A DNA stretch of 64,000 nt from Gemmatimonadota bacterium. GTDB lineage: Bacteria > Gemmatimonadota > Gemmatimonadetes > Palauibacterales > Palauibacteraceae. The DNA lies in assembly GCA_022826685.1 (NCBI GenBank), contig JAJDUL010000035.1, forward strand, positions 1 to 64,000, written 5' to 3'. Positions 1 to 64,000 of the stretch are shown here, piece after piece (position 1 is the stretch's first letter; the number at the start of each line of letters is the position of its first letter). The notes beneath the pieces are model-generated. The model saw only the letters and a program-made list of their open reading frames with translations. It was not told the origin of the DNA and ran no database searches. The translations under genes were made by a program, and so were the position numbers.

Positions 1-400
1 ATCGTCGCGGGGCGGGTACATCGCCGGTCCGCGGATTCGAGGGCGTTCAAGGCTGGCGCAAGCGGCGACACGCCCATCACCCGCCCGTCGCCGATGAGAT
101 GAGGGCAGGCGATGGCCGGGCTTGCTTGCAGGTGGGCTGCGCTGCGCAGGGGTGCAGAGCGTGCGGTGCAGAAGGGGAGGAGGGGAGGGTCGGCGGCGGC
201 GCCAGCCTTGAACGCCTGCCAATCGGCTCCGTGGCCCTGTGGCCCCCCCGCGGCGGTGTGTCCCGCAGGCGGCGGAGCATGGTCGCGGCGTTCACCAGCC
301 AGCCGACGCCGACACTCCCCTCCTCACCGGGCCGATCTTTCCGTCTCGGACGACGGGATCTACGCTCAGACATTCCCGCCGAACGCAAAGGAGCAAGACC
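1..400. other. gene-free leader region
   Basis: I see no gene here with a convincing domain, signal peptide or ribosome binding site. Several frames stay open only because the DNA is very GC-rich, and their translations are low-complexity Arg/Gly/Pro sequence. The last bases (about 386-400) carry the AAAGGAG ribosome binding site of the amidohydrolase that starts at 401. The left part could hold the tail of a gene outside the window, but nothing supports that. Confidence 0.5.
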
Positions 401-1852
401 ATGGAGAAGAGAGTGCGCACCTGCACACGGATTCTCGGTTCGATGGCCATCCTCTTTCTCGGCGGAGAGCCGGTGAAGGGCCAGGACCGCGACGCCCTGT
501 CCGGGGAGGTGAGATCCTATCTCGCCGTCTCCTCGCCCGTGGTGGCGCTCGAAAACGTGCTCCTCTTCGACGGTACGGGCGGATCCGCACGCCCGGGGCA
601 GACGATCGTCATCCGCGGGAACCGGATCGAGAGCGTGGGCGAGACGGGCGAGGTCGAGATCCCGTCGGGTGCCGAACGGCTGGACCTGGAAGGCCATTCG
701 GTCATGCCCGGAATGGTCGGGCTCCACAACCACATGTTCTACTACCAGTCCACGCCTCGCGCGTCGCAGATGCAGTACTCGGGTCCGCGACTCTATCTCG
801 GGGCCGGGGTCACCACCGTGCGGACGACGGGGAGCGTCTCCCCGTACCAGGACATCTCCCTGAAGGGCGCCATCGAGCGAGGAGAGACGCCCGGTCCCCG
901 TATCCTCATCACCGCCCCGTACGTCATCAGCCCCGGACCGGACGAGCGCCTCCGGGATCTCGGGATGTATGCGATTCGAGACGAGGAGGCGGCGCGCCGG
1001 TACGTGCGCTACTGGGCCGCGGAGGGGGCGGAGTGGATCAAGGCCTACACGCAGATCACGCGCGAGGCGCTCGCCACGATCATCGACGAGGCGCACCGCC
1101 AGGGGATGAAGGTGACGGCGCACCTGTGCTCGGTGGGCTTCCGCGAGGCGACGGCGATGGGGATCGACAACCTCGAGCACGGACTGTGGGCCAATTCCGA
1201 GTACGACACCACGCGTGAACCGGACCGGTGCAGCCCCAACTACCAGCGAAGCATCGCCGAACTGGACATGGTCGACCCGCGCGTGGCCGAGACGATCTCC
1301 GAGATGGTCGCCGCCGGCGTCGCCATGACCTCCACCGTGGCTGTTGCCGAGCAGGCCACGCCGCTCGTGCCCGACCTCACGGAGCGCGATCTGGACGCGC
1401 TCCCGGATCACGTCGTGGAGGCGGAGATGGAGCGGCGGTCGATCTTTCGGACGACGGAGATGCCGTGGATGATCGACCTGTTCGAGAACATGCTCGACTT
1501 CGAACTCGCCTTCGTGGAGGCGGGCGGTGTGCTGGCGGCGGGCGTGGATCCGGCGTGGGGCGCGCTGCCCGGCTACGGCGACCAGCGGAACTTCGAGATT
1601 CTCGTCGAGGCGGGTTTCGAACCTGCGGCCGCCGTCCGGATCGTGAGCGCGAACGGGGCACGGATCCTCGGTCTCGATGACGAACTGGGGACGGTCGAAG
1701 CGGGCAAGCTCGCGGACCTCGTGGTGATCGAGGGCGACATCGAACTCCGCCCGTCAGACATCCGCAACGTGCGCCTCGTGTTCAAGGACGGTCTGGGCTA
1801 CGACCCGGATCGGCTCACAGCCGCCGTCGCCGGCCAGGTCGGCGTCCGCTGA
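401..1852 (+). CDS. exported metal-dependent amidohydrolase
   Basis: Predicted 483-residue member of the amidohydrolase superfamily (imidazolonepropionase/prolidase-like branch). It probably hydrolyses a C-N bond in an unknown small substrate or dipeptide, outside the cytoplasm. The N-terminus is basic and then hydrophobic and ends near VKGQ, like a signal peptide. Visible metal-site elements are H109-N-H111 (GLHNHM), the likely carboxylated Lys214 (WIKAYTQ), His241 (VTAHL), His260 (NLEHG) and Asp383 (AGVDPAWG). The typical C-terminal GTVEAGKLADLVVI segment is present. ATG 401 was chosen over earlier in-frame starts because AAAGGAG lies 8-10 bases upstream and because it begins the signal peptide. 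The gene converges on the next one with a 10-bp gap. The family is secure; the substrate is unknown. Confidence 0.9.
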   Translation: MEKRVRTCTRILGSMAILFLGGEPVKGQDRDALSGEVRSYLAVSSPVVALENVLLFDGTGGSARPGQTIVIRGNRIESVGETGEVEIPSGAERLDLEGHSVMPGMVGLHNHMFYYQSTPRASQMQYSGPRLYLGAGVTTVRTTGSVSPYQDISLKGAIERGETPGPRILITAPYVISPGPDERLRDLGMYAIRDEEAARRYVRYWAAEGAEWIKAYTQITREALATIIDEAHRQGMKVTAHLCSVGFREATAMGIDNLEHGLWANSEYDTTREPDRCSPNYQRSIAELDMVDPRVAETISEMVAAGVAMTSTVAVAEQATPLVPDLTERDLDALPDHVVEAEMERRSIFRTTEMPWMIDLFENMLDFELAFVEAGGVLAAGVDPAWGALPGYGDQRNFEILVEAGFEPAAAVRIVSANGARILGLDDELGTVEAGKLADLVVIEGDIELRPSDIRNVRLVFKDGLGYDPDRLTAAVAGQVGVR

Positions 1853-1862
1853 CCGGATCTCT

Positions 1863-3689
1863 CTAGCGGATTTCGACGTCGTCCAGTTCGAAGGTGAACG
1901 ATCCGAGCGGCGCCTGGGTCACGAAGGCGAGGCCGGCGATGATCGTCGGGTCGGCGGTGTCGAAGCTCTCGAGCGGGATCTCGACCACGACCCACTCCGG
2001 GCCAGCCGTGAACGGCACCGCGGGCGGCACGGTCCCTGCAGCCCCGGCCCCGAACAGCATCACGGTGTAGGGACGTCCATCTCCCCTCGTCCGGAATCGG
2101 AGGATGGTGCGGCCCGAGAAGTCGGCGGCCTGCATGGGTTGCGGGCCGGTAAACCAGATGGCGCCCGCCCAGGGGAACGGGAACCCCGCCTTGGTCTCGC
2201 CGCGCACGACGAGTGCGCCGGCCTCCACCGCCAGCTCGGCCGTGGACGTGCCGCCGTTCATCGCATCCGTCGTCACCTGCCAGCCGGAACCGAAGCCGGC
2301 TTCGATCCCATCCTCGAAATCGACAACGATCGGTCCGTCGGGGGCCGGCGCGATCTCCGGGGCGGACCCCGACGCCGCGGACTCGCGCGCCACTGCGTAG
2401 CCGTCCTTCCAGATCGTGACGATGTCGGTCGTGTGTGACACGTCGCTCTCGACGTCGCCCCGCACGAGCACGAGGTCGGCCACGTGGCCCTCGGCGATGC
2501 GGCCGCGCTCGGGGATCCCGAACGCCTCCGCGGCCCCCGACGTCGCGGCGGCGAGCACCGCGTCGCTGGCCAGACCGGCCCGCGCCAGGAGGCGAAGCTC
2601 GCTGTGCATCGAGATCCCGGCCCCCGTCCCGGGGTTGGGCGCATCCGTTCCGGCGACGATGCGGACGCCCGCCTCGTGCAGGCGCCGCACGTTCTCCAGC
2701 GCCGCCTCGCCTTCGGTCCCCGTGCGCAGATACGACCGATCGCCCAGCGTCCCCCACTGCATGGGCGAGACCAGCTCTTCGTCGGTCTCGTCGAGCACCC
2801 GCAGTCCGGTGGAGTCGCCGAACATGCTCGCGATGACGGACAGCGTCGGAACGACGAAGACCCCCGCCTCCGCGACGCGGCGGGCGTCCTCCTCGGCGAT
2901 GACCTCGTCGATCCAGACGTGGACCAGACCGTCCGCACCCTGCGACACCGCTTCGAGCGCCCGCTCGATCCCCGTGACGTGGACGACGGCCAGCATTTCC
3001 TCCGCATGGGCCGCAGCGATCAGTGCGCCGATCGTCTCGCGGTCGAGAGCCGGGAATTGCAGCTCGCCGCCATAGGCCGCCCCATCCTCCGAGATGATCT
3101 TGATCCAGTCGGAACCCTCGTCCTTCCGCGCCCGCACCCAGGCCGCGGCGCTCGCGGGCTCCGTGAGCGGCTCCACCGCCATCCCGAACTGCGTGCCGTG
3201 ACCGCCCGGCGCGGTCGCCAGCATGCCGGCCGAGAAGAGATCGGCCTCGCCCGTTCGCGCGATGTCGTCCCGGGCGGACTTCGCTCCAGGGAGGAGGGCG
3301 GGGTCGGTGAACTGGTCGAGCACCGAGGTCACGCCGAAGCGCAGTGCGTCGTTCAGCGTTCCGCCGAAGGTGTGGACGTGGCCGTCGATGAGGCCCGGCA
3401 GCAGCGTCTGGCCCCGCCCGTCGACGCGAGGCAGGTCCTCCGGCAGCCGGAGCCTCGGCCCGAGCGCGCGCACGCGGCCGTCCTCGATCCACACATCCTG
3501 GTTCCGCTGGAATGCTCCGCCATCGAACAGCGTCACGTCCACCACCGCGAACCGGCTATCCGGCACCTCCTGCCCGGGAGCCGCCGCCGACTCCGGCACC
3601 GGGAGCCTCGCGAGTGCGCCGATGAATCCCCCGGCTGCGACTGCAAGAATCCACAGACTTCGGGCACCCGATCGGTTTCCCGCATTCAT
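1863..3689 (-). CDS. exported amidohydrolase with C-terminal CIA30-like domain
   Basis: Predicted 608-residue two-domain protein. Residues 1-30 form a signal or anchor segment. Residues about 45-440 are an amidohydrolase domain with H104-V-H106 (DGHVHTFGG), a VVHVTG histidine and GTDAPNPG aspartate. From about residue 450 a beta-rich domain begins with VDFEDGIEAGFGSGW and ends FELDDVEI, resembling the galactose-binding-like CIA30 (complex I intermediate-associated protein 30) family. The ATG overlaps the stop codon of the upstream ABC permease by 4 nt (ATGA), and GGGAGGAA lies just upstream, so the start is well supported. The gene is last in an ABC ATPase, permease, amidohydrolase operon. 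The CIA30 domain may bind a sugar or substrate; that is inference. Confidence 0.88.
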   Translation of the reverse strand: MNAGNRSGARSLWILAVAAGGFIGALARLPVPESAAAPGQEVPDSRFAVVDVTLFDGGAFQRNQDVWIEDGRVRALGPRLRLPEDLPRVDGRGQTLLPGLIDGHVHTFGGTLNDALRFGVTSVLDQFTDPALLPGAKSARDDIARTGEADLFSAGMLATAPGGHGTQFGMAVEPLTEPASAAAWVRARKDEGSDWIKIISEDGAAYGGELQFPALDRETIGALIAAAHAEEMLAVVHVTGIERALEAVSQGADGLVHVWIDEVIAEEDARRVAEAGVFVVPTLSVIASMFGDSTGLRVLDETDEELVSPMQWGTLGDRSYLRTGTEGEAALENVRRLHEAGVRIVAGTDAPNPGTGAGISMHSELRLLARAGLASDAVLAAATSGAAEAFGIPERGRIAEGHVADLVLVRGDVESDVSHTTDIVTIWKDGYAVARESAASGSAPEIAPAPDGPIVVDFEDGIEAGFGSGWQVTTDAMNGGTSTAELAVEAGALVVRGETKAGFPFPWAGAIWFTGPQPMQAADFSGRTILRFRTRGDGRPYTVMLFGAGAAGTVPPAVPFTAGPEWVVVEIPLESFDTADPTIIAGLAFVTQAPLGSFTFELDDVEIR

Positions 3690-4483
3690 GACGTTCCTCC
3701 CGGGTGAATCGAGACAGCGCCGGTCCCCGCCCGCCGGAAGCCGAAGGCGGCGACGGCGAGATAGGCGAGCGATTGAACGCCGAGCACCGAGACGTGCAGG
3801 AGCGTGGTCTGTCCCCCGTCCATATCGATGATCTTGAGCGCAAGCTGCGCCTGGTGATAGGCCGGCAACACGTTGGCGATGTCCTGCAGTGCCGCCGGAA
3901 AGATCGTGATCGGGATCCAGAGTCCGGACAGCATGGCCATGGGCAGGAACACGAGGTTGGTGATGGCCACCGCGGCGCGCCCCCTGGACCACGCTCCGAC
4001 GGCAAGCCCCAGGGCGCAGAAAGGGATCACTCCGGCGAGCACGACCCCGGCCAGGGCGAACCATTGCCAGCGGTACAGCACCACGCCGGCCCCATGGGCG
4101 CCGAGGAGGAAGATCCCGAGGACGACGGCCGCTCCGAAGGCGATCGCCATCGCGACCTTGGCGAGCAGGTAGGCGGCCGCCGGCATCGGAGTGGTCCGTT
4201 TGAGGAGGAGAACGCCCGAGTCGCGTTCCATGGCGAGCCCGGCGCCGAAACCGAACAACGAAGGGCCCATGACCCCGAAGACGCTGTACGTCGCCAGCAT
4301 GTAGGTGGGCGCGGCGGCGGAAAAACTCCCCGCGCCCATGACCACGCCGAAGAACAGGTAGAAGATCAGGGGGAAGAGCAGCGTCGGGATCGCGAAGGCG
4401 GGCTCCCGCAGCACCATCAGGAACTGGTACCAGGCCTCAAGCGCGTAGATGCGCCACCGAGGGGCCTGTTTCGGCGCGGTCAC
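3686..4483 (-). CDS. ABC-2 type transporter permease
   Basis: Predicted 265-residue integral membrane protein with about six hydrophobic segments. The first follows AFAIPTLLFP and the last is near LAYLAVAAFGF. The pattern (large first loop, LLLKRTTPMP after the second helix, SGLWIPITIFP) is that of ABC-2 drug/lipid/polysaccharide exporters. GTG at 4483 is the likely start because it forms a GTGA overlap with the stop of the upstream ATPase gene. Longer frames upstream read only Arg-rich antisense sequence. It pairs with the ATPase encoded by 4480-5388. The exported substrate cannot be told from the sequence. Confidence 0.9.
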   Translation of the reverse strand: MTAPKQAPRWRIYALEAWYQFLMVLREPAFAIPTLLFPLIFYLFFGVVMGAGSFSAAAPTYMLATYSVFGVMGPSLFGFGAGLAMERDSGVLLLKRTTPMPAAAYLLAKVAMAIAFGAAVVLGIFLLGAHGAGVVLYRWQWFALAGVVLAGVIPFCALGLAVGAWSRGRAAVAITNLVFLPMAMLSGLWIPITIFPAALQDIANVLPAYHQAQLALKIIDMDGGQTTLLHVSVLGVQSLAYLAVAAFGFRRAGTGAVSIHPGGTS

Positions 4484-5388
4484 CGGACGGGTCCCGGTTC
4501 GTCGGATTCTCGCGTGAGAGCGAGGAACGCTTCTTCCAGTCCAGCGCCGACCACGGTCAGGTCGTGGAGGTCGGGATCCCGATCGAGGAGTTCGCGGACA
4601 AGCGTCTCGGGGCGGGAGGTCAGGACTTCGAGGTGTTGGCCCCGAGTCTCCGACCTGACGACGCCGGGCACGGATGTCACGGCGTCTCCCGTCACGCGGG
4701 TCACGCAGCGCACCCGGCGCGCGGCGGTGCGGGACTTGATCGTCGACGGTGCGCCTTCCGCGATCACGCGCCCTCGATGGAGGACGACGATTCGATCCGC
4801 GAGTGCGTCCGCCTCCTCGAGATAGTGCGTCGTCAGCACCGTCGTCCGGCCGGACTCGCGGTGACGGCGAATCTCCTCCCACAGCCCGCGCCGCACTTCC
4901 ACGTCGAGGCCCGCCGTGGGCTCATCGAGAAAGACGAGCTGCGGATCGCCACAGAGAGCGAGGGCGAACATGACCCGCTGCTTCTGTCCCCCGGAGAGCT
5001 TGCCGAACCTCCGTCCCTCGAGTCCCTCGATCCCCGCCATGGCGAGCAGATCGGAAGCCGGGACAGGAGTGGGGTAGTAGGCGCGGAAGAGGTCGATGTG
5101 CTCGCCTACCGTCAGCGTATCGGGAACGCCGGAGATCTGCAGCATCGCGCCTCGGCGCGCTCGAACCCCGGGGGCGTCGGGTCGCTGCCCGAAGACGGTC
5201 GCTCTTCCGGTCTGCACGGGCAGGCTCCCGAGCAGCAGATGGATCGCCGTCGTCTTGCCCGCCCCGTTGGGACCCAGCACCGCCAGCACCTCGCCGCGCC
5301 GGACCTCGAGGTCCACCTCCTCCAGCGCGACCACCGATCCGTATCGATGGGTCACGCCCGAAAGCCGGGCGACGCTGGGTTCGGACAT
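4480..5388 (-). CDS. ABC transporter ATP-binding protein
   Basis: Predicted 302-residue nucleotide-binding subunit that powers the neighbouring ABC-2 permease. It has Walker A (GPNGAGKTT, about residues 39-47), the signature LSGGQKQR, Walker B (LVFLDEPTAGLD) and the H-loop (TTHYLEEAD). The C-terminal 80 residues match the extension of DrrA/CcmA-type drug or lipid exporters. It is the first gene of a three-gene operon, with a 4-nt overlap into the permease. About 67 bp separate it from the symporter gene upstream on the same strand; a promoter could sit there, but I see no clear hexamers. Confidence 0.93.
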   Translation of the reverse strand: MSEPSVARLSGVTHRYGSVVALEEVDLEVRRGEVLAVLGPNGAGKTTAIHLLLGSLPVQTGRATVFGQRPDAPGVRARRGAMLQISGVPDTLTVGEHIDLFRAYYPTPVPASDLLAMAGIEGLEGRRFGKLSGGQKQRVMFALALCGDPQLVFLDEPTAGLDVEVRRGLWEEIRRHRESGRTTVLTTHYLEEADALADRIVVLHRGRVIAEGAPSTIKSRTAARRVRCVTRVTGDAVTSVPGVVRSETRGQHLEVLTSRPETLVRELLDRDPDLHDLTVVGAGLEEAFLALTRESDEPGPVR

Positions 5389-5455
5389 CTCGATCCTGGA
5401 GGGCAGGTTGACGGTCAGGGACTCTACGTGGGGAAACGCCCGAGGTTTCGGACAT

Positions 5456-6952
5456 TCATATGTCCATCACCCGTTCGATGTCCCGATCAATGGGATCGGG
5501 TCTCGTGAGGAAGGAGATGGAGAGGAAGAGGACGAGGGAGACGAGGAGTGCCGCGGCCCCGTGGTCGACCCCGTACGGGAGGCTCACGGTGCCGAATCCG
5601 AACCCGGACCGGAGCCCGAAGTTGACGAGCAGGCTGCTGGCGATCGCGACGTTGGCCGCGAGGGCGTTGGCCCGTTTCCAGTTGAGTCCGATCGCGATGA
5701 CGGGAACGAGGCCCGCCGCGAACGTGCCCCAACCGAACACGCCGAGAAGCGCCACGAGGTCGTCGGCGTAGAGCGCCACCAGCGCGGCCGAGATGGCAAG
5801 CAGGACCGTGATGATGCGTGCCCACGCGAGTTCGTTGCCGAGCGATCGGCCCCGGATGGCGTTCGGCAGATCGTGCATGATGGCGGCCGTCCCGATGTTC
5901 AGGAACGCGTCTGCCGTGGACATGATCGCGGCGAGCAGCGCGGCGAAGACGACGCCGGCGAGCAGCGGGTGCGTGAAGGCCTGCAGAAACTCCGGTGAGG
6001 CGGCGTCCGGGGTCGCGAGCGCCGGGTGCCCGCCGGTAATGACCAAGGCCCGCATCGCGAAGCCGATCCCGATCCACAGCAGCGCCGCGAAGCTGTAGGC
6101 GAGGACACCGACGGGTATCACATAGCGCAGTTCCTTCATGCGCCGCAGCATCATGAACTTGGTGATGATGTGCGGCTGCCCGGCGACCCCGATGCCGAAC
6201 ACGAAGAACCACGCGAGCCCGCCCATGAGGCCGATCGTTCCCCACGGCCCGCCTGCCGCACGGTCGTCGGCCGCCACGATCCGGCTGATCTCGGTCAGCC
6301 CGCCGTCGAATGTTCCGAGCACCGTGGCGAAGACCAGAACGGATGCGACGACCATGATGACGCCCTGGATCACGTCCGTGTAGACGGAGGCCACGATCCC
6401 GCCGGTGACGGAGTAGAAGATCAGGACCGAGCACGAAATGGCGACGCAGAGCGCAAGGCTCGGGTTCTCCAGCACGCCGGCTTCCGCCAGTACCCCCTGC
6501 AGCACGATCGACATGGCCAGGATCTGCGTCGCGAGATAGCCGAGCACGCCGAGCAGGATCACGACGGCCACGGAAGCCCGGACCGACTGTCTCCCGTACC
6601 GGGCGGCCGCCACGTCCGGGAGCGATACGCACTCGCGAAGCTCGGACACCATGCGGATGCGTTTCGCCACCAGGTTGAGAACGATGATGTTGGAGACGAC
6701 GATCGTACCGAGAATCCAGATCGAACTCGTCCCCATCGAGTACATGAGGCCGGGACCGCCCACGAACCCGAACCCGCTCATCGTGCTCGAGAAGATCGCG
6801 AACGCGGTCACGAACATCCCGAGGGTTCGGCCGGCCACGAAGAAATCACTCGTCGACTTCGTGCGCCGGAGCGACCAGAGGCCCACGCCGACGCAGAGCG
6901 CGAGGTACGCGACCACGGCGAGAAGCGTGATCAGGGCGCGGTTCGCCTCCAC
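5456..6952 (-). CDS. sodium:solute symporter family protein
   Basis: Predicted 498-residue polytopic membrane protein of the SSS (SLC5-like) family, importing an organic solute with Na+. About 13 hydrophobic helices can be traced. The first is ALITLLAVVAYLALCVGVGL. It is followed by the family pattern STSDFFVAGRTLG and FSSTMSGFGFVGGPGLMYSMG. Near the C-terminus are AIMSTADAFLNIGTAAIMHD and a GTFAAGLVPVIAIGLNWKRAN helix, also typical of the family. It starts 6 nt after the stop of the small membrane protein gene 6959-7555, so the two are probably co-translated. The substrate (amino acid, acetate, sugar or similar) is not determinable here. Confidence 0.92.
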   Translation of the reverse strand: MEANRALITLLAVVAYLALCVGVGLWSLRRTKSTSDFFVAGRTLGMFVTAFAIFSSTMSGFGFVGGPGLMYSMGTSSIWILGTIVVSNIIVLNLVAKRIRMVSELRECVSLPDVAAARYGRQSVRASVAVVILLGVLGYLATQILAMSIVLQGVLAEAGVLENPSLALCVAISCSVLIFYSVTGGIVASVYTDVIQGVIMVVASVLVFATVLGTFDGGLTEISRIVAADDRAAGGPWGTIGLMGGLAWFFVFGIGVAGQPHIITKFMMLRRMKELRYVIPVGVLAYSFAALLWIGIGFAMRALVITGGHPALATPDAASPEFLQAFTHPLLAGVVFAALLAAIMSTADAFLNIGTAAIMHDLPNAIRGRSLGNELAWARIITVLLAISAALVALYADDLVALLGVFGWGTFAAGLVPVIAIGLNWKRANALAANVAIASSLLVNFGLRSGFGFGTVSLPYGVDHGAAALLVSLVLFLSISFLTRPDPIDRDIERVMDI

Positions 6953-6958
6953 GGACCG

Positions 6959-7555
6959 CTATCCCTCGCGGGAGGGCACGCGCCTCTCCCTCGACCGCCT
7001 CGATTCCGCGACGATCTCATCGAAGCGGGCCTGCTCCCGCGGGCCGAAGTAGGCACTCTCGAACGCCCACGTGATGGCGAGGAGCGGGATCCACGGGGCG
7101 AGCGTGAGCCCGTACACCAGCAGGGCCGTCGGAGCGGTGAACCCCAGGATGACCGTGGTGTCGCCGGCTGCGTAGGCGTTGAAGGACCACATGAGGACCA
7201 CGAAGAGGAGGACGTAGCCCACCGACCACGCGTTGACCGCCCGCCGGATCCAGTGTCCGTCCCGGAATCCGATCAGCATCGTGACCCACATGGTTCCGAG
7301 CATGGCGATGCCGGCGACATACGCCGCCCACGGCGGCGCGCCGAGTTCGCCCGCGTCGATCCCCACCTGCATCGGGGCGTGCTCGGGGTGGGGGAGCGGA
7401 CCGGCGCGGCCGGCCCCCGCGACGACCGCCAGCACGATCAGGCCGAGCATGACGATGCAGAGCGCGAGCAGCACCGCCATCAGGCGAGTCATGTGGGCGT
7501 TGTCGCGGATGCGGATGGAGATCCCCCCGGGTTCGAGAAGCGCCGAAGTTGTCAC
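6959..7555 (-). CDS. four-helix membrane protein, symporter partner
   Basis: Predicted 198-residue protein with four hydrophobic segments (LMAVLLALCIVMLGLIVLAV, AAYVAGIAMLGTMWVTMLIG, SVGYVLLFVVLMWSF, PTALLVYGLTLAPWIPLLAI) and a charged, Arg-rich C-terminus. I do not recognise a named family. Because it lies 6 nt upstream of the sodium:solute symporter, it could be an accessory subunit, as small membrane proteins near SSS genes sometimes are (inference). The start is uncertain: GTG 7555 is used here, and ATG 7492 just before the first helix is an alternative. No strong ribosome binding site distinguishes them. Confidence 0.7.
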   Translation of the reverse strand: MTTSALLEPGGISIRIRDNAHMTRLMAVLLALCIVMLGLIVLAVVAGAGRAGPLPHPEHAPMQVGIDAGELGAPPWAAYVAGIAMLGTMWVTMLIGFRDGHWIRRAVNAWSVGYVLLFVVLMWSFNAYAAGDTTVILGFTAPTALLVYGLTLAPWIPLLAITWAFESAYFGPREQARFDEIVAESRRSRERRVPSREG

Positions 7556-7754
7556 GACGTGAGCCCCGGCGCGAGACCGCGCCACGCCGCTTCCGCCACG
7601 CCCGCCCGGATGCGCGCTGGACTTGAGGTGTAGGTCCTGTGAGTTTGGCGCTTCCCCGGGCGTATCGGCGCCGGGGGCGGAATTCCACGGACACCCACCG
7701 ACGCTCATTCACAGCGTTCACACACGACACTCACACGCAACGCGCGGAGACGAC

Positions 7755-8735
7755 ATGACTGCACCGGCGCGGGTCGCCATCACCGGGGCCGCAGGAAATA
7801 TCGGATACGCCCTCGCCTTCAGGATCGCGGCCGGGGATATGCTCGGGCCGGACCGGCCCGTCACGCTTCAACTGCTGGAGATTCCGCCCGCGCTCGACGC
7901 GCTGCGCGGCGTCGAGATGGAACTCAACGACTGCGCCTTTCCGCTCCTCCACGGGGTCGTCGGGACCGCGGATGTGAACGAAGGGTTCGACGGGGTCGAT
8001 TACGCCCTGCTCGTGGGCGCCAAGCCGCGGGGGCCGGGGATGGAGCGCGGCGACCTGCTGGCCGACAATGGGAGGATCTTCGGCCCCCAGGGTCGCGCTC
8101 TGAGCGACCGCGCCTCGCGCGACGTGCGCGTCCTCGTGGTCGGGAACCCGGCGAACACGAACTGCCTGATCGCGGCGGCCAACGCGCCGAAGCTCGATCG
8201 CCGGCAGTTCGCGGCCATGACCCGCCTCGACCACAACCGCGCGATCAGCCAGCTCGCCGAGAAGACGGGCGCGCACGCGACGGAGATCCGGCGCATGACG
8301 ATCTGGGGGAACCACTCCGCGACGCAGTACCCCGACATCGGCCAGTGCACGGTGGCGGGCTCGCCGGCCCCCGATCTGGTCGACGAGGCCTGGTACCGCG
8401 ACACCTTCATCCCGAAGGTCCAGAAGCGGGGCGCCGAGATCATCCAGGCGCGCGGCGCCTCATCCGCGGCGTCCGCGGCCTCGGCCGCGATCGACCACGT
8501 GCGGACGTGGGTACACGGCACGCCGGACGGCGACTGGACGAGCATGGCGGTGCACGCGGATGGACGCTACGGCGTGGCCGAGGGCGTGGTGTACTCGCAG
8601 CCGGTGACGTGCGCTGCGGGCGACTACTCCGTCGTTGATGGCCTCGACCTGAACGACTTCAGCCGCGAGCGCATGGAAATCACGCACGCGGAGCTTCGGG
8701 ACGAACGCGACGCCGTCGCGGACCTCCTCGGCTGA
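7755..8735 (+). CDS. mdh: malate dehydrogenase
   Basis: Predicted 326-residue cytoplasmic NAD-dependent malate dehydrogenase, interconverting malate and oxaloacetate in the TCA cycle. The Rossmann motif is [16 protein letters not shown] (about residues 8-23). Substrate-binding elements are [24 protein letters not shown], the TRLDHNRA loop and the catalytic [11 protein letters not shown] histidine. The length matches the type-2 MDH branch (about 325-330 residues). ATG 7755 has GGAG about 8 bases upstream, and the region 7556-7754 separates it from a divergent membrane-protein gene. A VOC protein gene follows after 5 bp. Confidence 0.96.
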
Positions 8736-8740
8736 CAGCG

Positions 8741-9166
8741 ATGGATCGCGGGGATTGGGTCGCCAGGGGGCTGACGCCGATCCTGAACGTCTCGGACCTG
8801 CAGGAGAGTTTCGCCTGGTTCGAGCGGCTGGGATGGAGGAAGAGCTGGGACTGGGGCGATCCGCCGGACTTCGGGGGCGTCGTTTCCGGCGACAGCCAGA
8901 TCTTCCTGTGCCAGGACTGTCAGGGCGGGAGAGGCCGGGGCACGGTCGAGAAGACCTTCGGCCCCGGTGGCGACGATGCGGCCGACAAAGGCGTCTGGAT
9001 GTCGGTGTGGGTGGACGATGTCGACGCCGTGCACGCGCGGTGCGTCGAGCAGGATCTCGAAGTCACATGGCCGCCCACGGACATGCCGTGGGGCGTGCGC
9101 GAAATGCACGTCCGGCACCCGGATGGCCACGTATTCCGCATCAGCCGCGGCGTCGACCTGGACTAG
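8741..9166 (+). CDS. VOC (glyoxalase/bleomycin-resistance) family protein
   Basis: Predicted 141-residue single-domain protein of the vicinal oxygen chelate superfamily. The fold is visible as two beta-alpha-beta-beta-beta halves: LTPILNVSDLQESFAWFERLGW at the start, and VWVDDVDAVHARCVEQDLEV followed by REMHVRHPDGHVFRISR at the end. Such proteins are glyoxalases, dioxygenases or drug-binding proteins; the exact activity is unknown. It begins 5 bp after mdh and is probably co-transcribed with it. Its TAG stop sits in a CTAG palindrome shared with the stop of the convergent gene 9163-10800. Confidence 0.88.
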   Translation: MDRGDWVARGLTPILNVSDLQESFAWFERLGWRKSWDWGDPPDFGGVVSGDSQIFLCQDCQGGRGRGTVEKTFGPGGDDAADKGVWMSVWVDDVDAVHARCVEQDLEVTWPPTDMPWGVREMHVRHPDGHVFRISRGVDLD

Positions 9167-10800
9167 TCCTGCCGTCTCTTCTCGTCGCGGAGGACCCGGG
9201 CGGCGGCCGCGGCGCCGGGGCGGCCGTTGAGGCCGCCGCCCGGGTGCGTGCCCGCCCCGCACAGGTAGAGTCCGTCGATCGGGGTCCGGTATCGCGCCCA
9301 GCCTGCCACGGGGCGTCCGAAGAACACCTGGTCGAGCGTCATTTCGCCGTGGTGGATGTTCCCCTCGGGCAGCGCGAAACGGTCGGCGAGGTCGGCCGGC
9401 GTCAGCACGTGCCGGTGCAGGATCGCCCCTTCGAGCCTGGGAATGTGCTCCGCCAGCGTCTCGACGACCGCAGCGCCCAACGCCTCGCGGCGTGCTTCAT
9501 CCCACGAACCATCGGCCAGTTGGAACGGCGCGTACTGCGCGGCCACGGACAGGACGTGATGCCCTTTCGGCGCGAGCGACGGGTCGAGGGCGGTGGTGAG
9601 GACCGCGTCCAGGACGGGGCGCTCCGAAGGCCGACCGTACTTCGCGTCGTCGTAGGCGCGCTCGATGTAGTGGATGCTCGGCGCGACCGTGATGGCGGCG
9701 CCGGCAAGCACGGCGGCCTGGGCTGCGTCACCGCCGGACGGCAGGCGCGGAGGCTCGCCCAGCGCGAGATGCACCTTCGCGACGACGCCCCGATACTTGA
9801 TGTTCTCGAGCGCGCGGACGAACTCCGGCGCCAGTTCGCCGGGGTCGACGAGGCCGAGCAGGGTCCGGCCGGGATCGGCGGACGAGACGACGCGGGGGGC
9901 CGCGACCTCGTCGCCCCCGGCGAGGACGACGCCCGTCGCCCGCCCGTCCTCGACACGGATCGAGGCCACCTCGTGGCCGAGGCGGACCTCCGCTCCCGCG
10001 GCGACGGCGACGCGCTGCAGAGCGGCGCCCAGCTTGCCCATCCCGCCGCGCACCTGGCGCCTTCGCCGCACGACGCCGGCCGCGCCCACCATGTGGTGGA
10101 GGAACATGTAGCCCGTGCCCGAGGCCAGCGGCCCCTGGCAGATTCCCCTCACGCCATCTGCGGCGAGCGCGCCCTTGAGTGCCTCGCTCTCGAACCACTC
10201 CCAGAGCAGTTCCTCGACCGTCATCGGGATGAGGCGCATGAGTTCGAGCGCGTCGCGCCGGCCCACGCGGCCCATGCGCGCCCCGAGGCGGAGCAGTTCC
10301 CACAGGTCTCCGCGATCCGCGCCCGCCAGTCGGGGCGGCAGCGTGTCGTAGAGCACAGAGAGTACCCGGCTCGCGCGGGCCATCGCCGACACGAAGTCGG
10401 GCCAGCGCGCCGCGTCGCGGGGTGAGAAGCGCCGGATCGACTCGGCCGTGCGCGCCGGATCCCTCTCCAGGACGAGCGCCCCTCCCTCCGGCTGCGGCGC
10501 CACCACGCAAGGGTCCGAAGACATGATCTCGAGGCCGGCGCCCTTCGATCCGGCGCCTCCCGGAGTCGGTCCCGCACCCGCCAGATCCAGGTCCGCCATG
10601 ACCCGGGCATCGATCCCGGTCAGGCTGTGCGCCCCCGTGTCCACGCGGTAGCCTGGCCAGAGTTCCTCCGTGGCGGCACACCCTCCCGGAGTCTCGCCTC
10701 GCTCGACCACGACCACCCGGAGCCCGGCCCGGGCCAGATACGCCGCCGCGATGAGGCCGTTGTGGCCTGCCCCGATGACGACGGCGTCGCAGCCGCTCAC
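9163..10800 (-). CDS. FAD-dependent oxidoreductase, phytoene-desaturase/PYROXD2-like
   Basis: Predicted 545-residue flavoprotein. The N-terminus has the dinucleotide-binding motif VVIGAGHNGLIAAAYLARAG, followed by VVVVERGETPGGCAAT. The C-terminus has the CrtI-type FAD signature LYLCGAGTHPGGGLNG. The length and the C-terminal GAGTHPGGG pattern fit the PYROXD2-like branch of the phytoene-desaturase superfamily, rather than a true carotenoid enzyme; no other carotenoid gene is seen in the window. GTG 10800 overlaps the stop of the paralogue upstream (GTGA). It is the last gene of the probable operon that starts with the PQQ dehydrogenase at 15611. The substrate is unknown. Confidence 0.88.
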   Translation of the reverse strand: MSGCDAVVIGAGHNGLIAAAYLARAGLRVVVVERGETPGGCAATEELWPGYRVDTGAHSLTGIDARVMADLDLAGAGPTPGGAGSKGAGLEIMSSDPCVVAPQPEGGALVLERDPARTAESIRRFSPRDAARWPDFVSAMARASRVLSVLYDTLPPRLAGADRGDLWELLRLGARMGRVGRRDALELMRLIPMTVEELLWEWFESEALKGALAADGVRGICQGPLASGTGYMFLHHMVGAAGVVRRRRQVRGGMGKLGAALQRVAVAAGAEVRLGHEVASIRVEDGRATGVVLAGGDEVAAPRVVSSADPGRTLLGLVDPGELAPEFVRALENIKYRGVVAKVHLALGEPPRLPSGGDAAQAAVLAGAAITVAPSIHYIERAYDDAKYGRPSERPVLDAVLTTALDPSLAPKGHHVLSVAAQYAPFQLADGSWDEARREALGAAVVETLAEHIPRLEGAILHRHVLTPADLADRFALPEGNIHHGEMTLDQVFFGRPVAGWARYRTPIDGLYLCGAGTHPGGGLNGRPGAAAAARVLRDEKRRQD

Positions 10801-12404
10801 GGCCGCCCCCGCGGACGCCGCCGGAGGTCCCGGAGGATCTCGAGCGCGGCGAGCCGCCCCGAGGCGCCGCACACCCCGCCTCCCGGATGCGTACCCGAGC
10901 CGCACTGGTAAAATCCGCGCACGGGCGTCCGGTAATCGGCCCAGGCGGGCGACGGACGGAAGAAGAAGAGCTGCTGCGGCGTGAGTTCGCCGTGGAAGAT
11001 GTTGCCCTCCGTGAGCCCCAACTGCTCCTGCATGTCCAGTGGGGTGAGCACCTGCCGGTGGAGGATGGCGCCTTTGAGGTTCGGCACGTATTCCGAGAGC
11101 GTGTCGACGACCGCGTCCCCGAACGCCTCCCGTTTCGCGTCGTCCCAGCCGCTCTTGAGGTCGAAGGCGGCGTACTGGACGAAGATCGACATCACGTGCC
11201 GTCCCGGCGGCGCCATCCCGGGGTCGATCATGGACGGGATCACGATGTCCATGTAGGGCCGGCGCGAGAACCCTCCGTACTTCGCGTCGTCGTAGGCGCG
11301 CTCCAGGTAGTCCATGCTCGGGCTGATGGAGAAGGCGCCCCGCAGGTGCGGCCCCCCGCCCGGCAGGCAGGAGAACTCCGGCGCCTCCGACAGCGAGAGG
11401 TTGACCTTCCCGGAGGAGCCGCGGATCCGGAAGCGCCGGATCGCCTCCACGAGATCCTCCGGCAGCTCTTCCGGGTCGAGCAGGCCGAGGAAGGTGCGTT
11501 TCGGATCGACCCCCGACACGACGGTCTTCGCCGTGAGCTCCTCGCCATCCTCCAGGACGACGCCCGTCGCCCGCCCGTTCGTCGTGAGCACCCGCTCCAC
11601 GGTGGCCCCGGTCCGGATCTCGGCCCCGTGGGATCTCGCCGAGGAGGCGATGGACTCGCTGACCATCCCGTTCCCGCCCCGCGCGAATCCCCACGCCCGG
11701 AACACGCCGTCGATCTCCCCCATGTAGTGATGGAGAAGGACGTACGCCGTCCCCGGCGACCGGGGGCCGAGGAAGGTCCCGATGATCCCGCTTGCGGACA
11801 TCGTCGCCTTGAGCGGATCCGACTCGAACCACTCGTCGAGATAGTCGGCCGCGCTCATCGTCCCCAACTTGAAGAGCGCGTGGAACTGCTGCTCATCGAG
11901 GCTGCGCGCGTGCCGCCCCAGCATGAGCAGCGTCTTCAGATCGCGCAGTCCGGGAGAGAGCGGATCGGGCGGCACGATGCCGAGGAGAGGTTTCACGGCC
12001 CACGCGAGCCGGTACATGAGCGTCGCGAAATCATCGTACGCCTCGGCGTCCTTCGGAGAATGGCGATAGAGGTCGCGTCGCGTCTGGTCGTGGTCGGCCC
12101 AGCGCCCGAGGTAGTCGCCGTTGGGGAGCGGGGTGACCGTGCTCTCGAGAGGGAGGATCTCCAGCCCGTGCCGCGCGAGCCGCAGATCGCGGATGATCTC
12201 GGGTCTCAGCAGGCTCACGACGTAGGAGGCGACGGAATACTTGAAGCCCGGGAAGATCTCCTCCGTCACCGCGGCTCCGCCCACCAGGTGCCGGCGCTCG
12301 AGCACGACCGTGCGAAGTCCCGCGCGGGCGAGGTAGGCGGCGTTGATGAGGCCGTTGTGGCCACCGCCGACGATAATCGCGTCGTACGCGTTCGTCGCAC
12401 TCAC
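10797..12404 (-). CDS. FAD-dependent oxidoreductase, phytoene-desaturase/PYROXD2-like paralogue
   Basis: Predicted 535-residue flavoprotein similar throughout to its neighbour at 9163-10800. Matching elements include IIVGGGHNGLINAAYLARAG, ERAYDDAKYGG, GNIFHGELT and YQCGSGTHPGGG. The shared middle motifs suggest an old tandem duplication. GTG 12404 forms a GTGA overlap with the stop of the GcvT-like gene upstream, and its own stop overlaps the next start, so three genes are tightly coupled. The two paralogues may act as a pair or on related substrates (inference). Confidence 0.88.
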   Translation of the reverse strand: MSATNAYDAIIVGGGHNGLINAAYLARAGLRTVVLERRHLVGGAAVTEEIFPGFKYSVASYVVSLLRPEIIRDLRLARHGLEILPLESTVTPLPNGDYLGRWADHDQTRRDLYRHSPKDAEAYDDFATLMYRLAWAVKPLLGIVPPDPLSPGLRDLKTLLMLGRHARSLDEQQFHALFKLGTMSAADYLDEWFESDPLKATMSASGIIGTFLGPRSPGTAYVLLHHYMGEIDGVFRAWGFARGGNGMVSESIASSARSHGAEIRTGATVERVLTTNGRATGVVLEDGEELTAKTVVSGVDPKRTFLGLLDPEELPEDLVEAIRRFRIRGSSGKVNLSLSEAPEFSCLPGGGPHLRGAFSISPSMDYLERAYDDAKYGGFSRRPYMDIVIPSMIDPGMAPPGRHVMSIFVQYAAFDLKSGWDDAKREAFGDAVVDTLSEYVPNLKGAILHRQVLTPLDMQEQLGLTEGNIFHGELTPQQLFFFRPSPAWADYRTPVRGFYQCGSGTHPGGGVCGASGRLAALEILRDLRRRPRGRP

Positions 12405-13609
12405 GGCGTGGCCCGTTTCCTCGCGGGGTCGAAGAACGGGGTCTTCGCCACCGTGGCCCGGGCCCGGCGCCGCCGGTGCTCGACCGTCACCTCGATCTCG
12501 AGTTCGGTTCCGACGACCGCGGATTCCGCTTCGAGGTGCGCCAGTCCCAGGTAGGTCTTGAGGGTCGGGGACCAGCCCCGGCTCGTGGCGTAGCCCACCT
12601 GTCGCCCGCCCGCGTACAGCGGCACGCTGTCGCGCAGGGTCGTGCCCGGGAACTGCGGGGGGAGGCCGACGGTCGCGTACGCCGCCTCGAGCGAGTCCCA
12701 GTCGAGGACGATCCCCCGGAAGCGCCAGGCGGGCGGGCGAGCCCGTTCGGCGCGGAGTGCCGCCCGGCCCACGAAGTTCGACGCCTCCAGCGACACGGTC
12801 CAGCCGAGGCCGAGTTCGTACGGAGACGATTTCCGGTCTTCGATGACCGCACGGTGGGCCGGGATGAAATCGACATCGACGAGGAGCAGCCCGGCCTCGA
12901 GGCGCGCCATGTCCAGGGCGAGCATGCCGGCCGGAGCGAGGCCGAACGGCGCACCCGCCGCATTGAGGGCGTCCCACAGCGGAATTGCGTCCGCGGCGCC
13001 GACCCAGATCTCGTAACCGAGATCGCCGGTGTAGCCCGTGCGCGAGATTTCCGCGGCGATCCCGGCGATCCGCGCCGACATCACCCGAAAATAGGGGAGT
13101 CCCGCCACGTCGCCGTCGGTGATCCGCTGGAGCAGATCGCGCGAACGGGGCCCCTGGAGGGCGAGCGCGGCCACCTGTTCCGTCTCCTCCTCGATTTCCA
13201 CATCGAGTCCGCGAGCGTTCTCATGCAGCCACTTCAGCGTGGGTTCGGCGGACGTAAGGCGGAAATCGGAAGCGCCGAGCCGGTGCAGGGTGCCGTCGTC
13301 CCGCACCTTCCCGGCCGCGTCGCACCAGGGTGTGTAGTACACCTGGCCGATATCCTGCCGGTCCACGTCCCGCGTCACCACCCGGTTGGCGAGCGCCGCC
13401 GCTCCCGGCCCCGAGAGCCGGTACTTGTGGAGCGGCGACACATCGATGAGCGTGCACGCCGAGCGGATGGCCTGGTACTCGTGCTCGTGCGTCGGCTCGT
13501 ACGAACTCGCCGAGAGATGCCCGGCCCAGCGCCGCCAGTTGCCGGCCTGGCAGAGCGGGCCGGTTCGTTCGTGAAAGGGCGTTCCCCGGACGACGGAGGG
13601 CGCTGGCAC
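12401..13609 (-). CDS. GcvT-like aminomethyltransferase family protein
   Basis: Predicted 402-residue folate-binding enzyme of the glycine-cleavage T protein family. Visible signatures are LIDVSPLHKYRLSGPGA, DDGTLHRLG, VAALALQGPRSRDLL, ISRTGYTGDLGYEIW (the conserved TGYTGExG-type loop) and the C-terminal beta-barrel with GYATSRGWSPTLKTYLGLAHL. No gcvH or gcvP is nearby. A stand-alone role in demethylating an N-methyl or S-methyl compound, as in DmdA and dimethylglycine-type relatives, is more likely than glycine cleavage (inference). GTG 13609 is used as the start; 46 bp separate it from the PQQ dehydrogenase upstream in the same direction. Confidence 0.85.
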   Translation of the reverse strand: MPAPSVVRGTPFHERTGPLCQAGNWRRWAGHLSASSYEPTHEHEYQAIRSACTLIDVSPLHKYRLSGPGAAALANRVVTRDVDRQDIGQVYYTPWCDAAGKVRDDGTLHRLGASDFRLTSAEPTLKWLHENARGLDVEIEEETEQVAALALQGPRSRDLLQRITDGDVAGLPYFRVMSARIAGIAAEISRTGYTGDLGYEIWVGAADAIPLWDALNAAGAPFGLAPAGMLALDMARLEAGLLLVDVDFIPAHRAVIEDRKSSPYELGLGWTVSLEASNFVGRAALRAERARPPAWRFRGIVLDWDSLEAAYATVGLPPQFPGTTLRDSVPLYAGGRQVGYATSRGWSPTLKTYLGLAHLEAESAVVGTELEIEVTVEHRRRRARATVAKTPFFDPARKRATP

Positions 13610-13655
13610 CGTGGCGTTCGGCGGGTGGCGGGTGGCCGGCTGCCGGATCGGCTGG

Positions 13656-15611
13656 CTAGCCGGGGAGCCGCAGGGCGACGAGTTCCGCGGGCACGCCGCG
13701 CCCCGCCACAGCGGCGACGATGTACTGCGTCCCGTCGTGCATGTACGTCATCGGGACACCGGTCTGGTGCGACGGCAGTTCGATTTCGGCCAGGATCTCG
13801 CCCGTCTCCTTGTCGTGTGCGCGCAGGAGACCGGTGAGGTCCGGCGACATCGTCCCCCCGCCCGTTCCCGCGAAGAGCAGCGTGCTCGTCGCGAGGAGGC
13901 CCGCCCGGCTGGGCCGACCCGTGCGCGGGACGTCGACGCCTTCGAGCGCCGGGTGTTCCTCCACGAACGACGGCGTGTGGTCGTTCGCGACCTGCCACAC
14001 CTTCCGGCCCGTCTTCATGTCGAGCGCCGTGATCCTTCCCCACGGCGGCTTCAGGATGGGCAGGCCCTGCGGTCCGCCGACGCCGCGGGGACGTCCGGCG
14101 ATGTAGCGCATGTTCGACGATTCGGGATCGTTCACCAGTCCGATCACGGAGCCGCGCGTCGCGGACCCCACGAAGAGCCGCTGCGTCTCGGGGTCGTACG
14201 CCGCTCCCGGCCAGTTCGCCCCGCCAAGGCTGCCGGGCGTGATGAGGGTCCCCTGGTTGCCCCCCTCCACGAGTACGGTCGGCGGCGTGAACAACTCGCC
14301 GAGGGTGAGGTTCTTCGCGATCTCCAGCGCCTCCGCCTTCAGTTCCGGCGTGAGGTCGATCAGGTCGTCCTCGGTCGCGCCCTGCATGTCGAACGGCTCG
14401 GGGAGCGACGGAAAGGGCTGCGTCGGCGCGTACCATTCCCCCGGCACGTCCCCGGCGGGCACGGGCCGTTCCTCGATCGGCCACACCGGGTCGCCCGTCA
14501 CCCGGTCGAATACGTACGTGAACGACTGCTTCGTCACCTGGGCCACAGCCTGGATCTCCCGGCCGTCCACGGTGATGTCCATCAGAACGGGCGCCGCCGG
14601 CGGATCGAAATCCCAGATCCCGTGATGCACGGTCTGAAAATACCAAACGACTTCACCTGTGCGCGCGTCCACGCACACGAGGCTCTGCGAGTAGAGGTTG
14701 TCGCCCGGACGGTGGCCCCCGTAGTAGTCGCCCGTCCCCGCCTCCACCGGCAGATAGACGTAGCCCAGATCGAGATCGGCCGTGAACGGCGTCCAGACGG
14801 CGGCGTTCCCGGTGTAGTCCCAGGATCCGTCTTCCCACGTCTCGTGCCCGGGATCGCCGGGCTGCGGGATCGTGTGGAAGGTCCAGAGTTGCTCGCCCGT
14901 CCGCGCGTCGAATCCACGCACGTGACCGGGCGGCATCTCCTTGGTCGGAGGACGTCCCCCCTGCGGGAGCGCGGCTCCGACGACGATCACATCTCCGACG
15001 ACGACCGGGGGAGAACTCGAGCCGATGCGGTCGTTCACGAGATCCAGTTCCCGCCCGAGTCCCAGCTTGAGGTCCACGATCCCGTCGTCGCCGAAGGCCG
15101 GGTCGGGGATGCCCGTCTTCGCGTCCAGCGAGACCATGTGATAGGCGGGGGTGATGAGAAGCACCCTTTCTTCGACGCCATCCGTCCAATAACCAACGCC
15201 GCGCCCGGAGTTGCCGCGCGGCGCGTTCCTGCCGCGTTCGCCCTCGTCGAGCCGATACATCCAGAGCGTCTCCCCCGTCTCCGGGTCGAGCGCCACCGCC
15301 GCCCGCCGGAATCCCGCCGTGGCATAGAGGGTCCCGTTCGCGTACAGCGGGGTCACGCGGTAGTAGCCCTCGGGGGTCGGACCGAAGTTGCGCGCCTGCC
15401 AGCGCCACGCGATCTGCAGGTCCTCGACGTTCGAGGCGTCGATCTGATCGAGCGGCGCGTAGCGCGTGGACCCGGCGTCTCCGGCCCAGTAGCGCCATTC
15501 TCCGTCCGTCGTGCCGGACTGGGCGACGAGCGCGAAAGGCCCGGCGCCGAGTCCCGCGCCGAGCACCATCAGACGGCCCAGCCAGCTGGAACACCCGTTG
15601 CTCCCCTTCAT
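13656..15611 (-). CDS. PQQ-dependent dehydrogenase (quinoprotein), exported
   Basis: Predicted 651-residue periplasmic eight-bladed propeller that oxidises an alcohol or sugar using pyrroloquinoline quinone. After a signal peptide (MKGSNGCSSW through LVAQ), the propeller begins WRYWAGDAGSTRYAPLDQID, a typical quinoprotein start. Repeated DPETGETLW/DARTGEQLW/DARTGEVVW blade motifs follow. No heme CxxCH motif is present, so electrons must pass to a separate carrier. ATG 15611 follows GTGGAG at about -10. It is first in a likely operon with a GcvT-like protein and two flavin oxidoreductases. No PQQ biosynthesis genes are visible in the window. Confidence 0.92.
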   Translation of the reverse strand: MKGSNGCSSWLGRLMVLGAGLGAGPFALVAQSGTTDGEWRYWAGDAGSTRYAPLDQIDASNVEDLQIAWRWQARNFGPTPEGYYRVTPLYANGTLYATAGFRRAAVALDPETGETLWMYRLDEGERGRNAPRGNSGRGVGYWTDGVEERVLLITPAYHMVSLDAKTGIPDPAFGDDGIVDLKLGLGRELDLVNDRIGSSSPPVVVGDVIVVGAALPQGGRPPTKEMPPGHVRGFDARTGEQLWTFHTIPQPGDPGHETWEDGSWDYTGNAAVWTPFTADLDLGYVYLPVEAGTGDYYGGHRPGDNLYSQSLVCVDARTGEVVWYFQTVHHGIWDFDPPAAPVLMDITVDGREIQAVAQVTKQSFTYVFDRVTGDPVWPIEERPVPAGDVPGEWYAPTQPFPSLPEPFDMQGATEDDLIDLTPELKAEALEIAKNLTLGELFTPPTVLVEGGNQGTLITPGSLGGANWPGAAYDPETQRLFVGSATRGSVIGLVNDPESSNMRYIAGRPRGVGGPQGLPILKPPWGRITALDMKTGRKVWQVANDHTPSFVEEHPALEGVDVPRTGRPSRAGLLATSTLLFAGTGGGTMSPDLTGLLRAHDKETGEILAEIELPSHQTGVPMTYMHDGTQYIVAAVAGRGVPAELVALRLPG

Positions 15612-15761
15612 CCGTTCCACTCCACGTGACCTGTGCGAAGCTCCAAGCGACCCCCAGGGTTTCCCCGGCAACGCCTACAGTCCGATGCGGCGCTCCGACG
15701 GGCAACACTTCACCTTGGCCGGTCACTCGCGGATTTCTCGCGAATCTCCGGGACACGGCAC

Positions 15762-15767
15762 TAGTTT
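15762..15767 (+). promoter_or_regulatory. possible -10 element TAGTTT
   Basis: TAGTTT within a CTAG motif lies 26 bases upstream of the frameshifted lipoprotein start at 15794, in the gap between divergent genes. It matches the TAGNTT hexamer seen upstream of several other genes in this window. No convincing -35 box is 17 bp upstream, so confidence is low. Confidence 0.3.
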
Positions 15768-15793
15768 TTCACCATCGGGAGCGCGGGAGATCC

Positions 15794-16308
15794 ATGAAGC
15801 TTCGAGGCCTGGCGGTACTGACAGCGACGATTGCGCCCGCCCTGTCGTGCGGCGGGGAGGTGACGGGGCCCCGGGGCAGTCTGTGCGACACGCGGCACGG
15901 CGTCGAGGTGTGCGTGGACCGACCCGAGTACCGGTCGAACGAGTCCATCCTCGTCACCACGCGTAATGTGTCCGACCGCCGATCTTCAAGGATGCGTGCG
16001 GTACGACCGCGATACCGGCGCCGGATTCCGAGGACGATTTCAGGCCCAACTACAATCCGCAGCGGCACTGCGGCGAGGCGGTCACGCCGACGGTCGTCGT
16101 CGAGCGCATGGTGCGGCTCGAACCCGGAGCATCGACCCGTGAGACCCTCAGGCTGGGTTACTCTCCGCAGGACTTCTTTCGCGTGGTCGTGTGGCTTCTG
16201 ACGCCGGACGGGGACCTGGCCTTCGATACACCGGCCGCGAGCGGGGTCTTCGTCATCTTCCCGGGAGCCGACGGCGGTGGGGCGAGGTCGGCGACCCGCC
16301 GCAACTGA
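15794..16308 (+). pseudogene. frameshifted lipoprotein gene, paralogue of 16367-16852
   Basis: The 5' part reads MKLRGLAVLTATIAPALSC, a lipoprotein signal, then TGPRGSLCDTRHGVEVCVDR and RPEYRSNESILVTTRNVS. At about 15978-15982 the frame breaks. The downstream frame continues IFKDACGTT, NYNPQRHCGEAV and MVRLEPGASTRETLRLGY to a TGA at 16306-16308. Aligning both halves with the intact paralogue at 16367-16852 requires one missing base after the codons for V-S-D-R. The ribosome binding site GGGAGA before ATG 15794 is intact. Either the gene is a recent pseudogene or the sequence has a one-base error; the window alone cannot decide. Confidence 0.8.
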
Positions 16309-16366
16309 ACCCTTCTTCCCGTAGATTCCGAGGGACCACAAACCCGTGAACCTCCGGAGACCGAAG

Positions 16367-16852
16367 ATGTCACGCAGGTTACTCATGTTCATTCCGGCCG
16401 CCGTCCTCGCGCTGTCGTGCGGTGAGGACGTCACGGGCCCGGGGAGTGCGCTCTGCGCGACGCAGCACGGCCTCGAGGTCTGCGTGGACCGGCCCGAATA
16501 CGAACCCAGGCAGTCGATCACAGTCACGTCGAGGAACGTATCCGGCGATCGAATCTTCAAGGATTCCTGCGCGATCAAGCCCGTGGGCGTGACGAACCTC
16601 GAAGTGGAATTCGAGGCTTCCTACAACCCCACGCTGCACTGCGGCCGCGGAGCCACGCGCGCCGACATCGTCGAGCACATGGTCGAACTCGACCCCGGAG
16701 ACACGACGCAGGAGACCGTGACGCTCCCGTTTTTTTCGTTCCAGGGATGGTATCGCGTGAACGTGTGGCTTCTCGATGCGGAAGGGAACCTCGCGGTCGA
16801 CACTCCGGCGACGAGCGGGATCTTCCAGGTCTTCCCCTCCGTCCGGAACTAG
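16367..16852 (+). CDS. small lipoprotein of unknown function
   Basis: Predicted 161-residue secreted lipoprotein. The N-terminus MSRRLLMFIPAAVLALSC is a classic signal with a lipobox (LALS|C), followed by GEDVTGPG. The mature part is beta-rich, with several cysteines (LCATQHGLEVCVD, KDSCAIK, TLHCGRG) that could form disulfides, and ends VDTPATSGIFQVFPSVRN. It resembles small immunoglobulin-like lipoproteins, but I recognise no named family. ATG 16367 was chosen over GTG 16346 because CGGAG precedes it and it starts the signal peptide directly. The gene lies 6 bp before the CBM9-like protein and 58 bp after its broken paralogue. Confidence 0.75.
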   Translation: MSRRLLMFIPAAVLALSCGEDVTGPGSALCATQHGLEVCVDRPEYEPRQSITVTSRNVSGDRIFKDSCAIKPVGVTNLEVEFEASYNPTLHCGRGATRADIVEHMVELDPGDTTQETVTLPFFSFQGWYRVNVWLLDAEGNLAVDTPATSGIFQVFPSVRN

Positions 16853-16858
16853 CGGACA

Positions 16859-17773
16859 ATGCTCCGCGCCGATCTGTCGCTCGTTTTTTTGGCCGCACTC
16901 GCTGCGCCGGGGATCCCGGGGGTCGCGCCTTCGGCGGGCCAGGTGCCGGCCGCCCCGCGGGAATACGATGCGCCGCCGGCCGTCGCGCCACCCGCGATCG
17001 ACGGATCGCTGGACGACGCGGTCTGGCGCGCCGCGCCGTGGACGGAGCCCTTCGTCGACATCCGCGGCCCCGACTGGCCCGATCCCTATGTCGGGACGCG
17101 CGCGAAGATCGCGTGGGACGAACGCTTCCTCTACGTGGGTGCCGAACTCGAGGAACCGCACCTCTGGGCCACGCTCGCCGACCGCGACGCCATCGTCTAC
17201 CGGGAACACGACTTCGAGGTCTTTCTCGATCCGGACGGCGACGGTCTCGCCTACTACGAACTCGAGATCAACGCGCTCGGAACCGAGTTCGATCTCTTCC
17301 TCGACAGGCCGTACCGCCGAAAGGGAAGGGCGGACATCGCCTGGGACATGGAGGGTCTGCGCACCGCGGTGCGCCTCGAGGGCACGCTCAACGATCCCTC
17401 CGACGAAGACGCCGGCTGGTCGGTGGAGATCGCGATCCCCTGGTCGGCGCTGCGTCCGCCCGGCGCACCCGCGGACGCCGCGGTCTCGACTCCACGGCCC
17501 GGGGACGTCTGGCGCGTGAACTTCTCGCGCGTGCAGTGGCCGCTCATCGTCGTGGAGGGGGCCTACCGCAAGGCGCGGGAGCCGGTGGACTGGAGCGACC
17601 ACCCGGAAGACAACTGGGTGTGGTCGCCGCAGGGTGAGATCGACATGCACATACCGGAGAGGTGGGGCGTGGTGAGATTCGTGGCGTCGGCGAAGCCCGG
17701 CGCGGCTCCGGCGTCCGAGGCGGATGCGGGGTCCGGCGGCGGAGGACGGGACAGGGAAGGGTCCAGCCGATGA
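16859..17773 (+). CDS. exported CBM9-like carbohydrate-binding protein
   Basis: Predicted 304-residue secreted protein. It has a signal peptide (MLRADLSLVFLAALAAPGIPG to about AGQ) and one CBM9-like domain: IDGSLDDAVWRAAPW, KIAWDERFLYVGAELEEPH, VYREHDFEVFLDPDGDG, YYELEINALGT and GWSVEIAIPWSALRPPG. Family-9-type modules bind sugars or glycans. The C-terminal 30 residues are a Gly/Ala/Ser-rich tail. It sits between a lipoprotein and a glycosidase-like protein, and its stop overlaps the next start (ATGA), which suggests a shared role in extracellular glycan use (inference). Confidence 0.85.
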   Translation: MLRADLSLVFLAALAAPGIPGVAPSAGQVPAAPREYDAPPAVAPPAIDGSLDDAVWRAAPWTEPFVDIRGPDWPDPYVGTRAKIAWDERFLYVGAELEEPHLWATLADRDAIVYREHDFEVFLDPDGDGLAYYELEINALGTEFDLFLDRPYRRKGRADIAWDMEGLRTAVRLEGTLNDPSDEDAGWSVEIAIPWSALRPPGAPADAAVSTPRPGDVWRVNFSRVQWPLIVVEGAYRKAREPVDWSDHPEDNWVWSPQGEIDMHIPERWGVVRFVASAKPGAAPASEADAGSGGGGRDREGSSR

Positions 17774-18867
17774 GACGTCGGGACTTCGTGCGCAGCGCCG
17801 GGAGCGCGGCCCTGCTGGGGGCGCTCCCCGGCTGCCGGTCGCCGGCCCCCGCGGAGGCGCCCTTTACGCTGTGGACGTGGGTTCACGGGAACCGCGACCG
17901 CGACACCGCCGCCTGGCGCGAACGGTTCGCCCGACTGCGCGAGGCGGGCTTTCACGCGGTCCTCGTGGGCGGCGGCGACGTCGATCTGGTCTCGGGAGCC
18001 GCCCGCGCGGAGGGACTCGAGTATCACCGCTGGTTCTGGACGATGAACCGTAACGGCGACGCCTGGGTGCAGGAGAACCACCCGGAGTGGTTCACGGTGA
18101 GCCGGAACCTGGAGAGCTCGCTCGATCACCCCCCTTACGTCGGGTACTACAAGTGGGTCTGCCCTTCGCGCGGACCCGTGCGCCAATACCTGCGCGGACG
18201 GATCGCGGACCTCGCCGCCCACCCGGCGGTGGACGGCGTCCACCTCGACTACGTGCGCCACTGCGACGTCATCCTCCCGCGCGCTCTCTGGGAGACCTAT
18301 GACCTCGTGCAGGACGTCGAGCACCCGGAGTTCGACTTCTGCTACTGTGACGTCTGCCGCGAACAGTTCGCCGCTCTCGATGGGAGGGATCCCCTGGAGA
18401 TCCCCGATCCGCCCGCCGACGAGGCCTGGCGTCGCTTCCGGTGGGACTCCGTGACGGGCGTCGTGCGCGAACTCGCCGGGGCGGCCCACGAGCACGGGAA
18501 GCCCATCACGGCCGCCGTCTTCCCGACCCCCTCCATCGCCCGCACGCTGGTCCGCCAGGACTGGGACCGGTGGCCCCTCGACCGCTTCTTCCCGATGCTC
18601 TACCAGAGCTTCTATCTGGAGGACATCCCCTGGATCGGCGAAGGGGTGCGCGAGGGGGTCGCGGCCCTCGCCGCCACCGATGGCGACGTGCGCGGAGGAA
18701 CCGCCACGCCGCTCAACGCCGGACTCTACCTGCCCGCGCTCGATCCGGCCGCGCTCGCGGAGGCCATCGCGACGGCCCGGGAGGCCGGCGCCTCCGGCGT
18801 GTCCACGTTCGAGATGGACGGCCTCACCGACGACCACCTCGCCGCCATCCGCGACGCCCCCGCCTGA
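17770..18867 (+). CDS. Tat-exported glycoside-hydrolase-like lipoprotein (TIM barrel)
   Basis: Predicted 365-residue protein with a Tat signal (MRRRDFVRSAG) ending in a lipobox (GALPGC), so it is probably a lipid-anchored periplasmic or surface enzyme. The body looks like the GHL10/DUF4015-type TIM barrel. Elements are TLWTWVHGNRDRD, GFHAVLVGGGDVDLV, DGVHLDYVRHCDVI (typical YDGIHLDYIRY strand), a CxxC-like CYCDVCREQF site and ITAAVFPTP. Such proteins are putative glycoside hydrolases with poorly known substrates. It shares an operon with the CBM9-like gene (4-nt overlap). Confidence 0.8.
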   Translation: MRRRDFVRSAGSAALLGALPGCRSPAPAEAPFTLWTWVHGNRDRDTAAWRERFARLREAGFHAVLVGGGDVDLVSGAARAEGLEYHRWFWTMNRNGDAWVQENHPEWFTVSRNLESSLDHPPYVGYYKWVCPSRGPVRQYLRGRIADLAAHPAVDGVHLDYVRHCDVILPRALWETYDLVQDVEHPEFDFCYCDVCREQFAALDGRDPLEIPDPPADEAWRRFRWDSVTGVVRELAGAAHEHGKPITAAVFPTPSIARTLVRQDWDRWPLDRFFPMLYQSFYLEDIPWIGEGVREGVAALAATDGDVRGGTATPLNAGLYLPALDPAALAEAIATAREAGASGVSTFEMDGLTDDHLAAIRDAPA

Positions 18868-18928
18868 TCCCGTCTCCCCCGTGGGCTGACCCGCCGCGGG
18901 CTCGGCTGGTATCGTGGCGCCCGATACG

Positions 18929-18960
18929 GTATCATGAATCATGAGTAAAATTCATGATAC
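18929..18960. promoter_or_regulatory. inverted repeat over the antitoxin start codon
   Basis: A perfect 11-bp inverted repeat (GTATCATGAAT at 18929-18939 and ATTCATGATAC at 18950-18960) flanks a 10-bp spacer that contains the antitoxin ATG at 18941. Such palindromes are typical operators for autorepressing antitoxin-toxin complexes. In RNA, the same arms could form a hairpin hiding the start codon. No Shine-Dalgarno sequence precedes the ATG, consistent with a leaderless message. An ATG at 18934 reads only Met-Asn-His-Glu before a stop and overlaps the real start in another frame. Confidence 0.65.
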
Positions 18961-19297
18961 TCGCGAGCGCGGACGGGTCGCGGAACCCGTGCAGGTCTAT
19001 CTGGCGCCGGCCGATCAGGATCGGCTCGGGCGTTTGCGGGACACGCTCGCCACCACCAAGTCGGATGTCCTGAGGCGCGGACTGGAGGCGCTGGAAACGC
19101 AACTCTCCGATCCGGACCACCACCCCGCGCTCTCGATCATCGGCCTCTTCCGCGGCGCCGCGGCCGCCGAGGCCCCCCCGCACGTCGACGCCGCGCGCGA
19201 TCACGACGAGGTCCTCGCCTCCGGTGAGATCGCGTCCTGGTCATCCGGATCGGGGAGCGACCTGCCGAACGAGCCCCCGGATGGTGCCTCCGAGTGA
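18941..19297 (+). CDS. ribbon-helix-helix antitoxin
   Basis: Predicted 118-residue DNA-binding antitoxin that neutralises the PIN toxin encoded next. The N-terminal VEP-VQVYLAPADQDRLGRLRD segment, followed by TTKSDVLRRGLEAL, is a ribbon-helix-helix fold (beta strand, helix, turn, helix). The acidic C-terminal tail (DEVLASGEI and beyond) is the likely toxin-binding part. The stop overlaps the toxin GTG by 4 nt. The start codon lies inside an 11-bp inverted repeat, so the gene is probably autoregulated. Confidence 0.82.
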   Translation: MSKIHDTRERGRVAEPVQVYLAPADQDRLGRLRDTLATTKSDVLRRGLEALETQLSDPDHHPALSIIGLFRGAAAAEAPPHVDAARDHDEVLASGEIASWSSGSGSDLPNEPPDGASE

Positions 19298-19710
19298 GAG
19301 CGCTGTTCGTGGATACCAGCGCGTGGTACCCGCTGTCCAACGGCTCGCATCCTGATCACGAGCGGGTGGCGGCGGTCCTTCGCACCCGCGTGCGTGAAGG
19401 GGTCGCGGTCGTGACGACGAACCTCGTGGTCGCCGAGACCCATGCGCTTCTCCTGCGGCGCGGAGGTCGGCAGGTCGCGCTCGCCTTCCTCGAGGCGATC
19501 CGGCAACCCCCGAACCGGATCGAATACACGACCCCCGAACGAGAGGCCGTCGCCATCGATCGCTGGCTCCGGCGCTTCGCCGACCAGCGCTTCTCACTCG
19601 CCGACGCCGTCAGCTTCACGGTGATGCGCGAACTCGGGATCGACGAAGCCCTGACGCTGGACCGGCACTTTCAAACAGCGGGTTTCGCGACGGTGCCCGG
19701 CGCGGCCTGA
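19294..19710 (+). CDS. PIN-domain toxin (VapC-type RNase)
   Basis: Predicted 138-residue PIN-domain endoribonuclease. Acidic residues expected to bind Mg2+ are Asp7 (LFVDTSAW), Glu48 (VVAETH), Asp104 (FSLADAVSF) and Asp123 (LTLDRHF). Family members cleave tRNA or rRNA when freed from the antitoxin. GTG 19294 overlaps the antitoxin stop (GTGA), the usual arrangement for coupled translation. It is followed by the S9 peptidase gene after about 85 bp. Confidence 0.88.
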   Translation: MRALFVDTSAWYPLSNGSHPDHERVAAVLRTRVREGVAVVTTNLVVAETHALLLRRGGRQVALAFLEAIRQPPNRIEYTTPEREAVAIDRWLRRFADQRFSLADAVSFTVMRELGIDEALTLDRHFQTAGFATVPGAA

Positions 19711-19795
19711 CCCCACCGGACCCTTGTCCCGGGGGAACGGCTCCACCAACATCGATGGACCGCGACGAATCCCCGCGAATCGCAGGAGATGTGCC

Positions 19796-21850
19796 ATGTC
19801 TCGCCGCATCCTCGGACTCGGAATCCTCGCCGTTCTCGTCTCCACCGTCCCCGTCTCCGGCCAGCGCCGCGCGATGACGATCGTGGATCTCATCGACATC
19901 CCCGGTCTCGCCGACCCGCGGATATCGCCGGACGGGTCGGAAGTGCTCTACGTGAGGACGGACACCGACTGGGAAGCCAACGCCACGGTTTCCCACATCT
20001 GGCGCGTCGCGATGGACGGCTCCGGCACGACGCGCATGACGAACGGCGAGGGCGGTGAATCGAGCCCGCGCTGGTCGCCCGACGGCTCGCGCATCGCCTT
20101 CGTCGCGAACCGGCACGATACGGAGCACAGCCAGGTGTTCGTGATGCCGACCCGCGGCGGCGAGGCCGGCGCCGTGAGCGAACACCCGACGCCCGTGGGT
20201 TCGATTTCGTGGTCCGGCGATGGCGCCTGGATCTACTTCATGGCGGTCGACGAGAAGTCGGAGGCCGAAAAGGCGCGCGAAGCGGTCAACGACAACGTGT
20301 TTCGCTATGAAGAGGACAAGCTCCCCACCGGACTCTGGCGGGTTTCGAGCGAAGGGGGCGCGGCGGAGCGCGTGACGGAGGCCGGCCTGATGGTCCGAGG
20401 GTACTCGACCTCGCGCGACGGGACGCTCCTCCTCGTGCAGCTGGCGCCGACCGCCCTCTACGACGACCTGCTGAACTCGGAACTGTGGGTGATGGGTCCC
20501 GATGGGACCGGTGGGCGCCGGATCACCGACAATCACGTGGGAGAAGTCGGCGCATCCCTCTCTCCGGACAACCGTCACGCGCTCTTCGTCGCGAACACGA
20601 ACGACGAACTGAGCGATTTCTACTTCAACCAGCGCCTGTTCGTTGTCCCGACCGACGGTGGCGATCCCGTCTCCGTGGTGCCGGGAGGAAGCTTCGACGT
20701 CAACGCCGCGGTGTGGTCGCGAGACGGTCGCTCGATCTATTTCCGCGCGAATACCGGCGTTCGCCAGCAGATCTACTCCGTGCCCGCCGATGCCTCCGAT
20801 GCGGGGCGCGCCGAGGCGGTCACCGAGGGAGACCACTCGGTCGGCGCCTGGGACTACCACCCTTCATCCGGTATGCACCTCTACGCGGTCAGCAGTTCGA
20901 CCAACGCCGGGGACCTGTGGGCGATGGCGGGATCGGGCCCGGCACGCCAGGTCACGCACCTCTTCGACTACCTCGCCGAAGAGTTCCTCCTGCCGCGCAT
21001 GGAAGCCGTGCAGTACGCCGGCGACGACGGTGTCGAGGTGGAGGGTCTCATCTTCTATCCCATCGACTACCAGGAGGGCGAGCGGTACCCGCTCGTCGTG
21101 CAGACGCACGGAGGCCCCCCGTCGTCCGACAAGTTCCGCTTCGCGCGCTCGAGCAACTACGAAACCGTGCTCGCCGCCCGCGGATGGTTCGTCTTCAAGC
21201 CCAATTATCGCGGGTCCACCGGATACGGCGACGACTTCCTGCGCAACATGATCGGCAACTACTTCGACCAGGCCCACAAGGACGTGATGGCCGGAGTGGA
21301 CCATCTCATCGAGCGCGGACTCGTGGACGGCGACCGCATGGCGAAGATGGGCTGGAGCGCCGGCGGCCACATGACGAACAAGATCATCACCTGGACGGAC
21401 CGCTTCAAGGCGGCATCGTCAGGCGCGGGCGCCGTGAACTGGATGTCGATGTACGCGCAATCCGACGTCCGCATCTATCGCACGCCGTGGTTCGGGGGCA
21501 CCCCGTGGTCCGAGGACGCCCCGGTCGAGCAGTACATGGCCGATTCACCGCTCTTCGAGCTCCACAAGGTCGTGACCCCGACCCTCGTCCTCGTCGGAGA
21601 GAACGACGAGCGCGTGCCGATGCCGCAGTCCGTCGAACTGTACCAGGGACTGAAGCACAACGGCGTGCCGACCCACCTCTACGTGGCGCCCGAGCAGGGT
21701 CACGGCTGGGTCGAACTGCAGCAGCGCCTGTTCAAGGCGAACGTCGAACTGGACTGGTACTACCGCTGGGTGCTGGGCGAGGAGTACGAGTGGGAAACGT
21801 CCCCCGTCCACCCGGACAAGAAGGAGGCCGTCACCACGGCCGGCGGGTAG
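19796..21850 (+). CDS. exported S9 family peptidase (DPP/acylaminoacyl-type)
   Basis: Predicted 684-residue secreted serine peptidase. A signal peptide (MSRRILGLGILAVLVS to VSGQ) precedes a beta-propeller built of WD40/PD40-like blades (ADPRISPDGSEVLYVR, SSPRWSPDGSRIAFVA). The C-terminal alpha/beta-hydrolase domain carries the catalytic Ser521 (GWSAGG), an Asp near residue 604 (GENDERVP) and a His near 636 (EQGHGW). It most likely removes dipeptides or acyl-amino acids from peptides in the periplasm. ATG 19796 has CAGGAG at -12. It stands alone between two toxin-antitoxin modules. Confidence 0.94.
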   Translation: MSRRILGLGILAVLVSTVPVSGQRRAMTIVDLIDIPGLADPRISPDGSEVLYVRTDTDWEANATVSHIWRVAMDGSGTTRMTNGEGGESSPRWSPDGSRIAFVANRHDTEHSQVFVMPTRGGEAGAVSEHPTPVGSISWSGDGAWIYFMAVDEKSEAEKAREAVNDNVFRYEEDKLPTGLWRVSSEGGAAERVTEAGLMVRGYSTSRDGTLLLVQLAPTALYDDLLNSELWVMGPDGTGGRRITDNHVGEVGASLSPDNRHALFVANTNDELSDFYFNQRLFVVPTDGGDPVSVVPGGSFDVNAAVWSRDGRSIYFRANTGVRQQIYSVPADASDAGRAEAVTEGDHSVGAWDYHPSSGMHLYAVSSSTNAGDLWAMAGSGPARQVTHLFDYLAEEFLLPRMEAVQYAGDDGVEVEGLIFYPIDYQEGERYPLVVQTHGGPPSSDKFRFARSSNYETVLAARGWFVFKPNYRGSTGYGDDFLRNMIGNYFDQAHKDVMAGVDHLIERGLVDGDRMAKMGWSAGGHMTNKIITWTDRFKAASSGAGAVNWMSMYAQSDVRIYRTPWFGGTPWSEDAPVEQYMADSPLFELHKVVTPTLVLVGENDERVPMPQSVELYQGLKHNGVPTHLYVAPEQGHGWVELQQRLFKANVELDWYYRWVLGEEYEWETSPVHPDKKEAVTTAGG

Positions 21851-21866
21851 CGATGGGCCGCGGAGC

Positions 21867-21895
21867 TTGAACCTGTACAGGTAGTTGTATAGGTT
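21867..21895 (+). promoter_or_regulatory. promoter of the Phd/PIN module
   Basis: TTGAAC at 21867-21872 and TAGGTT at 21890-21895 are separated by exactly 17 bp and resemble -35 and -10 hexamers. The -10 ends 7 bases before the antitoxin ATG at 21903, and there is no Shine-Dalgarno sequence, so the transcript is likely leaderless. A 12-bp palindrome covers the end of the -35 box and the spacer. Confidence 0.6.
21871..21882. promoter_or_regulatory. palindromic operator ACCTGTACAGGT
   Basis: This 12-bp perfect palindrome lies between the -35 and -10 boxes of the Phd/PIN promoter. A second TGTACA core occurs at 21898-21903, next to the start codon, and a related TTGTATAGG lies between them. Spaced repeats like these are typical binding sites for Phd/YefM antitoxin-toxin complexes. 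Confidence 0.55.
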
Positions 21896-21902
21896 TCTGT
21901 AC

Positions 21903-22151
21903 ATGATCAGGGTCAACATTGCCGAGGCTCGGGCCGATCTGGCCCGGTATCTCGCCCGCGTGGAGCGGGGCGAGACGGTCACGCTGTGCCGGCGCAACGT
22001 GCCGATTGCGGAGATCCGTCCCCTGCCGTCGACGCCGGTCCGCGAACGGCCGATCGGAATCGACCGGGGGATGAAGGTGCCGGCGAGCTTCTTCGAACCC
22101 CTGCCGGAACCCGTGCTGCGGGCGTTCCAGGGTGACGCCGGCGAGCCGTGA
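21903..22151 (+). CDS. Phd/YefM-type antitoxin
   Basis: Predicted 82-residue antitoxin. The start MIRVNIAEARADLARYLARVERGETVTLCRRNVPIAEI is the typical Phd/YefM DNA-binding fold (beta strand, helix, GE-x-V-x-ITRRGKPVA-like hairpin). The C-terminal half (PIGIDRGMKVPASFFEPLPE) matches the toxin-binding tail of VapB-like members. ATG 21903 is preferred because it gives the canonical family N-terminus and lies 7 bases from the -10 box. Its stop overlaps the toxin GTG. Confidence 0.85.
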   Translation: MIRVNIAEARADLARYLARVERGETVTLCRRNVPIAEIRPLPSTPVRERPIGIDRGMKVPASFFEPLPEPVLRAFQGDAGEP

Positions 22152-22534
22152 GGCTGCTCGTCGACACGTGCACGTTCCTGTGGATGGCGGCGGCGGATTC
22201 AAGGCTGTCCCGGACGGCGGAGGCGGCGTGCAGAGATCCGGGCAACACGGTCTACCTGAGTGCGCTCTCGGCTTGGGAAATTGCGATCAAGCACCGCCTC
22301 GGGCGGTTGCCGCTCCCCGAATCGCCCGTCCGCTACGTTCCGAGTCGGCGCGAGTGGCTGGAACTCGAACCGATCCCCTTCGATGAGGCATCGGCGGCGC
22401 ACGAAGTGCTCCTGCCGACCCTCCATACGGACCCCTTCGACCGCGGGCTCGTCTCGCAGGCGATCGTGAACGGATTGACGATCGTTACGCCCGACGAGGC
22501 GATCTCCTCGTATCCCGCGCCCGTCCTCTGGTGA
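22148..22534 (+). CDS. PIN-domain toxin
   Basis: Predicted 128-residue PIN-domain RNase partnering the Phd-type antitoxin. Metal-binding acidic residues are Asp6 (LLVDTCTF), Glu44 (LSAWEIAIKHRLGRL), Asp98 (TDPFDRGLVSQAI) and Asp116 (VTPDEAI). The WEIAIK-x-RLGRL and DPFDR motifs mark the VapC/PIN subgroup usually found with Phd antitoxins. GTG 22148 overlaps the antitoxin stop. The gene converges on the DUF5916 gene, with 21 bp between the stops. Confidence 0.9.
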   Translation: MRLLVDTCTFLWMAAADSRLSRTAEAACRDPGNTVYLSALSAWEIAIKHRLGRLPLPESPVRYVPSRREWLELEPIPFDEASAAHEVLLPTLHTDPFDRGLVSQAIVNGLTIVTPDEAISSYPAPVLW

Positions 22535-22555
22535 TCGTCCGCCGCGGGAGCCGAT

Positions 22556-24856
22556 TCAGAAGGCGAGCATGCGCGTCAGCTTGAGGGTCAGGCTGCGGCC
22601 CGGGGGCGTGCCGTCGCCGGTCGTGATCCGCTGTTCGTTCCAGACGAGGTAGAGGTCGCTCAGCGGCGCATGGATGAGGTTGAAGCGCACGTTCGAGTTG
22701 AAGACGTTGTGCGCCGGATCGTACTGGACCAGCGCGTCGACGAACATGTCGGGATTGAACGAGTAGTTGGTGCGCACGGTCCACAATGTCCGCACGAAGC
22801 TCGCGTCCGGGAGGTCCAGCGTCGCGTCGGTCCGCGACATTCCGACCGAGGCCCGGAAGTGGTACGACGGCTTGAAGTTCATCGTCAGCGACAGCGATTT
22901 CTGCGTGCCGCTCCATAGTTCGCCCAGCGTGCCACGCCAGCGGAACGAGAACATGCGGCTGGCGTCCGTCCCCCCCGTCAGCGACCACGGGGCCCAGCTG
23001 TAGGATCCCGGCGGGATCGGATCGATCCGTCGGTCGAGTCGGAACGGCCGGTCGATGCGTTCGAAGGTCGGGTCCACCTGGATCTGGACGTTCCCTCCGT
23101 TGTTCAGGAAGAACGTGATGCCCGTATGCAGCCACTTGGCGAGCATCCGGTTATCGAGATCGTCGTAGTAGTTCCAGACGATGTGGGGATGGACCTCCCG
23201 CACCCCGAGCCGGCGCATGAACTGGAAGCGGGGGCGGATGCCCCAATCGACGAAGTACTTCCGAAACCCGGTGCGCCGGAGGAAGCCGAGGTCGTTCCGG
23301 AAGTCCGGCGACATCTCCATGAAGCCGAACTTGATGTGGTGAAAGTTGCCCTCGCGGTTCAGCGAGGTGCGGACCGTGTAGCCGCCGCGGTCCCGATCCA
23401 GGGGTGGAGCGAGGTTGTCCCCGCCGCCCGTTGCCCGTGCGTCCGACGCGAGGTAGTAGACGCTGAGGTCGATCTCTCCGGGGAAACGGATGTACGTGTC
23501 TGCGCCGTAGATGCGATTGAAGTCCTCACGGCCGCCCTCCGTCGCGCGGCGGAACATGAAGATCCCGCCGATGTCGGACGACCGGAACAGGTTCCTGCGC
23601 GCACGGAACACTCCCCAGTCGCTTCCGGGCGCGCCGTGAGCGTCGCCCGTCCGCATCGCCATCGCCCCGACCTGGAAGCCGGCCGCGTTGCCGGTGACGC
23701 GCGCGCCGCCATGAATGGGCTGCGTTCTCCCGTCCGCCGTGAGCCCGATGCGCCGGCTGAAGAAGGGAAGGAGGTCCTCGTCGTAGCGGGGCTGGAGGTT
23801 GGTGCGCGTGTTTCGAGCCGCGTCACCGACGTAGAAGAGTCCCGAATTCTCGAGGAAGAACTCCCGTTTCTCGGGAAAAAAGAGGCTGAACTGGGTGAGG
23901 TTCACGCGTTGCTCGTCGGCCTCCACCTGCGCGAAGTCCGGGTTCACCGTGAGGTCGAGGGCGAGCCCGCGCGTCATGCCCCATTTGAGGTCGAGACCCC
24001 CCTGCAACTCCCGGTCGAACACCGAGCCGCCGGTGCCGCGGACGGTGTTGGCGAGCGCATATGGGGTGAAGCGGAGGTCGCGCCCCGCGCTTCGAGTGCC
24101 CGGCAGACCCGTGAGCGTGCCGGCGAGCGAGAGTCGGGTGAGGGCGTAGGCCCGCGGTATGGCGGCCCAGAACGCGATCTCGTTGTTGCGCCGGATGCGA
24201 CGGCTGAAGTTGATCCCCCACACGTCCCCCACGGGGGCGGAGCGGATCGACCGGAAGGGGATCTCCATCTCGACGGTCCAGCCTTCGTCGTCCCGCCGGG
24301 TCTCGACGCGCCAGATGGCGTCCCAGCTCGCGTTGACCTCGCGGCCCTCATTGGCGATCTGGCGGTCCGCGCGGGCGCCGGCCGCGTTCGTCATGAACAC
24401 GTAGCCGTTCCGCCGGTCGTGGAACGTATCGAGGATGACGGCGAACACGTCCTGCGCGCCCTCGTCGAAGTCCTTGCGGATGTCGTTGACGACGATGCCG
24501 TCCGCCTGCGCGTCGTGCAGCCGGGCCGCTACGTACAGGTTGCCGTCGCCGTGCGCCACCCAGACGTGCGTGTGCTGTGTGGCGGTCAGACCTTCGTCGG
24601 GTTCCGCCTGGATGAAGCCGGTAGCCGGTTCCGTCTGCCACGCGGGCTCGTCGAGAATGCCGTCGAGTCGAATGGGGCCCGTGAGCGCCCGGACCGCGAG
24701 CGTGGGCCGCGGGAGAGCCGACACGTCCGCCACGGGCTCGGCTCGGTCCGGCGCTTCCTGGGCCGCACCGGGGCCGGCGACGGGGAACACCGGCAGCCCC
24801 ACGACGAACGCCGCACGGACGAGAACGCGTCGAGGCCGGATCGGAGGCCGGGGCAT
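22556..24856 (-). CDS. DUF5916 outer-membrane protein with CBM9-like N-terminus
   Basis: Predicted 766-residue protein. After a signal peptide (to about GPGAAQ) comes a CBM9-like domain (IRLDGILDEPAWQTEPA, HVWVAHGDGNLYVAARLHD, FAVILDTFHDRRNGYVFMTN, GWTVEMEIPFRSIR). The remainder is the DUF5916 region, rich in alternating aromatic strands and ending in Phe (LTLKLTRMLAF), the usual signal for beta-barrel assembly. Landmarks are VNPDFAQVEADEQRVNLT and FFPEKREFFLENSGLF. Function is unknown; family members are thought to be surface receptors or channels for glycans or peptides. Confidence 0.87.
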   Translation of the reverse strand: MPRPPIRPRRVLVRAAFVVGLPVFPVAGPGAAQEAPDRAEPVADVSALPRPTLAVRALTGPIRLDGILDEPAWQTEPATGFIQAEPDEGLTATQHTHVWVAHGDGNLYVAARLHDAQADGIVVNDIRKDFDEGAQDVFAVILDTFHDRRNGYVFMTNAAGARADRQIANEGREVNASWDAIWRVETRRDDEGWTVEMEIPFRSIRSAPVGDVWGINFSRRIRRNNEIAFWAAIPRAYALTRLSLAGTLTGLPGTRSAGRDLRFTPYALANTVRGTGGSVFDRELQGGLDLKWGMTRGLALDLTVNPDFAQVEADEQRVNLTQFSLFFPEKREFFLENSGLFYVGDAARNTRTNLQPRYDEDLLPFFSRRIGLTADGRTQPIHGGARVTGNAAGFQVGAMAMRTGDAHGAPGSDWGVFRARRNLFRSSDIGGIFMFRRATEGGREDFNRIYGADTYIRFPGEIDLSVYYLASDARATGGGDNLAPPLDRDRGGYTVRTSLNREGNFHHIKFGFMEMSPDFRNDLGFLRRTGFRKYFVDWGIRPRFQFMRRLGVREVHPHIVWNYYDDLDNRMLAKWLHTGITFFLNNGGNVQIQVDPTFERIDRPFRLDRRIDPIPPGSYSWAPWSLTGGTDASRMFSFRWRGTLGELWSGTQKSLSLTMNFKPSYHFRASVGMSRTDATLDLPDASFVRTLWTVRTNYSFNPDMFVDALVQYDPAHNVFNSNVRFNLIHAPLSDLYLVWNEQRITTGDGTPPGRSLTLKLTRMLAF

Positions 24857-24983
24857 CGGATCTCCACGGACGGCCCGGCCGGATGCCGGGATGGCACAAT
24901 CCTACGTTGCTGGACGAGTTCCGGGGAGGTCGGTACCGTCCCTGCCGGTGGCGGGCCAGACCCTCGACGATGGGGAGCATGAG

Positions 24984-27053
24984 ATGAAGAGCGCGTGGAA
25001 CGATCGCGAGGCGGCGGAAGTCGTCGAGCGGTATGCGGCCGAGGGCGTGGGGGAGGACCTCGCGCTGCGGGTGTACACGACGCGGCTCCTCGGGTCGGAA
25101 CCGCGACTCGTGCTCCACGGGGGCGGGAACACCTCGGTCAAGTCCAGGACCCGCGACGTGACCGGGGCGAATCTGGACGTGCTGTACGTGAAGGGGAGCG
25201 GGTGGGACATGGGGACGATCGAGCCGCCCGGGCTTCCGGCGGTCCAGCTCGATCCGCTCCTCGCGTTGGCCGGGGTCGACGCCCTGTCCGACGAGGACAT
25301 GGTTAACCTGCAGCGCCGCAACCTGCTCGACAGCACGGCGCCGAACCCGTCGGTCGAGACGCTGCTGCACGCGTGGGTGCCGCGCACGTTCATCGACCAC
25401 ACGCACGCCAACGCGGCGCTCGTGCTAACGGACCAGCCGCACGGGGAGGAGATCTGCCGCGATGTATACGGCGACCGCGCGGCGATCGTCCCGTACATCA
25501 TGCCGGGGTTCGATCTCGCGAAGGCCGCGAAGGCGGCCGCGGACGCCCATCCGGAGGCGGAAGGCCTGGTCCTGCTCAAACACGGGCTCTTCACGTTCGG
25601 GGATACGGCGCACGAGGCGTACGAACTCATGATCGAGTGGGTGAGCCTGGCCGAGGCGCGCATCGAAGGCGGCCGCCGGAAGGTCTTCGCCGCCGCGGAG
25701 CCGCCTTCGGCGCCCGCCTCCGCGGGCAAGATCGCGCCGGCCATCCGCGGCATGCTCGCCAACCGGCGCGGCAGCGAGGCGCAGGAGGGCGGGGCGGGGG
25801 ATTTCGAGCGCTTCATCCTCGAGCACCGGACAAGCCCGGACATCCAGGCGTACGTCGGCGGCGCCGAACTGACGCGCTACAGCCAGGTCGGCACCGTGAC
25901 GCCGGATCACGCGATCCGCACGAAGCCGCTCCCCGTTGTGCTGCCCGCGCCGCCCGCGGGCGACCTCGCCGCCTGGACCCGGGAGGCGCGGGCCGCGGTC
26001 GAGGCCTACCGGACGGCGTACACGGCCTACTTCGAGCGCCACAACCCCCGCTACGGCGGAACGAAACGCATGCTCGACCCGAGTCCGCGCGTGGTCCTCG
26101 TGCCGGGCGTGGGGCTGTTCGCGAGCGGACGGGACGCCCGGGCCGCGGCCGCGGCGGCCGACCTCGCCGAGACCACCGTCGATGTCATCGCGGACGTGGA
26201 AAGCATGGACCGCTTCGAGAGCATCACCGAGGCCGAGCTGTTCGACATCGAATACTGGTCGCTCGAACAGGCGAAGCTGGCCGGCGCGAAGGAGAAGGCG
26301 CTGGCCGGTCACGTCGTGGTCATCACGGGCGGCGCCGGCGCCATCGGCCGCGCCACTGCGGCCGCGTTCCGGGACGCCGGCGCCGAGGTGGCCCTCTTCG
26401 ACCTGCCGGGCTCCTCGCTCGACGACGCCGCCGGGGCCGGAGCGGAGCTCGCCGTCCCATGCGACGTGACGGACGACGCGTCCGTCGACCGCGCGTTCGC
26501 CACCGTCGCCGCCCGTTTCGGCGGTGTCGACATCCTCGTCTCGAACGCCGGGGCGGCCTGGCGCGGTCCCATGGCCGACGTGACGGACGAGGTGCTGCGG
26601 GAGAGCTTCGAACTGAACTTCTTCGCCCACCAGCGCGTCACGCGGGCGGCCCTGCGCATGATGCGCGCCCAGGGGACGGGCGGCTGCCTCCTCTTCAACG
26701 TCTCGAAGCAGGCGGTCAACCCGGGCCCGGACTTCGGTCCGTACGGATTGCCGAAGGCGGCGACCCTCGGCCTCGTCCGCCAGTACGCCATCGAACACGG
26801 GTGGGAGGGCATCCGGTCGAACGGGGTGAACGCCGACCGCATCCGGAGCGGCGTCCTCACCGAAGAGATGATCGCGGCCCGATCCGAGGCGCGCGGCGTG
26901 ACCGAGGATGCCTACATGCGCGGCAACCTCCTCGGCCGAGAGGTCCGAGCCGGGGATGTCGCCCGGGCCTTCGTTTCCCTGGCACTCGCCCGCGCGACGA
27001 CCGGCGCGATCCTCACCGTGGATGGCGGCAACGTCGCCGCCGCCCTCCGATGA
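24984..27053 (+). CDS. bifunctional class II aldolase / short-chain dehydrogenase
   Basis: Predicted 689-residue cytoplasmic fusion protein. Residues about 1-420 are a class II aldolase/adducin-like domain with VLHGGGNTSVK, FIDHTHANAA (zinc histidines) and LVLLKHGLFTFG. Residues about 440-689 are a short-chain dehydrogenase: VVITGGAGAIGRATA, DILVSNAGAAWRG, the YGLPK catalytic Tyr-Lys, and TTGAILTVDGGN. This is the layout of RhaD/RhaE-type L-rhamnulose-1-phosphate aldolase/lactaldehyde dehydrogenase proteins, acting in deoxysugar breakdown. No other rhamnose genes are next to it, so the sugar is not certain. ATG 24984 has GGGGAG at about -10. Confidence 0.9.
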   Translation: MKSAWNDREAAEVVERYAAEGVGEDLALRVYTTRLLGSEPRLVLHGGGNTSVKSRTRDVTGANLDVLYVKGSGWDMGTIEPPGLPAVQLDPLLALAGVDALSDEDMVNLQRRNLLDSTAPNPSVETLLHAWVPRTFIDHTHANAALVLTDQPHGEEICRDVYGDRAAIVPYIMPGFDLAKAAKAAADAHPEAEGLVLLKHGLFTFGDTAHEAYELMIEWVSLAEARIEGGRRKVFAAAEPPSAPASAGKIAPAIRGMLANRRGSEAQEGGAGDFERFILEHRTSPDIQAYVGGAELTRYSQVGTVTPDHAIRTKPLPVVLPAPPAGDLAAWTREARAAVEAYRTAYTAYFERHNPRYGGTKRMLDPSPRVVLVPGVGLFASGRDARAAAAAADLAETTVDVIADVESMDRFESITEAELFDIEYWSLEQAKLAGAKEKALAGHVVVITGGAGAIGRATAAAFRDAGAEVALFDLPGSSLDDAAGAGAELAVPCDVTDDASVDRAFATVAARFGGVDILVSNAGAAWRGPMADVTDEVLRESFELNFFAHQRVTRAALRMMRAQGTGGCLLFNVSKQAVNPGPDFGPYGLPKAATLGLVRQYAIEHGWEGIRSNGVNADRIRSGVLTEEMIAARSEARGVTEDAYMRGNLLGREVRAGDVARAFVSLALARATTGAILTVDGGNVAAALR

Positions 27054-28267
27054 CCCGACGCGGTCGCGTGACCATGCGTGCGCAGATTGTTGCGGCGTGC
27101 GTCGTCCTGGCTGCCTGCGCGCCGCAGGCGGAACGTCCCGGATGGCCGGGCGAAGCGTGGCCCGTGTCCACGGCGGAGGCCGAGGGCGTCGACCCGGCGG
27201 CGCTCGACTCGCTGATCGCCGACATCGATGCCGGGCGGTACGGTCTCATCGACCAGTTCCTTCTCATCCGCAACGGGCGGGTGATCGCGGATCGGCGCTG
27301 GGACCACGGCGCGCGGTACGCCGAACTCCTCGCCGCGCAGGAGGACACGGCCGACCATCAGTACAACTACGATCACCCGTCGTGGCACCCGTACTACCGG
27401 AACACCGACCTGCACTCGCTCCAGTCCGTAACCAAGAGCGTGACCTCGGTCGCGTTCGGCATCGCGGTGGATGACGGTCACATCCCGGGCGTCGAGGCGC
27501 AGGCGTGGCCGTTCTTCGAGGCGTACGGCGTCGACCTCGCGGATCCGCGCCGCGCCGCGACCTCGCTGGAGGATTTTCTCACCATGCGCAGCGGGATCGA
27601 CTGGGCGCTGCCCGGCCAGACGTATGACGACGGTACCCACCCCACGGTCGTACTGGAGGCGAGCGATGCGTGGATCGACTACGTCGTCGCGCGGCCCGTG
27701 GGGACGGATCCCGGCACCCGGTTCGACTACAACGACGGGGTGAGCGTTCTGTTGGGGAAGATCGTGCGCGAGGCCACCGGCCAGCGGCTCGATGAGTGGG
27801 CGGACGAACGCCTGTTCCGTCCCATCGGAATCGACGAGTACTACTGGAAGATCGCCCCCGACGGCGAAGTCGACAGCGAGGGCGGCCTCTACCTCTCCAC
27901 ACACGACCTCGCCCGCATCGGATACCTCATGCTCCGCGGCGGGAAATGGGACGGCCGGCAGGTCGTCTCCCGGGAATGGGTCGAGGCCTCGACCTCACCC
28001 GTCGTCCCCGACGTGGCCCCCGACAACGACCGGCCCGACACGGGCTACGGATACCAGTGGTGGGTGCCGATGCACGAGAACGGAGAGACGAGAGTGTTCG
28101 CCGGGAACGGGTACGGAGGCCAGTTCCTCCACGTCGTGCCCGAATATGATCTCATCTCCGTATTCAACGGCTGGACGCTCCACGAACAGCCCGTACTCTT
28201 CAGCTGGACCGCACTCCAGGACCGCATCCTCCCCGCCGTGAGCCCGCCCCGCCAGGATCCCCCGTAA
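27050..28267 (+). CDS. beta-lactamase-family serine hydrolase, lipoprotein
   Basis: Predicted 405-residue serine hydrolase of the class C beta-lactamase/penicillin-binding protein-like family (PF00144 type). An N-terminal lipobox is visible (VVLAAC). Catalytic motifs are S-V-T-K (HSLQSVTKSVTS), Y-N-D (DYNDGVSVL) and a C-terminal GNGYGGQFL in the H/K-x-G position. Such proteins are esterases, D-aminopeptidases or lactamases; the substrate is unknown. ATG 27050 overlaps the stop of the aldolase gene (ATGA), but ATG 27074 gives a neater lipoprotein signal and is a real alternative. Confidence 0.87.
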   Translation: MTRRGRVTMRAQIVAACVVLAACAPQAERPGWPGEAWPVSTAEAEGVDPAALDSLIADIDAGRYGLIDQFLLIRNGRVIADRRWDHGARYAELLAAQEDTADHQYNYDHPSWHPYYRNTDLHSLQSVTKSVTSVAFGIAVDDGHIPGVEAQAWPFFEAYGVDLADPRRAATSLEDFLTMRSGIDWALPGQTYDDGTHPTVVLEASDAWIDYVVARPVGTDPGTRFDYNDGVSVLLGKIVREATGQRLDEWADERLFRPIGIDEYYWKIAPDGEVDSEGGLYLSTHDLARIGYLMLRGGKWDGRQVVSREWVEASTSPVVPDVAPDNDRPDTGYGYQWWVPMHENGETRVFAGNGYGGQFLHVVPEYDLISVFNGWTLHEQPVLFSWTALQDRILPAVSPPRQDPP

Positions 28268-28275
28268 GGGATTTT
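28257..28275 (+). terminator. weak hairpin terminator
   Basis: ATCCC and GGGAT arms with a 6-base loop flank the TAA stop of the serine hydrolase gene and are followed by TTT. Just downstream, GCCTGA-C-TCAGGC (28278-28290) is a second short palindrome between the two convergent genes. The 5-bp stem is weak, so this is only a possible intrinsic terminator. Confidence 0.3.
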
Positions 28276-28284
28276 CTGCCTGAC

Positions 28285-29616
28285 TCAGGCGCGTTCGAGG
28301 CGGGCGGCGTGATGCTCGATCTCGGCAGCCAGCTCCCCCATCCCGGCGAGGACGGCGGCCTCGTCGATCGTCTCGAGCGTCCGGTCGCGCATGACCCAGC
28401 GGCCATCGATCATGACCGAGCGGACGTCGTCGCGGCCCACCGTGTAGACGAGGTGTCCGTAGACATCGTACATCGGCGTGAGGTGGGGGCGGTCGAGGTC
28501 GATGAGGATGAGGTCGGCACGGTAGCCTTCCGCGAGCCGTCCCACGCGATCTCCCAGCCCGAGAGCCTCGGCACCCACCGTCGTCGCCATGCGGACGATG
28601 TCGTGGGCGGGCGTGATGACCGGATCCATGTGAACGCCCCGCTGCAACAGCCCCGCGAAACGCATCGCGGTCCACATGTCGAGATCGTTCGAACTCACGG
28701 GCCCGTCCGTGCCGAGGGCGACGGGAATCCCCTCCTCCATCAGGCGCGCGATCGGCGCGATCCCGGACCCGAGCTTGAGGTTCGAGAGCGGGTTGTGGAG
28801 GACCGCCGCCCCGGTGCGCCGGAGACGCGCGAAGTCGTCGTCGGCCAGGTGGACGCAGTGCGCGAGTGCCGTGCGCCCGTCGAGGATCCCGAGTTCATCG
28901 AGGTGGGCGACCGGTGTATGCCCGAAACGTTCGATCGTCTGCCGTACTTCGGTCGCCGTCTCCGAGCAGTGGGTGTGGAAGAGGGCGCCGGCGCGGTCCG
29001 CGAGATCGCGCGCCGCCCGGAAACCGTCCGGCGAAACCGTGAGCGCATTGTGCGGCTGCACGCACGGGGTGACCAGCGGCTCCTCCGCGTAGCGTTCCAG
29101 CCAGCGCTCGCCCACGGCGACCCTGTCCTCCACCGAGACGCCGTCGGGCCCGTCGAAATCGAAGAAGATCGGTCCGGTGAGGAGCCGGAAGCCCGCGCCG
29201 AGCGCCGCGTCGGCCGCGGCCTCCGGGAACCAGAACATGTCGAGCGTGCACGTCGTCCCGCTCCGGATCATCTCCGCCAGCGAGAGCCGCGCCCCCAGCT
29301 CGACGCTCTCGCGGCTGACGAACGCGCGCTCGGAGATCCATAACCGCTCCAGCCACGCCTCGAGCGGCAACTCCTCCACCAGACTCCGGAAGAGGGAATC
29401 GCCCAGGTGCGTATGCGCGTTCACGAGCCCGGGCATGACCAGCATCCCGGCGGCGTCGATCGTCTCCGCTGCGGCGATGCCTTCGAGGTCCCCCCGTGCT
29501 CCCACCGCCATGATCTCGCCGTCCCTGATTGCGATGGCGCCCGAGTCGAGCATTCGCTCGCCGGCATCCATGGTGACGACCAGGGGGCCGAGGATGAGCG
29601 TGTCCACAGGTTGCAT
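28285..29616 (-). CDS. amidohydrolase, S-adenosylhomocysteine/MTA deaminase-like
   Basis: Predicted 443-residue cytoplasmic enzyme of the TRZ/ATZ (SAH/MTA deaminase) branch of the amidohydrolase superfamily. Motifs are PGLVNAHTHLGDSLFRSL (HxH), FHTHCSETATEV, LAHCVHLADDD, PLSNLKLGSGIAP and LGTDGPVSSNDLDM (catalytic Asp). The C-terminus has EGYRADLILIDLDRPHLTP. It probably deaminates the adenine ring of SAH or MTA, or another purine or triazine-like ring. No signal peptide is seen. It is monocistronic and convergent to the serine hydrolase. Confidence 0.9.
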   Translation of the reverse strand: MQPVDTLILGPLVVTMDAGERMLDSGAIAIRDGEIMAVGARGDLEGIAAAETIDAAGMLVMPGLVNAHTHLGDSLFRSLVEELPLEAWLERLWISERAFVSRESVELGARLSLAEMIRSGTTCTLDMFWFPEAAADAALGAGFRLLTGPIFFDFDGPDGVSVEDRVAVGERWLERYAEEPLVTPCVQPHNALTVSPDGFRAARDLADRAGALFHTHCSETATEVRQTIERFGHTPVAHLDELGILDGRTALAHCVHLADDDFARLRRTGAAVLHNPLSNLKLGSGIAPIARLMEEGIPVALGTDGPVSSNDLDMWTAMRFAGLLQRGVHMDPVITPAHDIVRMATTVGAEALGLGDRVGRLAEGYRADLILIDLDRPHLTPMYDVYGHLVYTVGRDDVRSVMIDGRWVMRDRTLETIDEAAVLAGMGELAAEIEHHAARLERA

Positions 29617-29686
29617 GTGACATTCCGGGAGGTTGACGGTTCAGCGGCCGGGAGGGCGCAATCTTCCTCCCCTCCGGCCCGGCCGC

Positions 29687-29692
29687 TAGTTT
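29687..29692 (+). promoter_or_regulatory. possible -10 element TAGTTT upstream of tRNA-Arg
   Basis: TAGTTT (in CTAGTTTC) lies 55 bases upstream of tRNA-Arg and fits the TAGNTT pattern seen elsewhere in the window. The 17-bp-upstream position reads TTCCTC, a poor -35. Low confidence. Confidence 0.25.
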
Positions 29693-29747
29693 CCCGGCGC
29701 GGTTACCGAGGCCCCGTCCATGCGCCGTGGCGACTCGGTACCGCCCC

Positions 29748-29821
29748 GGCCCCGTAGCTCAGGTGGATAGAGCGCGGGATTCCTAATCCCGAGGCCGCTG
29801 GTTCGAGTCCAGCCGGGGTCA
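29748..29821 (+). tRNA. tRNA-Arg (anticodon CCT)
   Basis: A complete cloverleaf can be drawn by hand. The acceptor GGCCCCG pairs with CGGGGTC (one G-U). The D-arm has GCTC/GAGC stems. The anticodon stem CGGGA/TCCCG encloses the loop TTCCTAA, giving anticodon CCT for the AGG codon. The T-arm GCTGG/CCAGC has loop TTCGAGT. The discriminator base is A, and CCA is not encoded. Length is 74 nt. Confidence 0.97.
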
Positions 29822-29837
29822 TCGCCGCACGTCGCGC

Positions 29838-32315
29838 TCAGTTTCCGACCACGTTGACCCGCACGTACCAGATCCGGCCCGCCACGCCGTAGGGTGATTC
29901 GGAGGGGTACTCCATCGTCCAGAGCTGCGCGACGGCGTCGTCCGGGAGCCGGTTCGGCAGACGGTCAAGCAGGTTGTTCGCTCCGACACCCACCTGGATG
30001 CGGTCGCCCACCCGGAAGCTGACCTCCAGGTCGGCGATGGTCGCCGCGTCGATCGTGATGTTCTCCTCGAAGATGAACGGGGTCGTGACGGAACCGATGT
30101 GGTTCAACCCGAGCCTCGCACCGAGACCCCGAGCGAACCGAAGGTCGGCGCTCACGCCGATCCGCTGTCCCGGCTGGGAGTCCTCGATCAGGGTCTGCTG
30201 GGTGTCCCCGATGAAGTTCTCGTTGCGGTTGGCGGTGATCTCCGTGCTGTTCCGGTGCAGGCTGGCCGACAGGTCCGCGGCCCCCCAGTCCATGCCGCGG
30301 AAGCGCCAGGTCGCCGCCAGGTCGAACCCCTGCGTGCGCGTGTCGATCGCGTTGGTCCAGAAGGCCACGGCGTCCACCGGCCGACCCTGGAACTGCGCGC
30401 CGGGCCGGAGTCCGTGGCCCGGGTTGAGGCTCTGGGTCAGGGCGATCGCCTCGTTGACGGCGACGCGGTAGTAGTCCGCGGTGACCAGCAGGCCGGCGTC
30501 GTTGGAATAGACGAGTCCGCCCGTGAAGCTGAGTGATGTCTCGTGGCTCAGCGAACAGGCCCCGAAGTCGGAGCACGCGATCTCATCGCCTTCGGGCAGG
30601 AACCCCGCGCTCACCAGACCCTCGCTGCCGCCCACGAAACCGATCGTGTTGAACCCCCGCTGCGGGAGTCGCGGTGCCCGGAAGCCCGTGGAGACCGCGG
30701 CGCGGAGCGCGGCCCCCGTTTCGCCGAGTTCCAGGCGACCGGCCAGCTTGCCGGTCAGCGAACTTCCGGCGTCGGTATAGTGCTCATAGCGAAGGGCGCC
30801 ACCCAGCGTGCGCCCGCTCGGCGAGCGCAACTCCATGTCCGCGTACGCTCCGACGCTGCTGCGATCCTGCTCGCTCAGCCGCGCCGAGGCCGGGCTGTAG
30901 CCGGGGTAGCCCTGTATCCCGCAGCTCGCGTAGACCGTCCCGTCGTTCTGGTGATGGGCCGCCGGAAAGCTGCCGGGCGTATCGCTCGGCCCGCACGCCC
31001 ACGAGGCCCGGTCGCCGGCTTCCATCCAGTACGAGTCCCTGCGGAAGGCTCCGCCGACGGCCAGAAACGCCGGGGTCGAACCCACCTCGATCTCCCGCGT
31101 CGCGTCGGCGTTCAGCGTCCACTGACGCACGTTGAGCCCGCCGCTGAACGTGTTCCTGGGTCCGGCGTTGGCGGCGATGGAGGCGCCGTCGGCTCCGGGG
31201 TTCCTCGCCAGGAACTCCGCCGCGTAGGACGGATTGATCGAATTCGCGGCGCCGAAGGCGAACCGGCCGTGTCCGAACCCGAGACTGAGATCTCCCGACC
31301 AGGCGCCCATATCGCCGCGGAGACCCGCCACGGCGGACTTGTCCATCAGATCCGACTCCTCGATGGGGAAGAAGCCGTCCGGATAGACGTAGCTGACCGA
31401 GCGAGGCACCCAGTCCGCCTTGCGGTACAGGCCGTCCGAGACCGCTTCGCGCCCGGAGTATCCCCCGAATGCATAGAATTCAGCCGATTCCCCGACGGGG
31501 ACCGCGGCATTGGCCATGAAGGCCGCGCCCTTGTAGTCAGGTTCGCCGTTTCGCTGCAGCTGGATGACCTTTCCGCCATCGGCGCAGGGGCCGTAGGACG
31601 GATCGGGACCGAAACAGGTGGGTGCCTCGCCGGCCCGGTTCGTGACCTCCTGCCGCGCGACCTCCATCGTGATGTTGAAGAAGCCGTCTCCGAGCGGAAC
31701 CCCGGCGTTGGCCGAAGTGAACAGCCTCATTCCGTCGCCGCGCGAGGTTTGGCCGAGGAGGGTGGCGGCGCTGACGCCGCTGGCGTCGTCCTTGAGCACG
31801 ATGTTGATCACGCCGGCGATGGCATCCGAGCCGTACTGCGACGCCGCGCCCTCGCGCAGGACTTCGATCCGCTTGATGGCGTGGACCGGAATGGCGCGCA
31901 GGTCCGTGCCCGTCGTCCCCTGCCCGGCCGCCGCGAGCAGCTTCGCGAATGCGACACCGTGGCGCCGCTTGCCGTTGACCAGGACGAGCACCTGGTCGCC
32001 GTTCATGCCACGCAGCGTCGCGACGTGGAGGGCCGCGCCATCGCCGGCGGACAACCGCGTGGAATTGAAGGATGGCGCGATGCTGCCCAGCACCTCCGCC
32101 AGGTCGACCTCGCCGAGCCGCGCGATTTCCTCCGCGCTGTAGATGTCCACGGGGACGGAAAGCGTCGCGGGGTCCGCAACGCCCGCCCGTGACCCCACCA
32201 CGACCTCGAGTTCCTGCACCACGACGACGGTGTCCGGCGGTTCCTGAGCCGCTGTCGAACCGGTCGAAGCCAGCGTTGCAAGGAACACCGGGGCGAAGAA
32301 TGCCGAAGCTCTCAT
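29838..32315 (-). CDS. TonB-dependent outer-membrane receptor
   Basis: Predicted 825-residue outer-membrane receptor. It has a signal peptide (MRASAFFAPVFLATLAST to about AAQ) and a TonB-box-like VVVVQELEVVVGSR. The plug domain has LRGMNGDQVLVLVNGKRRH and IKRIEVLREGAASQYGSDAIAGVINIVLK. A long beta-barrel follows, rich in aromatic strands (YRVAVNEAIALTQSLNPG near the C-terminus), and ends VRVNVVGN. It imports a siderophore, cobalamin, peptide or sugar complex powered by TonB; the ligand is unknown. ATG 32315 is preferred because it begins the signal peptide and follows GAAGGA. The gene is divergent from the DUF885-like gene. Confidence 0.93.
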   Translation of the reverse strand: MRASAFFAPVFLATLASTGSTAAQEPPDTVVVVQELEVVVGSRAGVADPATLSVPVDIYSAEEIARLGEVDLAEVLGSIAPSFNSTRLSAGDGAALHVATLRGMNGDQVLVLVNGKRRHGVAFAKLLAAAGQGTTGTDLRAIPVHAIKRIEVLREGAASQYGSDAIAGVINIVLKDDASGVSAATLLGQTSRGDGMRLFTSANAGVPLGDGFFNITMEVARQEVTNRAGEAPTCFGPDPSYGPCADGGKVIQLQRNGEPDYKGAAFMANAAVPVGESAEFYAFGGYSGREAVSDGLYRKADWVPRSVSYVYPDGFFPIEESDLMDKSAVAGLRGDMGAWSGDLSLGFGHGRFAFGAANSINPSYAAEFLARNPGADGASIAANAGPRNTFSGGLNVRQWTLNADATREIEVGSTPAFLAVGGAFRRDSYWMEAGDRASWACGPSDTPGSFPAAHHQNDGTVYASCGIQGYPGYSPASARLSEQDRSSVGAYADMELRSPSGRTLGGALRYEHYTDAGSSLTGKLAGRLELGETGAALRAAVSTGFRAPRLPQRGFNTIGFVGGSEGLVSAGFLPEGDEIACSDFGACSLSHETSLSFTGGLVYSNDAGLLVTADYYRVAVNEAIALTQSLNPGHGLRPGAQFQGRPVDAVAFWTNAIDTRTQGFDLAATWRFRGMDWGAADLSASLHRNSTEITANRNENFIGDTQQTLIEDSQPGQRIGVSADLRFARGLGARLGLNHIGSVTTPFIFEENITIDAATIADLEVSFRVGDRIQVGVGANNLLDRLPNRLPDDAVAQLWTMEYPSESPYGVAGRIWYVRVNVVGN

Positions 32316-32465
32316 GATCTTTCGTCCTTCGTCGGAGCGCCTTTCGCCGGGGGGCATACGGACCCGGTGCCTCGGCGCTCTCGACAGCTCGCGGATTTTC
32401 GGGAAACCTCCTCTGGTATCATTATGGGTCAAACGATCCGCGGGTTACACCCTCCGGGAGGCACC

Positions 32466-34142
32466 ATGGCTCGCACCCGACTCCGTCCATCGTTCATCCT
32501 TACGGGAATCGCGGTTCTCGCCCTCGTCTACCTTCTCGTGCAGGTGGCGCCGGATCCGGTGGATTCGGCCGCGACCGCGGGTCCGGACTCGCACGCCGAC
32601 CTCGTGAGGCTGTTCGACGAGTGGCGGGCATTCGAGCGCCCCGGGTTCGTGGATGGCGTGCCGGACTACTCGGCGGCGGCGATGGCGCGGCAGCAACAGG
32701 AACTCCCGCAGTGGCAGGTGCGGCTGGGCAGCGGCGCCCCGGAGGACTGGTCCGTGGCGGAACAGATCGACTGGCACCTGGTCCGCGCCGAGATGAACGG
32801 ACTTGACTTCGATCACCGCGTGCGCCGCTCCTGGGCGCGGGACCCGGGCTTCTACGTGACGATCTTCGCGGCGGAGAGCGACGTGCCGGCCCACGAGGGG
32901 CCGGTCATCCACGGCTGGATCGACCTCTGGACGTACGATTACCCGCTCTCGGAGGCGGATGCCGCCGAACTCGCGAATCGCATCGGCGCGATCCCGGCGC
33001 TCCTGGAACAGGCGCGCGAAAACCTTGCGAACTCGAACGCACGGGACCTCTGGCTGGGCGGCGTCCGCGCCTTTCGGGGGCAGGTGCGGGACCTCGACGA
33101 CCTTGCGGCGCGGGTCGCCGGGACGAGTGCCGCGCTCGACGAGTCCATCGCCGATGCGCGCGCCGCCTCGGAGGCGTTCATCGCGTGGGTGGAAGAGGAG
33201 GCGCCCTCCCGCACCGGACCCTCCGGCGTGGGGCGGGAGAACTACACGTGGTACATGCAGAACGTGCACCTCGTCCCCTATTCGTGGGAGGAACAGGTCA
33301 CGATCATGCGGCGCGAACTCGCCCGCGCCCACGCTTCGATGCGGCTGGAGGAGAACCGCAACCGAGATCTGCCGGAACTCGAGCGCATCGCTTCGGCCGA
33401 AGAATACGACCGAAGGCTGAACGAGTCCGTCGACCGCTACATGCGCTTCCTCGACGAGGAGGAGGTGGAGACGACGGAAGAGTGGATGGCCCCGGCCCTC
33501 CGCGCCGTGAACGGGAGCTTCACGCCCGCCGAGCCCGGCGAGATCCGGAACTTCTTCTCCGAGGTGAACTACCGGGATCCGGACGCCTTCCGGCCGCACA
33601 TGCACCACTGGATCGAACTCGCGCGCATGCGGGTGGACCCCCACGCCAGCCCCATCCGGGCCACGCCGTCCCTCTACAACATCTTCGACGCCCGTTCGGA
33701 GGGACTCGCGACGGGCGTGGAAGAGATGTTCATGCACCTCGGGCTTCTCGAGGGCTCGCCCCGCTCCCGCGAACTCACGTGGATCATGCTGGCGCAGCGG
33801 GCCGCGAGGGCCCTGAGCGGCCTCTACCTGCATGGCGGCGTGTTCGACATGGAGGAGGCGGTGGCCCACGCGATGAAGTGGACGCCGCGGGGGTGGCTGC
33901 CGGATGGCGCCCTCGTGCGCGGGGAGCAGAGCCTCTACCTGCGGCAGCCGGGGTACGGGACGAGCTATGTGACCGGGAAGATCCAGATCGAGGAACTGCT
34001 CGCGGAGTACGCCATCCAGGAAGGCGAGGATTTCAGCGTGAAGCGATTCTTCGATGCCTTCTACGATGCCGGGGTCATCCCCACCGTCCTCACGCGCTGG
34101 GAGATGACGGGCGAGAAGGATGCGATCCTGGGGGAGAACTGA
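32466..34142 (+). CDS. DUF885-like exported protein
   Basis: Predicted 558-residue protein with an N-terminal membrane anchor or signal (SFILTGIAVLALVYLLVQVA). It is mostly alpha-helical. The C-terminal part, with LYLRQPGYGTSYVTGKIQIEELL and FFDAFYDAGVIPTVLTRWEM, resembles the C-terminal region of DUF885 proteins, a group distantly like M32/M2 metallopeptidases. I do not see a clear HExxH motif; HHWIELARMR and HLGLLE are the nearest. It may therefore lack peptidase activity or use other residues. ATG 32466 has GGGAGG at -10. Confidence 0.65.
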   Translation: MARTRLRPSFILTGIAVLALVYLLVQVAPDPVDSAATAGPDSHADLVRLFDEWRAFERPGFVDGVPDYSAAAMARQQQELPQWQVRLGSGAPEDWSVAEQIDWHLVRAEMNGLDFDHRVRRSWARDPGFYVTIFAAESDVPAHEGPVIHGWIDLWTYDYPLSEADAAELANRIGAIPALLEQARENLANSNARDLWLGGVRAFRGQVRDLDDLAARVAGTSAALDESIADARAASEAFIAWVEEEAPSRTGPSGVGRENYTWYMQNVHLVPYSWEEQVTIMRRELARAHASMRLEENRNRDLPELERIASAEEYDRRLNESVDRYMRFLDEEEVETTEEWMAPALRAVNGSFTPAEPGEIRNFFSEVNYRDPDAFRPHMHHWIELARMRVDPHASPIRATPSLYNIFDARSEGLATGVEEMFMHLGLLEGSPRSRELTWIMLAQRAARALSGLYLHGGVFDMEEAVAHAMKWTPRGWLPDGALVRGEQSLYLRQPGYGTSYVTGKIQIEELLAEYAIQEGEDFSVKRFFDAFYDAGVIPTVLTRWEMTGEKDAILGEN

Positions 34143-34238
34143 CGCCCGCCGGACTCGGGCGCTCCGCCCGTACGAGCGGCCACATGAGCACCCCCCCGCG
34201 GATATCCCCCCGATGGGCCGCCCCGTGAGCGTTCCGGC

Positions 34239-34940
34239 ATGAGCGCAACCTGGGTTCAGACGTCGCGGCGGCTCCTCCCGCGGCTCCGGAGACTCTCCGG
34301 CGAGATCCGGCCCACATTCCATCTCGACTCGGTGAACGAGATGAGCCCCGGAGCGCTGCGGGACCTGGGCGTCGCGGCGGTGCTGTGGGACGTGGACGGG
34401 ACGCTGATGGGGCACCACGACGACCGCGTGGACCCGGCGCTCGCCCCCGCGTTCGAGGCCCTCCTCGCGGCGACGGGGTTGCGGCACGCGATCGTCTCCA
34501 ACTGCCAGGAGGCACGCTTTGCCGAGCTGGGGGAGATCTTCCCGGCGATCCCGGTCGTGCTGGGGTACGAGACCGGGGCAGGGGCGGCGTTCCGGGTCCG
34601 CCGCGGACCGCGCGAGTCGTGGCGCGGCCCCGGCGCGGCGGCGGCTTCGTCCGATGGCGGCGGGCCTCCGGGGGAACTGCGGCCGATCCGCAAGCCGAGC
34701 CGCGGGCTCGTGCAGGCCGCGCTCGAGGAACTGAACGTCGCGGACCGTCCGGCGGCGGCGCTGATGGTGGGGGATCAGTACTTCACGGACATCGCGTCGG
34801 CGAACCTGGCGGGCGTCCGGTCGGTGAAGGTGCCCACGCTGCACCGGGCGAGCTTTCCGGCCCCGGTTCGCTGGTCGCAGCGGCTCGAGACCGTGCTCTA
34901 CCGGCTGAAGTACGGCCGTCCGCGGCCGGGCGGCGCTTGA
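34239..34940 (+). CDS. HAD-superfamily phosphatase, YqeG-like
   Basis: Predicted 233-residue HAD hydrolase. The nucleophile motif is [10 protein letters not shown] (about residues 49-58). Motif II is [10 protein letters not shown], motif III is RKPSRGL and motif IV is [15 protein letters not shown]. The order and lack of a large cap match the YqeG/GEP4 type, which dephosphorylates lipid phosphates such as phosphatidylglycerophosphate. Residues about 120-150 are a Gly/Ser/Ala-rich insertion. Its stop overlaps a TTG that begins the uracil-DNA glycosylase gene. Confidence 0.85.
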
Positions 34941-35623
34941 CGGATCCGGCCCTCGCCGCGCTCGAACGGGAGGTCACGGCGTGCCGGAAGTGCCCGCGGC
35001 TCGTCGAGTGGCGCGAGCGCGTGGCGCGGGAACGTCGGGCCGCCTTCCGCGACGACACCTACTGGGGCCGTCCGGTGCCGGGCTTCGGCGATCCGGCCGC
35101 GCGCCTCCTCATCGTCGGGCTCGCCCCGGCCGCGCACGGCGCCAACCGGACCGGGCGCATGTTCACCGGCGACCGGTCGGGCGACTGGCTCTACCGGGCC
35201 CTGCACCGCGCAGGGTTCGCCTCGCAGCCCGACTCGACCGACCGCGACGACGGGCTGGTGCTCCAGAACGCCTGGGTGACCGCCGCCGTGCGCTGCGCCC
35301 CGCCCGGAAACAAGCCCACCGCCGGGGAGCGCGACCGCTGTCGCCCCTACCTCGAGCGCGAACTCGACCTCTTCGCCGACGCCCGCGTCGTCGTCGCCCT
35401 CGGCGGCTTCGCCTTCGCCCAACTCCTGAGGATCTTTCGCCACCGTGGCGAGACGGTGCCGCGGCCCGCGCCCCGCTTCGGCCACGGCGTGGAGGTCGGC
35501 ATCGGACGCCGCGTGCTGATCGGCTCCTACCACCCTAGCCAGCAGAACACCTTCACCGGCACGCTCACCGAGCCCATGTTCGACGCCATCTGGGCGCGCG
35601 CCGCCGAACTCGTCAGATCCTGA
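34937..35623 (+). CDS. uracil-DNA glycosylase, family 5 (UDGb-like)
   Basis: Predicted 228-residue iron-sulfur DNA glycosylase that removes uracil from DNA. Motif 1 is [20 protein letters not shown], the signature of family 5 UDGs, which lack the catalytic Asp/Asn of family 1. The C-terminal motif is [19 protein letters not shown]. Four cysteines that could ligate a 4Fe-4S cluster are C16-x-x-C19 and the pair in [22 protein letters not shown] 34937 is chosen as the start because it overlaps the previous stop (TTGA) and gives the full family N-terminus. It shares an operon with the HAD gene. Confidence 0.9.
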
Positions 35624-35654
35624 GCCGCCCCATTAGGGGGTCGCCCTACGATGA

Positions 35655-35984
35655 TCACTTCGGGAGGCCGTGCTCGTCATAGAGGAAATCGCCGTGCTCG
35701 ACCGCGGAGGGGCCAGGCTTGAGCCTTGCGGCGCAGCGCTCGCCGATGGCGCGGAGGTCGCGCATGAGGGCCTCGGCGTCTCGCTGTCGCTTCTCGCGTT
35801 CCAGGCGTTCCCGCAGCGCCACGGTGATCGCTCCCGTCTTCGTTTCTCCGGTCAGCCGGGCCAGTTCGTCGGCCAGCCGGCACGTCTCGACGATTCTACC
35901 CTGGCCCCGCGCCGAGGTTCGGCACAACCGGAACCGCGCCCAGCCCTTGCCCCGGGTGGCGGCGGGCGGCGCATGTTGAAGCAT
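35655..35984 (-). CDS. orphan VapB (Rv0623-type) antitoxin, degraded N-terminus
   Basis: The C-terminal 80 residues (LADELARLTGETKTGAIT through LYDEHGLPK) match the Rv0623/PSK-operon VapB antitoxin family along its length. The expected N-terminal strand (MAL-IK-type) is missing. The nearest in-frame start, ATG 35984, adds about 29 unrelated residues and runs into the promoter of the divergent S9 gene. No PIN toxin gene follows; the next gene stop lies only 32 bp away. This is probably a decayed, orphaned antitoxin, with real coding similarity only over 35655-35897. Confidence 0.45.
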   Translation of the reverse strand: MLQHAPPAATRGKGWARFRLCRTSARGQGRIVETCRLADELARLTGETKTGAITVALRERLEREKRQRDAEALMRDLRAIGERCAARLKPGPSAVEHGDFLYDEHGLPK

Positions 35985-36010
35985 GCACACCCACAGGAGG
36001 AGACACACAA

Positions 36011-38875
36011 ATGAGGAGCACCACCCGCCGGCTCGCACCGGCTCCTGCCCCGATCCTCGGCGCAGCCCTGATCCTCGGCACAGCCCTGGCCTCGCCCGCG
36101 GGCGCGACCGCCCAGGAGAAGCCGACGCTGGCACCGGACGACTACGACAGGTGGGAGCGCCTGGGGCAAGCCACGCTTTCGCCCGATGGGCTCTGGCTCG
36201 CCGTCGTGGTCCGGCGCGTGGACGAGAGTTCGGAGCTTCGCATCCACCGGACGGACTCCGATTCGGTCGTCGTGGTGGCCGAGGGTTCGCGTCCCGAGTT
36301 CGGAGGCGATGGCGGTTGGCTCGCCTTCACCGTGGGCGTGTCCCCCGACGAGCGCGACGCCATGCGCGAGCGCGGCGATCCGGTCCGCAACGACGTTGGA
36401 CTCCTCAACCTGGAGACCGGGGAACGCGAAGACATCGACGAGATCCAGTCGTTTTCGTTCTCCGACGACGGCGACTATCTCGCCCTTCGCCGCTACGCCC
36501 CGGCCGAAACGGAGACCGCCGGCGTGGACCTGCTGGTTCGGGACCTCGCCGGAGGCGGGACGATGAGTTTCGGCAACGTGTCCGGTCTCGCGTGGCAGGA
36601 CGGGGGGAACCTGCTCGCCATGACGCTCGACGCGGCGGACCGGGTAGGGAACGGGGTCCGCCTGTACGATCCCGGTACGGGCCGCATCCGGTCGCTCAAC
36701 GCGGACGAAGCGACCTACCGGGAACTGACCTGGCGGGAGGACGCCCCGGACCTCGCCGTCCTCAAGACCTTCGATGACGAGGCGTACGAGGACACGGCGC
36801 ATGTGGCGCTGGCGTGGCGCGGTCTGGACTCCGAGACGCCGGCGGCGTTCACGCTCGATCCTCGGGTGCCCTCCGAGCTTCCCGCGGGGACGCGGGTCGT
36901 CGAGCATCGCACCCCCGTGTGGTCGGAAGACGGGGCCACCCTCTTCCTCGGCACCCAGGAGCGGATCCCGTCCGACATCCCGTCCGGTGAAGCGGGGGAG
37001 GACGGCGACGCGGCCGACGGGGAGGGCCCCGGGGACGGCGACGGCGAGGGCGCGGACGGCGGCGATGGAGAGAACGCGGACGACGACGCGGACGATGCGG
37101 CGGAGGACGAGGAGCGCGCCGGGGTGGAGATCTGGCATTCTCTCGACGTCGATCCGGTGCCCCAGCAGCGCGTACGCGAGCAGCAGTTGCGACGGGAGCA
37201 CGACCTCGGGGCCTGGAACCTCGAGGCGGACGAATTCCTCTTCCTGGGCGGCGATCACGCGGATCGGGCCGAGATCGCGGAGGGCGGACGGCATGTGCTG
37301 GCCCGCGACGAGACGCCCTACGATGTGGAGGCGATGTTCCGACAGCAGTTCCACGACCTCTACGCCGTGGACGCGCGGACCGGGAGCCGGGCCGTCGTCC
37401 GGGAGCGGGTCACGCTCGACATGGGGGGCAGCCCCGGCGGCCGCTACGCGGTCTGGTTCGAGGGCGACGACTACTGGACCCACGACCTGACGACCGGCGA
37501 GACGCGCAACGTGACGGCCGGGCTCGGCGGGACGTTCGTCGACCTCGACCGGACGCCCACACGCGAGCAGATGTCGGGCTTCGGGATCGCCGGCTGGTTG
37601 GAGGCCGACGCCGCCATGCTCGTGAACGACCGCTTCGACGTGTGGGAGGTGAACCCGGACGGGTCCGGCGGCCGGCGCCTCACGGCCGGCGCCCAGGACT
37701 CGAACCGGCACCGCCTCGTGCGGCTCGACCCCGAGGCCGACGCCTTCGATCCCGACGAGCCGCTCTACTATTCCACGTACAGCGAGTGGACGAAGGAAGC
37801 CGGGTTCTCGCGCGCCCGTCGCGGCGACACGCCAGAGCCGCTCATTTGGGAGGACGCCCGCTTCGGAGGCCTGCTCAAGGCGGAGGACGCCGACGTGTAC
37901 GCCTTCCGCCGGGAGCGGTTCGAGGATTCGCCCGACTATTTCGTCGCCGGTCCCGATCTCGACGACGCGCGGCAGGTCACGGCCACGAACCCCTTCCAGG
38001 ACGACTACGCCTGGGGCCGGACCCAACTCGTCGACTACGAGAACGAATGGGGACGCCGTCTGCAGGGCGCGCTCACCTATCCGGCCAACTACGAACCGGG
38101 CCGCGAATATCCGATGATCGTGAACCACTACGAGTTGCTGTCGCAGACACTCCACCAGTACCAGGTGCCCGATCCCACGCAGTACTACAACGTCCAGATC
38201 TGGAGCCAGGAGGGGTACTTCGTGTTCAGGCCGGATGTCGTGTACCGCGACCGGCGGCCGGGACAGTCCAACGTCGAGACGCTGCGTCCGGCCGTCGCTG
38301 CCGCCGTCGCGACCGGCATGATCGACGCCGAGCGCGTGGGTCTCATCGGCCACTCCTGGGGCGGGTATCAGACGACGTTCTTCGTCACCCAGGACGACCT
38401 GTTCGCGGCGGCGGTGGCCGGCGCGCCGCTCACGAACCTGATGAGCATGTACCTCTCCTTCTACTGGAACTCGGGAGGGACGGACGCCCGCATCTTCGAG
38501 ATCAGCCAGGGCCGCATGCAGGTCCCGTGGTGGGAGGACTGGGACTCGTACTTCAACAACTCGCCGATTCATCACATCGAGAATCTGAACACGCCGCTCC
38601 TCATCGAGTTCGGGACCGAGGATGGCGCCGTCGAGTTCAACCAGGGAGTCGAGTTCTACAACGCCGCCCGCCGCGCCGGGAAACAACTCGTGATGCTCGT
38701 CTACGAGGGCGAGAACCACGGACTCGCGGAGGAGCCGAACCGGCGCGACTATCAGCGCCGCATCCTGGAGTGGTTCGGGCACTATCTGAAGGGCGAGCCG
38801 GCGCCGGCGTGGATCACGACCGGCGTCCCGTTCCTGGAACAGAAGGACGGGCCCCGCAAGAAGAAAGTGAGCTGA
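36011..38875 (+). CDS. exported S9 prolyl-oligopeptidase family peptidase
   Basis: Predicted 954-residue secreted peptidase. A signal peptide (MRSTTRRLAPAPAPILGAAL to ATAQ) precedes a propeller domain and a C-terminal alpha/beta-hydrolase domain. The likely catalytic residues are Ser782 (GHSWGGYQ), an Asp in GTEDGAVE and a His in GENHGLAEE. An acidic Gly/Asp/Glu low-complexity stretch lies at about residues 325-370. The ribosome binding site AGGAGGAGA precedes ATG 36011. The propeller protein gene starts 2 bp after its stop, so the two are co-expressed. Confidence 0.93.
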   Translation: MRSTTRRLAPAPAPILGAALILGTALASPAGATAQEKPTLAPDDYDRWERLGQATLSPDGLWLAVVVRRVDESSELRIHRTDSDSVVVVAEGSRPEFGGDGGWLAFTVGVSPDERDAMRERGDPVRNDVGLLNLETGEREDIDEIQSFSFSDDGDYLALRRYAPAETETAGVDLLVRDLAGGGTMSFGNVSGLAWQDGGNLLAMTLDAADRVGNGVRLYDPGTGRIRSLNADEATYRELTWREDAPDLAVLKTFDDEAYEDTAHVALAWRGLDSETPAAFTLDPRVPSELPAGTRVVEHRTPVWSEDGATLFLGTQERIPSDIPSGEAGEDGDAADGEGPGDGDGEGADGGDGENADDDADDAAEDEERAGVEIWHSLDVDPVPQQRVREQQLRREHDLGAWNLEADEFLFLGGDHADRAEIAEGGRHVLARDETPYDVEAMFRQQFHDLYAVDARTGSRAVVRERVTLDMGGSPGGRYAVWFEGDDYWTHDLTTGETRNVTAGLGGTFVDLDRTPTREQMSGFGIAGWLEADAAMLVNDRFDVWEVNPDGSGGRRLTAGAQDSNRHRLVRLDPEADAFDPDEPLYYSTYSEWTKEAGFSRARRGDTPEPLIWEDARFGGLLKAEDADVYAFRRERFEDSPDYFVAGPDLDDARQVTATNPFQDDYAWGRTQLVDYENEWGRRLQGALTYPANYEPGREYPMIVNHYELLSQTLHQYQVPDPTQYYNVQIWSQEGYFVFRPDVVYRDRRPGQSNVETLRPAVAAAVATGMIDAERVGLIGHSWGGYQTTFFVTQDDLFAAAVAGAPLTNLMSMYLSFYWNSGGTDARIFEISQGRMQVPWWEDWDSYFNNSPIHHIENLNTPLLIEFGTEDGAVEFNQGVEFYNAARRAGKQLVMLVYEGENHGLAEEPNRRDYQRRILEWFGHYLKGEPAPAWITTGVPFLEQKDGPRKKKVS

Positions 38876-38877
38876 AC

Positions 38878-41800
38878 ATGACGATTCGCGCGCTGCTCTC
38901 GCTGGGAGCGCTGCAACTTGGGCTCACGGCGGCGCCCCCTCCCGCGGAGGCCCAGTCCCCCGAGAGGATCGCGGCCGGGTTCACATGGCGGCTGATCGGA
39001 CCTGCCGTTTCCGGGGGGCGCATCAACGATCTCGAAGTCGTGCCCGGCACCCAGTCGCACATCTATGTGGGGGCGGCTTCCGGCGGCGTCTGGAAGAGCC
39101 TGAACCACGGGACGACCTGGGAATCGATCTTCGACGACGTGGCGAATCTCTCGATCGGGGATATCGCGCTCGCCCCGTCCGACCCGCTCGAGGTGTGGGT
39201 CGGTACCGGGGAACCGAACAACCGCAACAGCACGCCGTGGGGCGAGGGCGTGTATCACTCCTCGGACGGCGGCAAGACGTGGCGGCTCACGGGGCTGGAG
39301 CAGACGCGCCACATCGGGCGCATCGCCGTCCACCCCACGAACCCCGACATCGTGTGGGTGGCGGCGCTGGGGCACCTGTTCGGCCCCAACCCCGAGCGCG
39401 GCGTCTACCGGACGGCGAACCGCGGCGAGACGTGGGAGAAGGTCCTCCACATCGACGACGACACCGGCTTCGTCGACCTCGCGCTCAACCCGGCGGATCC
39501 ATCCGTCATCTACGCGGCCGCGTACCAGCGGCGCCGGCGCGCGTGGGGGTTCGCGGGCGGCGGGCCGGGAAGCGGCATCTACAGGTCAACAGACGGCGGC
39601 GACTCCTGGCACGAGGTGACGGAAGGCCTGCCCGCGGGTGACAAGGGACGGATCGGACTCGCCGTCTCCGGGCGTGATCCGGCCCTGGTCATGGCCGTGG
39701 TGGAGGCCGAGGAGGGCGGGATCTTCAAGTCCCGCGACCACGGAGAGACGTGGACGCGCGTGAACGAACTGAACCAGCGTCCGATGTACTACAGCCAGCT
39801 CCGGATCGACCCGAACGATGAGGATCGGGTCTGGCTGGTGGCGGGCAGCCTGCACCGCTCGGAGGACGGCGGCGACACCTTCGAGGCGCTCCCCATGGAG
39901 ATCGAATACAACACCGGCGTCCATGTGGACCACCACGACCTGTGGATCGACCCCGAGGACTCGCGCCACATGATTCTCGGCAACGACGGGGGACTCTATT
40001 CCACGTGGGACGACGGCGACCACTGGACGTTCATCGGGAACATCCCCATCGCCCAGTTCTACGACATCGATCTGGATCTGGCGGACCCGTACCACGTCTA
40101 CGGGGGGCTGCAGGACAACAACTCCTACCGGGGCCCGAGCCGGACGCGCCGCTACCAGGGGATCCTGAACCGCGACTGGCAGGTCCTCGACTATGGCGAC
40201 GGAATGTATGCGGAGACGGACTGGTCGGATCCCGGCACCGTCTACGTCACGTCGCAGAACGCCGGGATCGTGCGCGTGAACCTCGCCACCGGAGACCGGA
40301 AGGCGCTCAAGCCCTTCCCGCCGGACACGACGGTCTCGTATCGCTTCGACTGGAAGTCGCCGATTCTCGTGTCCCCACATGACGCCGCGCGCGTGTACCT
40401 GGGCGGCAACCGGCTCTTCATCTCGGATGATCGCGGGGAAAGTTGGCGCTCGACGGAGGATCTCACCCGCCAGATTCACCAGGACAGCCTGGAGCTGATG
40501 GGCGTGCGTCCCGACTCGACGACGCTCTCCAAGCACGACGGCGCCTCCGGGTATGGGGAGATCACCGCCGTGGCGGAGTCGCCGGTCGAGGCAGGGGTGC
40601 TGTGGATCGGGGCGGACGATGGCTCGGTGAGGGTGAGCCGCGACGATGGGGCGAGCTGGGAGGACTTGACCGACCGGGTGACCGCGGCGGCGGGGCTCCC
40701 GTTCCCTTACTACGTGAGCTGGGTCGAGGCCTCGCACGCGGATGCGGGCCGCGCGTACGTGAGCCTCGACGGGCACTGGGACGATGACTACCGGCCGCTC
40801 GCCGTGGTGACGGAGGACTACGGCGCGACCTGGCGGTCGCTCGCGGATGGGCTGAACGGGGCCGCGGCGGTGACGGCCACGGGGCGGGCGACGGGAGGCG
40901 GAATGGCCAGCGTGAACGTGATCCGCGAGCACCCGGAGAATCCGGACCTGCTGATCGTCGGCGCGGAGAACGGCGCTTTCGCCTCTTTGGACCGGGGAGC
41001 GATGTGGGCCGCGCTCGGCTCGGGCCTCCCCGCCGTTCCGGTCGACGACATCGAGATCCAACCGCGCGAGAACGACATCGTCCTCGGCACGCACGGCCGC
41101 GCCATCTGGATTCTCGACGACATCACGCCGCTGTCGCAGCGGTCCGCCGCGCCCGCGATAAACGACGGTGCCCCCCAGTTGTTCGCCCCGCGCCCGGCGA
41201 CCCTCTTCCTGTACCGGAACGACGTGCCGTCGATGGGCCAGGGGACGTTCCGGGCGGAGAACCCCGCTTTCGGCGCGAACATCGACTATCGGCTCCCCGA
41301 GGAGACGCCGGCCGGTGTCACGATCGACGTGCTGGATCAGGCCGGACGGGAAATCCGGCGGCTGGAAGGTCCGGGCGCGGTCGGTCTCAACCGTGTCGCG
41401 TGGGACCTGCGGCACGATCCGCTGCCGCACGACACGACCCGGTACCAGGTGCCGAGCCTCGACGCGGGCCCCGAGGGTCCGTTGGTCCTGGCGGGGACGT
41501 TTACGGTGCGTCTGACCGCGGGCAGCGAGACGCGCGAGCAGTCGCTGGAGGTCCGTCCCGACCCCGAACTGCCGGTGTCCGCCGAGGAGCGGCTCGCCCG
41601 CTACGAGTTCACGATGGACCTGTTCGACTTGCAGCGGTTGGCCTACGAACGGGGCATCGAGGCGTACGACCTGGAGCGCCGGGCTTCGGACGTGCTTGAG
41701 GTGCTGGAAGGCGGGGAGGGGGTTGCCGCAGAGGATCTCGAACGGGCGCGCGAACTGGTGGGCGAGATCGAGGAGCTCGCCGACGAGTGGCGCTCGATCA

Positions 41801-42021
41801 ATGGTGACATCCGCAACTGGTGGACCGGCCTGCGCGGCAAGTTCGACGGCGGGGTGTCGACGACCGGCTCCCTGACGGGGCCGTCGGATGATCACCGGCG
41901 GCGACTGGAGCAGATCCGCGCGGAGGCCGAGGCCGCATCGGCCCGGCTGGATGCCACGCTGGAGGAGACCGCTCCGCAGCTCGACGCGCTGCGCGAAGCC
42001 GGGAGCCCGCCGCAGCCATGA
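38878..42021 (+). CDS. exported VPS10/sortilin-like BNR propeller protein
   Basis: Predicted 1047-residue secreted protein. After a short signal (MTIRALLSLGALQLGLTAAP) come about ten Asp-box-like repeats (SSDGGKTW, SRDHGETW, SEDGGDTF, SDDRGESW, SRDDGASW, TEDYGATW and others). They build beta-propellers like those of VPS10/sortilin and sialidase-type domains. The C-terminal 250 residues contain an immunoglobulin-like region (GTFTVRLTAGSE) and a helical, Glu/Arg-rich end. It may bind or degrade peptides or glycans with the S9 peptidase upstream (inference). No catalytic motif is obvious. Confidence 0.88.
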   Translation: MTIRALLSLGALQLGLTAAPPPAEAQSPERIAAGFTWRLIGPAVSGGRINDLEVVPGTQSHIYVGAASGGVWKSLNHGTTWESIFDDVANLSIGDIALAPSDPLEVWVGTGEPNNRNSTPWGEGVYHSSDGGKTWRLTGLEQTRHIGRIAVHPTNPDIVWVAALGHLFGPNPERGVYRTANRGETWEKVLHIDDDTGFVDLALNPADPSVIYAAAYQRRRRAWGFAGGGPGSGIYRSTDGGDSWHEVTEGLPAGDKGRIGLAVSGRDPALVMAVVEAEEGGIFKSRDHGETWTRVNELNQRPMYYSQLRIDPNDEDRVWLVAGSLHRSEDGGDTFEALPMEIEYNTGVHVDHHDLWIDPEDSRHMILGNDGGLYSTWDDGDHWTFIGNIPIAQFYDIDLDLADPYHVYGGLQDNNSYRGPSRTRRYQGILNRDWQVLDYGDGMYAETDWSDPGTVYVTSQNAGIVRVNLATGDRKALKPFPPDTTVSYRFDWKSPILVSPHDAARVYLGGNRLFISDDRGESWRSTEDLTRQIHQDSLELMGVRPDSTTLSKHDGASGYGEITAVAESPVEAGVLWIGADDGSVRVSRDDGASWEDLTDRVTAAAGLPFPYYVSWVEASHADAGRAYVSLDGHWDDDYRPLAVVTEDYGATWRSLADGLNGAAAVTATGRATGGGMASVNVIREHPENPDLLIVGAENGAFASLDRGAMWAALGSGLPAVPVDDIEIQPRENDIVLGTHGRAIWILDDITPLSQRSAAPAINDGAPQLFAPRPATLFLYRNDVPSMGQGTFRAENPAFGANIDYRLPEETPAGVTIDVLDQAGREIRRLEGPGAVGLNRVAWDLRHDPLPHDTTRYQVPSLDAGPEGPLVLAGTFTVRLTAGSETREQSLEVRPDPELPVSAEERLARYEFTMDLFDLQRLAYERGIEAYDLERRASDVLEVLEGGEGVAAEDLERARELVGEIEELADEWRSINGDIRNWWTGLRGKFDGGVSTTGSLTGPSDDHRRRLEQIRAEAEAASARLDATLEETAPQLDALREAGSPPQP

Positions 42022-42081
42022 GAAACTCGATCCCGGCCAACGGAGTACGACGTCCGTGACATACGACGATAGGAGCGGTGC

Positions 42082-42735
42082 ATGAACGTCCTGACACGCC
42101 GATTGGCCTGGCTCGTCCTGCCGCTGGCCGCGGCGCCGGCCGCGCTCGAGGCGCAGGCCTGCCTCGGCTTCAGCGGCAGCGGGTTCCTCAGCGGCTCGGG
42201 TGCCGTGTGGCGCGAATCATCGGAAGATGTCAGAGGCCTCGGAGGAGCCGCCGGGTTCGACCTGGGTCCGGTGGCCGCGACGGGTCATTACCTGAAGTTC
42301 TCCCGCGCGGACGAGTTCGATCAGGAGTTCGACTTCGAGGACGCGCGCGCGAGCGTCGGCCTCAAACTTCCGCTACCCGTGCTGTCGGTTTGTCCCGTCG
42401 CCACCGTGGGGATTGGCGGCGTGCTGTGGAGGAACGCGAACGATCTCCCCGACAGGAGCGAGACCGTTTACGGGGTCGGCGTGGCCGTGGGGCAACGCTT
42501 CGGTGCGCCGGGCTCCGGCCTCGCGATCATCCCCTCGGCGACCCTGAGCATCGAGAACTATTCGGTCGACCGGCTATACGACGACATCGTGGAGGGGGAC
42601 CGGGAAGTCAGTCCCGTCATCCGCGGCGGCGTCACGGTCGAGATCGGCAGCATTCACGTCCGGCCGTACGTCGTGTTCACGACCGCCGAGGACAGTTACC
42701 TGATTGCCGGAGTCCAGCTCGGAGTCACCTTCTGA
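42082..42735 (+). CDS. outer-membrane beta-barrel protein of unknown function
   Basis: Predicted 217-residue protein. It has a signal peptide (MNVLTRRLAWLVLPLAAAPAALEAQ), then short amphipathic strands with Gly and aromatic residues (VGIGGVLWRN, YGVGVAVGQRFG). It ends SYLIAGVQLGVTF, with the C-terminal Phe typical of barrel proteins. It has the size of an 8- to 10-stranded barrel, but no named family is recognised. ATG 42082 has AGGAGCGG at about -8. It lies 60 bp after the propeller protein gene and just before ligA. Confidence 0.8.
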   Translation: MNVLTRRLAWLVLPLAAAPAALEAQACLGFSGSGFLSGSGAVWRESSEDVRGLGGAAGFDLGPVAATGHYLKFSRADEFDQEFDFEDARASVGLKLPLPVLSVCPVATVGIGGVLWRNANDLPDRSETVYGVGVAVGQRFGAPGSGLAIIPSATLSIENYSVDRLYDDIVEGDREVSPVIRGGVTVEIGSIHVRPYVVFTTAEDSYLIAGVQLGVTF

Positions 42736-44945
<2,210 letters not shown>

Positions 44946-44946
<1 letters not shown>

Positions 44947-46721
44947 TGGAAAACATCGAGATCGTCCGCGTCCTGGGCGAGGTGGCCGATCTGCTCGAGA
45001 TCCAGCAGGCGAACCCGTTCCGCGTCCGCGCCTACCGCAATGCGGTCCGCACGATCAACGCGCACGCCTCCCCCCTGCGCAAACTGGTCGAGCAGGGTGC
45101 CGACCTCACCGAACTGCCATCGATCGGGAAGGGGCTGGCGGACAACATTCGCGAACTGGTGGAGAGCGGGCGCCTCACGATGCTCGAGGAGATGGCGGCC
45201 GAGATCCCCCCGGGGCTCGTCGAGTTGATGCGGCTCCCGGGAGTCGGCCCCAAGAAGGCGCGCAAGCTGTGGGACGAACTCGGCGTCGAATCCATCGACG
45301 ATCTGGAGGAGGTCGCGAACGAAGGGCGCGTGGCGGAACTGCCCGGTTTCGGGCTCAAGACACAGGACCGGATCCTCCGCGGGATTCGCAACTATCGGAC
45401 GAGCACGACCCGCTTCCGCCTCGGAGAGGTCGACAAGCTTCTGCCGCCGTTGATCGAACACCTGCAAACGACACCCGGCATCACCCGGCTGGAAGTCGCG
45501 GGGAGCTATCGACGCCGGAAGGAGACGGTCGGCGACATCGACATCCTCGTCCTCGCCGACGACGCGCGCGCCGCTTCCGACGCCCTCAGCGGGTTCTCGG
45601 GCGTGGAGAGCGTGATCGGGGCCGGCGGGACGAAGACCTCGGTGCGTCTTCGCAGCGGGTTGCAGGTCGACCTCCGGGTCGTCCCGCCCGAAAGCTGGGG
45701 AGCCGCGCTCATCTACTTCACGGGGTCGAAGGAACACAACATTCGCCTGAGACGCCGCGCGCTCGACCGAAAGCTCCGGGTTTCCGAGTACGGCGTGTTC
45801 ACGATCCCCGAGGAGTCCCTTGGCGATGCGCTCGGCGAGCGGGGCATTGCCTCCGAGGGAGAGATGGTGGCGGGAGCGACGGAAGAGGAGGTCTACCGGG
45901 CACTCGATCTCTCATGGCTTCCGCCGGAGATACGACGCGACCGGGGAGAGTTACCGGCTTCCGACGCCGGGGAACTGCCTCATCTGGTCGAGAGCTCCGA
46001 CCTGCGCGGAGATGTCCACATGCACAGCGACTGGTCCGATGGTCGCGTTTCCCTGGAGACGATGGTCGAGGCGTGCGTGGCGCGCGGTTACGAGTACATG
46101 GCGATCACCGACCACTCGAAAGCGCTGGCGATGGTCGAAGGCCTCGATGCCGCCAAGCTTCGACGCCAGTGGGAGGAGATCGCGGAAGTGCAGGCGGCGC
46201 ACCCCGAGATCCGGATCCTGCGCGGGCTGGAAGTCGACATCCTCCGCGACGGATCGCTGGACCTCGAAGACGAAATGCTCGATCAACTCGACGTCGTGAT
46301 CATCTCGGTTCATTCCTTCTTCGGAATGGAACGGGCGCGGCAGACGTCACGCATCCTGAAGGCGCTCGCACACCCCCGCTCGATGATCTTCGGACACCCT
46401 ACGGGACGGATCATCAACCGGCGCGGCCCGATCGATGTGGACATCGACGATATCCTGCACGCCTGCGCCGAGTTCGGTGTCGCCGTCGAGGTCAACTCGC
46501 ACCCCCACCGTCTGGACCTGAAGGACAGCCACCTTTGGCGCGCGCGCGAACTGGGCGTACCGGTTGTGGTCGCGACCGACGCGCACCGGCCGGACGATCT
46601 GGATCTGGCGCACTACGGCATCGAACAGGCACGCCGGGCGTGGCTCACCCCGGAACACGTCCTCAATACGCGTGGCGCAGACGACTTCCTGGCAGCCCTT
46701 CAAGGAAAGCCGGCGATTTGA
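44946..46721 (+). CDS. polX: family X DNA polymerase with PHP phosphoesterase domain
   Basis: Predicted 591-residue gap-filling repair polymerase. Residues about 1-110 are the helix-hairpin-helix 8-kDa-like region (LPSIGKGLADNIREL, LPGVGPKKARKLW). The polymerase domain has GSYRRRKETVGDIDILV with two catalytic Asp residues and a third in VDLRVVP. The PHP domain (from about residue 355) has DVHMHSDWSDG, ITDHSKAL, GLEVDIL, IISVHSFFG, GHPTGRI, VNSHPHRLDLK and ATDAHRPDDL, a complete metal site giving 3'-5' exonuclease or AP-endonuclease activity in relatives. The start overlaps the ligA stop by 1 base. LigA and PolX together fit base-excision gap repair. Confidence 0.95.
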
Positions 46722-46801
46722 TCCCCCGTTGAGAGCCCGTCCCCATACTCCCGTCGACAAGGGCCGACACATGGGACCCCAGGGCACGGAGGCTCGGACA
46801 C

Positions 46802-47791
46802 ATGACGCGTCGAGGCGGACTCTCACCGCTGTCGCGGGATCACCACATACCGCTTCGCCGACAGCTCGCGGCCGATCTGGAGGCCGGGATTCGGGATGGA
46901 CACGTGCGGCCCGGAGCCCCGCTACCGTCGTCCCGGGACTTGGCGCGTCGACTCGGCGTCGACCGGCGGACCGTCGGAGCGGCGCTCGCGCGACTGCGGC
47001 GGAGGAACCTCATCGACCTCGGGAAGGGACAGCGCCCCCGGGCGTCGATGCGCCCGCGTCCCCTCCGTCCGCCGCCCGCCGTGGAGATGGTGCCGCGGGC
47101 GGCGGCGCTGGACCTGCTGCGGCGCGCACACGCGGGGGGACTCTCACGTTGGCGGCTGCTCAACGAGCTGGAGCAAATCGTGGGCGAGCCGCGGAGCCCG
47201 GATCCGCATCCCGTGACGCTGTGCGAACCTCGCGCCGGGTTGCGGGCCGTGCTCGCCGCGGAACTTGAAGAGGCGTGCGGGTTCGCCGTTCATGCCGTCG
47301 ACTCCGCGCGCAAGATGCCGGAGGACGCCCCGGTGATCCTGCGGCGTGAGTTGCTGTCACGCATGCGCCGGTCCGGAACCGTCGAGTGCATTCCGATTTC
47401 ACTTGCCGGGGGCACCCGCGAACGCGAACTCGTCCGACGCCGAGTACGCCGTGGATTCGTCGTGCTTCTCTCCCGCAGCGAGACCGTGCGCGTCTTCGCC
47501 GCGGAACTCGCCGCCAGGGACTTCGCTCTCGGAATCAGCTTCAAGGCTCTCGACCCGCGTCTCGACGCGCAGGCCGTGCAGCGAGCCGTAACCGCGGCAA
47601 CGATCATCTTTCATGACCGACTCGTCCCGATGTCCGGGTATGCCGGCGGCATGGCTCCCGCGGTGCCGATTACGCTCCTCCCTCCCGAAGAGATCGAACG
47701 GCTCCGCGCCTACTTGTCCAGCACGGATCGGCCCCACCGCGGCCGGAGCGGATTCGCTTCGGACAGGCCGCTACGTTCGGGGAGGACGTAG
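46802..47791 (+). CDS. GntR-type transcriptional regulator
   Basis: Predicted 329-residue DNA-binding regulator. Residues about 15-85 are a GntR winged helix (IPLRRQLAADLEAGIRDGHV, LPSSRDLARRLGVDRRTVGAAL). The C-terminal 230 residues read like a ligand-binding domain (PVILRRELLSRMRRSGTVECIPI, GFVVLLSRSETVRVFA). They lack the PLP-lysine pattern of MocR aminotransferase fusions. GGAGG lies upstream of ATG 46802. The regulated genes are not evident; the gene stands alone between polX and the small hypothetical genes. Confidence 0.8.
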   Translation: MTRRGGLSPLSRDHHIPLRRQLAADLEAGIRDGHVRPGAPLPSSRDLARRLGVDRRTVGAALARLRRRNLIDLGKGQRPRASMRPRPLRPPPAVEMVPRAAALDLLRRAHAGGLSRWRLLNELEQIVGEPRSPDPHPVTLCEPRAGLRAVLAAELEEACGFAVHAVDSARKMPEDAPVILRRELLSRMRRSGTVECIPISLAGGTRERELVRRRVRRGFVVLLSRSETVRVFAAELAARDFALGISFKALDPRLDAQAVQRAVTAATIIFHDRLVPMSGYAGGMAPAVPITLLPPEEIERLRAYLSSTDRPHRGRSGFASDRPLRSGRT

Positions 47792-47859
47792 CCCATGCGC
47801 CCATTCCACCCTAAGTTGAGGAGGGGCTGCCATCGCCCCACCACGGAGTTGTTGGGATT

Positions 47860-47967
47860 ATGAAGAACAGCAGATTCTATCCGACCGACTATTCGGAGAG
47901 TGGGCCGTACACTGTGACGACTGTCTGTCGCGGCATGGACTCCGGTCCCGAGTGCGACCGTGTCTAA
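47860..47967 (+). CDS. possible small protein (35 residues)
   Basis: ATG 47860 opens a 35-residue frame (MKNSRFYPTDYSESGPYTVT and onward, ending ECDRV) that stops in the first codons of the next gene, overlapping it by 8 nt. The codons look ordinary and the peptide is not Arg/Pro-rich like the shadow frames, but no family is recognised. It may be a real small protein or a leader that couples translation into the gene at 47960. Confidence 0.28.
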   Translation: MKNSRFYPTDYSESGPYTVTTVCRGMDSGPECDRV

Positions 47968-48211
47968 AGCCAACTTCGACCCCGGAGTGATCGTGAGGGC
48001 CCTCCGCTTCCGGGCGAAACTCGATGGATTTCGGCTCGAGCGCGGCCACTACATGGATCGGCCCGAGGATCGCGCGGACCGCTGGTACGTCGTTCCGCTG
48101 GGAAACAGCGACGCCTCGCGCTCCGGAGACGGTTTCCCGACGATCAAGGAGGCGGCCGCCGAAGCAGAGCGCCTCCGCAAGCTCCGCGAAGCTTCCCCGC
48201 CCGAGGACTAG
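47960..48211 (+). CDS. small hypothetical protein (83 residues)
   Basis: Predicted 83-residue protein starting at GTG 47960. It reads MSKANFDPGVIVRALRFRAK, then HYMDRPEDRADRWYVVPLGN, then a helical TIKEAAAEAERLRKLREA end. The residue pattern (beta hairpins followed by a helix) looks like a genuine small fold, but I recognise no family. It lies just upstream of the tRNA-Gln promoter. An 8-nt overlap with the 35-residue frame suggests coupled translation. Confidence 0.5.
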   Translation: MSKANFDPGVIVRALRFRAKLDGFRLERGHYMDRPEDRADRWYVVPLGNSDASRSGDGFPTIKEAAAEAERLRKLREASPPED

Positions 48212-48276
48212 CGCTCCACCGCGGCGACCCCGGCGGACGGCCCCCGGTCCCACCGCCCATCCATCGAAACCGCCGC

Positions 48277-48305
48277 TTGAAGCGCCGACCCCCCTCAAGT
48301 ATTAT
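48277..48305 (+). promoter_or_regulatory. promoter of the tRNA-Gln/tRNA-Ser cluster
   Basis: TTGAAG at 48277-48282 and TATTAT at 48300-48305 are separated by 17 bp, an ideal bacterial spacing. The expected transcription start is near 48312, about 18 bases before tRNA-Gln. This is the best promoter match in the window, and it is AT-rich against a GC-rich background. It may drive all of the tRNAs up to 48932. Confidence 0.75.
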
Positions 48306-48329
48306 CGACGCCCCAACTCATTGGGACGT

Positions 48330-48402
48330 TGGCCCGTGGTGGAATTGGCAACACGTCTGGCTCTGGACCAGAAGATTCCAGGTTCGAGTCCTGGCGGGCC
48401 AA
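48330..48402 (+). tRNA. tRNA-Gln (anticodon CTG)
   Basis: The acceptor TGGCCCG pairs with CGGGCCA, followed by discriminator A. The anticodon stem TCTGG/CCAGA encloses the loop CTCTGGA, giving anticodon CTG. The T-arm CCAGG/CCTGG has loop TTCGAGT. Length is 73 nt, with no encoded CCA. It is the first tRNA after the 48277-48305 promoter. Confidence 0.97.
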
Positions 48403-48422
48403 TCACGACAGCAGGATTCTGC

Positions 48423-48508
48423 GGAGGGGTGGCCGAGTGGCTTAAGGCGGCGCCCTGCTAAGGCGTTGACTCGAAAGAGTCTCGTGGGTTCGAATCCCAC
48501 CCCCTCCG
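48423..48508 (+). tRNA. tRNA-Ser (anticodon GCT)
   Basis: A type II tRNA with a long variable arm (GACTCGAAAGAGTC). The acceptor GGAGGGG pairs with CCCCTCC, with discriminator G. The anticodon loop CTGCTAA gives GCT for AGC/AGU codons. The T-arm has stems GTGGG/CCCAC around TTCGAAT. It lies 20 bp after tRNA-Gln. Confidence 0.97.
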
Positions 48509-48542
48509 CCTCCCTACCTCCGGCCTCACCCCGGAGGCTTCC

Positions 48543-48630
48543 GGACGGGTGGCCGAGCGGACTAAGGCGCACGCCTGGAGAGCGTGTGGGCAGCAACCCT
48601 GCCTCGTGGGTTCGAATCCCACCCCGTCCG
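48543..48630 (+). tRNA. tRNA-Ser (anticodon GGA)
   Basis: A type II tRNA of 88 nt. The acceptor GGACGGG pairs with CCCGTCC, with discriminator G. The anticodon loop CTGGAGA gives GGA for UCC/UCU codons. The variable arm is TGGGCAGCAACCCTGCC-like. The T-arm GTGGG/CCCAC has loop TTCGAAT. Its T-arm and 3' end are copied just downstream, in interrupted form, at 48669-48749. Confidence 0.97.
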
Positions 48631-48641
48631 TTTAGCAGTTT

Positions 48642-48677
48642 CCCACGAGGCAGTGCGAAAGCGCCTGCCCTCGTGGG
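48642..48677 (+). repeat. inverted copy of tRNA-Ser segment forming a hairpin
   Basis: CCCACGAGGCAG at 48642-48653 is the exact reverse complement of tRNA-Ser(GGA) positions 48599-48610. It faces a direct copy, CTGCCCTCGTGGG (48665-48677), with one extra base. The two arms would fold with an inner GTGC-GAAA-GCGC tip, a stable tetraloop type. The segment joins tRNA-Ser(GGA) to the interrupted 3'-end copy. Confidence 0.75.
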
Positions 48678-48749
48678 TTCGAACCGAGCGACCGCAGGTC
48701 GCGAGCTCGGCGAACCCGCGTAGCGGGTGAGCCAATCCCACCCCGTCCG
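48669..48749 (+). repeat. tRNA-Ser(GGA) 3'-end copy interrupted by insert A
   Basis: The left 15 bp (48669-48683, ending GTTCGAA) and right 14 bp (48736-48749, TCCCACCCCGTCCG) exactly match tRNA-Ser(GGA) 48602-48616 and 48617-48630. Between them lies a 52-bp insert (48684-48735) that starts CCGAGCGACCG and ends GAGCCAA. The break is between TTCGAA and TCCC, inside the T-loop. The insert contains CCGAGC/GCTCGG arms and an ACCCGC-GTA-GCGGGT hairpin. Confidence 0.85.
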
Positions 48750-48850
48750 CCCCGAAAGTTTGACAGCAGGAGCCATCTCGGAGCACCTTCCCCGGCCGCG
48801 TCTACCGGCCGCTTCGGCAGCTTCCGAGAGCAGCCCGGTAGCCGGCACTC

Positions 48851-48932
48851 GGAGAGGTGGCAGAACGGCAATGCACCGGTCTCGAAAACCGGCGCCCTCA
48901 CGGGCTTGGGGGTTCGAATCCCCCCCTCTCCG
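48851..48932 (+). tRNA. tRNA-Ser (anticodon CGA)
   Basis: A type II tRNA of 82 nt. The acceptor GGAGAGG pairs with CCTCTCC, with discriminator G. The anticodon stem CCGGT/ACCGG holds the loop CTCGAAA, giving CGA for UCG codons. The T-arm GGGGG/CCCCC has loop TTCGAAT. Two interrupted copies of its T-arm and 3' end follow directly (48938-49017 and 49023-49144). Confidence 0.96.
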
Positions 48933-48937
48933 CTAAC

Positions 48938-49017
48938 GGGGGTTCGAACCGAGCGACCGCAGGGAGCGAGCTCGGCGAGCCCCGCGCAGCGGGGTGAAGC
49001 CAATCCCCCCCTCTCCG
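48938..49017 (+). repeat. tRNA-Ser(CGA) 3'-end copy interrupted by insert B
   Basis: GGGGGTTCGAA (48938-48948) and TCCCCCCCTCTCCG (49004-49017) match the T-arm and 3' end of tRNA-Ser(CGA). Between them is a 55-bp insert (48949-49003) that starts CCGAGCGACCGCAGG and ends GAAGCCAA, homologous to insert A. It carries a GCCCCGC-GCA-GCGGGGT-type hairpin. It is followed by CTAA and a second copy at an 85-bp period. Confidence 0.85.
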
Positions 49018-49022
49018 CTAAA

Positions 49023-49144
49023 GGGGGTTCGAACCGAGCGACCGCAGGGAGCGAGCTCGGCGAGCCCCGCGCAGCGGGGTGAAGCCAACCGAGCGACCGT
49101 TGGTCGCGAGCTCGGCGACCGTAGGGAGCCAATCCCCCCTCTCC
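49023..49144 (+). repeat. second interrupted tRNA-Ser(CGA) 3'-end copy with tandem inserts C1 and C2
   Basis: GGGGGTTCGAA (49023-49033) is followed by insert C1 (49034-49088), identical to insert B over all 55 bp. A shorter relative, C2 (49089-49132, 44 bp), follows directly and also starts CCGAGCGACCG and ends AGCCAA. The T-stem closes with TCCCCCCTCTCC at 49133-49144. Two inserts in tandem within one tRNA fragment show that insertion or expansion occurred more than once. Confidence 0.82.
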
Positions 49145-49226
49145 TGCGCCCCACCGGCTCTGCGCCTAGTGAAACCGCAGGGCGTCAAATAGGTTATGAC
49201 ATGAACCTGTGTGCGGCGGTAACCTG

Positions 49227-49574
49227 GTGAATCTCTTATCCGTCGCGCTCGCGTTCACTGTGTGCTTCGGCACGCGCTGCTGGATACTGGACGGACCGCG
49301 CGTCACGGAGATCGATGAAGCCTCCGCCGACACGCTCCAGAGCTGGTTCATCGGCGATTTCGGCGCCGATACGCTGTGGGTCGGCCAGCGTGGCCGGATC
49401 ATCCATGCCATGAACAAGGAAACCGGTGAACGGGCGACCATCGACCGGCTGCTCGTTCGGGTCACCCGTCATGGCGGAGAGAGTTCGGAGACACCTCTCC
49501 GACCCCGGAGTCGACGCGACCCGGCGCCCCCACGCCCGAGACGCCTGCATCGCAGCACCCGCTACAAGGGCTGA
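49227..49574 (+). CDS. hypothetical protein with hydrophobic N-terminus
   Basis: Predicted 115-residue protein from GTG 49227. It starts [20 protein letters not shown], a possible signal or anchor, followed by [20 protein letters not shown] and [16 protein letters not shown]. The last 30 residues are Arg/Pro-rich and overlap the convergent queC stop by 13 bp, so the true end may be less constrained. No family is recognised. A nine-codon frame from ATG 49201 ends in TGA overlapping this GTG, and TAGGTT lies at 49190-49195. Confidence 0.4.
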
Positions 49575-50254
49575 TACGGGGCTGGATCCCGGGCTTCCGC
49601 CGCAGCGAACCCGGCGAGCCTGAGGCGGCAGGAGTCACACTCTCCACAGGCTGCGCCCGACTCATCGGGATCGTAGCAACTGCGCGTCATCCCGTAATCG
49701 ACGCCCAGCGCGAGTCCGCGCCGGATGATCTCCGCCTTGGTGAGGTCGATCAGGGGCGCGTGGATCCGGAACGGCCGACCCCCTTCCATCCCTGCCTTGG
49801 TGCCGAGGCCGGCAAGGTTCTCGAACGCATCGAGAAACTCGGGCCGACAGTCGGGATATCCGCTGTAGTCGACGGCGTTGACGCCGATGAAGATGTCGGA
49901 AGCCCGGAGAGCTTCCGCCCACGCGAGAGCCATCGACAGGAAGATCGTGTTCCGCGCCGGGACGTAAGTGACGGGAATGTCCTCGGAGTCCGCGGCCGCC
50001 GGCCCGCCCTTGGGCACTTCCAGGTCACCGGTGAGGGCCGAGCCCCCGAACGCACGCAGATCGACGGTGGCGATCACATGGCGGACCACCCGCATCGCTT
50101 CCGCCAGGCGGCACGCGGCCTCGACCTCGAGTTCGTGTCGCTGTCCATAGCGGAGCGTCAGCGCATAGGGCTCATATCCCTGCTCCACCGCGATCGCCAG
50201 CGTTGTTGCCGAGTCGAGTCCACCACTGAGCAGGACCACCGCTCTGCGGCCCAT
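49562..50254 (-). CDS. queC: 7-cyano-7-deazaguanine synthase QueC
   Basis: Predicted 230-residue ATP-dependent enzyme that converts 7-carboxy-7-deazaguanine to preQ0 in queuosine biosynthesis. The PP-loop motif is [15 protein letters not shown] (residues about 6-20). Further markers are [45 protein letters not shown] and the C-terminal zinc-binding [27 protein letters not shown] precedes ATG 50254 at about -8. No other queuosine genes are nearby, and I see no preQ1 riboswitch upstream. Confidence 0.96.
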
Positions 50255-50418
50255 CCACTACCTCCAGGAAGCGGGTTCACGACCCCGGAGCCCTGCCGGG
50301 AGGCCACTTGTAACACGGTTTCGCACCGCGCGGCAATGCATGATAAAGTGGTGCCGGAGGCGGCTGTGGAACCTCGATGCTCTGCGGAGTCGAGCGGGGA
50401 TACCCGGAAGGAGAACTG

Positions 50419-51012
50419 ATGCGGATCCGGTCACCCGGCCGGGGCGACGCACTGCTGGTTGTCGACGTGCAGGAGGATTTCCTCCCCGGCGGCGCGCTCG
50501 CCGTCGCTGAAGGTGATGCGGTGATCCCTCCGCTGAACGAAGCGATCCGTGCCTTCTCCGAAGCGGGCCTTCCGATCTTCGTGACGCGCGACTGGCACCC
50601 GCCGGATCACTGCTCGTTCGTCCAGCAGGGCGGCCTCTGGCCGTCTCACTGCGTCGCGGGGACCCGCGGGGCGGCGTTCCCGAGAGCCCTGCGACTTCCT
50701 GCCTCGCCTCTCGTGATCTCCAAGGCCACCGACCCGGCCGCCGAGGCCTACTCCGCGTTCGCGGGCACCGACCTTGCCGAACTTCTCTCGGATCGACGCG
50801 TCAGGCGGGTCTTCGTGGGCGGACTCGCGACGGATTACTGCGTGCTTCGGACCGTACTCGACGCACGGGCGGTCGGTCTGGATGCGGTCGTTCTGGACGA
50901 CGCGGTGAGGGCCGTGGACGTCGAACCGGGCGACGGGGACCGCGCGGTCGCCTGCATGCGCGCGGCGGGGGCGGTGTTCGTCCACACGCGAACGGCGCTG
51001 GCCGAGGAGTAG
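50419..51012 (+). CDS. pncA: nicotinamidase PncA
   Basis: Predicted 197-residue enzyme that deamidates nicotinamide to nicotinate for NAD salvage. The catalytic triad is Asp16 (LLVVDVQEDF), Lys102 (ISKATD) and Cys141 (GLATDYCVLRTV). The metal site is Asp58-x-His60 and His64 (RDWHPPDHCSF). ATG 50419 was chosen because AAGGAG lies 8 bases upstream. The pncB gene follows after 5 bp, so nicotinamide is funnelled directly to nicotinate mononucleotide. Confidence 0.95.
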   Translation: MRIRSPGRGDALLVVDVQEDFLPGGALAVAEGDAVIPPLNEAIRAFSEAGLPIFVTRDWHPPDHCSFVQQGGLWPSHCVAGTRGAAFPRALRLPASPLVISKATDPAAEAYSAFAGTDLAELLSDRRVRRVFVGGLATDYCVLRTVLDARAVGLDAVVLDDAVRAVDVEPGDGDRAVACMRAAGAVFVHTRTALAEE

Positions 51013-51017
51013 AGGTC

Positions 51018-52424
51018 ATGGCGGTGGGTGGCGTCACCCCGACGCCGAGCCGGGGACGGGGCGGCGCCCTGCTCACGGACCTCTATCAACTCACCATGCT
51101 CAAGGCGTACTGGGAACACGGGATGCACGAGACCGCCGTGTTCGAGCTCTTCGTCCGCCGTCTCCCCCCGAATCGCAATTTCCTGTTGGCGGCGGGCCTG
51201 GCTCACGCCCTCGACTACCTGGAGGACCTGCGCTTCGAGCCCGACGAGCTCGAGTGGCTCGGCGGCCAGCCCGGCTTCCCCCCCGCCTTCGTCGACTGGC
51301 TCGCCGATCTGCGCTTCACCGGGGATGTGGACGCGATGCCCGAGGGCACGGTCTTCTTCCCGGAAGAACCGCTGCTGCGGGTGATTGCGCCGCTCCCTGA
51401 GGCGCAACTCGTCGAGACCCGACTCATCTCGCTGCTCAACTACTCCTCCCTCATCGCCTCGAAGGCGATCCGCTTCAGGCTCGCAGCCCCGAAAGCCCGG
51501 CTCGTGGACTTCGGTTTGCGGCGGGCACACGGCTCGGAAGCGGGGCTATTCGCCGCCCGGGCCGCCTATATCGCCGGCTTCGACGGCACGGCGACCGCAC
51601 TCGCCGGACAGCGCTGGGCGATCCCGACCTTCGGCACCATGGCCCATTCGTTCATCCAGGCGCACGACAGCGAGGCCGATGCCTTCGTTCGCTTCGCCCG
51701 CGCCCATCCCGAGAACGCGGTGCTGCCCATCGACACGTACGACACCGAGGCGGGGGCGTCGAAGGTCGTCGAGATCGCGGCCGACCTCCGCGCCGAAGGC
51801 ATCGAGATCGGAGCGGTGCGGCTGGATTCCGGAGATCTCGCGGCCCACGCCCGGCGCGTGCGCCGGATGCTGGATGAAGGGGGCTTTCCCGGAGTCCGGA
51901 TCTTCGCGAGCGGTTCGCTCGACGAGTACGGCGTGGCCCGGCTGGCCGACGTCCCGATCGATGGCTTCGGCGTCGGGACCGCCCTCACCGTCTCCGCGGA
52001 CGAGCCGGCGCTCGACAGCGTCTACAAGCTCCAGGAGTACGCCGGCCGGCCGCGCCGAAAGCGCTCGGAGGGGAAGGCGACGTGGCCGGGTCGCAAGCAG
52101 GTCTTTCGTACGTGCGAACGCGGTCGGCTCGCGCGCGATGTGCTGGGGCTCGAGGACGAGGCGTTGTCCGGCGAGGCCATGCTCGTCCCCGTGGCGCGCG
52201 CCGGAGCACGACTTCGGTCGGATCCCCCGCTGGAGGAGATCCGCGATCGTGTCCGAACCTCGCTCGAAACGCTCCCCGCGGAGCTCCGGGGACTCGAGTC
52301 GGCGCGCACTCCGTTCCCGGTGGAACCATCGCCGGGCGTGCGTGAAATGGCCCGGGAGGTCGACCGCCGGTCTTCCGGAGGCGACGTCGGGGAGGGCTTC
52401 GCGGCGACCGTCAGACCCGGCTAG
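51018..52424 (+). CDS. pncB: nicotinate phosphoribosyltransferase PncB
   Basis: Predicted 468-residue enzyme that joins nicotinate to PRPP (with ATP) for NAD synthesis. Motifs include LLTDLYQLTMLKAYWEHGM near the start, the phosphorylated-His loop region FGTMAHSFIQAHDSE, PIDTYDTEAGASKVVEIA, and IGAVRLDSGDLAAHARRVR. It works directly downstream of PncA in an operon. The TAG stop begins a CTAGCTTTC sequence before the next amidohydrolase gene. Confidence 0.95.
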   Translation: MAVGGVTPTPSRGRGGALLTDLYQLTMLKAYWEHGMHETAVFELFVRRLPPNRNFLLAAGLAHALDYLEDLRFEPDELEWLGGQPGFPPAFVDWLADLRFTGDVDAMPEGTVFFPEEPLLRVIAPLPEAQLVETRLISLLNYSSLIASKAIRFRLAAPKARLVDFGLRRAHGSEAGLFAARAAYIAGFDGTATALAGQRWAIPTFGTMAHSFIQAHDSEADAFVRFARAHPENAVLPIDTYDTEAGASKVVEIAADLRAEGIEIGAVRLDSGDLAAHARRVRRMLDEGGFPGVRIFASGSLDEYGVARLADVPIDGFGVGTALTVSADEPALDSVYKLQEYAGRPRRKRSEGKATWPGRKQVFRTCERGRLARDVLGLEDEALSGEAMLVPVARAGARLRSDPPLEEIRDRVRTSLETLPAELRGLESARTPFPVEPSPGVREMAREVDRRSSGGDVGEGFAATVRPG

Positions 52425-52457
52425 CTTTCTCAACACGACCGTGTTCGAGGAGGTTAT

Positions 52458-53801
52458 ATGAGGTTCGCCAAGCTTTCCCTGGGTTTCGTCCTTGCCGCGT
52501 GCGTCGCGGCTCCCTCCACGGCCGCTGGCGATCAGGCGGCGGGGGCCGGCGTCACCGCCTTCGTCGACGTGAACGTGATTCCGATGGATTCCGAGCGGGT
52601 CCTCGCGGGCCAGACCGTCATCGTCCGCGGCGACCGGATCGTCGCGGTCGGGCCCGCCGCCGACGTCGACGTACCGGACGGTGCCCGCCGCATCGATGGC
52701 GCCGGGAAGTACTTGATGCCGGGATTGTCGGAGATGCACGGACACACGCCGGGCGGCTTCCCGACCGACACCTTCCGCGAGCAGGTGATGTTCCTCTATG
52801 CCGCGAACGGCGTGACGACGGTGAGGGGGATGCTCGGACTGCCGGGCGACCTTGAGTTGAAGGCCAGGACGAACACGGGGGAGATCTGGGGGCCGACGCT
52901 CTACCTCGCGGGTCCGAGCTTCAACGGCAACTCGGTGACGTCGCCCTCGCAGGCCGCGGATCGCGTGTGGATCCAGAAAGAGGAAGGGTGGGACCACCTG
53001 AAGATCCACCCGGGACTCACCGTGCCGGAGTACGACGCGCTCGCCGCCGCCGCCGCGCAGGCCGGCATTCGCTTCGGAGGCCATGTCCCGGCCGATGTCG
53101 GGATCCGGCACGCCATCCTCATGGGACAGGAGACCTTCGACCACCTCGACGGCTATCTGGAGGAGGCGGGAGGCGTCCGCGGCCCCATGGACCCGGCGAG
53201 GCTGGACGAACTGTTCACGCTGACGATCGGTGCACGGGCGTGGGTCGTGCCCACGATGGTCCTCTGGGAAGTGGGCGTCATCGGCCTCGGCGACCCCGAT
53301 GCGCTCGCGGCCTACCCGGAGATGCGCTACTGGCCCCCGCAGGGTGTCCAGGGCTGGAAAGACCGCCTCCAGGCGATCCAGGCGCGAGGCAACTGGGATG
53401 TCGAGCAGGCGCGGCGGCACGCGGGCAACCGGACGCGTCTCCTCGGCATGATGAACGAGGCCGGCGTGGGCATCCTCATGGGCACCGATTCGCCGCAGAT
53501 GTTCAGCGTCCCCGGCTTCTCGCTCCACCGCGAACTCGCGGCGATGGCCGACGCCGGGATGTCGCCGTACGAGATCCTCGCCAGCGGCACGCGGAACGTC
53601 GGGGAGTACTTCCAGGGCTACGACACCTTCGGGACGGTGGCCGCGGGCCGGCGGGCGGACCTGATTCTGACGAACACGAACCCGCTCGAGGACGTGGCGA
53701 ACGTCGCCGACCGCGCGGGCGTCATGGTGCGCGGCGTGTGGAAATCCGAGGAGGAGATCCAGCAGGGACTAGCGGAGATCGCAGCCAGCTTCGGCAACTG
53801 A
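52458..53801 (+). CDS. exported amidohydrolase
   Basis: Predicted 447-residue amidohydrolase superfamily protein with a signal peptide (MRFAKLSLGFVLAACVAAPS). The first metal motif reads SEMHGHTPGGF (HxH). Further elements are a likely carboxylated Lys in WDHLKIHPGL, GGHVPADVG, FDHLDGYL and MGTDSPQMFSVPG (Asp). It ends with TVAAGRRADLILTNTNPLEDV. GAGGAGG lies before ATG 52458. A small cupin gene follows after 23 bp, possibly co-transcribed. The substrate is unknown; relatives hydrolyse dipeptides or cyclic amides. Confidence 0.9.
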   Translation: MRFAKLSLGFVLAACVAAPSTAAGDQAAGAGVTAFVDVNVIPMDSERVLAGQTVIVRGDRIVAVGPAADVDVPDGARRIDGAGKYLMPGLSEMHGHTPGGFPTDTFREQVMFLYAANGVTTVRGMLGLPGDLELKARTNTGEIWGPTLYLAGPSFNGNSVTSPSQAADRVWIQKEEGWDHLKIHPGLTVPEYDALAAAAAQAGIRFGGHVPADVGIRHAILMGQETFDHLDGYLEEAGGVRGPMDPARLDELFTLTIGARAWVVPTMVLWEVGVIGLGDPDALAAYPEMRYWPPQGVQGWKDRLQAIQARGNWDVEQARRHAGNRTRLLGMMNEAGVGILMGTDSPQMFSVPGFSLHRELAAMADAGMSPYEILASGTRNVGEYFQGYDTFGTVAAGRRADLILTNTNPLEDVANVADRAGVMVRGVWKSEEEIQQGLAEIAASFGN

Positions 53802-53824
53802 CGGAGACGCACAGGACGGAGACG

Positions 53825-54259
53825 ATGATGACGGAGAACGGAAGCGTACGCGGCGTGGTGGAGCGCCACGACGGGATCATCACGGTGCGCGGCGGGGGAC
53901 GTCACCGCGCCTGGAACGGGATCGAATACAAGACGGGGATGTGGGCGGAGAACGTCGGTTCGGGCGCGCTCTCCATGAACGTGGCGATGATCCCGCCCGG
54001 TGGTGTCGCCAAGGCGCACATCCACGTGGACTTCGAGGTGATGCTCTACATCCTCCAGGGACACGTCCGGCATGAGTTCGGGCCGCGACTGGAGAAGACG
54101 CTCGACAACGAGGCGGGCGACTTCATCTTCATCGAGCCGGGCGTGCCGCACGAGGTGTTCAACCTCAGCGACACGGAGCCGGTCGTCGCCGTCGTCGCGC
54201 GCTCGGACGCGCAGGAGTGGGAGAACATCGTCGACTTCGAGCGCCCTCCGCCCGGATAG
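53825..54259 (+). CDS. cupin-domain protein
   Basis: Predicted 144-residue single-domain cupin. Motif 1 is AKAHIHVDFEVMLYILQGHV, with H-x-H and E as likely metal ligands. Motif 2 is DFIFIEPGVPHEVFNLSD, with a further His. No signal peptide is seen. Small cupins can be isomerases, dioxygenases or ligand sensors; I cannot choose. The start could be ATG 53825 or the next ATG at 53828. Confidence 0.87.
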   Translation: MMTENGSVRGVVERHDGIITVRGGGRHRAWNGIEYKTGMWAENVGSGALSMNVAMIPPGGVAKAHIHVDFEVMLYILQGHVRHEFGPRLEKTLDNEAGDFIFIEPGVPHEVFNLSDTEPVVAVVARSDAQEWENIVDFERPPPG

Positions 54260-54290
54260 GCCGTAGCGCGGGTCGGGAATTTCCGGCCGT

Positions 54291-56219
54291 TCAGAATCCG
54301 AGCGACGCCGTCTCCCGCCTCACGTCGCCCGCCGCCGTCATCACCCCGGTCTCCGGATCGCGCCAGGTCACCGTGGGAGCGCCGGCCCGCCAGTTCCAGA
54401 GCCCCCATGAGCGCACGTCGTGGCCCATGGCGCGCAACGCGTCGGCCGTCTCCGCCGGGATCCGGTCCTCCATGTAGAGGACGGCGGGATTACGGTTCAC
54501 CTCGCTCCCGGTAGCAGGGAAGTTGTAGCTGCCGAAACGGGGCTGGTCGACGGCCTGCTCGGGGGACATCCCCCACACGGTCACATTCAGGAAGACCTGC
54601 AGGAGACACTGCATCTGCTGGTCGCCGCCCGGGGTGGAGAGCCCCATGAACGGTTCGCCATCCTTCATCACGAGAAGGGGCGAATTGGTGTTCCGCGGGC
54701 GCTTGCCGGGCGCCATCACATTGGCCAGGTCAGGGTCCAGGTTGAACTGGCCCATGCGGTTGCCCAGGCCGAATCCCCATCCCGGGATCATGGGAGTGAA
54801 GGTGTGGCCGTCGCTCTCGGTGAGGGAGAACATGTTGCCCTCGTCGTCCATCACATTCAGGGAGGACGTGTCGAAGGAGTGAGCCTCCGAGTCCTCCGCG
54901 TCGGCCCCCGGGAGGTTCTGCACAGCGCCTGTGGGTCGACCTCCCGCCGCCTCGAAGCTCGCAGGCGCGCCCTCCGCCACTGCCGCCATCCGTGCCGGAT
55001 CGCCCCACGGAGGCATGTCCTGGAACGCGCGATTCTCGTCGATGAGCCCGATGCGCTCGCGCGCGTACGCCTTCCCGTACAATCCCTCCGGAGCGGGCGC
55101 GAAATCCGGATCCCCGACGTACCTGTGGGCGTCCGCCATGGCGAGGTCGATCACCTGTGAGACGAGGTGGATGTACTCCGGCGTGTTGTAGCCGAGGGCG
55201 CGCAGATCGTAGTTCTCCAGCATGTTCAGCATCAGGATGATGCGCGGCCCCTGACTCCATCCGTCGCCGGTGTGGACATCGTAGCCGTTGAAGCGGGTCC
55301 CCAGCGGCTCCTCCCACCGACTCTCGTATCCCGCCATGTCCTCGTACCGGACGATGCCGTCGTGCTCCCGGAAGAAGCGGTCCACAGCGCGCGCGGGGTC
55401 CCCCCGGTAGAAGGCGTCCCGCGCGGCACGGATCCCGTCGGAACGGCTTCCTCCCGCCGCCAGCGCCTGCCGCTCGGCCTCCATCATGTAGCGGATGAGC
55501 CGCCCCAGGTCGGCGTTCACCATGAGATCGCCCAGCCGCTGCTCGCCGACCCCGTTGGGGAACCAGAAGTCGCGATTGTAGGGAAAGGCGAGGATCCCCT
55601 CCGTCTGATCCCCGATCATCCACTTCTGCATCTTGTAGAGGTGATAGCCCTCCTCGGCGATGCGCAGCGTGGGCTGCGCGGCCGCGCCGAAACCGAGGGT
55701 GCCGAAGCGGTCGAGAGCGGCGAGCCAGACGTCCACGTCCGCGGGAATCAGCGCGTTGTTGATGGGCGACTTGCCGTGTTCGAGGAAGTAGTCGAGGGTG
55801 GCGAGCGCGGGTGAGGTCCCCGCCCCGACCCGGGTGATCACGCGGTCCTCGGCCGCGACGTAGAGGATGAGCGGCGCAACCCCGGTCCATCCCGCGTAGT
55901 CCATCTTGAGCGCCTTGAGCGCCATCCCAGCGGTCACCCCGGCATCGAAGGCGTTGCCTCCGGCCCTGAGTACGTCGTAACCGGCCTGCGTGGCGAGATA
56001 GTGCCCGGAGGAGATCACCCCGTGCGTGCCCATGACGCGCGGCCGCATCGCCTCGACGTTGCCGGCGTCGTGGACGGCGCCGTGACTCCGGAACGGAGCG
56101 ATGGTGGTGAAGACGCCTTCCCCGGCGGCTGCGGATTCCTCCGGGGCGTCCATCCCCGGACCGCACGACGCGACGAGTGCCAGAGCTGCGACCGCGACCA
56201 TACGTCCGAAAGGCTTCAT
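54291..56219 (-). CDS. gamma-glutamyltransferase lipoprotein
   Basis: Predicted 642-residue N-terminal nucleophile hydrolase of the gamma-glutamyltranspeptidase family, handling glutathione or gamma-glutamyl peptides in the periplasm. The N-terminus MKPFGRMVAVAALALVASC is a lipobox signal. The large-subunit end and autocleavage site is around HSFDTSSLNVMDDEGNMFSLT, where the second subunit would begin at Thr (DTSSLN). MAPGKRPRNTNSPLLV, GLSTPGGDQQMQCLLQVFLN and DQPRFGSYNFP are family segments. AGGAGG precedes ATG 56219. Confidence 0.92.
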   Translation of the reverse strand: MKPFGRMVAVAALALVASCGPGMDAPEESAAAGEGVFTTIAPFRSHGAVHDAGNVEAMRPRVMGTHGVISSGHYLATQAGYDVLRAGGNAFDAGVTAGMALKALKMDYAGWTGVAPLILYVAAEDRVITRVGAGTSPALATLDYFLEHGKSPINNALIPADVDVWLAALDRFGTLGFGAAAQPTLRIAEEGYHLYKMQKWMIGDQTEGILAFPYNRDFWFPNGVGEQRLGDLMVNADLGRLIRYMMEAERQALAAGGSRSDGIRAARDAFYRGDPARAVDRFFREHDGIVRYEDMAGYESRWEEPLGTRFNGYDVHTGDGWSQGPRIILMLNMLENYDLRALGYNTPEYIHLVSQVIDLAMADAHRYVGDPDFAPAPEGLYGKAYARERIGLIDENRAFQDMPPWGDPARMAAVAEGAPASFEAAGGRPTGAVQNLPGADAEDSEAHSFDTSSLNVMDDEGNMFSLTESDGHTFTPMIPGWGFGLGNRMGQFNLDPDLANVMAPGKRPRNTNSPLLVMKDGEPFMGLSTPGGDQQMQCLLQVFLNVTVWGMSPEQAVDQPRFGSYNFPATGSEVNRNPAVLYMEDRIPAETADALRAMGHDVRSWGLWNWRAGAPTVTWRDPETGVMTAAGDVRRETASLGF

Positions 56220-56307
56220 CGCGCCATCCTCCTGTATCCGCTCGCTTCCCACAATCCTGAAGCTACTCCCGCGGATCGCCCCGGCAACGCCGCGTTCCCG
56301 CGGGACG

Positions 56308-57060
56308 TCAGACCGCGGCGAGCGCCTCCAGCGCGTCCAGGGCGTCGGCCCGGCCTCGCGCGTCCGGGAAGAGTTCGAGCGCGAGGGCGACCATGCCGGT
56401 CGCGTTCGCCACGGCGAAGCTGATCCCGTTGAGGTTGCGCGTCGGCGGGACGCCCGGGATCGGCCGCGGGTAGCCCGACGCATACAGGACGCGCCGCCCA
56501 TCGCGGCGGCCGAGGCGGATCCGGTGCCGCGGCAGGTCCCAGTCGAGGCACACGCCGAGCGCGCCGGGGAGGCTGCCCGGGAACTGACGCTGTCCCTCGT
56601 GCGAATAGGCCGCGATGACGAGCGTTCCGGCCCGCGCGGCGCGTTCGACCGCGGGCTGCAGCTGTTCGATGCGGCTCTGCCGCGGCGTCCCGAGGCTCAG
56701 ATTGGCCAGCCGGCAGCCTCGCTCCCCGGCCCAGTCGATCGCCTTCGCCAGCGTCCGGGCGCTCGTCGCGAGCTCATCGTGAAAGACGCGGGCGACGTGG
56801 ACCCGCGCGCCCGGCGCCTTCTCCTGGATGGCCGCGGTGACGGCGGTCCCGTGGCCCAGCCGGTCGGTCAGGTCGTCGTGCTCGCGCCCGTCGGGAGTAA
56901 ACGCAATGCCGCCTGCCAGGAGCCCCAGATGCGGATGGCCCGGATGCGCCCCGCTGTCGATGACCGCGATCGAGACGCCCCGGCCGGTTCGGCTCCAAAG
57001 CGGTTCCGCGCGCATCCGTAGGGATGGCGCCATGGGCGGTCCCGCCGCCGCCGGCGTCAC
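56308..57060 (-). CDS. qhpE: QhpE-like subtilisin-family protease
   Basis: Predicted 250-residue intracellular serine protease of the S8 family with no signal peptide. The catalytic triad is Asp35 (IAVIDSGAHP), His70 (RLGHGTAVTA) and Ser214 (NGISFAVANATG). In characterised QHNDH systems, the QhpE subtilisin-like protease removes the leader of the gamma subunit after cross-linking. Its place in this cluster and its cytoplasmic form fit that job. GTG 57060 overlaps the exporter stop (GTGA). It is the last gene of the cluster seen here. Confidence 0.87.
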   Translation of the reverse strand: MTPAAAGPPMAPSLRMRAEPLWSRTGRGVSIAVIDSGAHPGHPHLGLLAGGIAFTPDGREHDDLTDRLGHGTAVTAAIQEKAPGARVHVARVFHDELATSARTLAKAIDWAGERGCRLANLSLGTPRQSRIEQLQPAVERAARAGTLVIAAYSHEGQRQFPGSLPGALGVCLDWDLPRHRIRLGRRDGRRVLYASGYPRPIPGVPPTRNLNGISFAVANATGMVALALELFPDARGRADALDALEALAAV

Positions 57061-58775
57061 CCGGCGAACAGGGAGCGGAACGCACCCGGTCGACTGTCGA
57101 GCTCCGCCGGCCGGCCATCCTGCGCGACCCGCCCGTCGCGGAGCACCACCACGCGCTCCGCCCGCCGCGCGAGCTCCGGGCGATGTGTGATGAGCACCGT
57201 AGTCCGTCCCCGCATCAGCGCTGCATAGCCCTCAAGCACCTGCGCCTCCGAGGCCGGGTCCAGCGCCCCCGTCGCCTCGTCGAACACGAGCACGGCGGGA
57301 TCGGCCAGGAAGGCCCTGGCCACGGCCACGCGCTGTCGCTCGCCGGCGGAGAGCTGCCGTCCCCGCTCCCCGACGACCGTCTCGGCCCCCTCCGGAAGCG
57401 ACGCGAGCAGCCCGTCGAGCGCGGCGGCCGCGAGCGCCCCGCCGACCTCCAGATCCGTGGCGTCGGGCTTGGCGTACCGTACGTTCTCGGCGATCGATGC
57501 GTGGAAGATGAACGGATCCTGCTCCACCACGGCGACGTTCCGGCGCACGTCTCCCAGCGCGAGCGTAGTCAGGTCCCGTCCGTCGAGCAGCACCCTCCCG
57601 CCATCGGGGTCGAGCTGGCGCGAGAGCAGATCCGCGATCGTCGACTTCCCGCTCCCGCTCGCGCCGACGAGCGCGACGACCTGCCCGGCGGGCACCTCCA
57701 GCGACACGCCTTCCAGCACCTCGCCTCCACGCCCGAAGCCGAGCCTCACGTCCTCGAGAACCAGGGCCCCCGCCGCCCTCGCCAGCCGCTCCGCCCCCTC
57801 CGCCTCCGCGACCTCCAATGGCGTGTCGAAGAGTTCATGGACGCGGACGAGCGACGCCCGCGCGCTCGCGAGGTTCGCGTACAGCCCCATCAGCGCCTGC
57901 ACGGGAAAGAGGAGCCGCATCTGGTACGCCATGAACGCGACGAACGTCCCCAGCGTCGTCGCCTCCGTGATGACCCGGTAGCCCCCGTACAGAAAGACGG
58001 CGGCCGTCCCCGTCTGCAGGAGGACCCCCGGCAGGCCTCCCGCCAGGTACGTGAACCATCGCATCGACATCAGGGCCCGCACGAATCGGTCGTTGTGGCG
58101 CCCGAACCGTTCCGCCTCCCGTTCCTGCGCGTTGGAGGCCACGACCGTCCGCACCCCCTGCAGGGTCTCGATGAGGAAGCTCCCGATGTCCGCGCTCCGC
58201 TCCCGCAGTTGCGTCACGCGCCCCTCGAGCCGGTTCCGGTACCTCACCAGCGCCCAGAGACTCGGCGGAAGCGCGATGAGACCCGCCAGGAAGAGCCGCG
58301 CATCGAGATAGACGAGCATCCCCACGGTCCCGATGAGGAAGAGCACGTTCCCGAACAGCCCGAGCGCCGCGTCCGCCGTCACCCGCTGGATCTCGCCGAT
58401 GTCGCTGTTGATGCGCGAGACAATGTCCCCGAACGGCGTCCGCGCGTAGAACCGCGGCGAGAGCCTCTGAAGGTGGCGGTAGAGCGCGAGCCGCATGTCG
58501 AAGAGGATGCCGGCCGACACCCGCGTGTACCGCATCCCGCTCGCGACGTTCGCCCCGAACCCGAGGATGGTGATCGCAATGAAGAGGGCGACGATCCTGA
58601 GCAGGAGAGGGAAGTCCTGTCCCAGGATCGCATCGTCGATCATCGACTTCGACAGGTAGGGAAGGGCGAGCCCGAGGGCGGTCCCCGCCGTGGAAAGGAG
58701 GACCACGGGAAGCAAAGCCCCCGCGTACGGTCGAACGTAGGCGAGGGCTCGGCGAAGGTGCGGGTCCCGGATCAT
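57057..58775 (-). CDS. qhpF: QhpF-like ABC exporter (fused membrane and ATPase domains)
   Basis: Predicted 572-residue half-transporter. The N-terminal half has six transmembrane helices (PYAGALLPVVLLSTAGTALG and others, and FLIETLQGVRTVVASNAQER). The C-terminal ATPase has Walker A GASGSGKST, the signature-like LSAGERQRVAVARAFLADP and Walker B VLVFDEATGALD. It has no N-terminal peptidase domain, so leader cleavage must be done by the separate QhpE protease. In QHNDH systems it exports the gamma subunit to the periplasm. It begins 15 nt after the beta-subunit gene and overlaps qhpE by 4 nt. Confidence 0.9.
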   Translation of the reverse strand: MIRDPHLRRALAYVRPYAGALLPVVLLSTAGTALGLALPYLSKSMIDDAILGQDFPLLLRIVALFIAITILGFGANVASGMRYTRVSAGILFDMRLALYRHLQRLSPRFYARTPFGDIVSRINSDIGEIQRVTADAALGLFGNVLFLIGTVGMLVYLDARLFLAGLIALPPSLWALVRYRNRLEGRVTQLRERSADIGSFLIETLQGVRTVVASNAQEREAERFGRHNDRFVRALMSMRWFTYLAGGLPGVLLQTGTAAVFLYGGYRVITEATTLGTFVAFMAYQMRLLFPVQALMGLYANLASARASLVRVHELFDTPLEVAEAEGAERLARAAGALVLEDVRLGFGRGGEVLEGVSLEVPAGQVVALVGASGSGKSTIADLLSRQLDPDGGRVLLDGRDLTTLALGDVRRNVAVVEQDPFIFHASIAENVRYAKPDATDLEVGGALAAAALDGLLASLPEGAETVVGERGRQLSAGERQRVAVARAFLADPAVLVFDEATGALDPASEAQVLEGYAALMRGRTTVLITHRPELARRAERVVVLRDGRVAQDGRPAELDSRPGAFRSLFAG

Positions 58776-58790
58776 CCGGACCTCACGGGA

Positions 58791-59888
58791 TCAGCCCGGA
58801 TCGGGTACCACGACGACGCTCGTCATGTCCGCGTCCAGCGTGACCGTGCGCAGGAACTCGAACGTCTCCTCGTCGTAGATGTCGATCGTGCTGCCGGCGT
58901 TGTAAATGTAGAGTTTCGTGCCGTCGGCGCTCGGCATCAGCGCCATCCGCGGCCGCCCCGCGAAGGGGACGCGCCCGGCGACCCGCCGGCCCTGAAGATC
59001 GAACTTCCACATCTCGTAGTGCCCGATCTCGGACTTGAGCCCGTATCCCTTCGTCCCGTCCGGGGAGAGCACGAACGACACCCCCTCGCTCGGGCCGATG
59101 GGGTGGAACTCCACGTCCTGCCCGGCCAGGTCCACGGTCGCGATGCCCATGAGACGGCGGTTCTGCAGCGGATCCGTCATGCGGAAGAGGCCCGTGTATA
59201 TGCCGTCCTCCTCCTGGTAGGGACTCTGGCCGAAGGGGAGCCTCATCTCGCCGAGTCCCGGCTCCAGCGGTTCCGAGATATCCCAGCGGTCCACCTCCTC
59301 GAAGGTCTCCGAGTCGAGCGCGACGAGGTCTTCCGAGAACATGTACAGGAGGTCGCCGTCCGGGGAGAAACGGAAGTTGGCGAACCGCCCCGGCTCCTCG
59401 TCGGGCCACGGGATGGTATCGGTCACCTCGTACGTGTCGAGGTCGAAACGAAGGATGGTCGGCTCGCCGATCTCGTACCGGTCCGCCAGCTTCGTGCGGC
59501 TCTGCACGAACATCGCCATCCATTCCTGGTCGGGGTGGACCTGGAAGGAACGGATCCACGTCCGGGTCGCGCCCTCGCTCAGCGTGAACTCTCCGACGGA
59601 CTCCTTGGAGGGGAGCGCGATGATCTCGATCGTCTCGAAGAACGGATCCATCACATAGAGCCGCGATCGATCCTCGGAGACGTCGAGACGAAGGGAGATC
59701 GGACGCTTGACCGGGATTCGGTCCACGACTTCCTCGGTGGCCTCATCCCAGACGAGGACTTCATTGCTGTAGTTGCCCATGTACCAGTGGGCGTTGCGGC
59801 CATTCCCCTGCGCCTCGAGCGTCCGCACCCCGCCCAGGGCGCAGGCGAACGCGACCACCGCGACGACGCACCGCATTCGTCGGCTCAC
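58791..59888 (-). CDS. qhpB: quinohemoprotein amine dehydrogenase beta subunit
   Basis: Predicted 365-residue periplasmic seven-bladed beta-propeller. It has a signal peptide (MSRRMRCVVAVVAFACALGG to about LEAQ). Propeller blades are seen in EVLVWDEATEEVVDRIP, SLRLDVSEDRSRLYVMDPF, RFANFRFSPDGDLLYMFSED and ADGTKLYIYNAGSTIDIYD. GTG 59888 overlaps the gamma-subunit stop (GTGA). In the known complex the beta propeller packs with the heme-carrying alpha and the cross-linked gamma subunit. The assignment rests on gene order plus propeller form. Confidence 0.9.
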   Translation of the reverse strand: MSRRMRCVVAVVAFACALGGVRTLEAQGNGRNAHWYMGNYSNEVLVWDEATEEVVDRIPVKRPISLRLDVSEDRSRLYVMDPFFETIEIIALPSKESVGEFTLSEGATRTWIRSFQVHPDQEWMAMFVQSRTKLADRYEIGEPTILRFDLDTYEVTDTIPWPDEEPGRFANFRFSPDGDLLYMFSEDLVALDSETFEEVDRWDISEPLEPGLGEMRLPFGQSPYQEEDGIYTGLFRMTDPLQNRRLMGIATVDLAGQDVEFHPIGPSEGVSFVLSPDGTKGYGLKSEIGHYEMWKFDLQGRRVAGRVPFAGRPRMALMPSADGTKLYIYNAGSTIDIYDEETFEFLRTVTLDADMTSVVVVPDPG

Positions 59889-60217
59889 GGGAAGACGAGG
59901 TCCAGCTTCCGCCAGTCCTTCTGCGCCGACGCGCACTGCGACGTCCAGTCCGGCGAGTGGTTGAGCTGATCGGGCACGTGCGCCGGCCAGAAGCAGGCGA
60001 GGTGGCAGTCGAACAGATCCCGTTCCACCGGCTGGCACAGCCCGGCCGTGCCGCCGGTCGAATCCACCTCCCAGCCGGGCGAGAACACGAGCGAGCAGCC
60101 CAGCGGGATGTGCGGCCCCTCCGGCCGGCTCTCGAGCCCCACGACGTCCAGCTCCTCGCGGGCCACTTGGGCCTCGATCCGGCCGGCCTTCTGGTTGATC
60201 GGCTTCAAGTGTTTCAC
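59885..60217 (-). CDS. qhpC: quinohemoprotein amine dehydrogenase gamma subunit (CTQ precursor)
   Basis: Predicted 110-residue precursor. The first 30-odd residues (MKHLKPINQKAGRIEAQVAR onward) form a leader absent from the mature subunit. The core reads LGCSLVFSPGWE, GLCQPVERD and DCHLACFWPAHVPDQL. By alignment with known gamma subunits, thioether links are Cys41-Glu50, Cys61-Asp67 and Cys75-Asp83. The cysteine tryptophylquinone cofactor comes from Cys71 and Trp77. All eight residues are present, plus an extra Cys95. GTG 60217 has GAGGGGGGA upstream. It is made and cross-linked in the cytoplasm by QhpD, exported by QhpF and trimmed by QhpE. Confidence 0.96.
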   Translation of the reverse strand: MKHLKPINQKAGRIEAQVAREELDVVGLESRPEGPHIPLGCSLVFSPGWEVDSTGGTAGLCQPVERDLFDCHLACFWPAHVPDQLNHSPDWTSQCASAQKDWRKLDLVFP

Positions 60218-60242
60218 GGCGTCCCCCCTCGCATGCGAAGGT

Positions 60243-60264
60243 CGGCCGGGCCCGCGCCCGGCCG
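60243..60264. promoter_or_regulatory. perfect GC hairpin between qhpD and qhpC
   Basis: CGGCCGGGC (60243-60251) and GCCCGGCCG (60256-60264) form a perfect 9-bp stem with a 4-base loop, sitting in the 49-nt gap between the radical SAM stop and the gamma-subunit ribosome binding site. There is no U-run, so it is unlikely to be a terminator. It could be a processing or stability hairpin that raises gamma-subunit mRNA over upstream genes (inference). Confidence 0.6.
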
Positions 60265-60266
60265 CG

Positions 60267-61706
60267 TCAATGGTCGAAGCGGGCCAGGTACTCCGGGTTC
60301 CGCTCCGACAACTCTCCGTAGATCTCCAGACACGTGTGCGTCCACGTCCGGACCCAGTTGCAGAAGTGCAGGTTGGGTGCCGTCGTCTCGCCGTGTCTCG
60401 TGTGCGCTTCGTGATAGCAGCCGCCCGAGCAGATGGGACGGGCCCAGCACGTATGGCAGTCCGTCTTGTTCTTGATGTGGTGATCCTCGAGGAAATCCTT
60501 CTGCCGCTCGCGGTCGATCCCGTCGGCGACGCTCCCGAAGCTGTGGTCGTTCGAGTAGGCGAAGCGGTGGCAGAGCGAGACGTCCCCCCCCGTCGTCACA
60601 CCCATCAGCCCGAGTCCGGCCCCGCACGGATACGCCTTGCTCACGCCCTTGTGGATCTCCTCCAGCGTGTCCTTCACGTTCGAGAAACCGTGGTGCCGGT
60701 TCTCGACCGCATGATCCAGCCAGTCGCGCGCCAACTCCCCGAACTGGCGCAGCATGCGGTCGTAGCCCTCGTCTTCGATCTCGTAGTCGCGTCCGGAGGA
60801 GGTCGTGACCGGGGCGAAGCCCACCTCCCAGAACCCCATTTCCTCCGTCAGGTGCTGGTAGATCCGGTGGATGTCGAGGTTCTCGCGGGTGAGCGTCACG
60901 CGCGCCCCGATCGGACGGGACTTGTGACGCTTGAGGAGTTCCTTGATCCGGGGCTTGACGGTCTCGTAGGAGCCCTTGCCGCTGTGGAAGACCCGCATGC
61001 GGTCCTGCATCTCCTTCGGTCCGTCGATGGAGACGGTCACGCCGATCTCGTTGTCCGCCAGCCACTCGATGATGTCGGGGCGGAGGAGCGTCGCGTTCGT
61101 CGTGAGACTGAACTCGATCCGCTTCTCCTCCTCCTCGGCGCGGCGGCGGGCGTAGGCCACCGTGTCCTGGAGCACGGGGAAGTTGAGCAGCGTCTCTCCC
61201 CCGAAGAAGGTGAGGTGCGCGACCTCGATCGGTCCCGACTCCTTGAGGAGGAATTCCACGCTCTCCCGCGCGGTCTCGTCCCCCATGAACTTCGGGTCGT
61301 CCGTGCAGGTCGTGTCGACGATCTTGTCTTCGCCGTACTCGTAGCAGTACGTGCACGCGAGATTGCATTTGTTCGTGACGTTCAGGACCATCGTCGTGAG
61401 CGGGAAACCGTCGGGCGGCAGGTCGTTCACGACCTGTTCGGCGGGAGCCCCCGCCTCCCCGATGGCGCGGATCTGCTGGAGTTCCAGCAACCCGTCGTGT
61501 ACGCGGTCGACGGGGTATCGGTCCGAGAGCGAGTTCACGACTTCGCCCGGCGCGCGGGGACCGTAGCTCAGCAGATCGAGGATCGCGGAGGACGCCGCAT
61601 CGATCCGGAAGATGCCGGCCGAGGGGACGAGATAGAGGAACCGCTCGCCCGACGCCTCGAAGGCGTGGAATTCGCGCAGCGCCAGTTGGCCGACGGGCTT
61701 GATCAC
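60267..61706 (-). CDS. qhpD: radical SAM/SPASM cross-linking enzyme QhpD
   Basis: Predicted 479-residue radical SAM enzyme that makes the intra-peptide thioether bonds in the gamma subunit. An N-terminal peptide-recognition-like region precedes the cluster motif C114-x3-C118-x2-C121 (NKCNLACTYC). The C-terminal SPASM domain contains many cysteines (YPCGAGLGLMGV, SLCHRF, DCHTCWARPICSGGCYHEA, HFCNWVR) that would bind two auxiliary 4Fe-4S clusters. GTG 61706 overlaps the alpha-subunit stop (GTGA). Its placement next to qhpC matches known QHNDH clusters, where QhpD acts before export. Confidence 0.95.
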   Translation of the reverse strand: MIKPVGQLALREFHAFEASGERFLYLVPSAGIFRIDAASSAILDLLSYGPRAPGEVVNSLSDRYPVDRVHDGLLELQQIRAIGEAGAPAEQVVNDLPPDGFPLTTMVLNVTNKCNLACTYCYEYGEDKIVDTTCTDDPKFMGDETARESVEFLLKESGPIEVAHLTFFGGETLLNFPVLQDTVAYARRRAEEEEKRIEFSLTTNATLLRPDIIEWLADNEIGVTVSIDGPKEMQDRMRVFHSGKGSYETVKPRIKELLKRHKSRPIGARVTLTRENLDIHRIYQHLTEEMGFWEVGFAPVTTSSGRDYEIEDEGYDRMLRQFGELARDWLDHAVENRHHGFSNVKDTLEEIHKGVSKAYPCGAGLGLMGVTTGGDVSLCHRFAYSNDHSFGSVADGIDRERQKDFLEDHHIKNKTDCHTCWARPICSGGCYHEAHTRHGETTAPNLHFCNWVRTWTHTCLEIYGELSERNPEYLARFDH

Positions 61707-63478
61707 GGCACCAGCCTCCCCGTTGGAACGCCCTGCCACGGATCGAACTTGAGATACAGCGGCACGGTGACGATGAGGTGGGCGCGGGCGCGGAGGTCGC
61801 CGGCGCCGGCGGGAGCCGCGTCGGAACCCGCATACGTCGCGACGACCCACACGTCGCCGATGTTGTTTCGGTTGCCGTCCCGGCTGGAGTTGGGACCGTC
61901 GATGGCGGGGGTGAAGATCCCGTCCGGCCCCAGCGCGCCGACGTACTGAATGTCGTCATCGTCGAAGGTGGCCGTGTACTCCTCCATGCTCCATCTCACC
62001 GGCACGCGCCCGAGACTCAGGTCGTCCTCCGTATTCGGCTCGCCGTCGGGGCCGTCGTCCCACCCGATCGCGTCGTACGCCTGATGGCCCTTCGGGAAGG
62101 CCGCGCCGCCGATCCGCGCCATGCCGGCGCGCGGCGTCACCTGGAGGCGGTCCACGCCGTCGTGGACCTGAATCGCGCCCGCCAGACTCACGCCGCCCAC
62201 GAAGAGGTCGCGTCCGCCGACCGCCGCATCGTCATCGACGGAGAGGCGAAGCGTGACCTGGCTCCCGTCGCCGCCCGTCGCGGACTCGACCCGGACGCCC
62301 GGCCCGAAATCGAAGTCCATCGCGTCGGGACTCGCCGGGAGGTTGGCGCCGTGGACCCGGAGGTCGGTGGACGAGGCACCCGTGCGGATCGCCTGGGGGT
62401 GTACGCCCGATATGACGGGGCCGCCGCTCGCGCGGGTGAGCTTCACGTCGGGGCCGAACTCGTCGTACGCGCCCGTGAACCAGCGGCCGGTCATCGCCTG
62501 CCATCCGCGGTCCACCGTCATGACTTCCCGCAACTCATCCGCTCCGCCGGGATTCGACCGTCCCCGCCACTGATAGCCGGTATAGACGATGGCCGTTCCG
62601 CTGCGACGCACCTCCTGCCCGGACTCCGCGTACGTGTACGTCGCGCGAGAGCGGAACTCATCGGGTCCGTCGCCGGCGGAGATCTCGACCGTGCCGAAGA
62701 TCTGACCCTTCCCGGGCTCGAAGCCCGCCAGCGCCCAGGTGCCGGCGAGGCGCGGCGAGCGCATGGAGGCCGACCAGGCGGACCATTCGGGCGTCTCGAG
62801 AGGGAAGGCCTCGGAGAGGTGGTCGATCGCCTCGTCCACCGGCTGGGGTCCGTCGCCGCCGTCCTGGAAGCCCTGGAAGTCGACGAGCGGGTAGAGGCCG
62901 CGGTGCGTCGCCATGAGGAGTTCCCACTCCTCGCGCGTGCGCCGCTGGGTGATGACGCGGCCCATGCTGTGGCACTGGATGCAGGTGTTCTCGACGTCGC
63001 GGTCCGCCTCGTAGACGTGTTCGATGAGGCGGCGCTCCACCTCGAAGCGGCCGGGCTCGAGTTCCTCCGGAGCGAGGCCCTGCCGGTTGGAGAGATAGCG
63101 CACAACCTCGCGCGCCTCGTCGGGACCGAGGGAGACATCGTTGAGCGCCATCATGCGGCGGACCGACGTCTGCCACCCTTCCGGCGTCTTCCGCTCGTAG
63201 GAGATCCGCGTCATCCGCCCTTCGTCATCGCGCTCGTGACAGCGCTGACAGCGACGGATGATGATCTCGTGGTCGATCGGATAGCCCTCGTCGTCGGCCT
63301 GAGCCGGGGCTCCAGCGGTGCCGCCGATCTGAACCGAAGGGAGGTCGGCGGGCGAGGGCGAGGGCGTTCCCGGGACCGGAGGAAGCGCGCGCGCGCCGAG
63401 AAAAACCAGCGCACCGACGGCCATTCCGGCCGCCGGCAGTCGGTCAAGTGCCCGTCGCGTAGTCGCTTCGCGTCTCAT
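61703..63478 (-). CDS. qhpA: quinohemoprotein amine dehydrogenase alpha subunit (diheme)
   Basis: Predicted 591-residue periplasmic diheme c subunit. A signal peptide (RLPAAGMAVGALVFLGARAL) precedes two CxxCH motifs, C77-x-x-C80-H81 (CQRCH) and C166-x-x-C169-H170 (CIQCH). The C-terminal two-thirds is beta-rich, consistent with the lipocalin-like and Ig-like domains of the family (for example YTYAESGQEVRRSGTAIVYTG). It carries electrons from the CTQ cofactor to a periplasmic acceptor. The ribosome binding site GGAGGATGA lies before ATG 63478. It heads the visible cluster. Confidence 0.94.
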   Translation of the reverse strand: MRREATTRRALDRLPAAGMAVGALVFLGARALPPVPGTPSPSPADLPSVQIGGTAGAPAQADDEGYPIDHEIIIRRCQRCHERDDEGRMTRISYERKTPEGWQTSVRRMMALNDVSLGPDEAREVVRYLSNRQGLAPEELEPGRFEVERRLIEHVYEADRDVENTCIQCHSMGRVITQRRTREEWELLMATHRGLYPLVDFQGFQDGGDGPQPVDEAIDHLSEAFPLETPEWSAWSASMRSPRLAGTWALAGFEPGKGQIFGTVEISAGDGPDEFRSRATYTYAESGQEVRRSGTAIVYTGYQWRGRSNPGGADELREVMTVDRGWQAMTGRWFTGAYDEFGPDVKLTRASGGPVISGVHPQAIRTGASSTDLRVHGANLPASPDAMDFDFGPGVRVESATGGDGSQVTLRLSVDDDAAVGGRDLFVGGVSLAGAIQVHDGVDRLQVTPRAGMARIGGAAFPKGHQAYDAIGWDDGPDGEPNTEDDLSLGRVPVRWSMEEYTATFDDDDIQYVGALGPDGIFTPAIDGPNSSRDGNRNNIGDVWVVATYAGSDAAPAGAGDLRARAHLIVTVPLYLKFDPWQGVPTGRLVP

Positions 63479-63581
63479 TCATCCTCCGTTTCGAACCGGT
63501 CAATTGTGCGCCGTTCGGAGCGGGCGCGCCACCCCGAACGGAGCCTTCTCCACGCCCTGCGGCCGCCCGCCTGCCCAGCCG

Positions 63582-64000
63582 TCACGGGTCGGCCAGCTCG
63601 AGAAAGCCCGCGCCCACGGCAAAGGAGAGGGCGGCCAGGAAGTCCGGGAGCGGCACCGCGGTCCACCGCCGGTTGTACGTCTCGAACAGGTCGGGGACCT
63701 GGTCGGACTCCGGCGCGACCTCCACGAGCCGGCGGAGGTCGACATTGCGTACGTAGCGCGCGCCGTCCGGGAGTCGGTCGGAGATGAGGTGGGCCTCGAG
63801 GGCGATCCGGTCGTCCACGACGGCGGGGCGGCGCACGCTCGAGAGTCGCGCCGCCGGGCGGAGATGCACGGCCGGCAGCGAACGGATCGTCTCCCAGGCC
63901 GTCCGCACCTCGGGGCGCGCCAGGAAGGCGTCGACCCGGCGTTCGGCGAGCGAGCGGTCTCCGGGTTCCGACACCGCGGGCGCCGCGGGCGCGGGGGCGG
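63582..64000 (-). CDS. unrecognised protein, C-terminal part, runs off the window
   Basis: A C-terminal fragment ends at TGA 63582. The readable part is [40 protein letters not shown], and a helical end near LPDFLAALSFAVGAGFLELA. Bases before GTG 63974 continue in frame as an Ala/Pro-rich string, so that GTG is probably not the true start and the gene likely continues past 64000. I do not recognise the domain; it does not look like the QhpG flavin monooxygenase. It lies 103 bp upstream of qhpA on the same strand and could belong to the cluster. Confidence 0.5.
   Translation of the reverse strand, partial: APAPAAPAVSEPGDRSLAERRVDAFLARPEVRTAWETIRSLPAVHLRPAARLSSVRRPAVVDDRIALEAHLISDRLPDGARYVRNVDLRRLVEVAPESDQVPDLFETYNRRWTAVPLPDFLAALSFAVGAGFLELADP

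Follow-up and report, generated by a model that had tools for sequence, protein, structure and literature searches.

The attL and attR sites of tRNA-integrating islands and phages place a second copy of the 3' end of a tRNA behind a gene that is itself intact. The window analysed here, a 64,000-nucleotide stretch of DNA from a Gemmatimonadota bacterium, carries three such copies behind tRNA-Ser genes, each interrupted within the T-loop. This raises the question of what the interrupted copies are and how they came to lie beside intact tRNA genes.

Split tRNA-Ser copies in the window

The copies lie within a plus-strand run of tRNA genes, Gln(CTG)-Ser(GCT)-Ser(GGA)-Ser(CGA), and all features of the window described here are on that strand. 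A promoter-like site, based on a consensus match only, lies upstream of tRNA-Gln (48277-48305), and a search for terminators of the intrinsic type found no such site in 48200-49400, where only 0.6 would be expected by chance. The intact parent tRNA-Ser(GGA) occupies 48543-48630 (Rfam limits, with ARAGORN within 1-2 nt). Behind it lie an antisense piece, CCCACGAGGCAG (48642-48653), which is the reverse complement of the parent's variable arm and T-stem at 48599-48610 in 12 of 12 positions, and a sense copy of the end of the variable arm, the 5' strand of the T-stem and TTCGAA (48665-48683). These are followed by a 52-nt insert with two hairpins in the T-loop (48684-48735) and by the copied tRNA-Ser(GGA) 3' end, TCCCACCCCGTCCG (48736-48749).

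The parent tRNA-Ser(CGA), also intact (48851-48932; Rfam limits, ARAGORN again within 1-2 nt), is followed by two copies, with a unit size of 85 nt. The first consists of the sense 5' strand of the T-stem with TTCGAA (48938-48948), a 55-nt insert (48949-49003) and the 3'-end copy TCCCCCCCTCTCCG (49004-49017). The second begins with the same sense segment (49023-49033) and holds a 55-nt insert (49034-49088) identical to the preceding one, a 44-nt insert in tandem with it (49089-49132) and a decayed 3'-end copy, TCCCCCCTCTCC (49133-49144). The 44-nt insert adjoins the CCAA of its neighbor, whereas the other inserts in the window adjoin TTCGAA. No CCA is encoded in the 3'-end copies.

The preliminary description of this locus was accurate in its account of three partial tRNA-Ser 3' ends behind their own parents, one for GGA and two for CGA, all split between TTCGAA and TCCC. 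It was equally correct that the four inserts (52, 55, 55 and 44 nt) are related, all beginning CCGAGCGACCG and finishing AGCCAA, with two of them identical and one pair in tandem, and that the outer T-stems are kept across the inserts (GTGGG/CCCAC and GGGGG/CCCCC). It made no mention of the parent-derived antisense piece that many units contain.

At the gathering cut-off, Rfam identified tRNAs and no other family in the window. With the threshold relaxed to E<=10 over 48520-49180, candidates such as sX4, plastid UTRs and mascRNA appeared; most of them overlap the genuine tRNA genes, every one scores far below its cut-off, and they were rejected. Archaeal tRNA introns occur at 59/60, the same T-loop position as the inserts. 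However, the copies in the window lack the tRNA 5' half, which rules out both split tRNA genes and an archaeal-type T-loop intron.

Many arrays, including that in the window (49133-49144) and those at L060, L017, L019, L083 and L123, finish with a broken unit, often truncated inside an insert hairpin, a pattern that looks as though extension or repair had halted at that point.

T-loop inserts in Candidatus Palauibacter

When the 3.28-Mb genome to which the window belongs was searched with the insert core at up to three mismatches, the four places in the window matched without mismatch and one other place matched with three. A reversed control gave no match, thus the window inserts are not a product of chance. 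DNA and pattern searches in the first 12 genomes of Candidatus Palauibacter, which is taken as the genus of the window, revealed the same arrays in the majority. A covariance model built from 22 inserts, with the tRNA letters left out, matched 15 of 17 Palauibacter genomes, at 65 places with E<=0.01. Directly preceding 51 of these 65 matches is TTC[A/G]A(A), and five more were counted as tRNA-copy context (three tandem inserts, one with a mutated T-loop and one cut by Ns), for a manual count of 56 of 65. The split copies derive from eight tRNAs, namely Ser(GCT, GGA, CGA, TGA), Ile(GAT), Met(CAT), Leu(TAA) and Gly(CCC). The earlier suggestion of a site-specific repeat or a copying process on tRNA genes gains backing from the 51 matches placed right after a T-loop across these eight tRNAs.

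A few copies in the genus lack the 3' end (G010:C57 and G021:C42). No intact parent was seen next to the Gly copy or next to one of the Leu copies. Nine of the 65 matches lie outside tRNA copies. Seven represent one conserved non-tRNA sequence (G000:C65, G001:C18:85153, G002:C24, G003:C61:42395, G005:C47:54158, G020:C148 and G021:C28), and G006:C196 appears to be a chance match. At positions 330-381 of G006:C242 (L059), an insert stands free near tRNA-Arg(CCG), with CAA on both sides and no tRNA copy.

These placements bear on whether the inserts are instead a mobile palindromic repeat, of REP or MITE type, that aims at T-loop palindromes and has landed in pre-existing tRNA fragments. Like REP/BIME-type repeats, they are short, GC-rich hairpin modules found in tandem; some are joined as CAA-CCGAGC (window, G005:C6 and L099), one copy stands free by tRNA-Arg (G006:C242), and the hairpins are poor in G-U pairs. 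Unlike such repeats, however, the inserts are tied to tRNA T-loops rather than dispersed: all four copies in the window's own genome sit at this one locus, and 51 of 65 matches across the genus follow a T-loop. A few eroded tRNA fragments without an insert were seen in the genus. A mobile repeat of this kind is therefore an unlikely source of the units, if one that retains some plausibility.

The arrangement of the block itself is revealed by the Ser(GCT) locus. In four genomes without a unit, the native flank follows directly after the tRNA, while in five genomes with a unit (one of them partly deleted) another linker follows the tRNA and the native flank appears only after the copy; in G004 the flank is unrelated. 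Comparison of the empty and filled sites suggests that a block was inserted between the T-loop and the 3' end, although an insertion just behind the gene would read identically because the 3' end is repeated. It is probable that the units are RtT-type repeats, that is, DNA blocks lodged in the T-loop of tRNA genes. Such a block would supply its own copy of the tRNA 3' end, leaving the tRNA intact, and would move the original 3' end farther downstream, separated from the tRNA by a linker, in many cases an antisense piece, a short sense T-stem and at least one hairpin insert. Arrays may then grow by recombination between identical 3' ends.

The same empty and filled sites at Ser(GCT), together with the directly repeated tRNA 3' end and the larger insertions that by eye seem to split some relatives' tRNA-Ser loci, would also fit eroded att-site remnants of tRNA-targeting elements, which re-supply the 3' end and leave a second 3' end at their far border. 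Yet the same hairpin insert occupies the T-loop of the distal copy across distant phyla, the units are short and in many cases arranged in tandem, the antisense piece is found repeatedly, and a search of viral_contigs with the insert pattern gave 0 matches. Moreover, the att core in the distal copy is interrupted, the T-loop being split in three of three window copies. In comparison to attL and attR, the units thus add a split T-loop, a hairpin insert and an antisense piece while leaving no room for genes, and an origin as integration scars is improbable. Should blocks lodged in the T-loop be the correct reading, tRNA 3'-end copies need not be the scars of phages or islands.

The larger insertions that apparently split tRNA-Ser loci have junctions at L019, L025 and L026, with the tRNA side at L020, L022 and L052. 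One junction repeatedly reads GGCGGGGAGGCGGACACCCC, possibly the end of an integrative island.

Outside the genus, none of seven other Palauibacteraceae genomes matched a broad pattern. The same pattern matched 37 of 249 genomes of the phylum. Among 32 places outside the genus, 27 were inspected and 26 had no tRNA within 1.2 kb; the exception, L217, has a tRNA and belongs to a contig resembling those of Palauibacter. L220 lies where its contig begins and contains tRNA-like letters. RHO2_bin_50 (L093 and L217), a MAG titled Gammaproteobacteria, bears a Palauibacter-like tRNA-Ser array and is either mislabelled or a mixed bin.

Relation to the rtT repeat and units in other bacteria

Where the preliminary description found no named element to match, the anatomy proves to match the rtT repeat of E. 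coli (RtT, Rfam RF00391), though the score is below the cut-off. In the tyrT-tyrV region of E. coli K-12, where four RtT matches score 132.9-137.5 bits, each repeat consists of a changed antisense T-arm, sense GGTTCGA, an insert beginning CTCGAGCG and continuing into hairpins, and AATCC, running on to CACCACCA. Like the window units, rtT lies behind a tRNA, carries a sense T-stem with TTCGA followed by a hairpin insert with CGAGCG near its start, and ends with the tRNA's 3' end from the T-loop on; tandem units are common to E. coli rtT and to the arrays of the window and the genus. The antisense T-arm piece of rtT has a short counterpart in the GGA unit of the window and none was found in the CGA units. 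The window units differ further in their Ser tRNAs, the lack of CCA and their shorter inserts, while the genus spans many tRNA types.

RtT is described as an RNA set free from the tyrT transcript, and a part in the stringent response has been proposed for it; the accessible parts of these papers treat its role in E. coli as tentative and state no origin (PMC4986893, PMC8092127, PMC2965389). Other tRNA operons have already been mentioned for RtT (PMC4986893), and the same literature places two RtT near Asn and Lys tRNA genes and reports that 80% or more of Pasteurellaceae species have RtT (PMC4986893, PMC8092127, PMC2965389). A link beyond tRNA-Tyr is thus not itself new. A resemblance of rtT to enterobacterial elements belonging to BIMEs has also been noted (PMC2965389). 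Within this literature, whose coverage mostly excludes subscription papers, no account was found of the T-loop-split design with an antisense piece or of units in Gemmatimonadota.

The RtT model, with a cut-off of 45 bits, gave no match in the window even at E<=10, and none over the cut-off in the 17 Palauibacter genomes, where the best unit reached 19.7 bits. At E<=10 these genomes gave 31 weak matches, and five of the best six were full-length split-T-loop units (17.7-19.7 bits, E 0.5-1.4), comprising four related Ser(TGA) units and one Ser(GCT) unit. The top match and three matches in the window's own genome fall outside units, the RtT model contains tRNA-derived letters, and 4 of 14 control genomes also match at this threshold.

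A wider distribution was evident from a stringent pattern, which matched 46 stretches of genome_contigs in Palauibacter, other Gemmatimonadota-labelled MAGs, Wenzhouxiangella and its kin, Lysobacterales, one Bacteroidales MAG and a few others. Two matches (L113 and L117) look like chance matches in coding DNA. The units in this set are located behind tRNAs for Thr, Arg, Ser and Glu; those of Proteobacteria mostly bear the tRNA's CCA, and a terminator-like hairpin forms part of several. In Wenzhouxiangella XN79A a unit accompanies about five of the 43 tRNA matches (Thr TGT, Thr CGT, Arg ACG, Ser GGA and Glu TTC), and the tandem spacing in the other bacteria inspected is 145-213 nt. In 369 genomes of the class of XN79A, the Gammaproteobacteria, a looser pattern had 37 matches (34 distinct places) in 15 genomes, in comparison to two matches for the reversed pattern. 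Manual reading found tRNA-linked units in nine of the 15 genomes and matches without a tRNA in six.

Artefacts of metagenome binning could in principle account for such arrays, as some relatives' contigs end within them (G005:C6 and G005:C54) and runs of N interrupt others (L017 and L061). Units occur, however, in many separate assemblies, including records without a MAG label such as Wenzhouxiangella XN79A, and the class is present in the complete E. coli K-12 genome, which makes an artefact highly improbable, even as exact copy numbers in MAGs stay uncertain.

When 143 genomes of the class of XN79A were searched with the RtT model, 26 matched at E<=0.001 and seven exceeded the cut-off, E. 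coli being the sole match at that threshold among the 14 controls. At 24 of the 30 RtT loci a tRNA is followed within 1.3 kb by a copy of its 3' end (Ser 13, Gln 7, Tyr 3 and Glu 1, with two loci sharing one array); the remaining six have no 3'-end copy. Of 13 loci of the class that were scanned, one, a Ser(CGA) unit, exceeds the cut-off. RtT loci near tRNAs with 3'-end copies, in combination with the weak Palauibacter matches, suggest that RtT-like units are a general tRNA-linked form. From the shared design of the sequences we infer a common descent of the window units and rtT, the units of the window most likely representing a divergent branch of RtT-like units.

Antisense pieces, hairpins and possible roles

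RtT-like units from Gammaproteobacteria, Gemmatimonadota and one Bacteroidales contain copies of tRNAs for ten amino acids (Ser, Ile, Met, Leu, Gly, Thr, Arg, Glu, Gln and Tyr). More tentatively, RtT may be one branch of cross-phylum T-loop cassettes that carry antisense to their parent and either act on the tRNA or spread selfishly at a safe site that is always repaired. Given the empty and filled sites and the many natural variants, the origin and function of rtT become testable. The window units would be co-transcribed with the Gln-Ser-Ser-Ser cluster, judging by operon context, and could be freed by tRNA processing in analogy to the annotated E. coli RttR RNA.

One possible role is that of a regulatory RNA whose antisense piece would pair with the parent tRNA and change how that tRNA matures or folds. 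Of 62 distinct units, 41 show an inverted match to the parent of at least 9 nt, and in three of the 41 the match is itself a palindromic tRNA hairpin. A match of 12-17 nt that is not a tRNA hairpin in its own right occurs in 31 units; it is directed mainly at the variable region, the T-stem and the T-loop, and in 30 of the 31 it exceeds the match to the rest of the unit. At Thr(TGT), the antisense piece and the 3' end track the parent's changes in six of six aligned loci, which speaks for the RtT-type reading of the units. The antisense piece of GGA type is present in seven of seven aligned genus loci including the window, and in the Ile and Thr alignments the antisense piece is less variable than the linker. 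Both the frequency of these matches and this lower variability are in line with a regulatory RNA. The same complementarity could, however, arise from copying history alone, and no inverted match of at least 9 nt was found in seven Palauibacter units with a Ser(CGA) parent, those of the window included. Furthermore, by eye, the unit stands behind a terminator-like hairpin at several Wenzhouxiangella loci.

Folding of the inserts likewise argues against such a role. The hairpins are kept, with 88% of cells paired and a covariation score of 0.057 compared to at most 0.007 when slid; 2 of 14 hairpin pairs change on both sides, a number attained by 131 of 500 shuffles. G-U pairs make up 30 of 1215 hairpin pairs on the sense strand and 136 of 1310 on the reverse complement, and their scarcity on the sense strand does not favor a role of a sense-strand RNA. 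The sense strand is the more stable in 36 of 62 inserts and the antisense strand in 26 (21 and 11 among the 32 inserts grouped as Palauibacter). With no bias of folding towards the sense strand and no clear sign in these sequences of selection on a sense RNA, a regulatory RNA acting on the parent tRNA is a rather unlikely explanation of the units.

At one Ile locus (L079; G001:C18), the T-arm of the parent has changed to TGG...CCA, while the unit retains the TAG...CTA of other species; this unit, out of step with its parent, suggests that the copies are not constantly rewritten. In some second units of Wenzhouxiangella (L099, L118 and L119), the short spacer between the antisense and sense T-arm is swapped for a similar stretch of about 80-100 nt, reading AATCGTnCCACC...GCCGAAGGC...CACCTCAG, and these long-spacer units are perhaps a longer form of the element.
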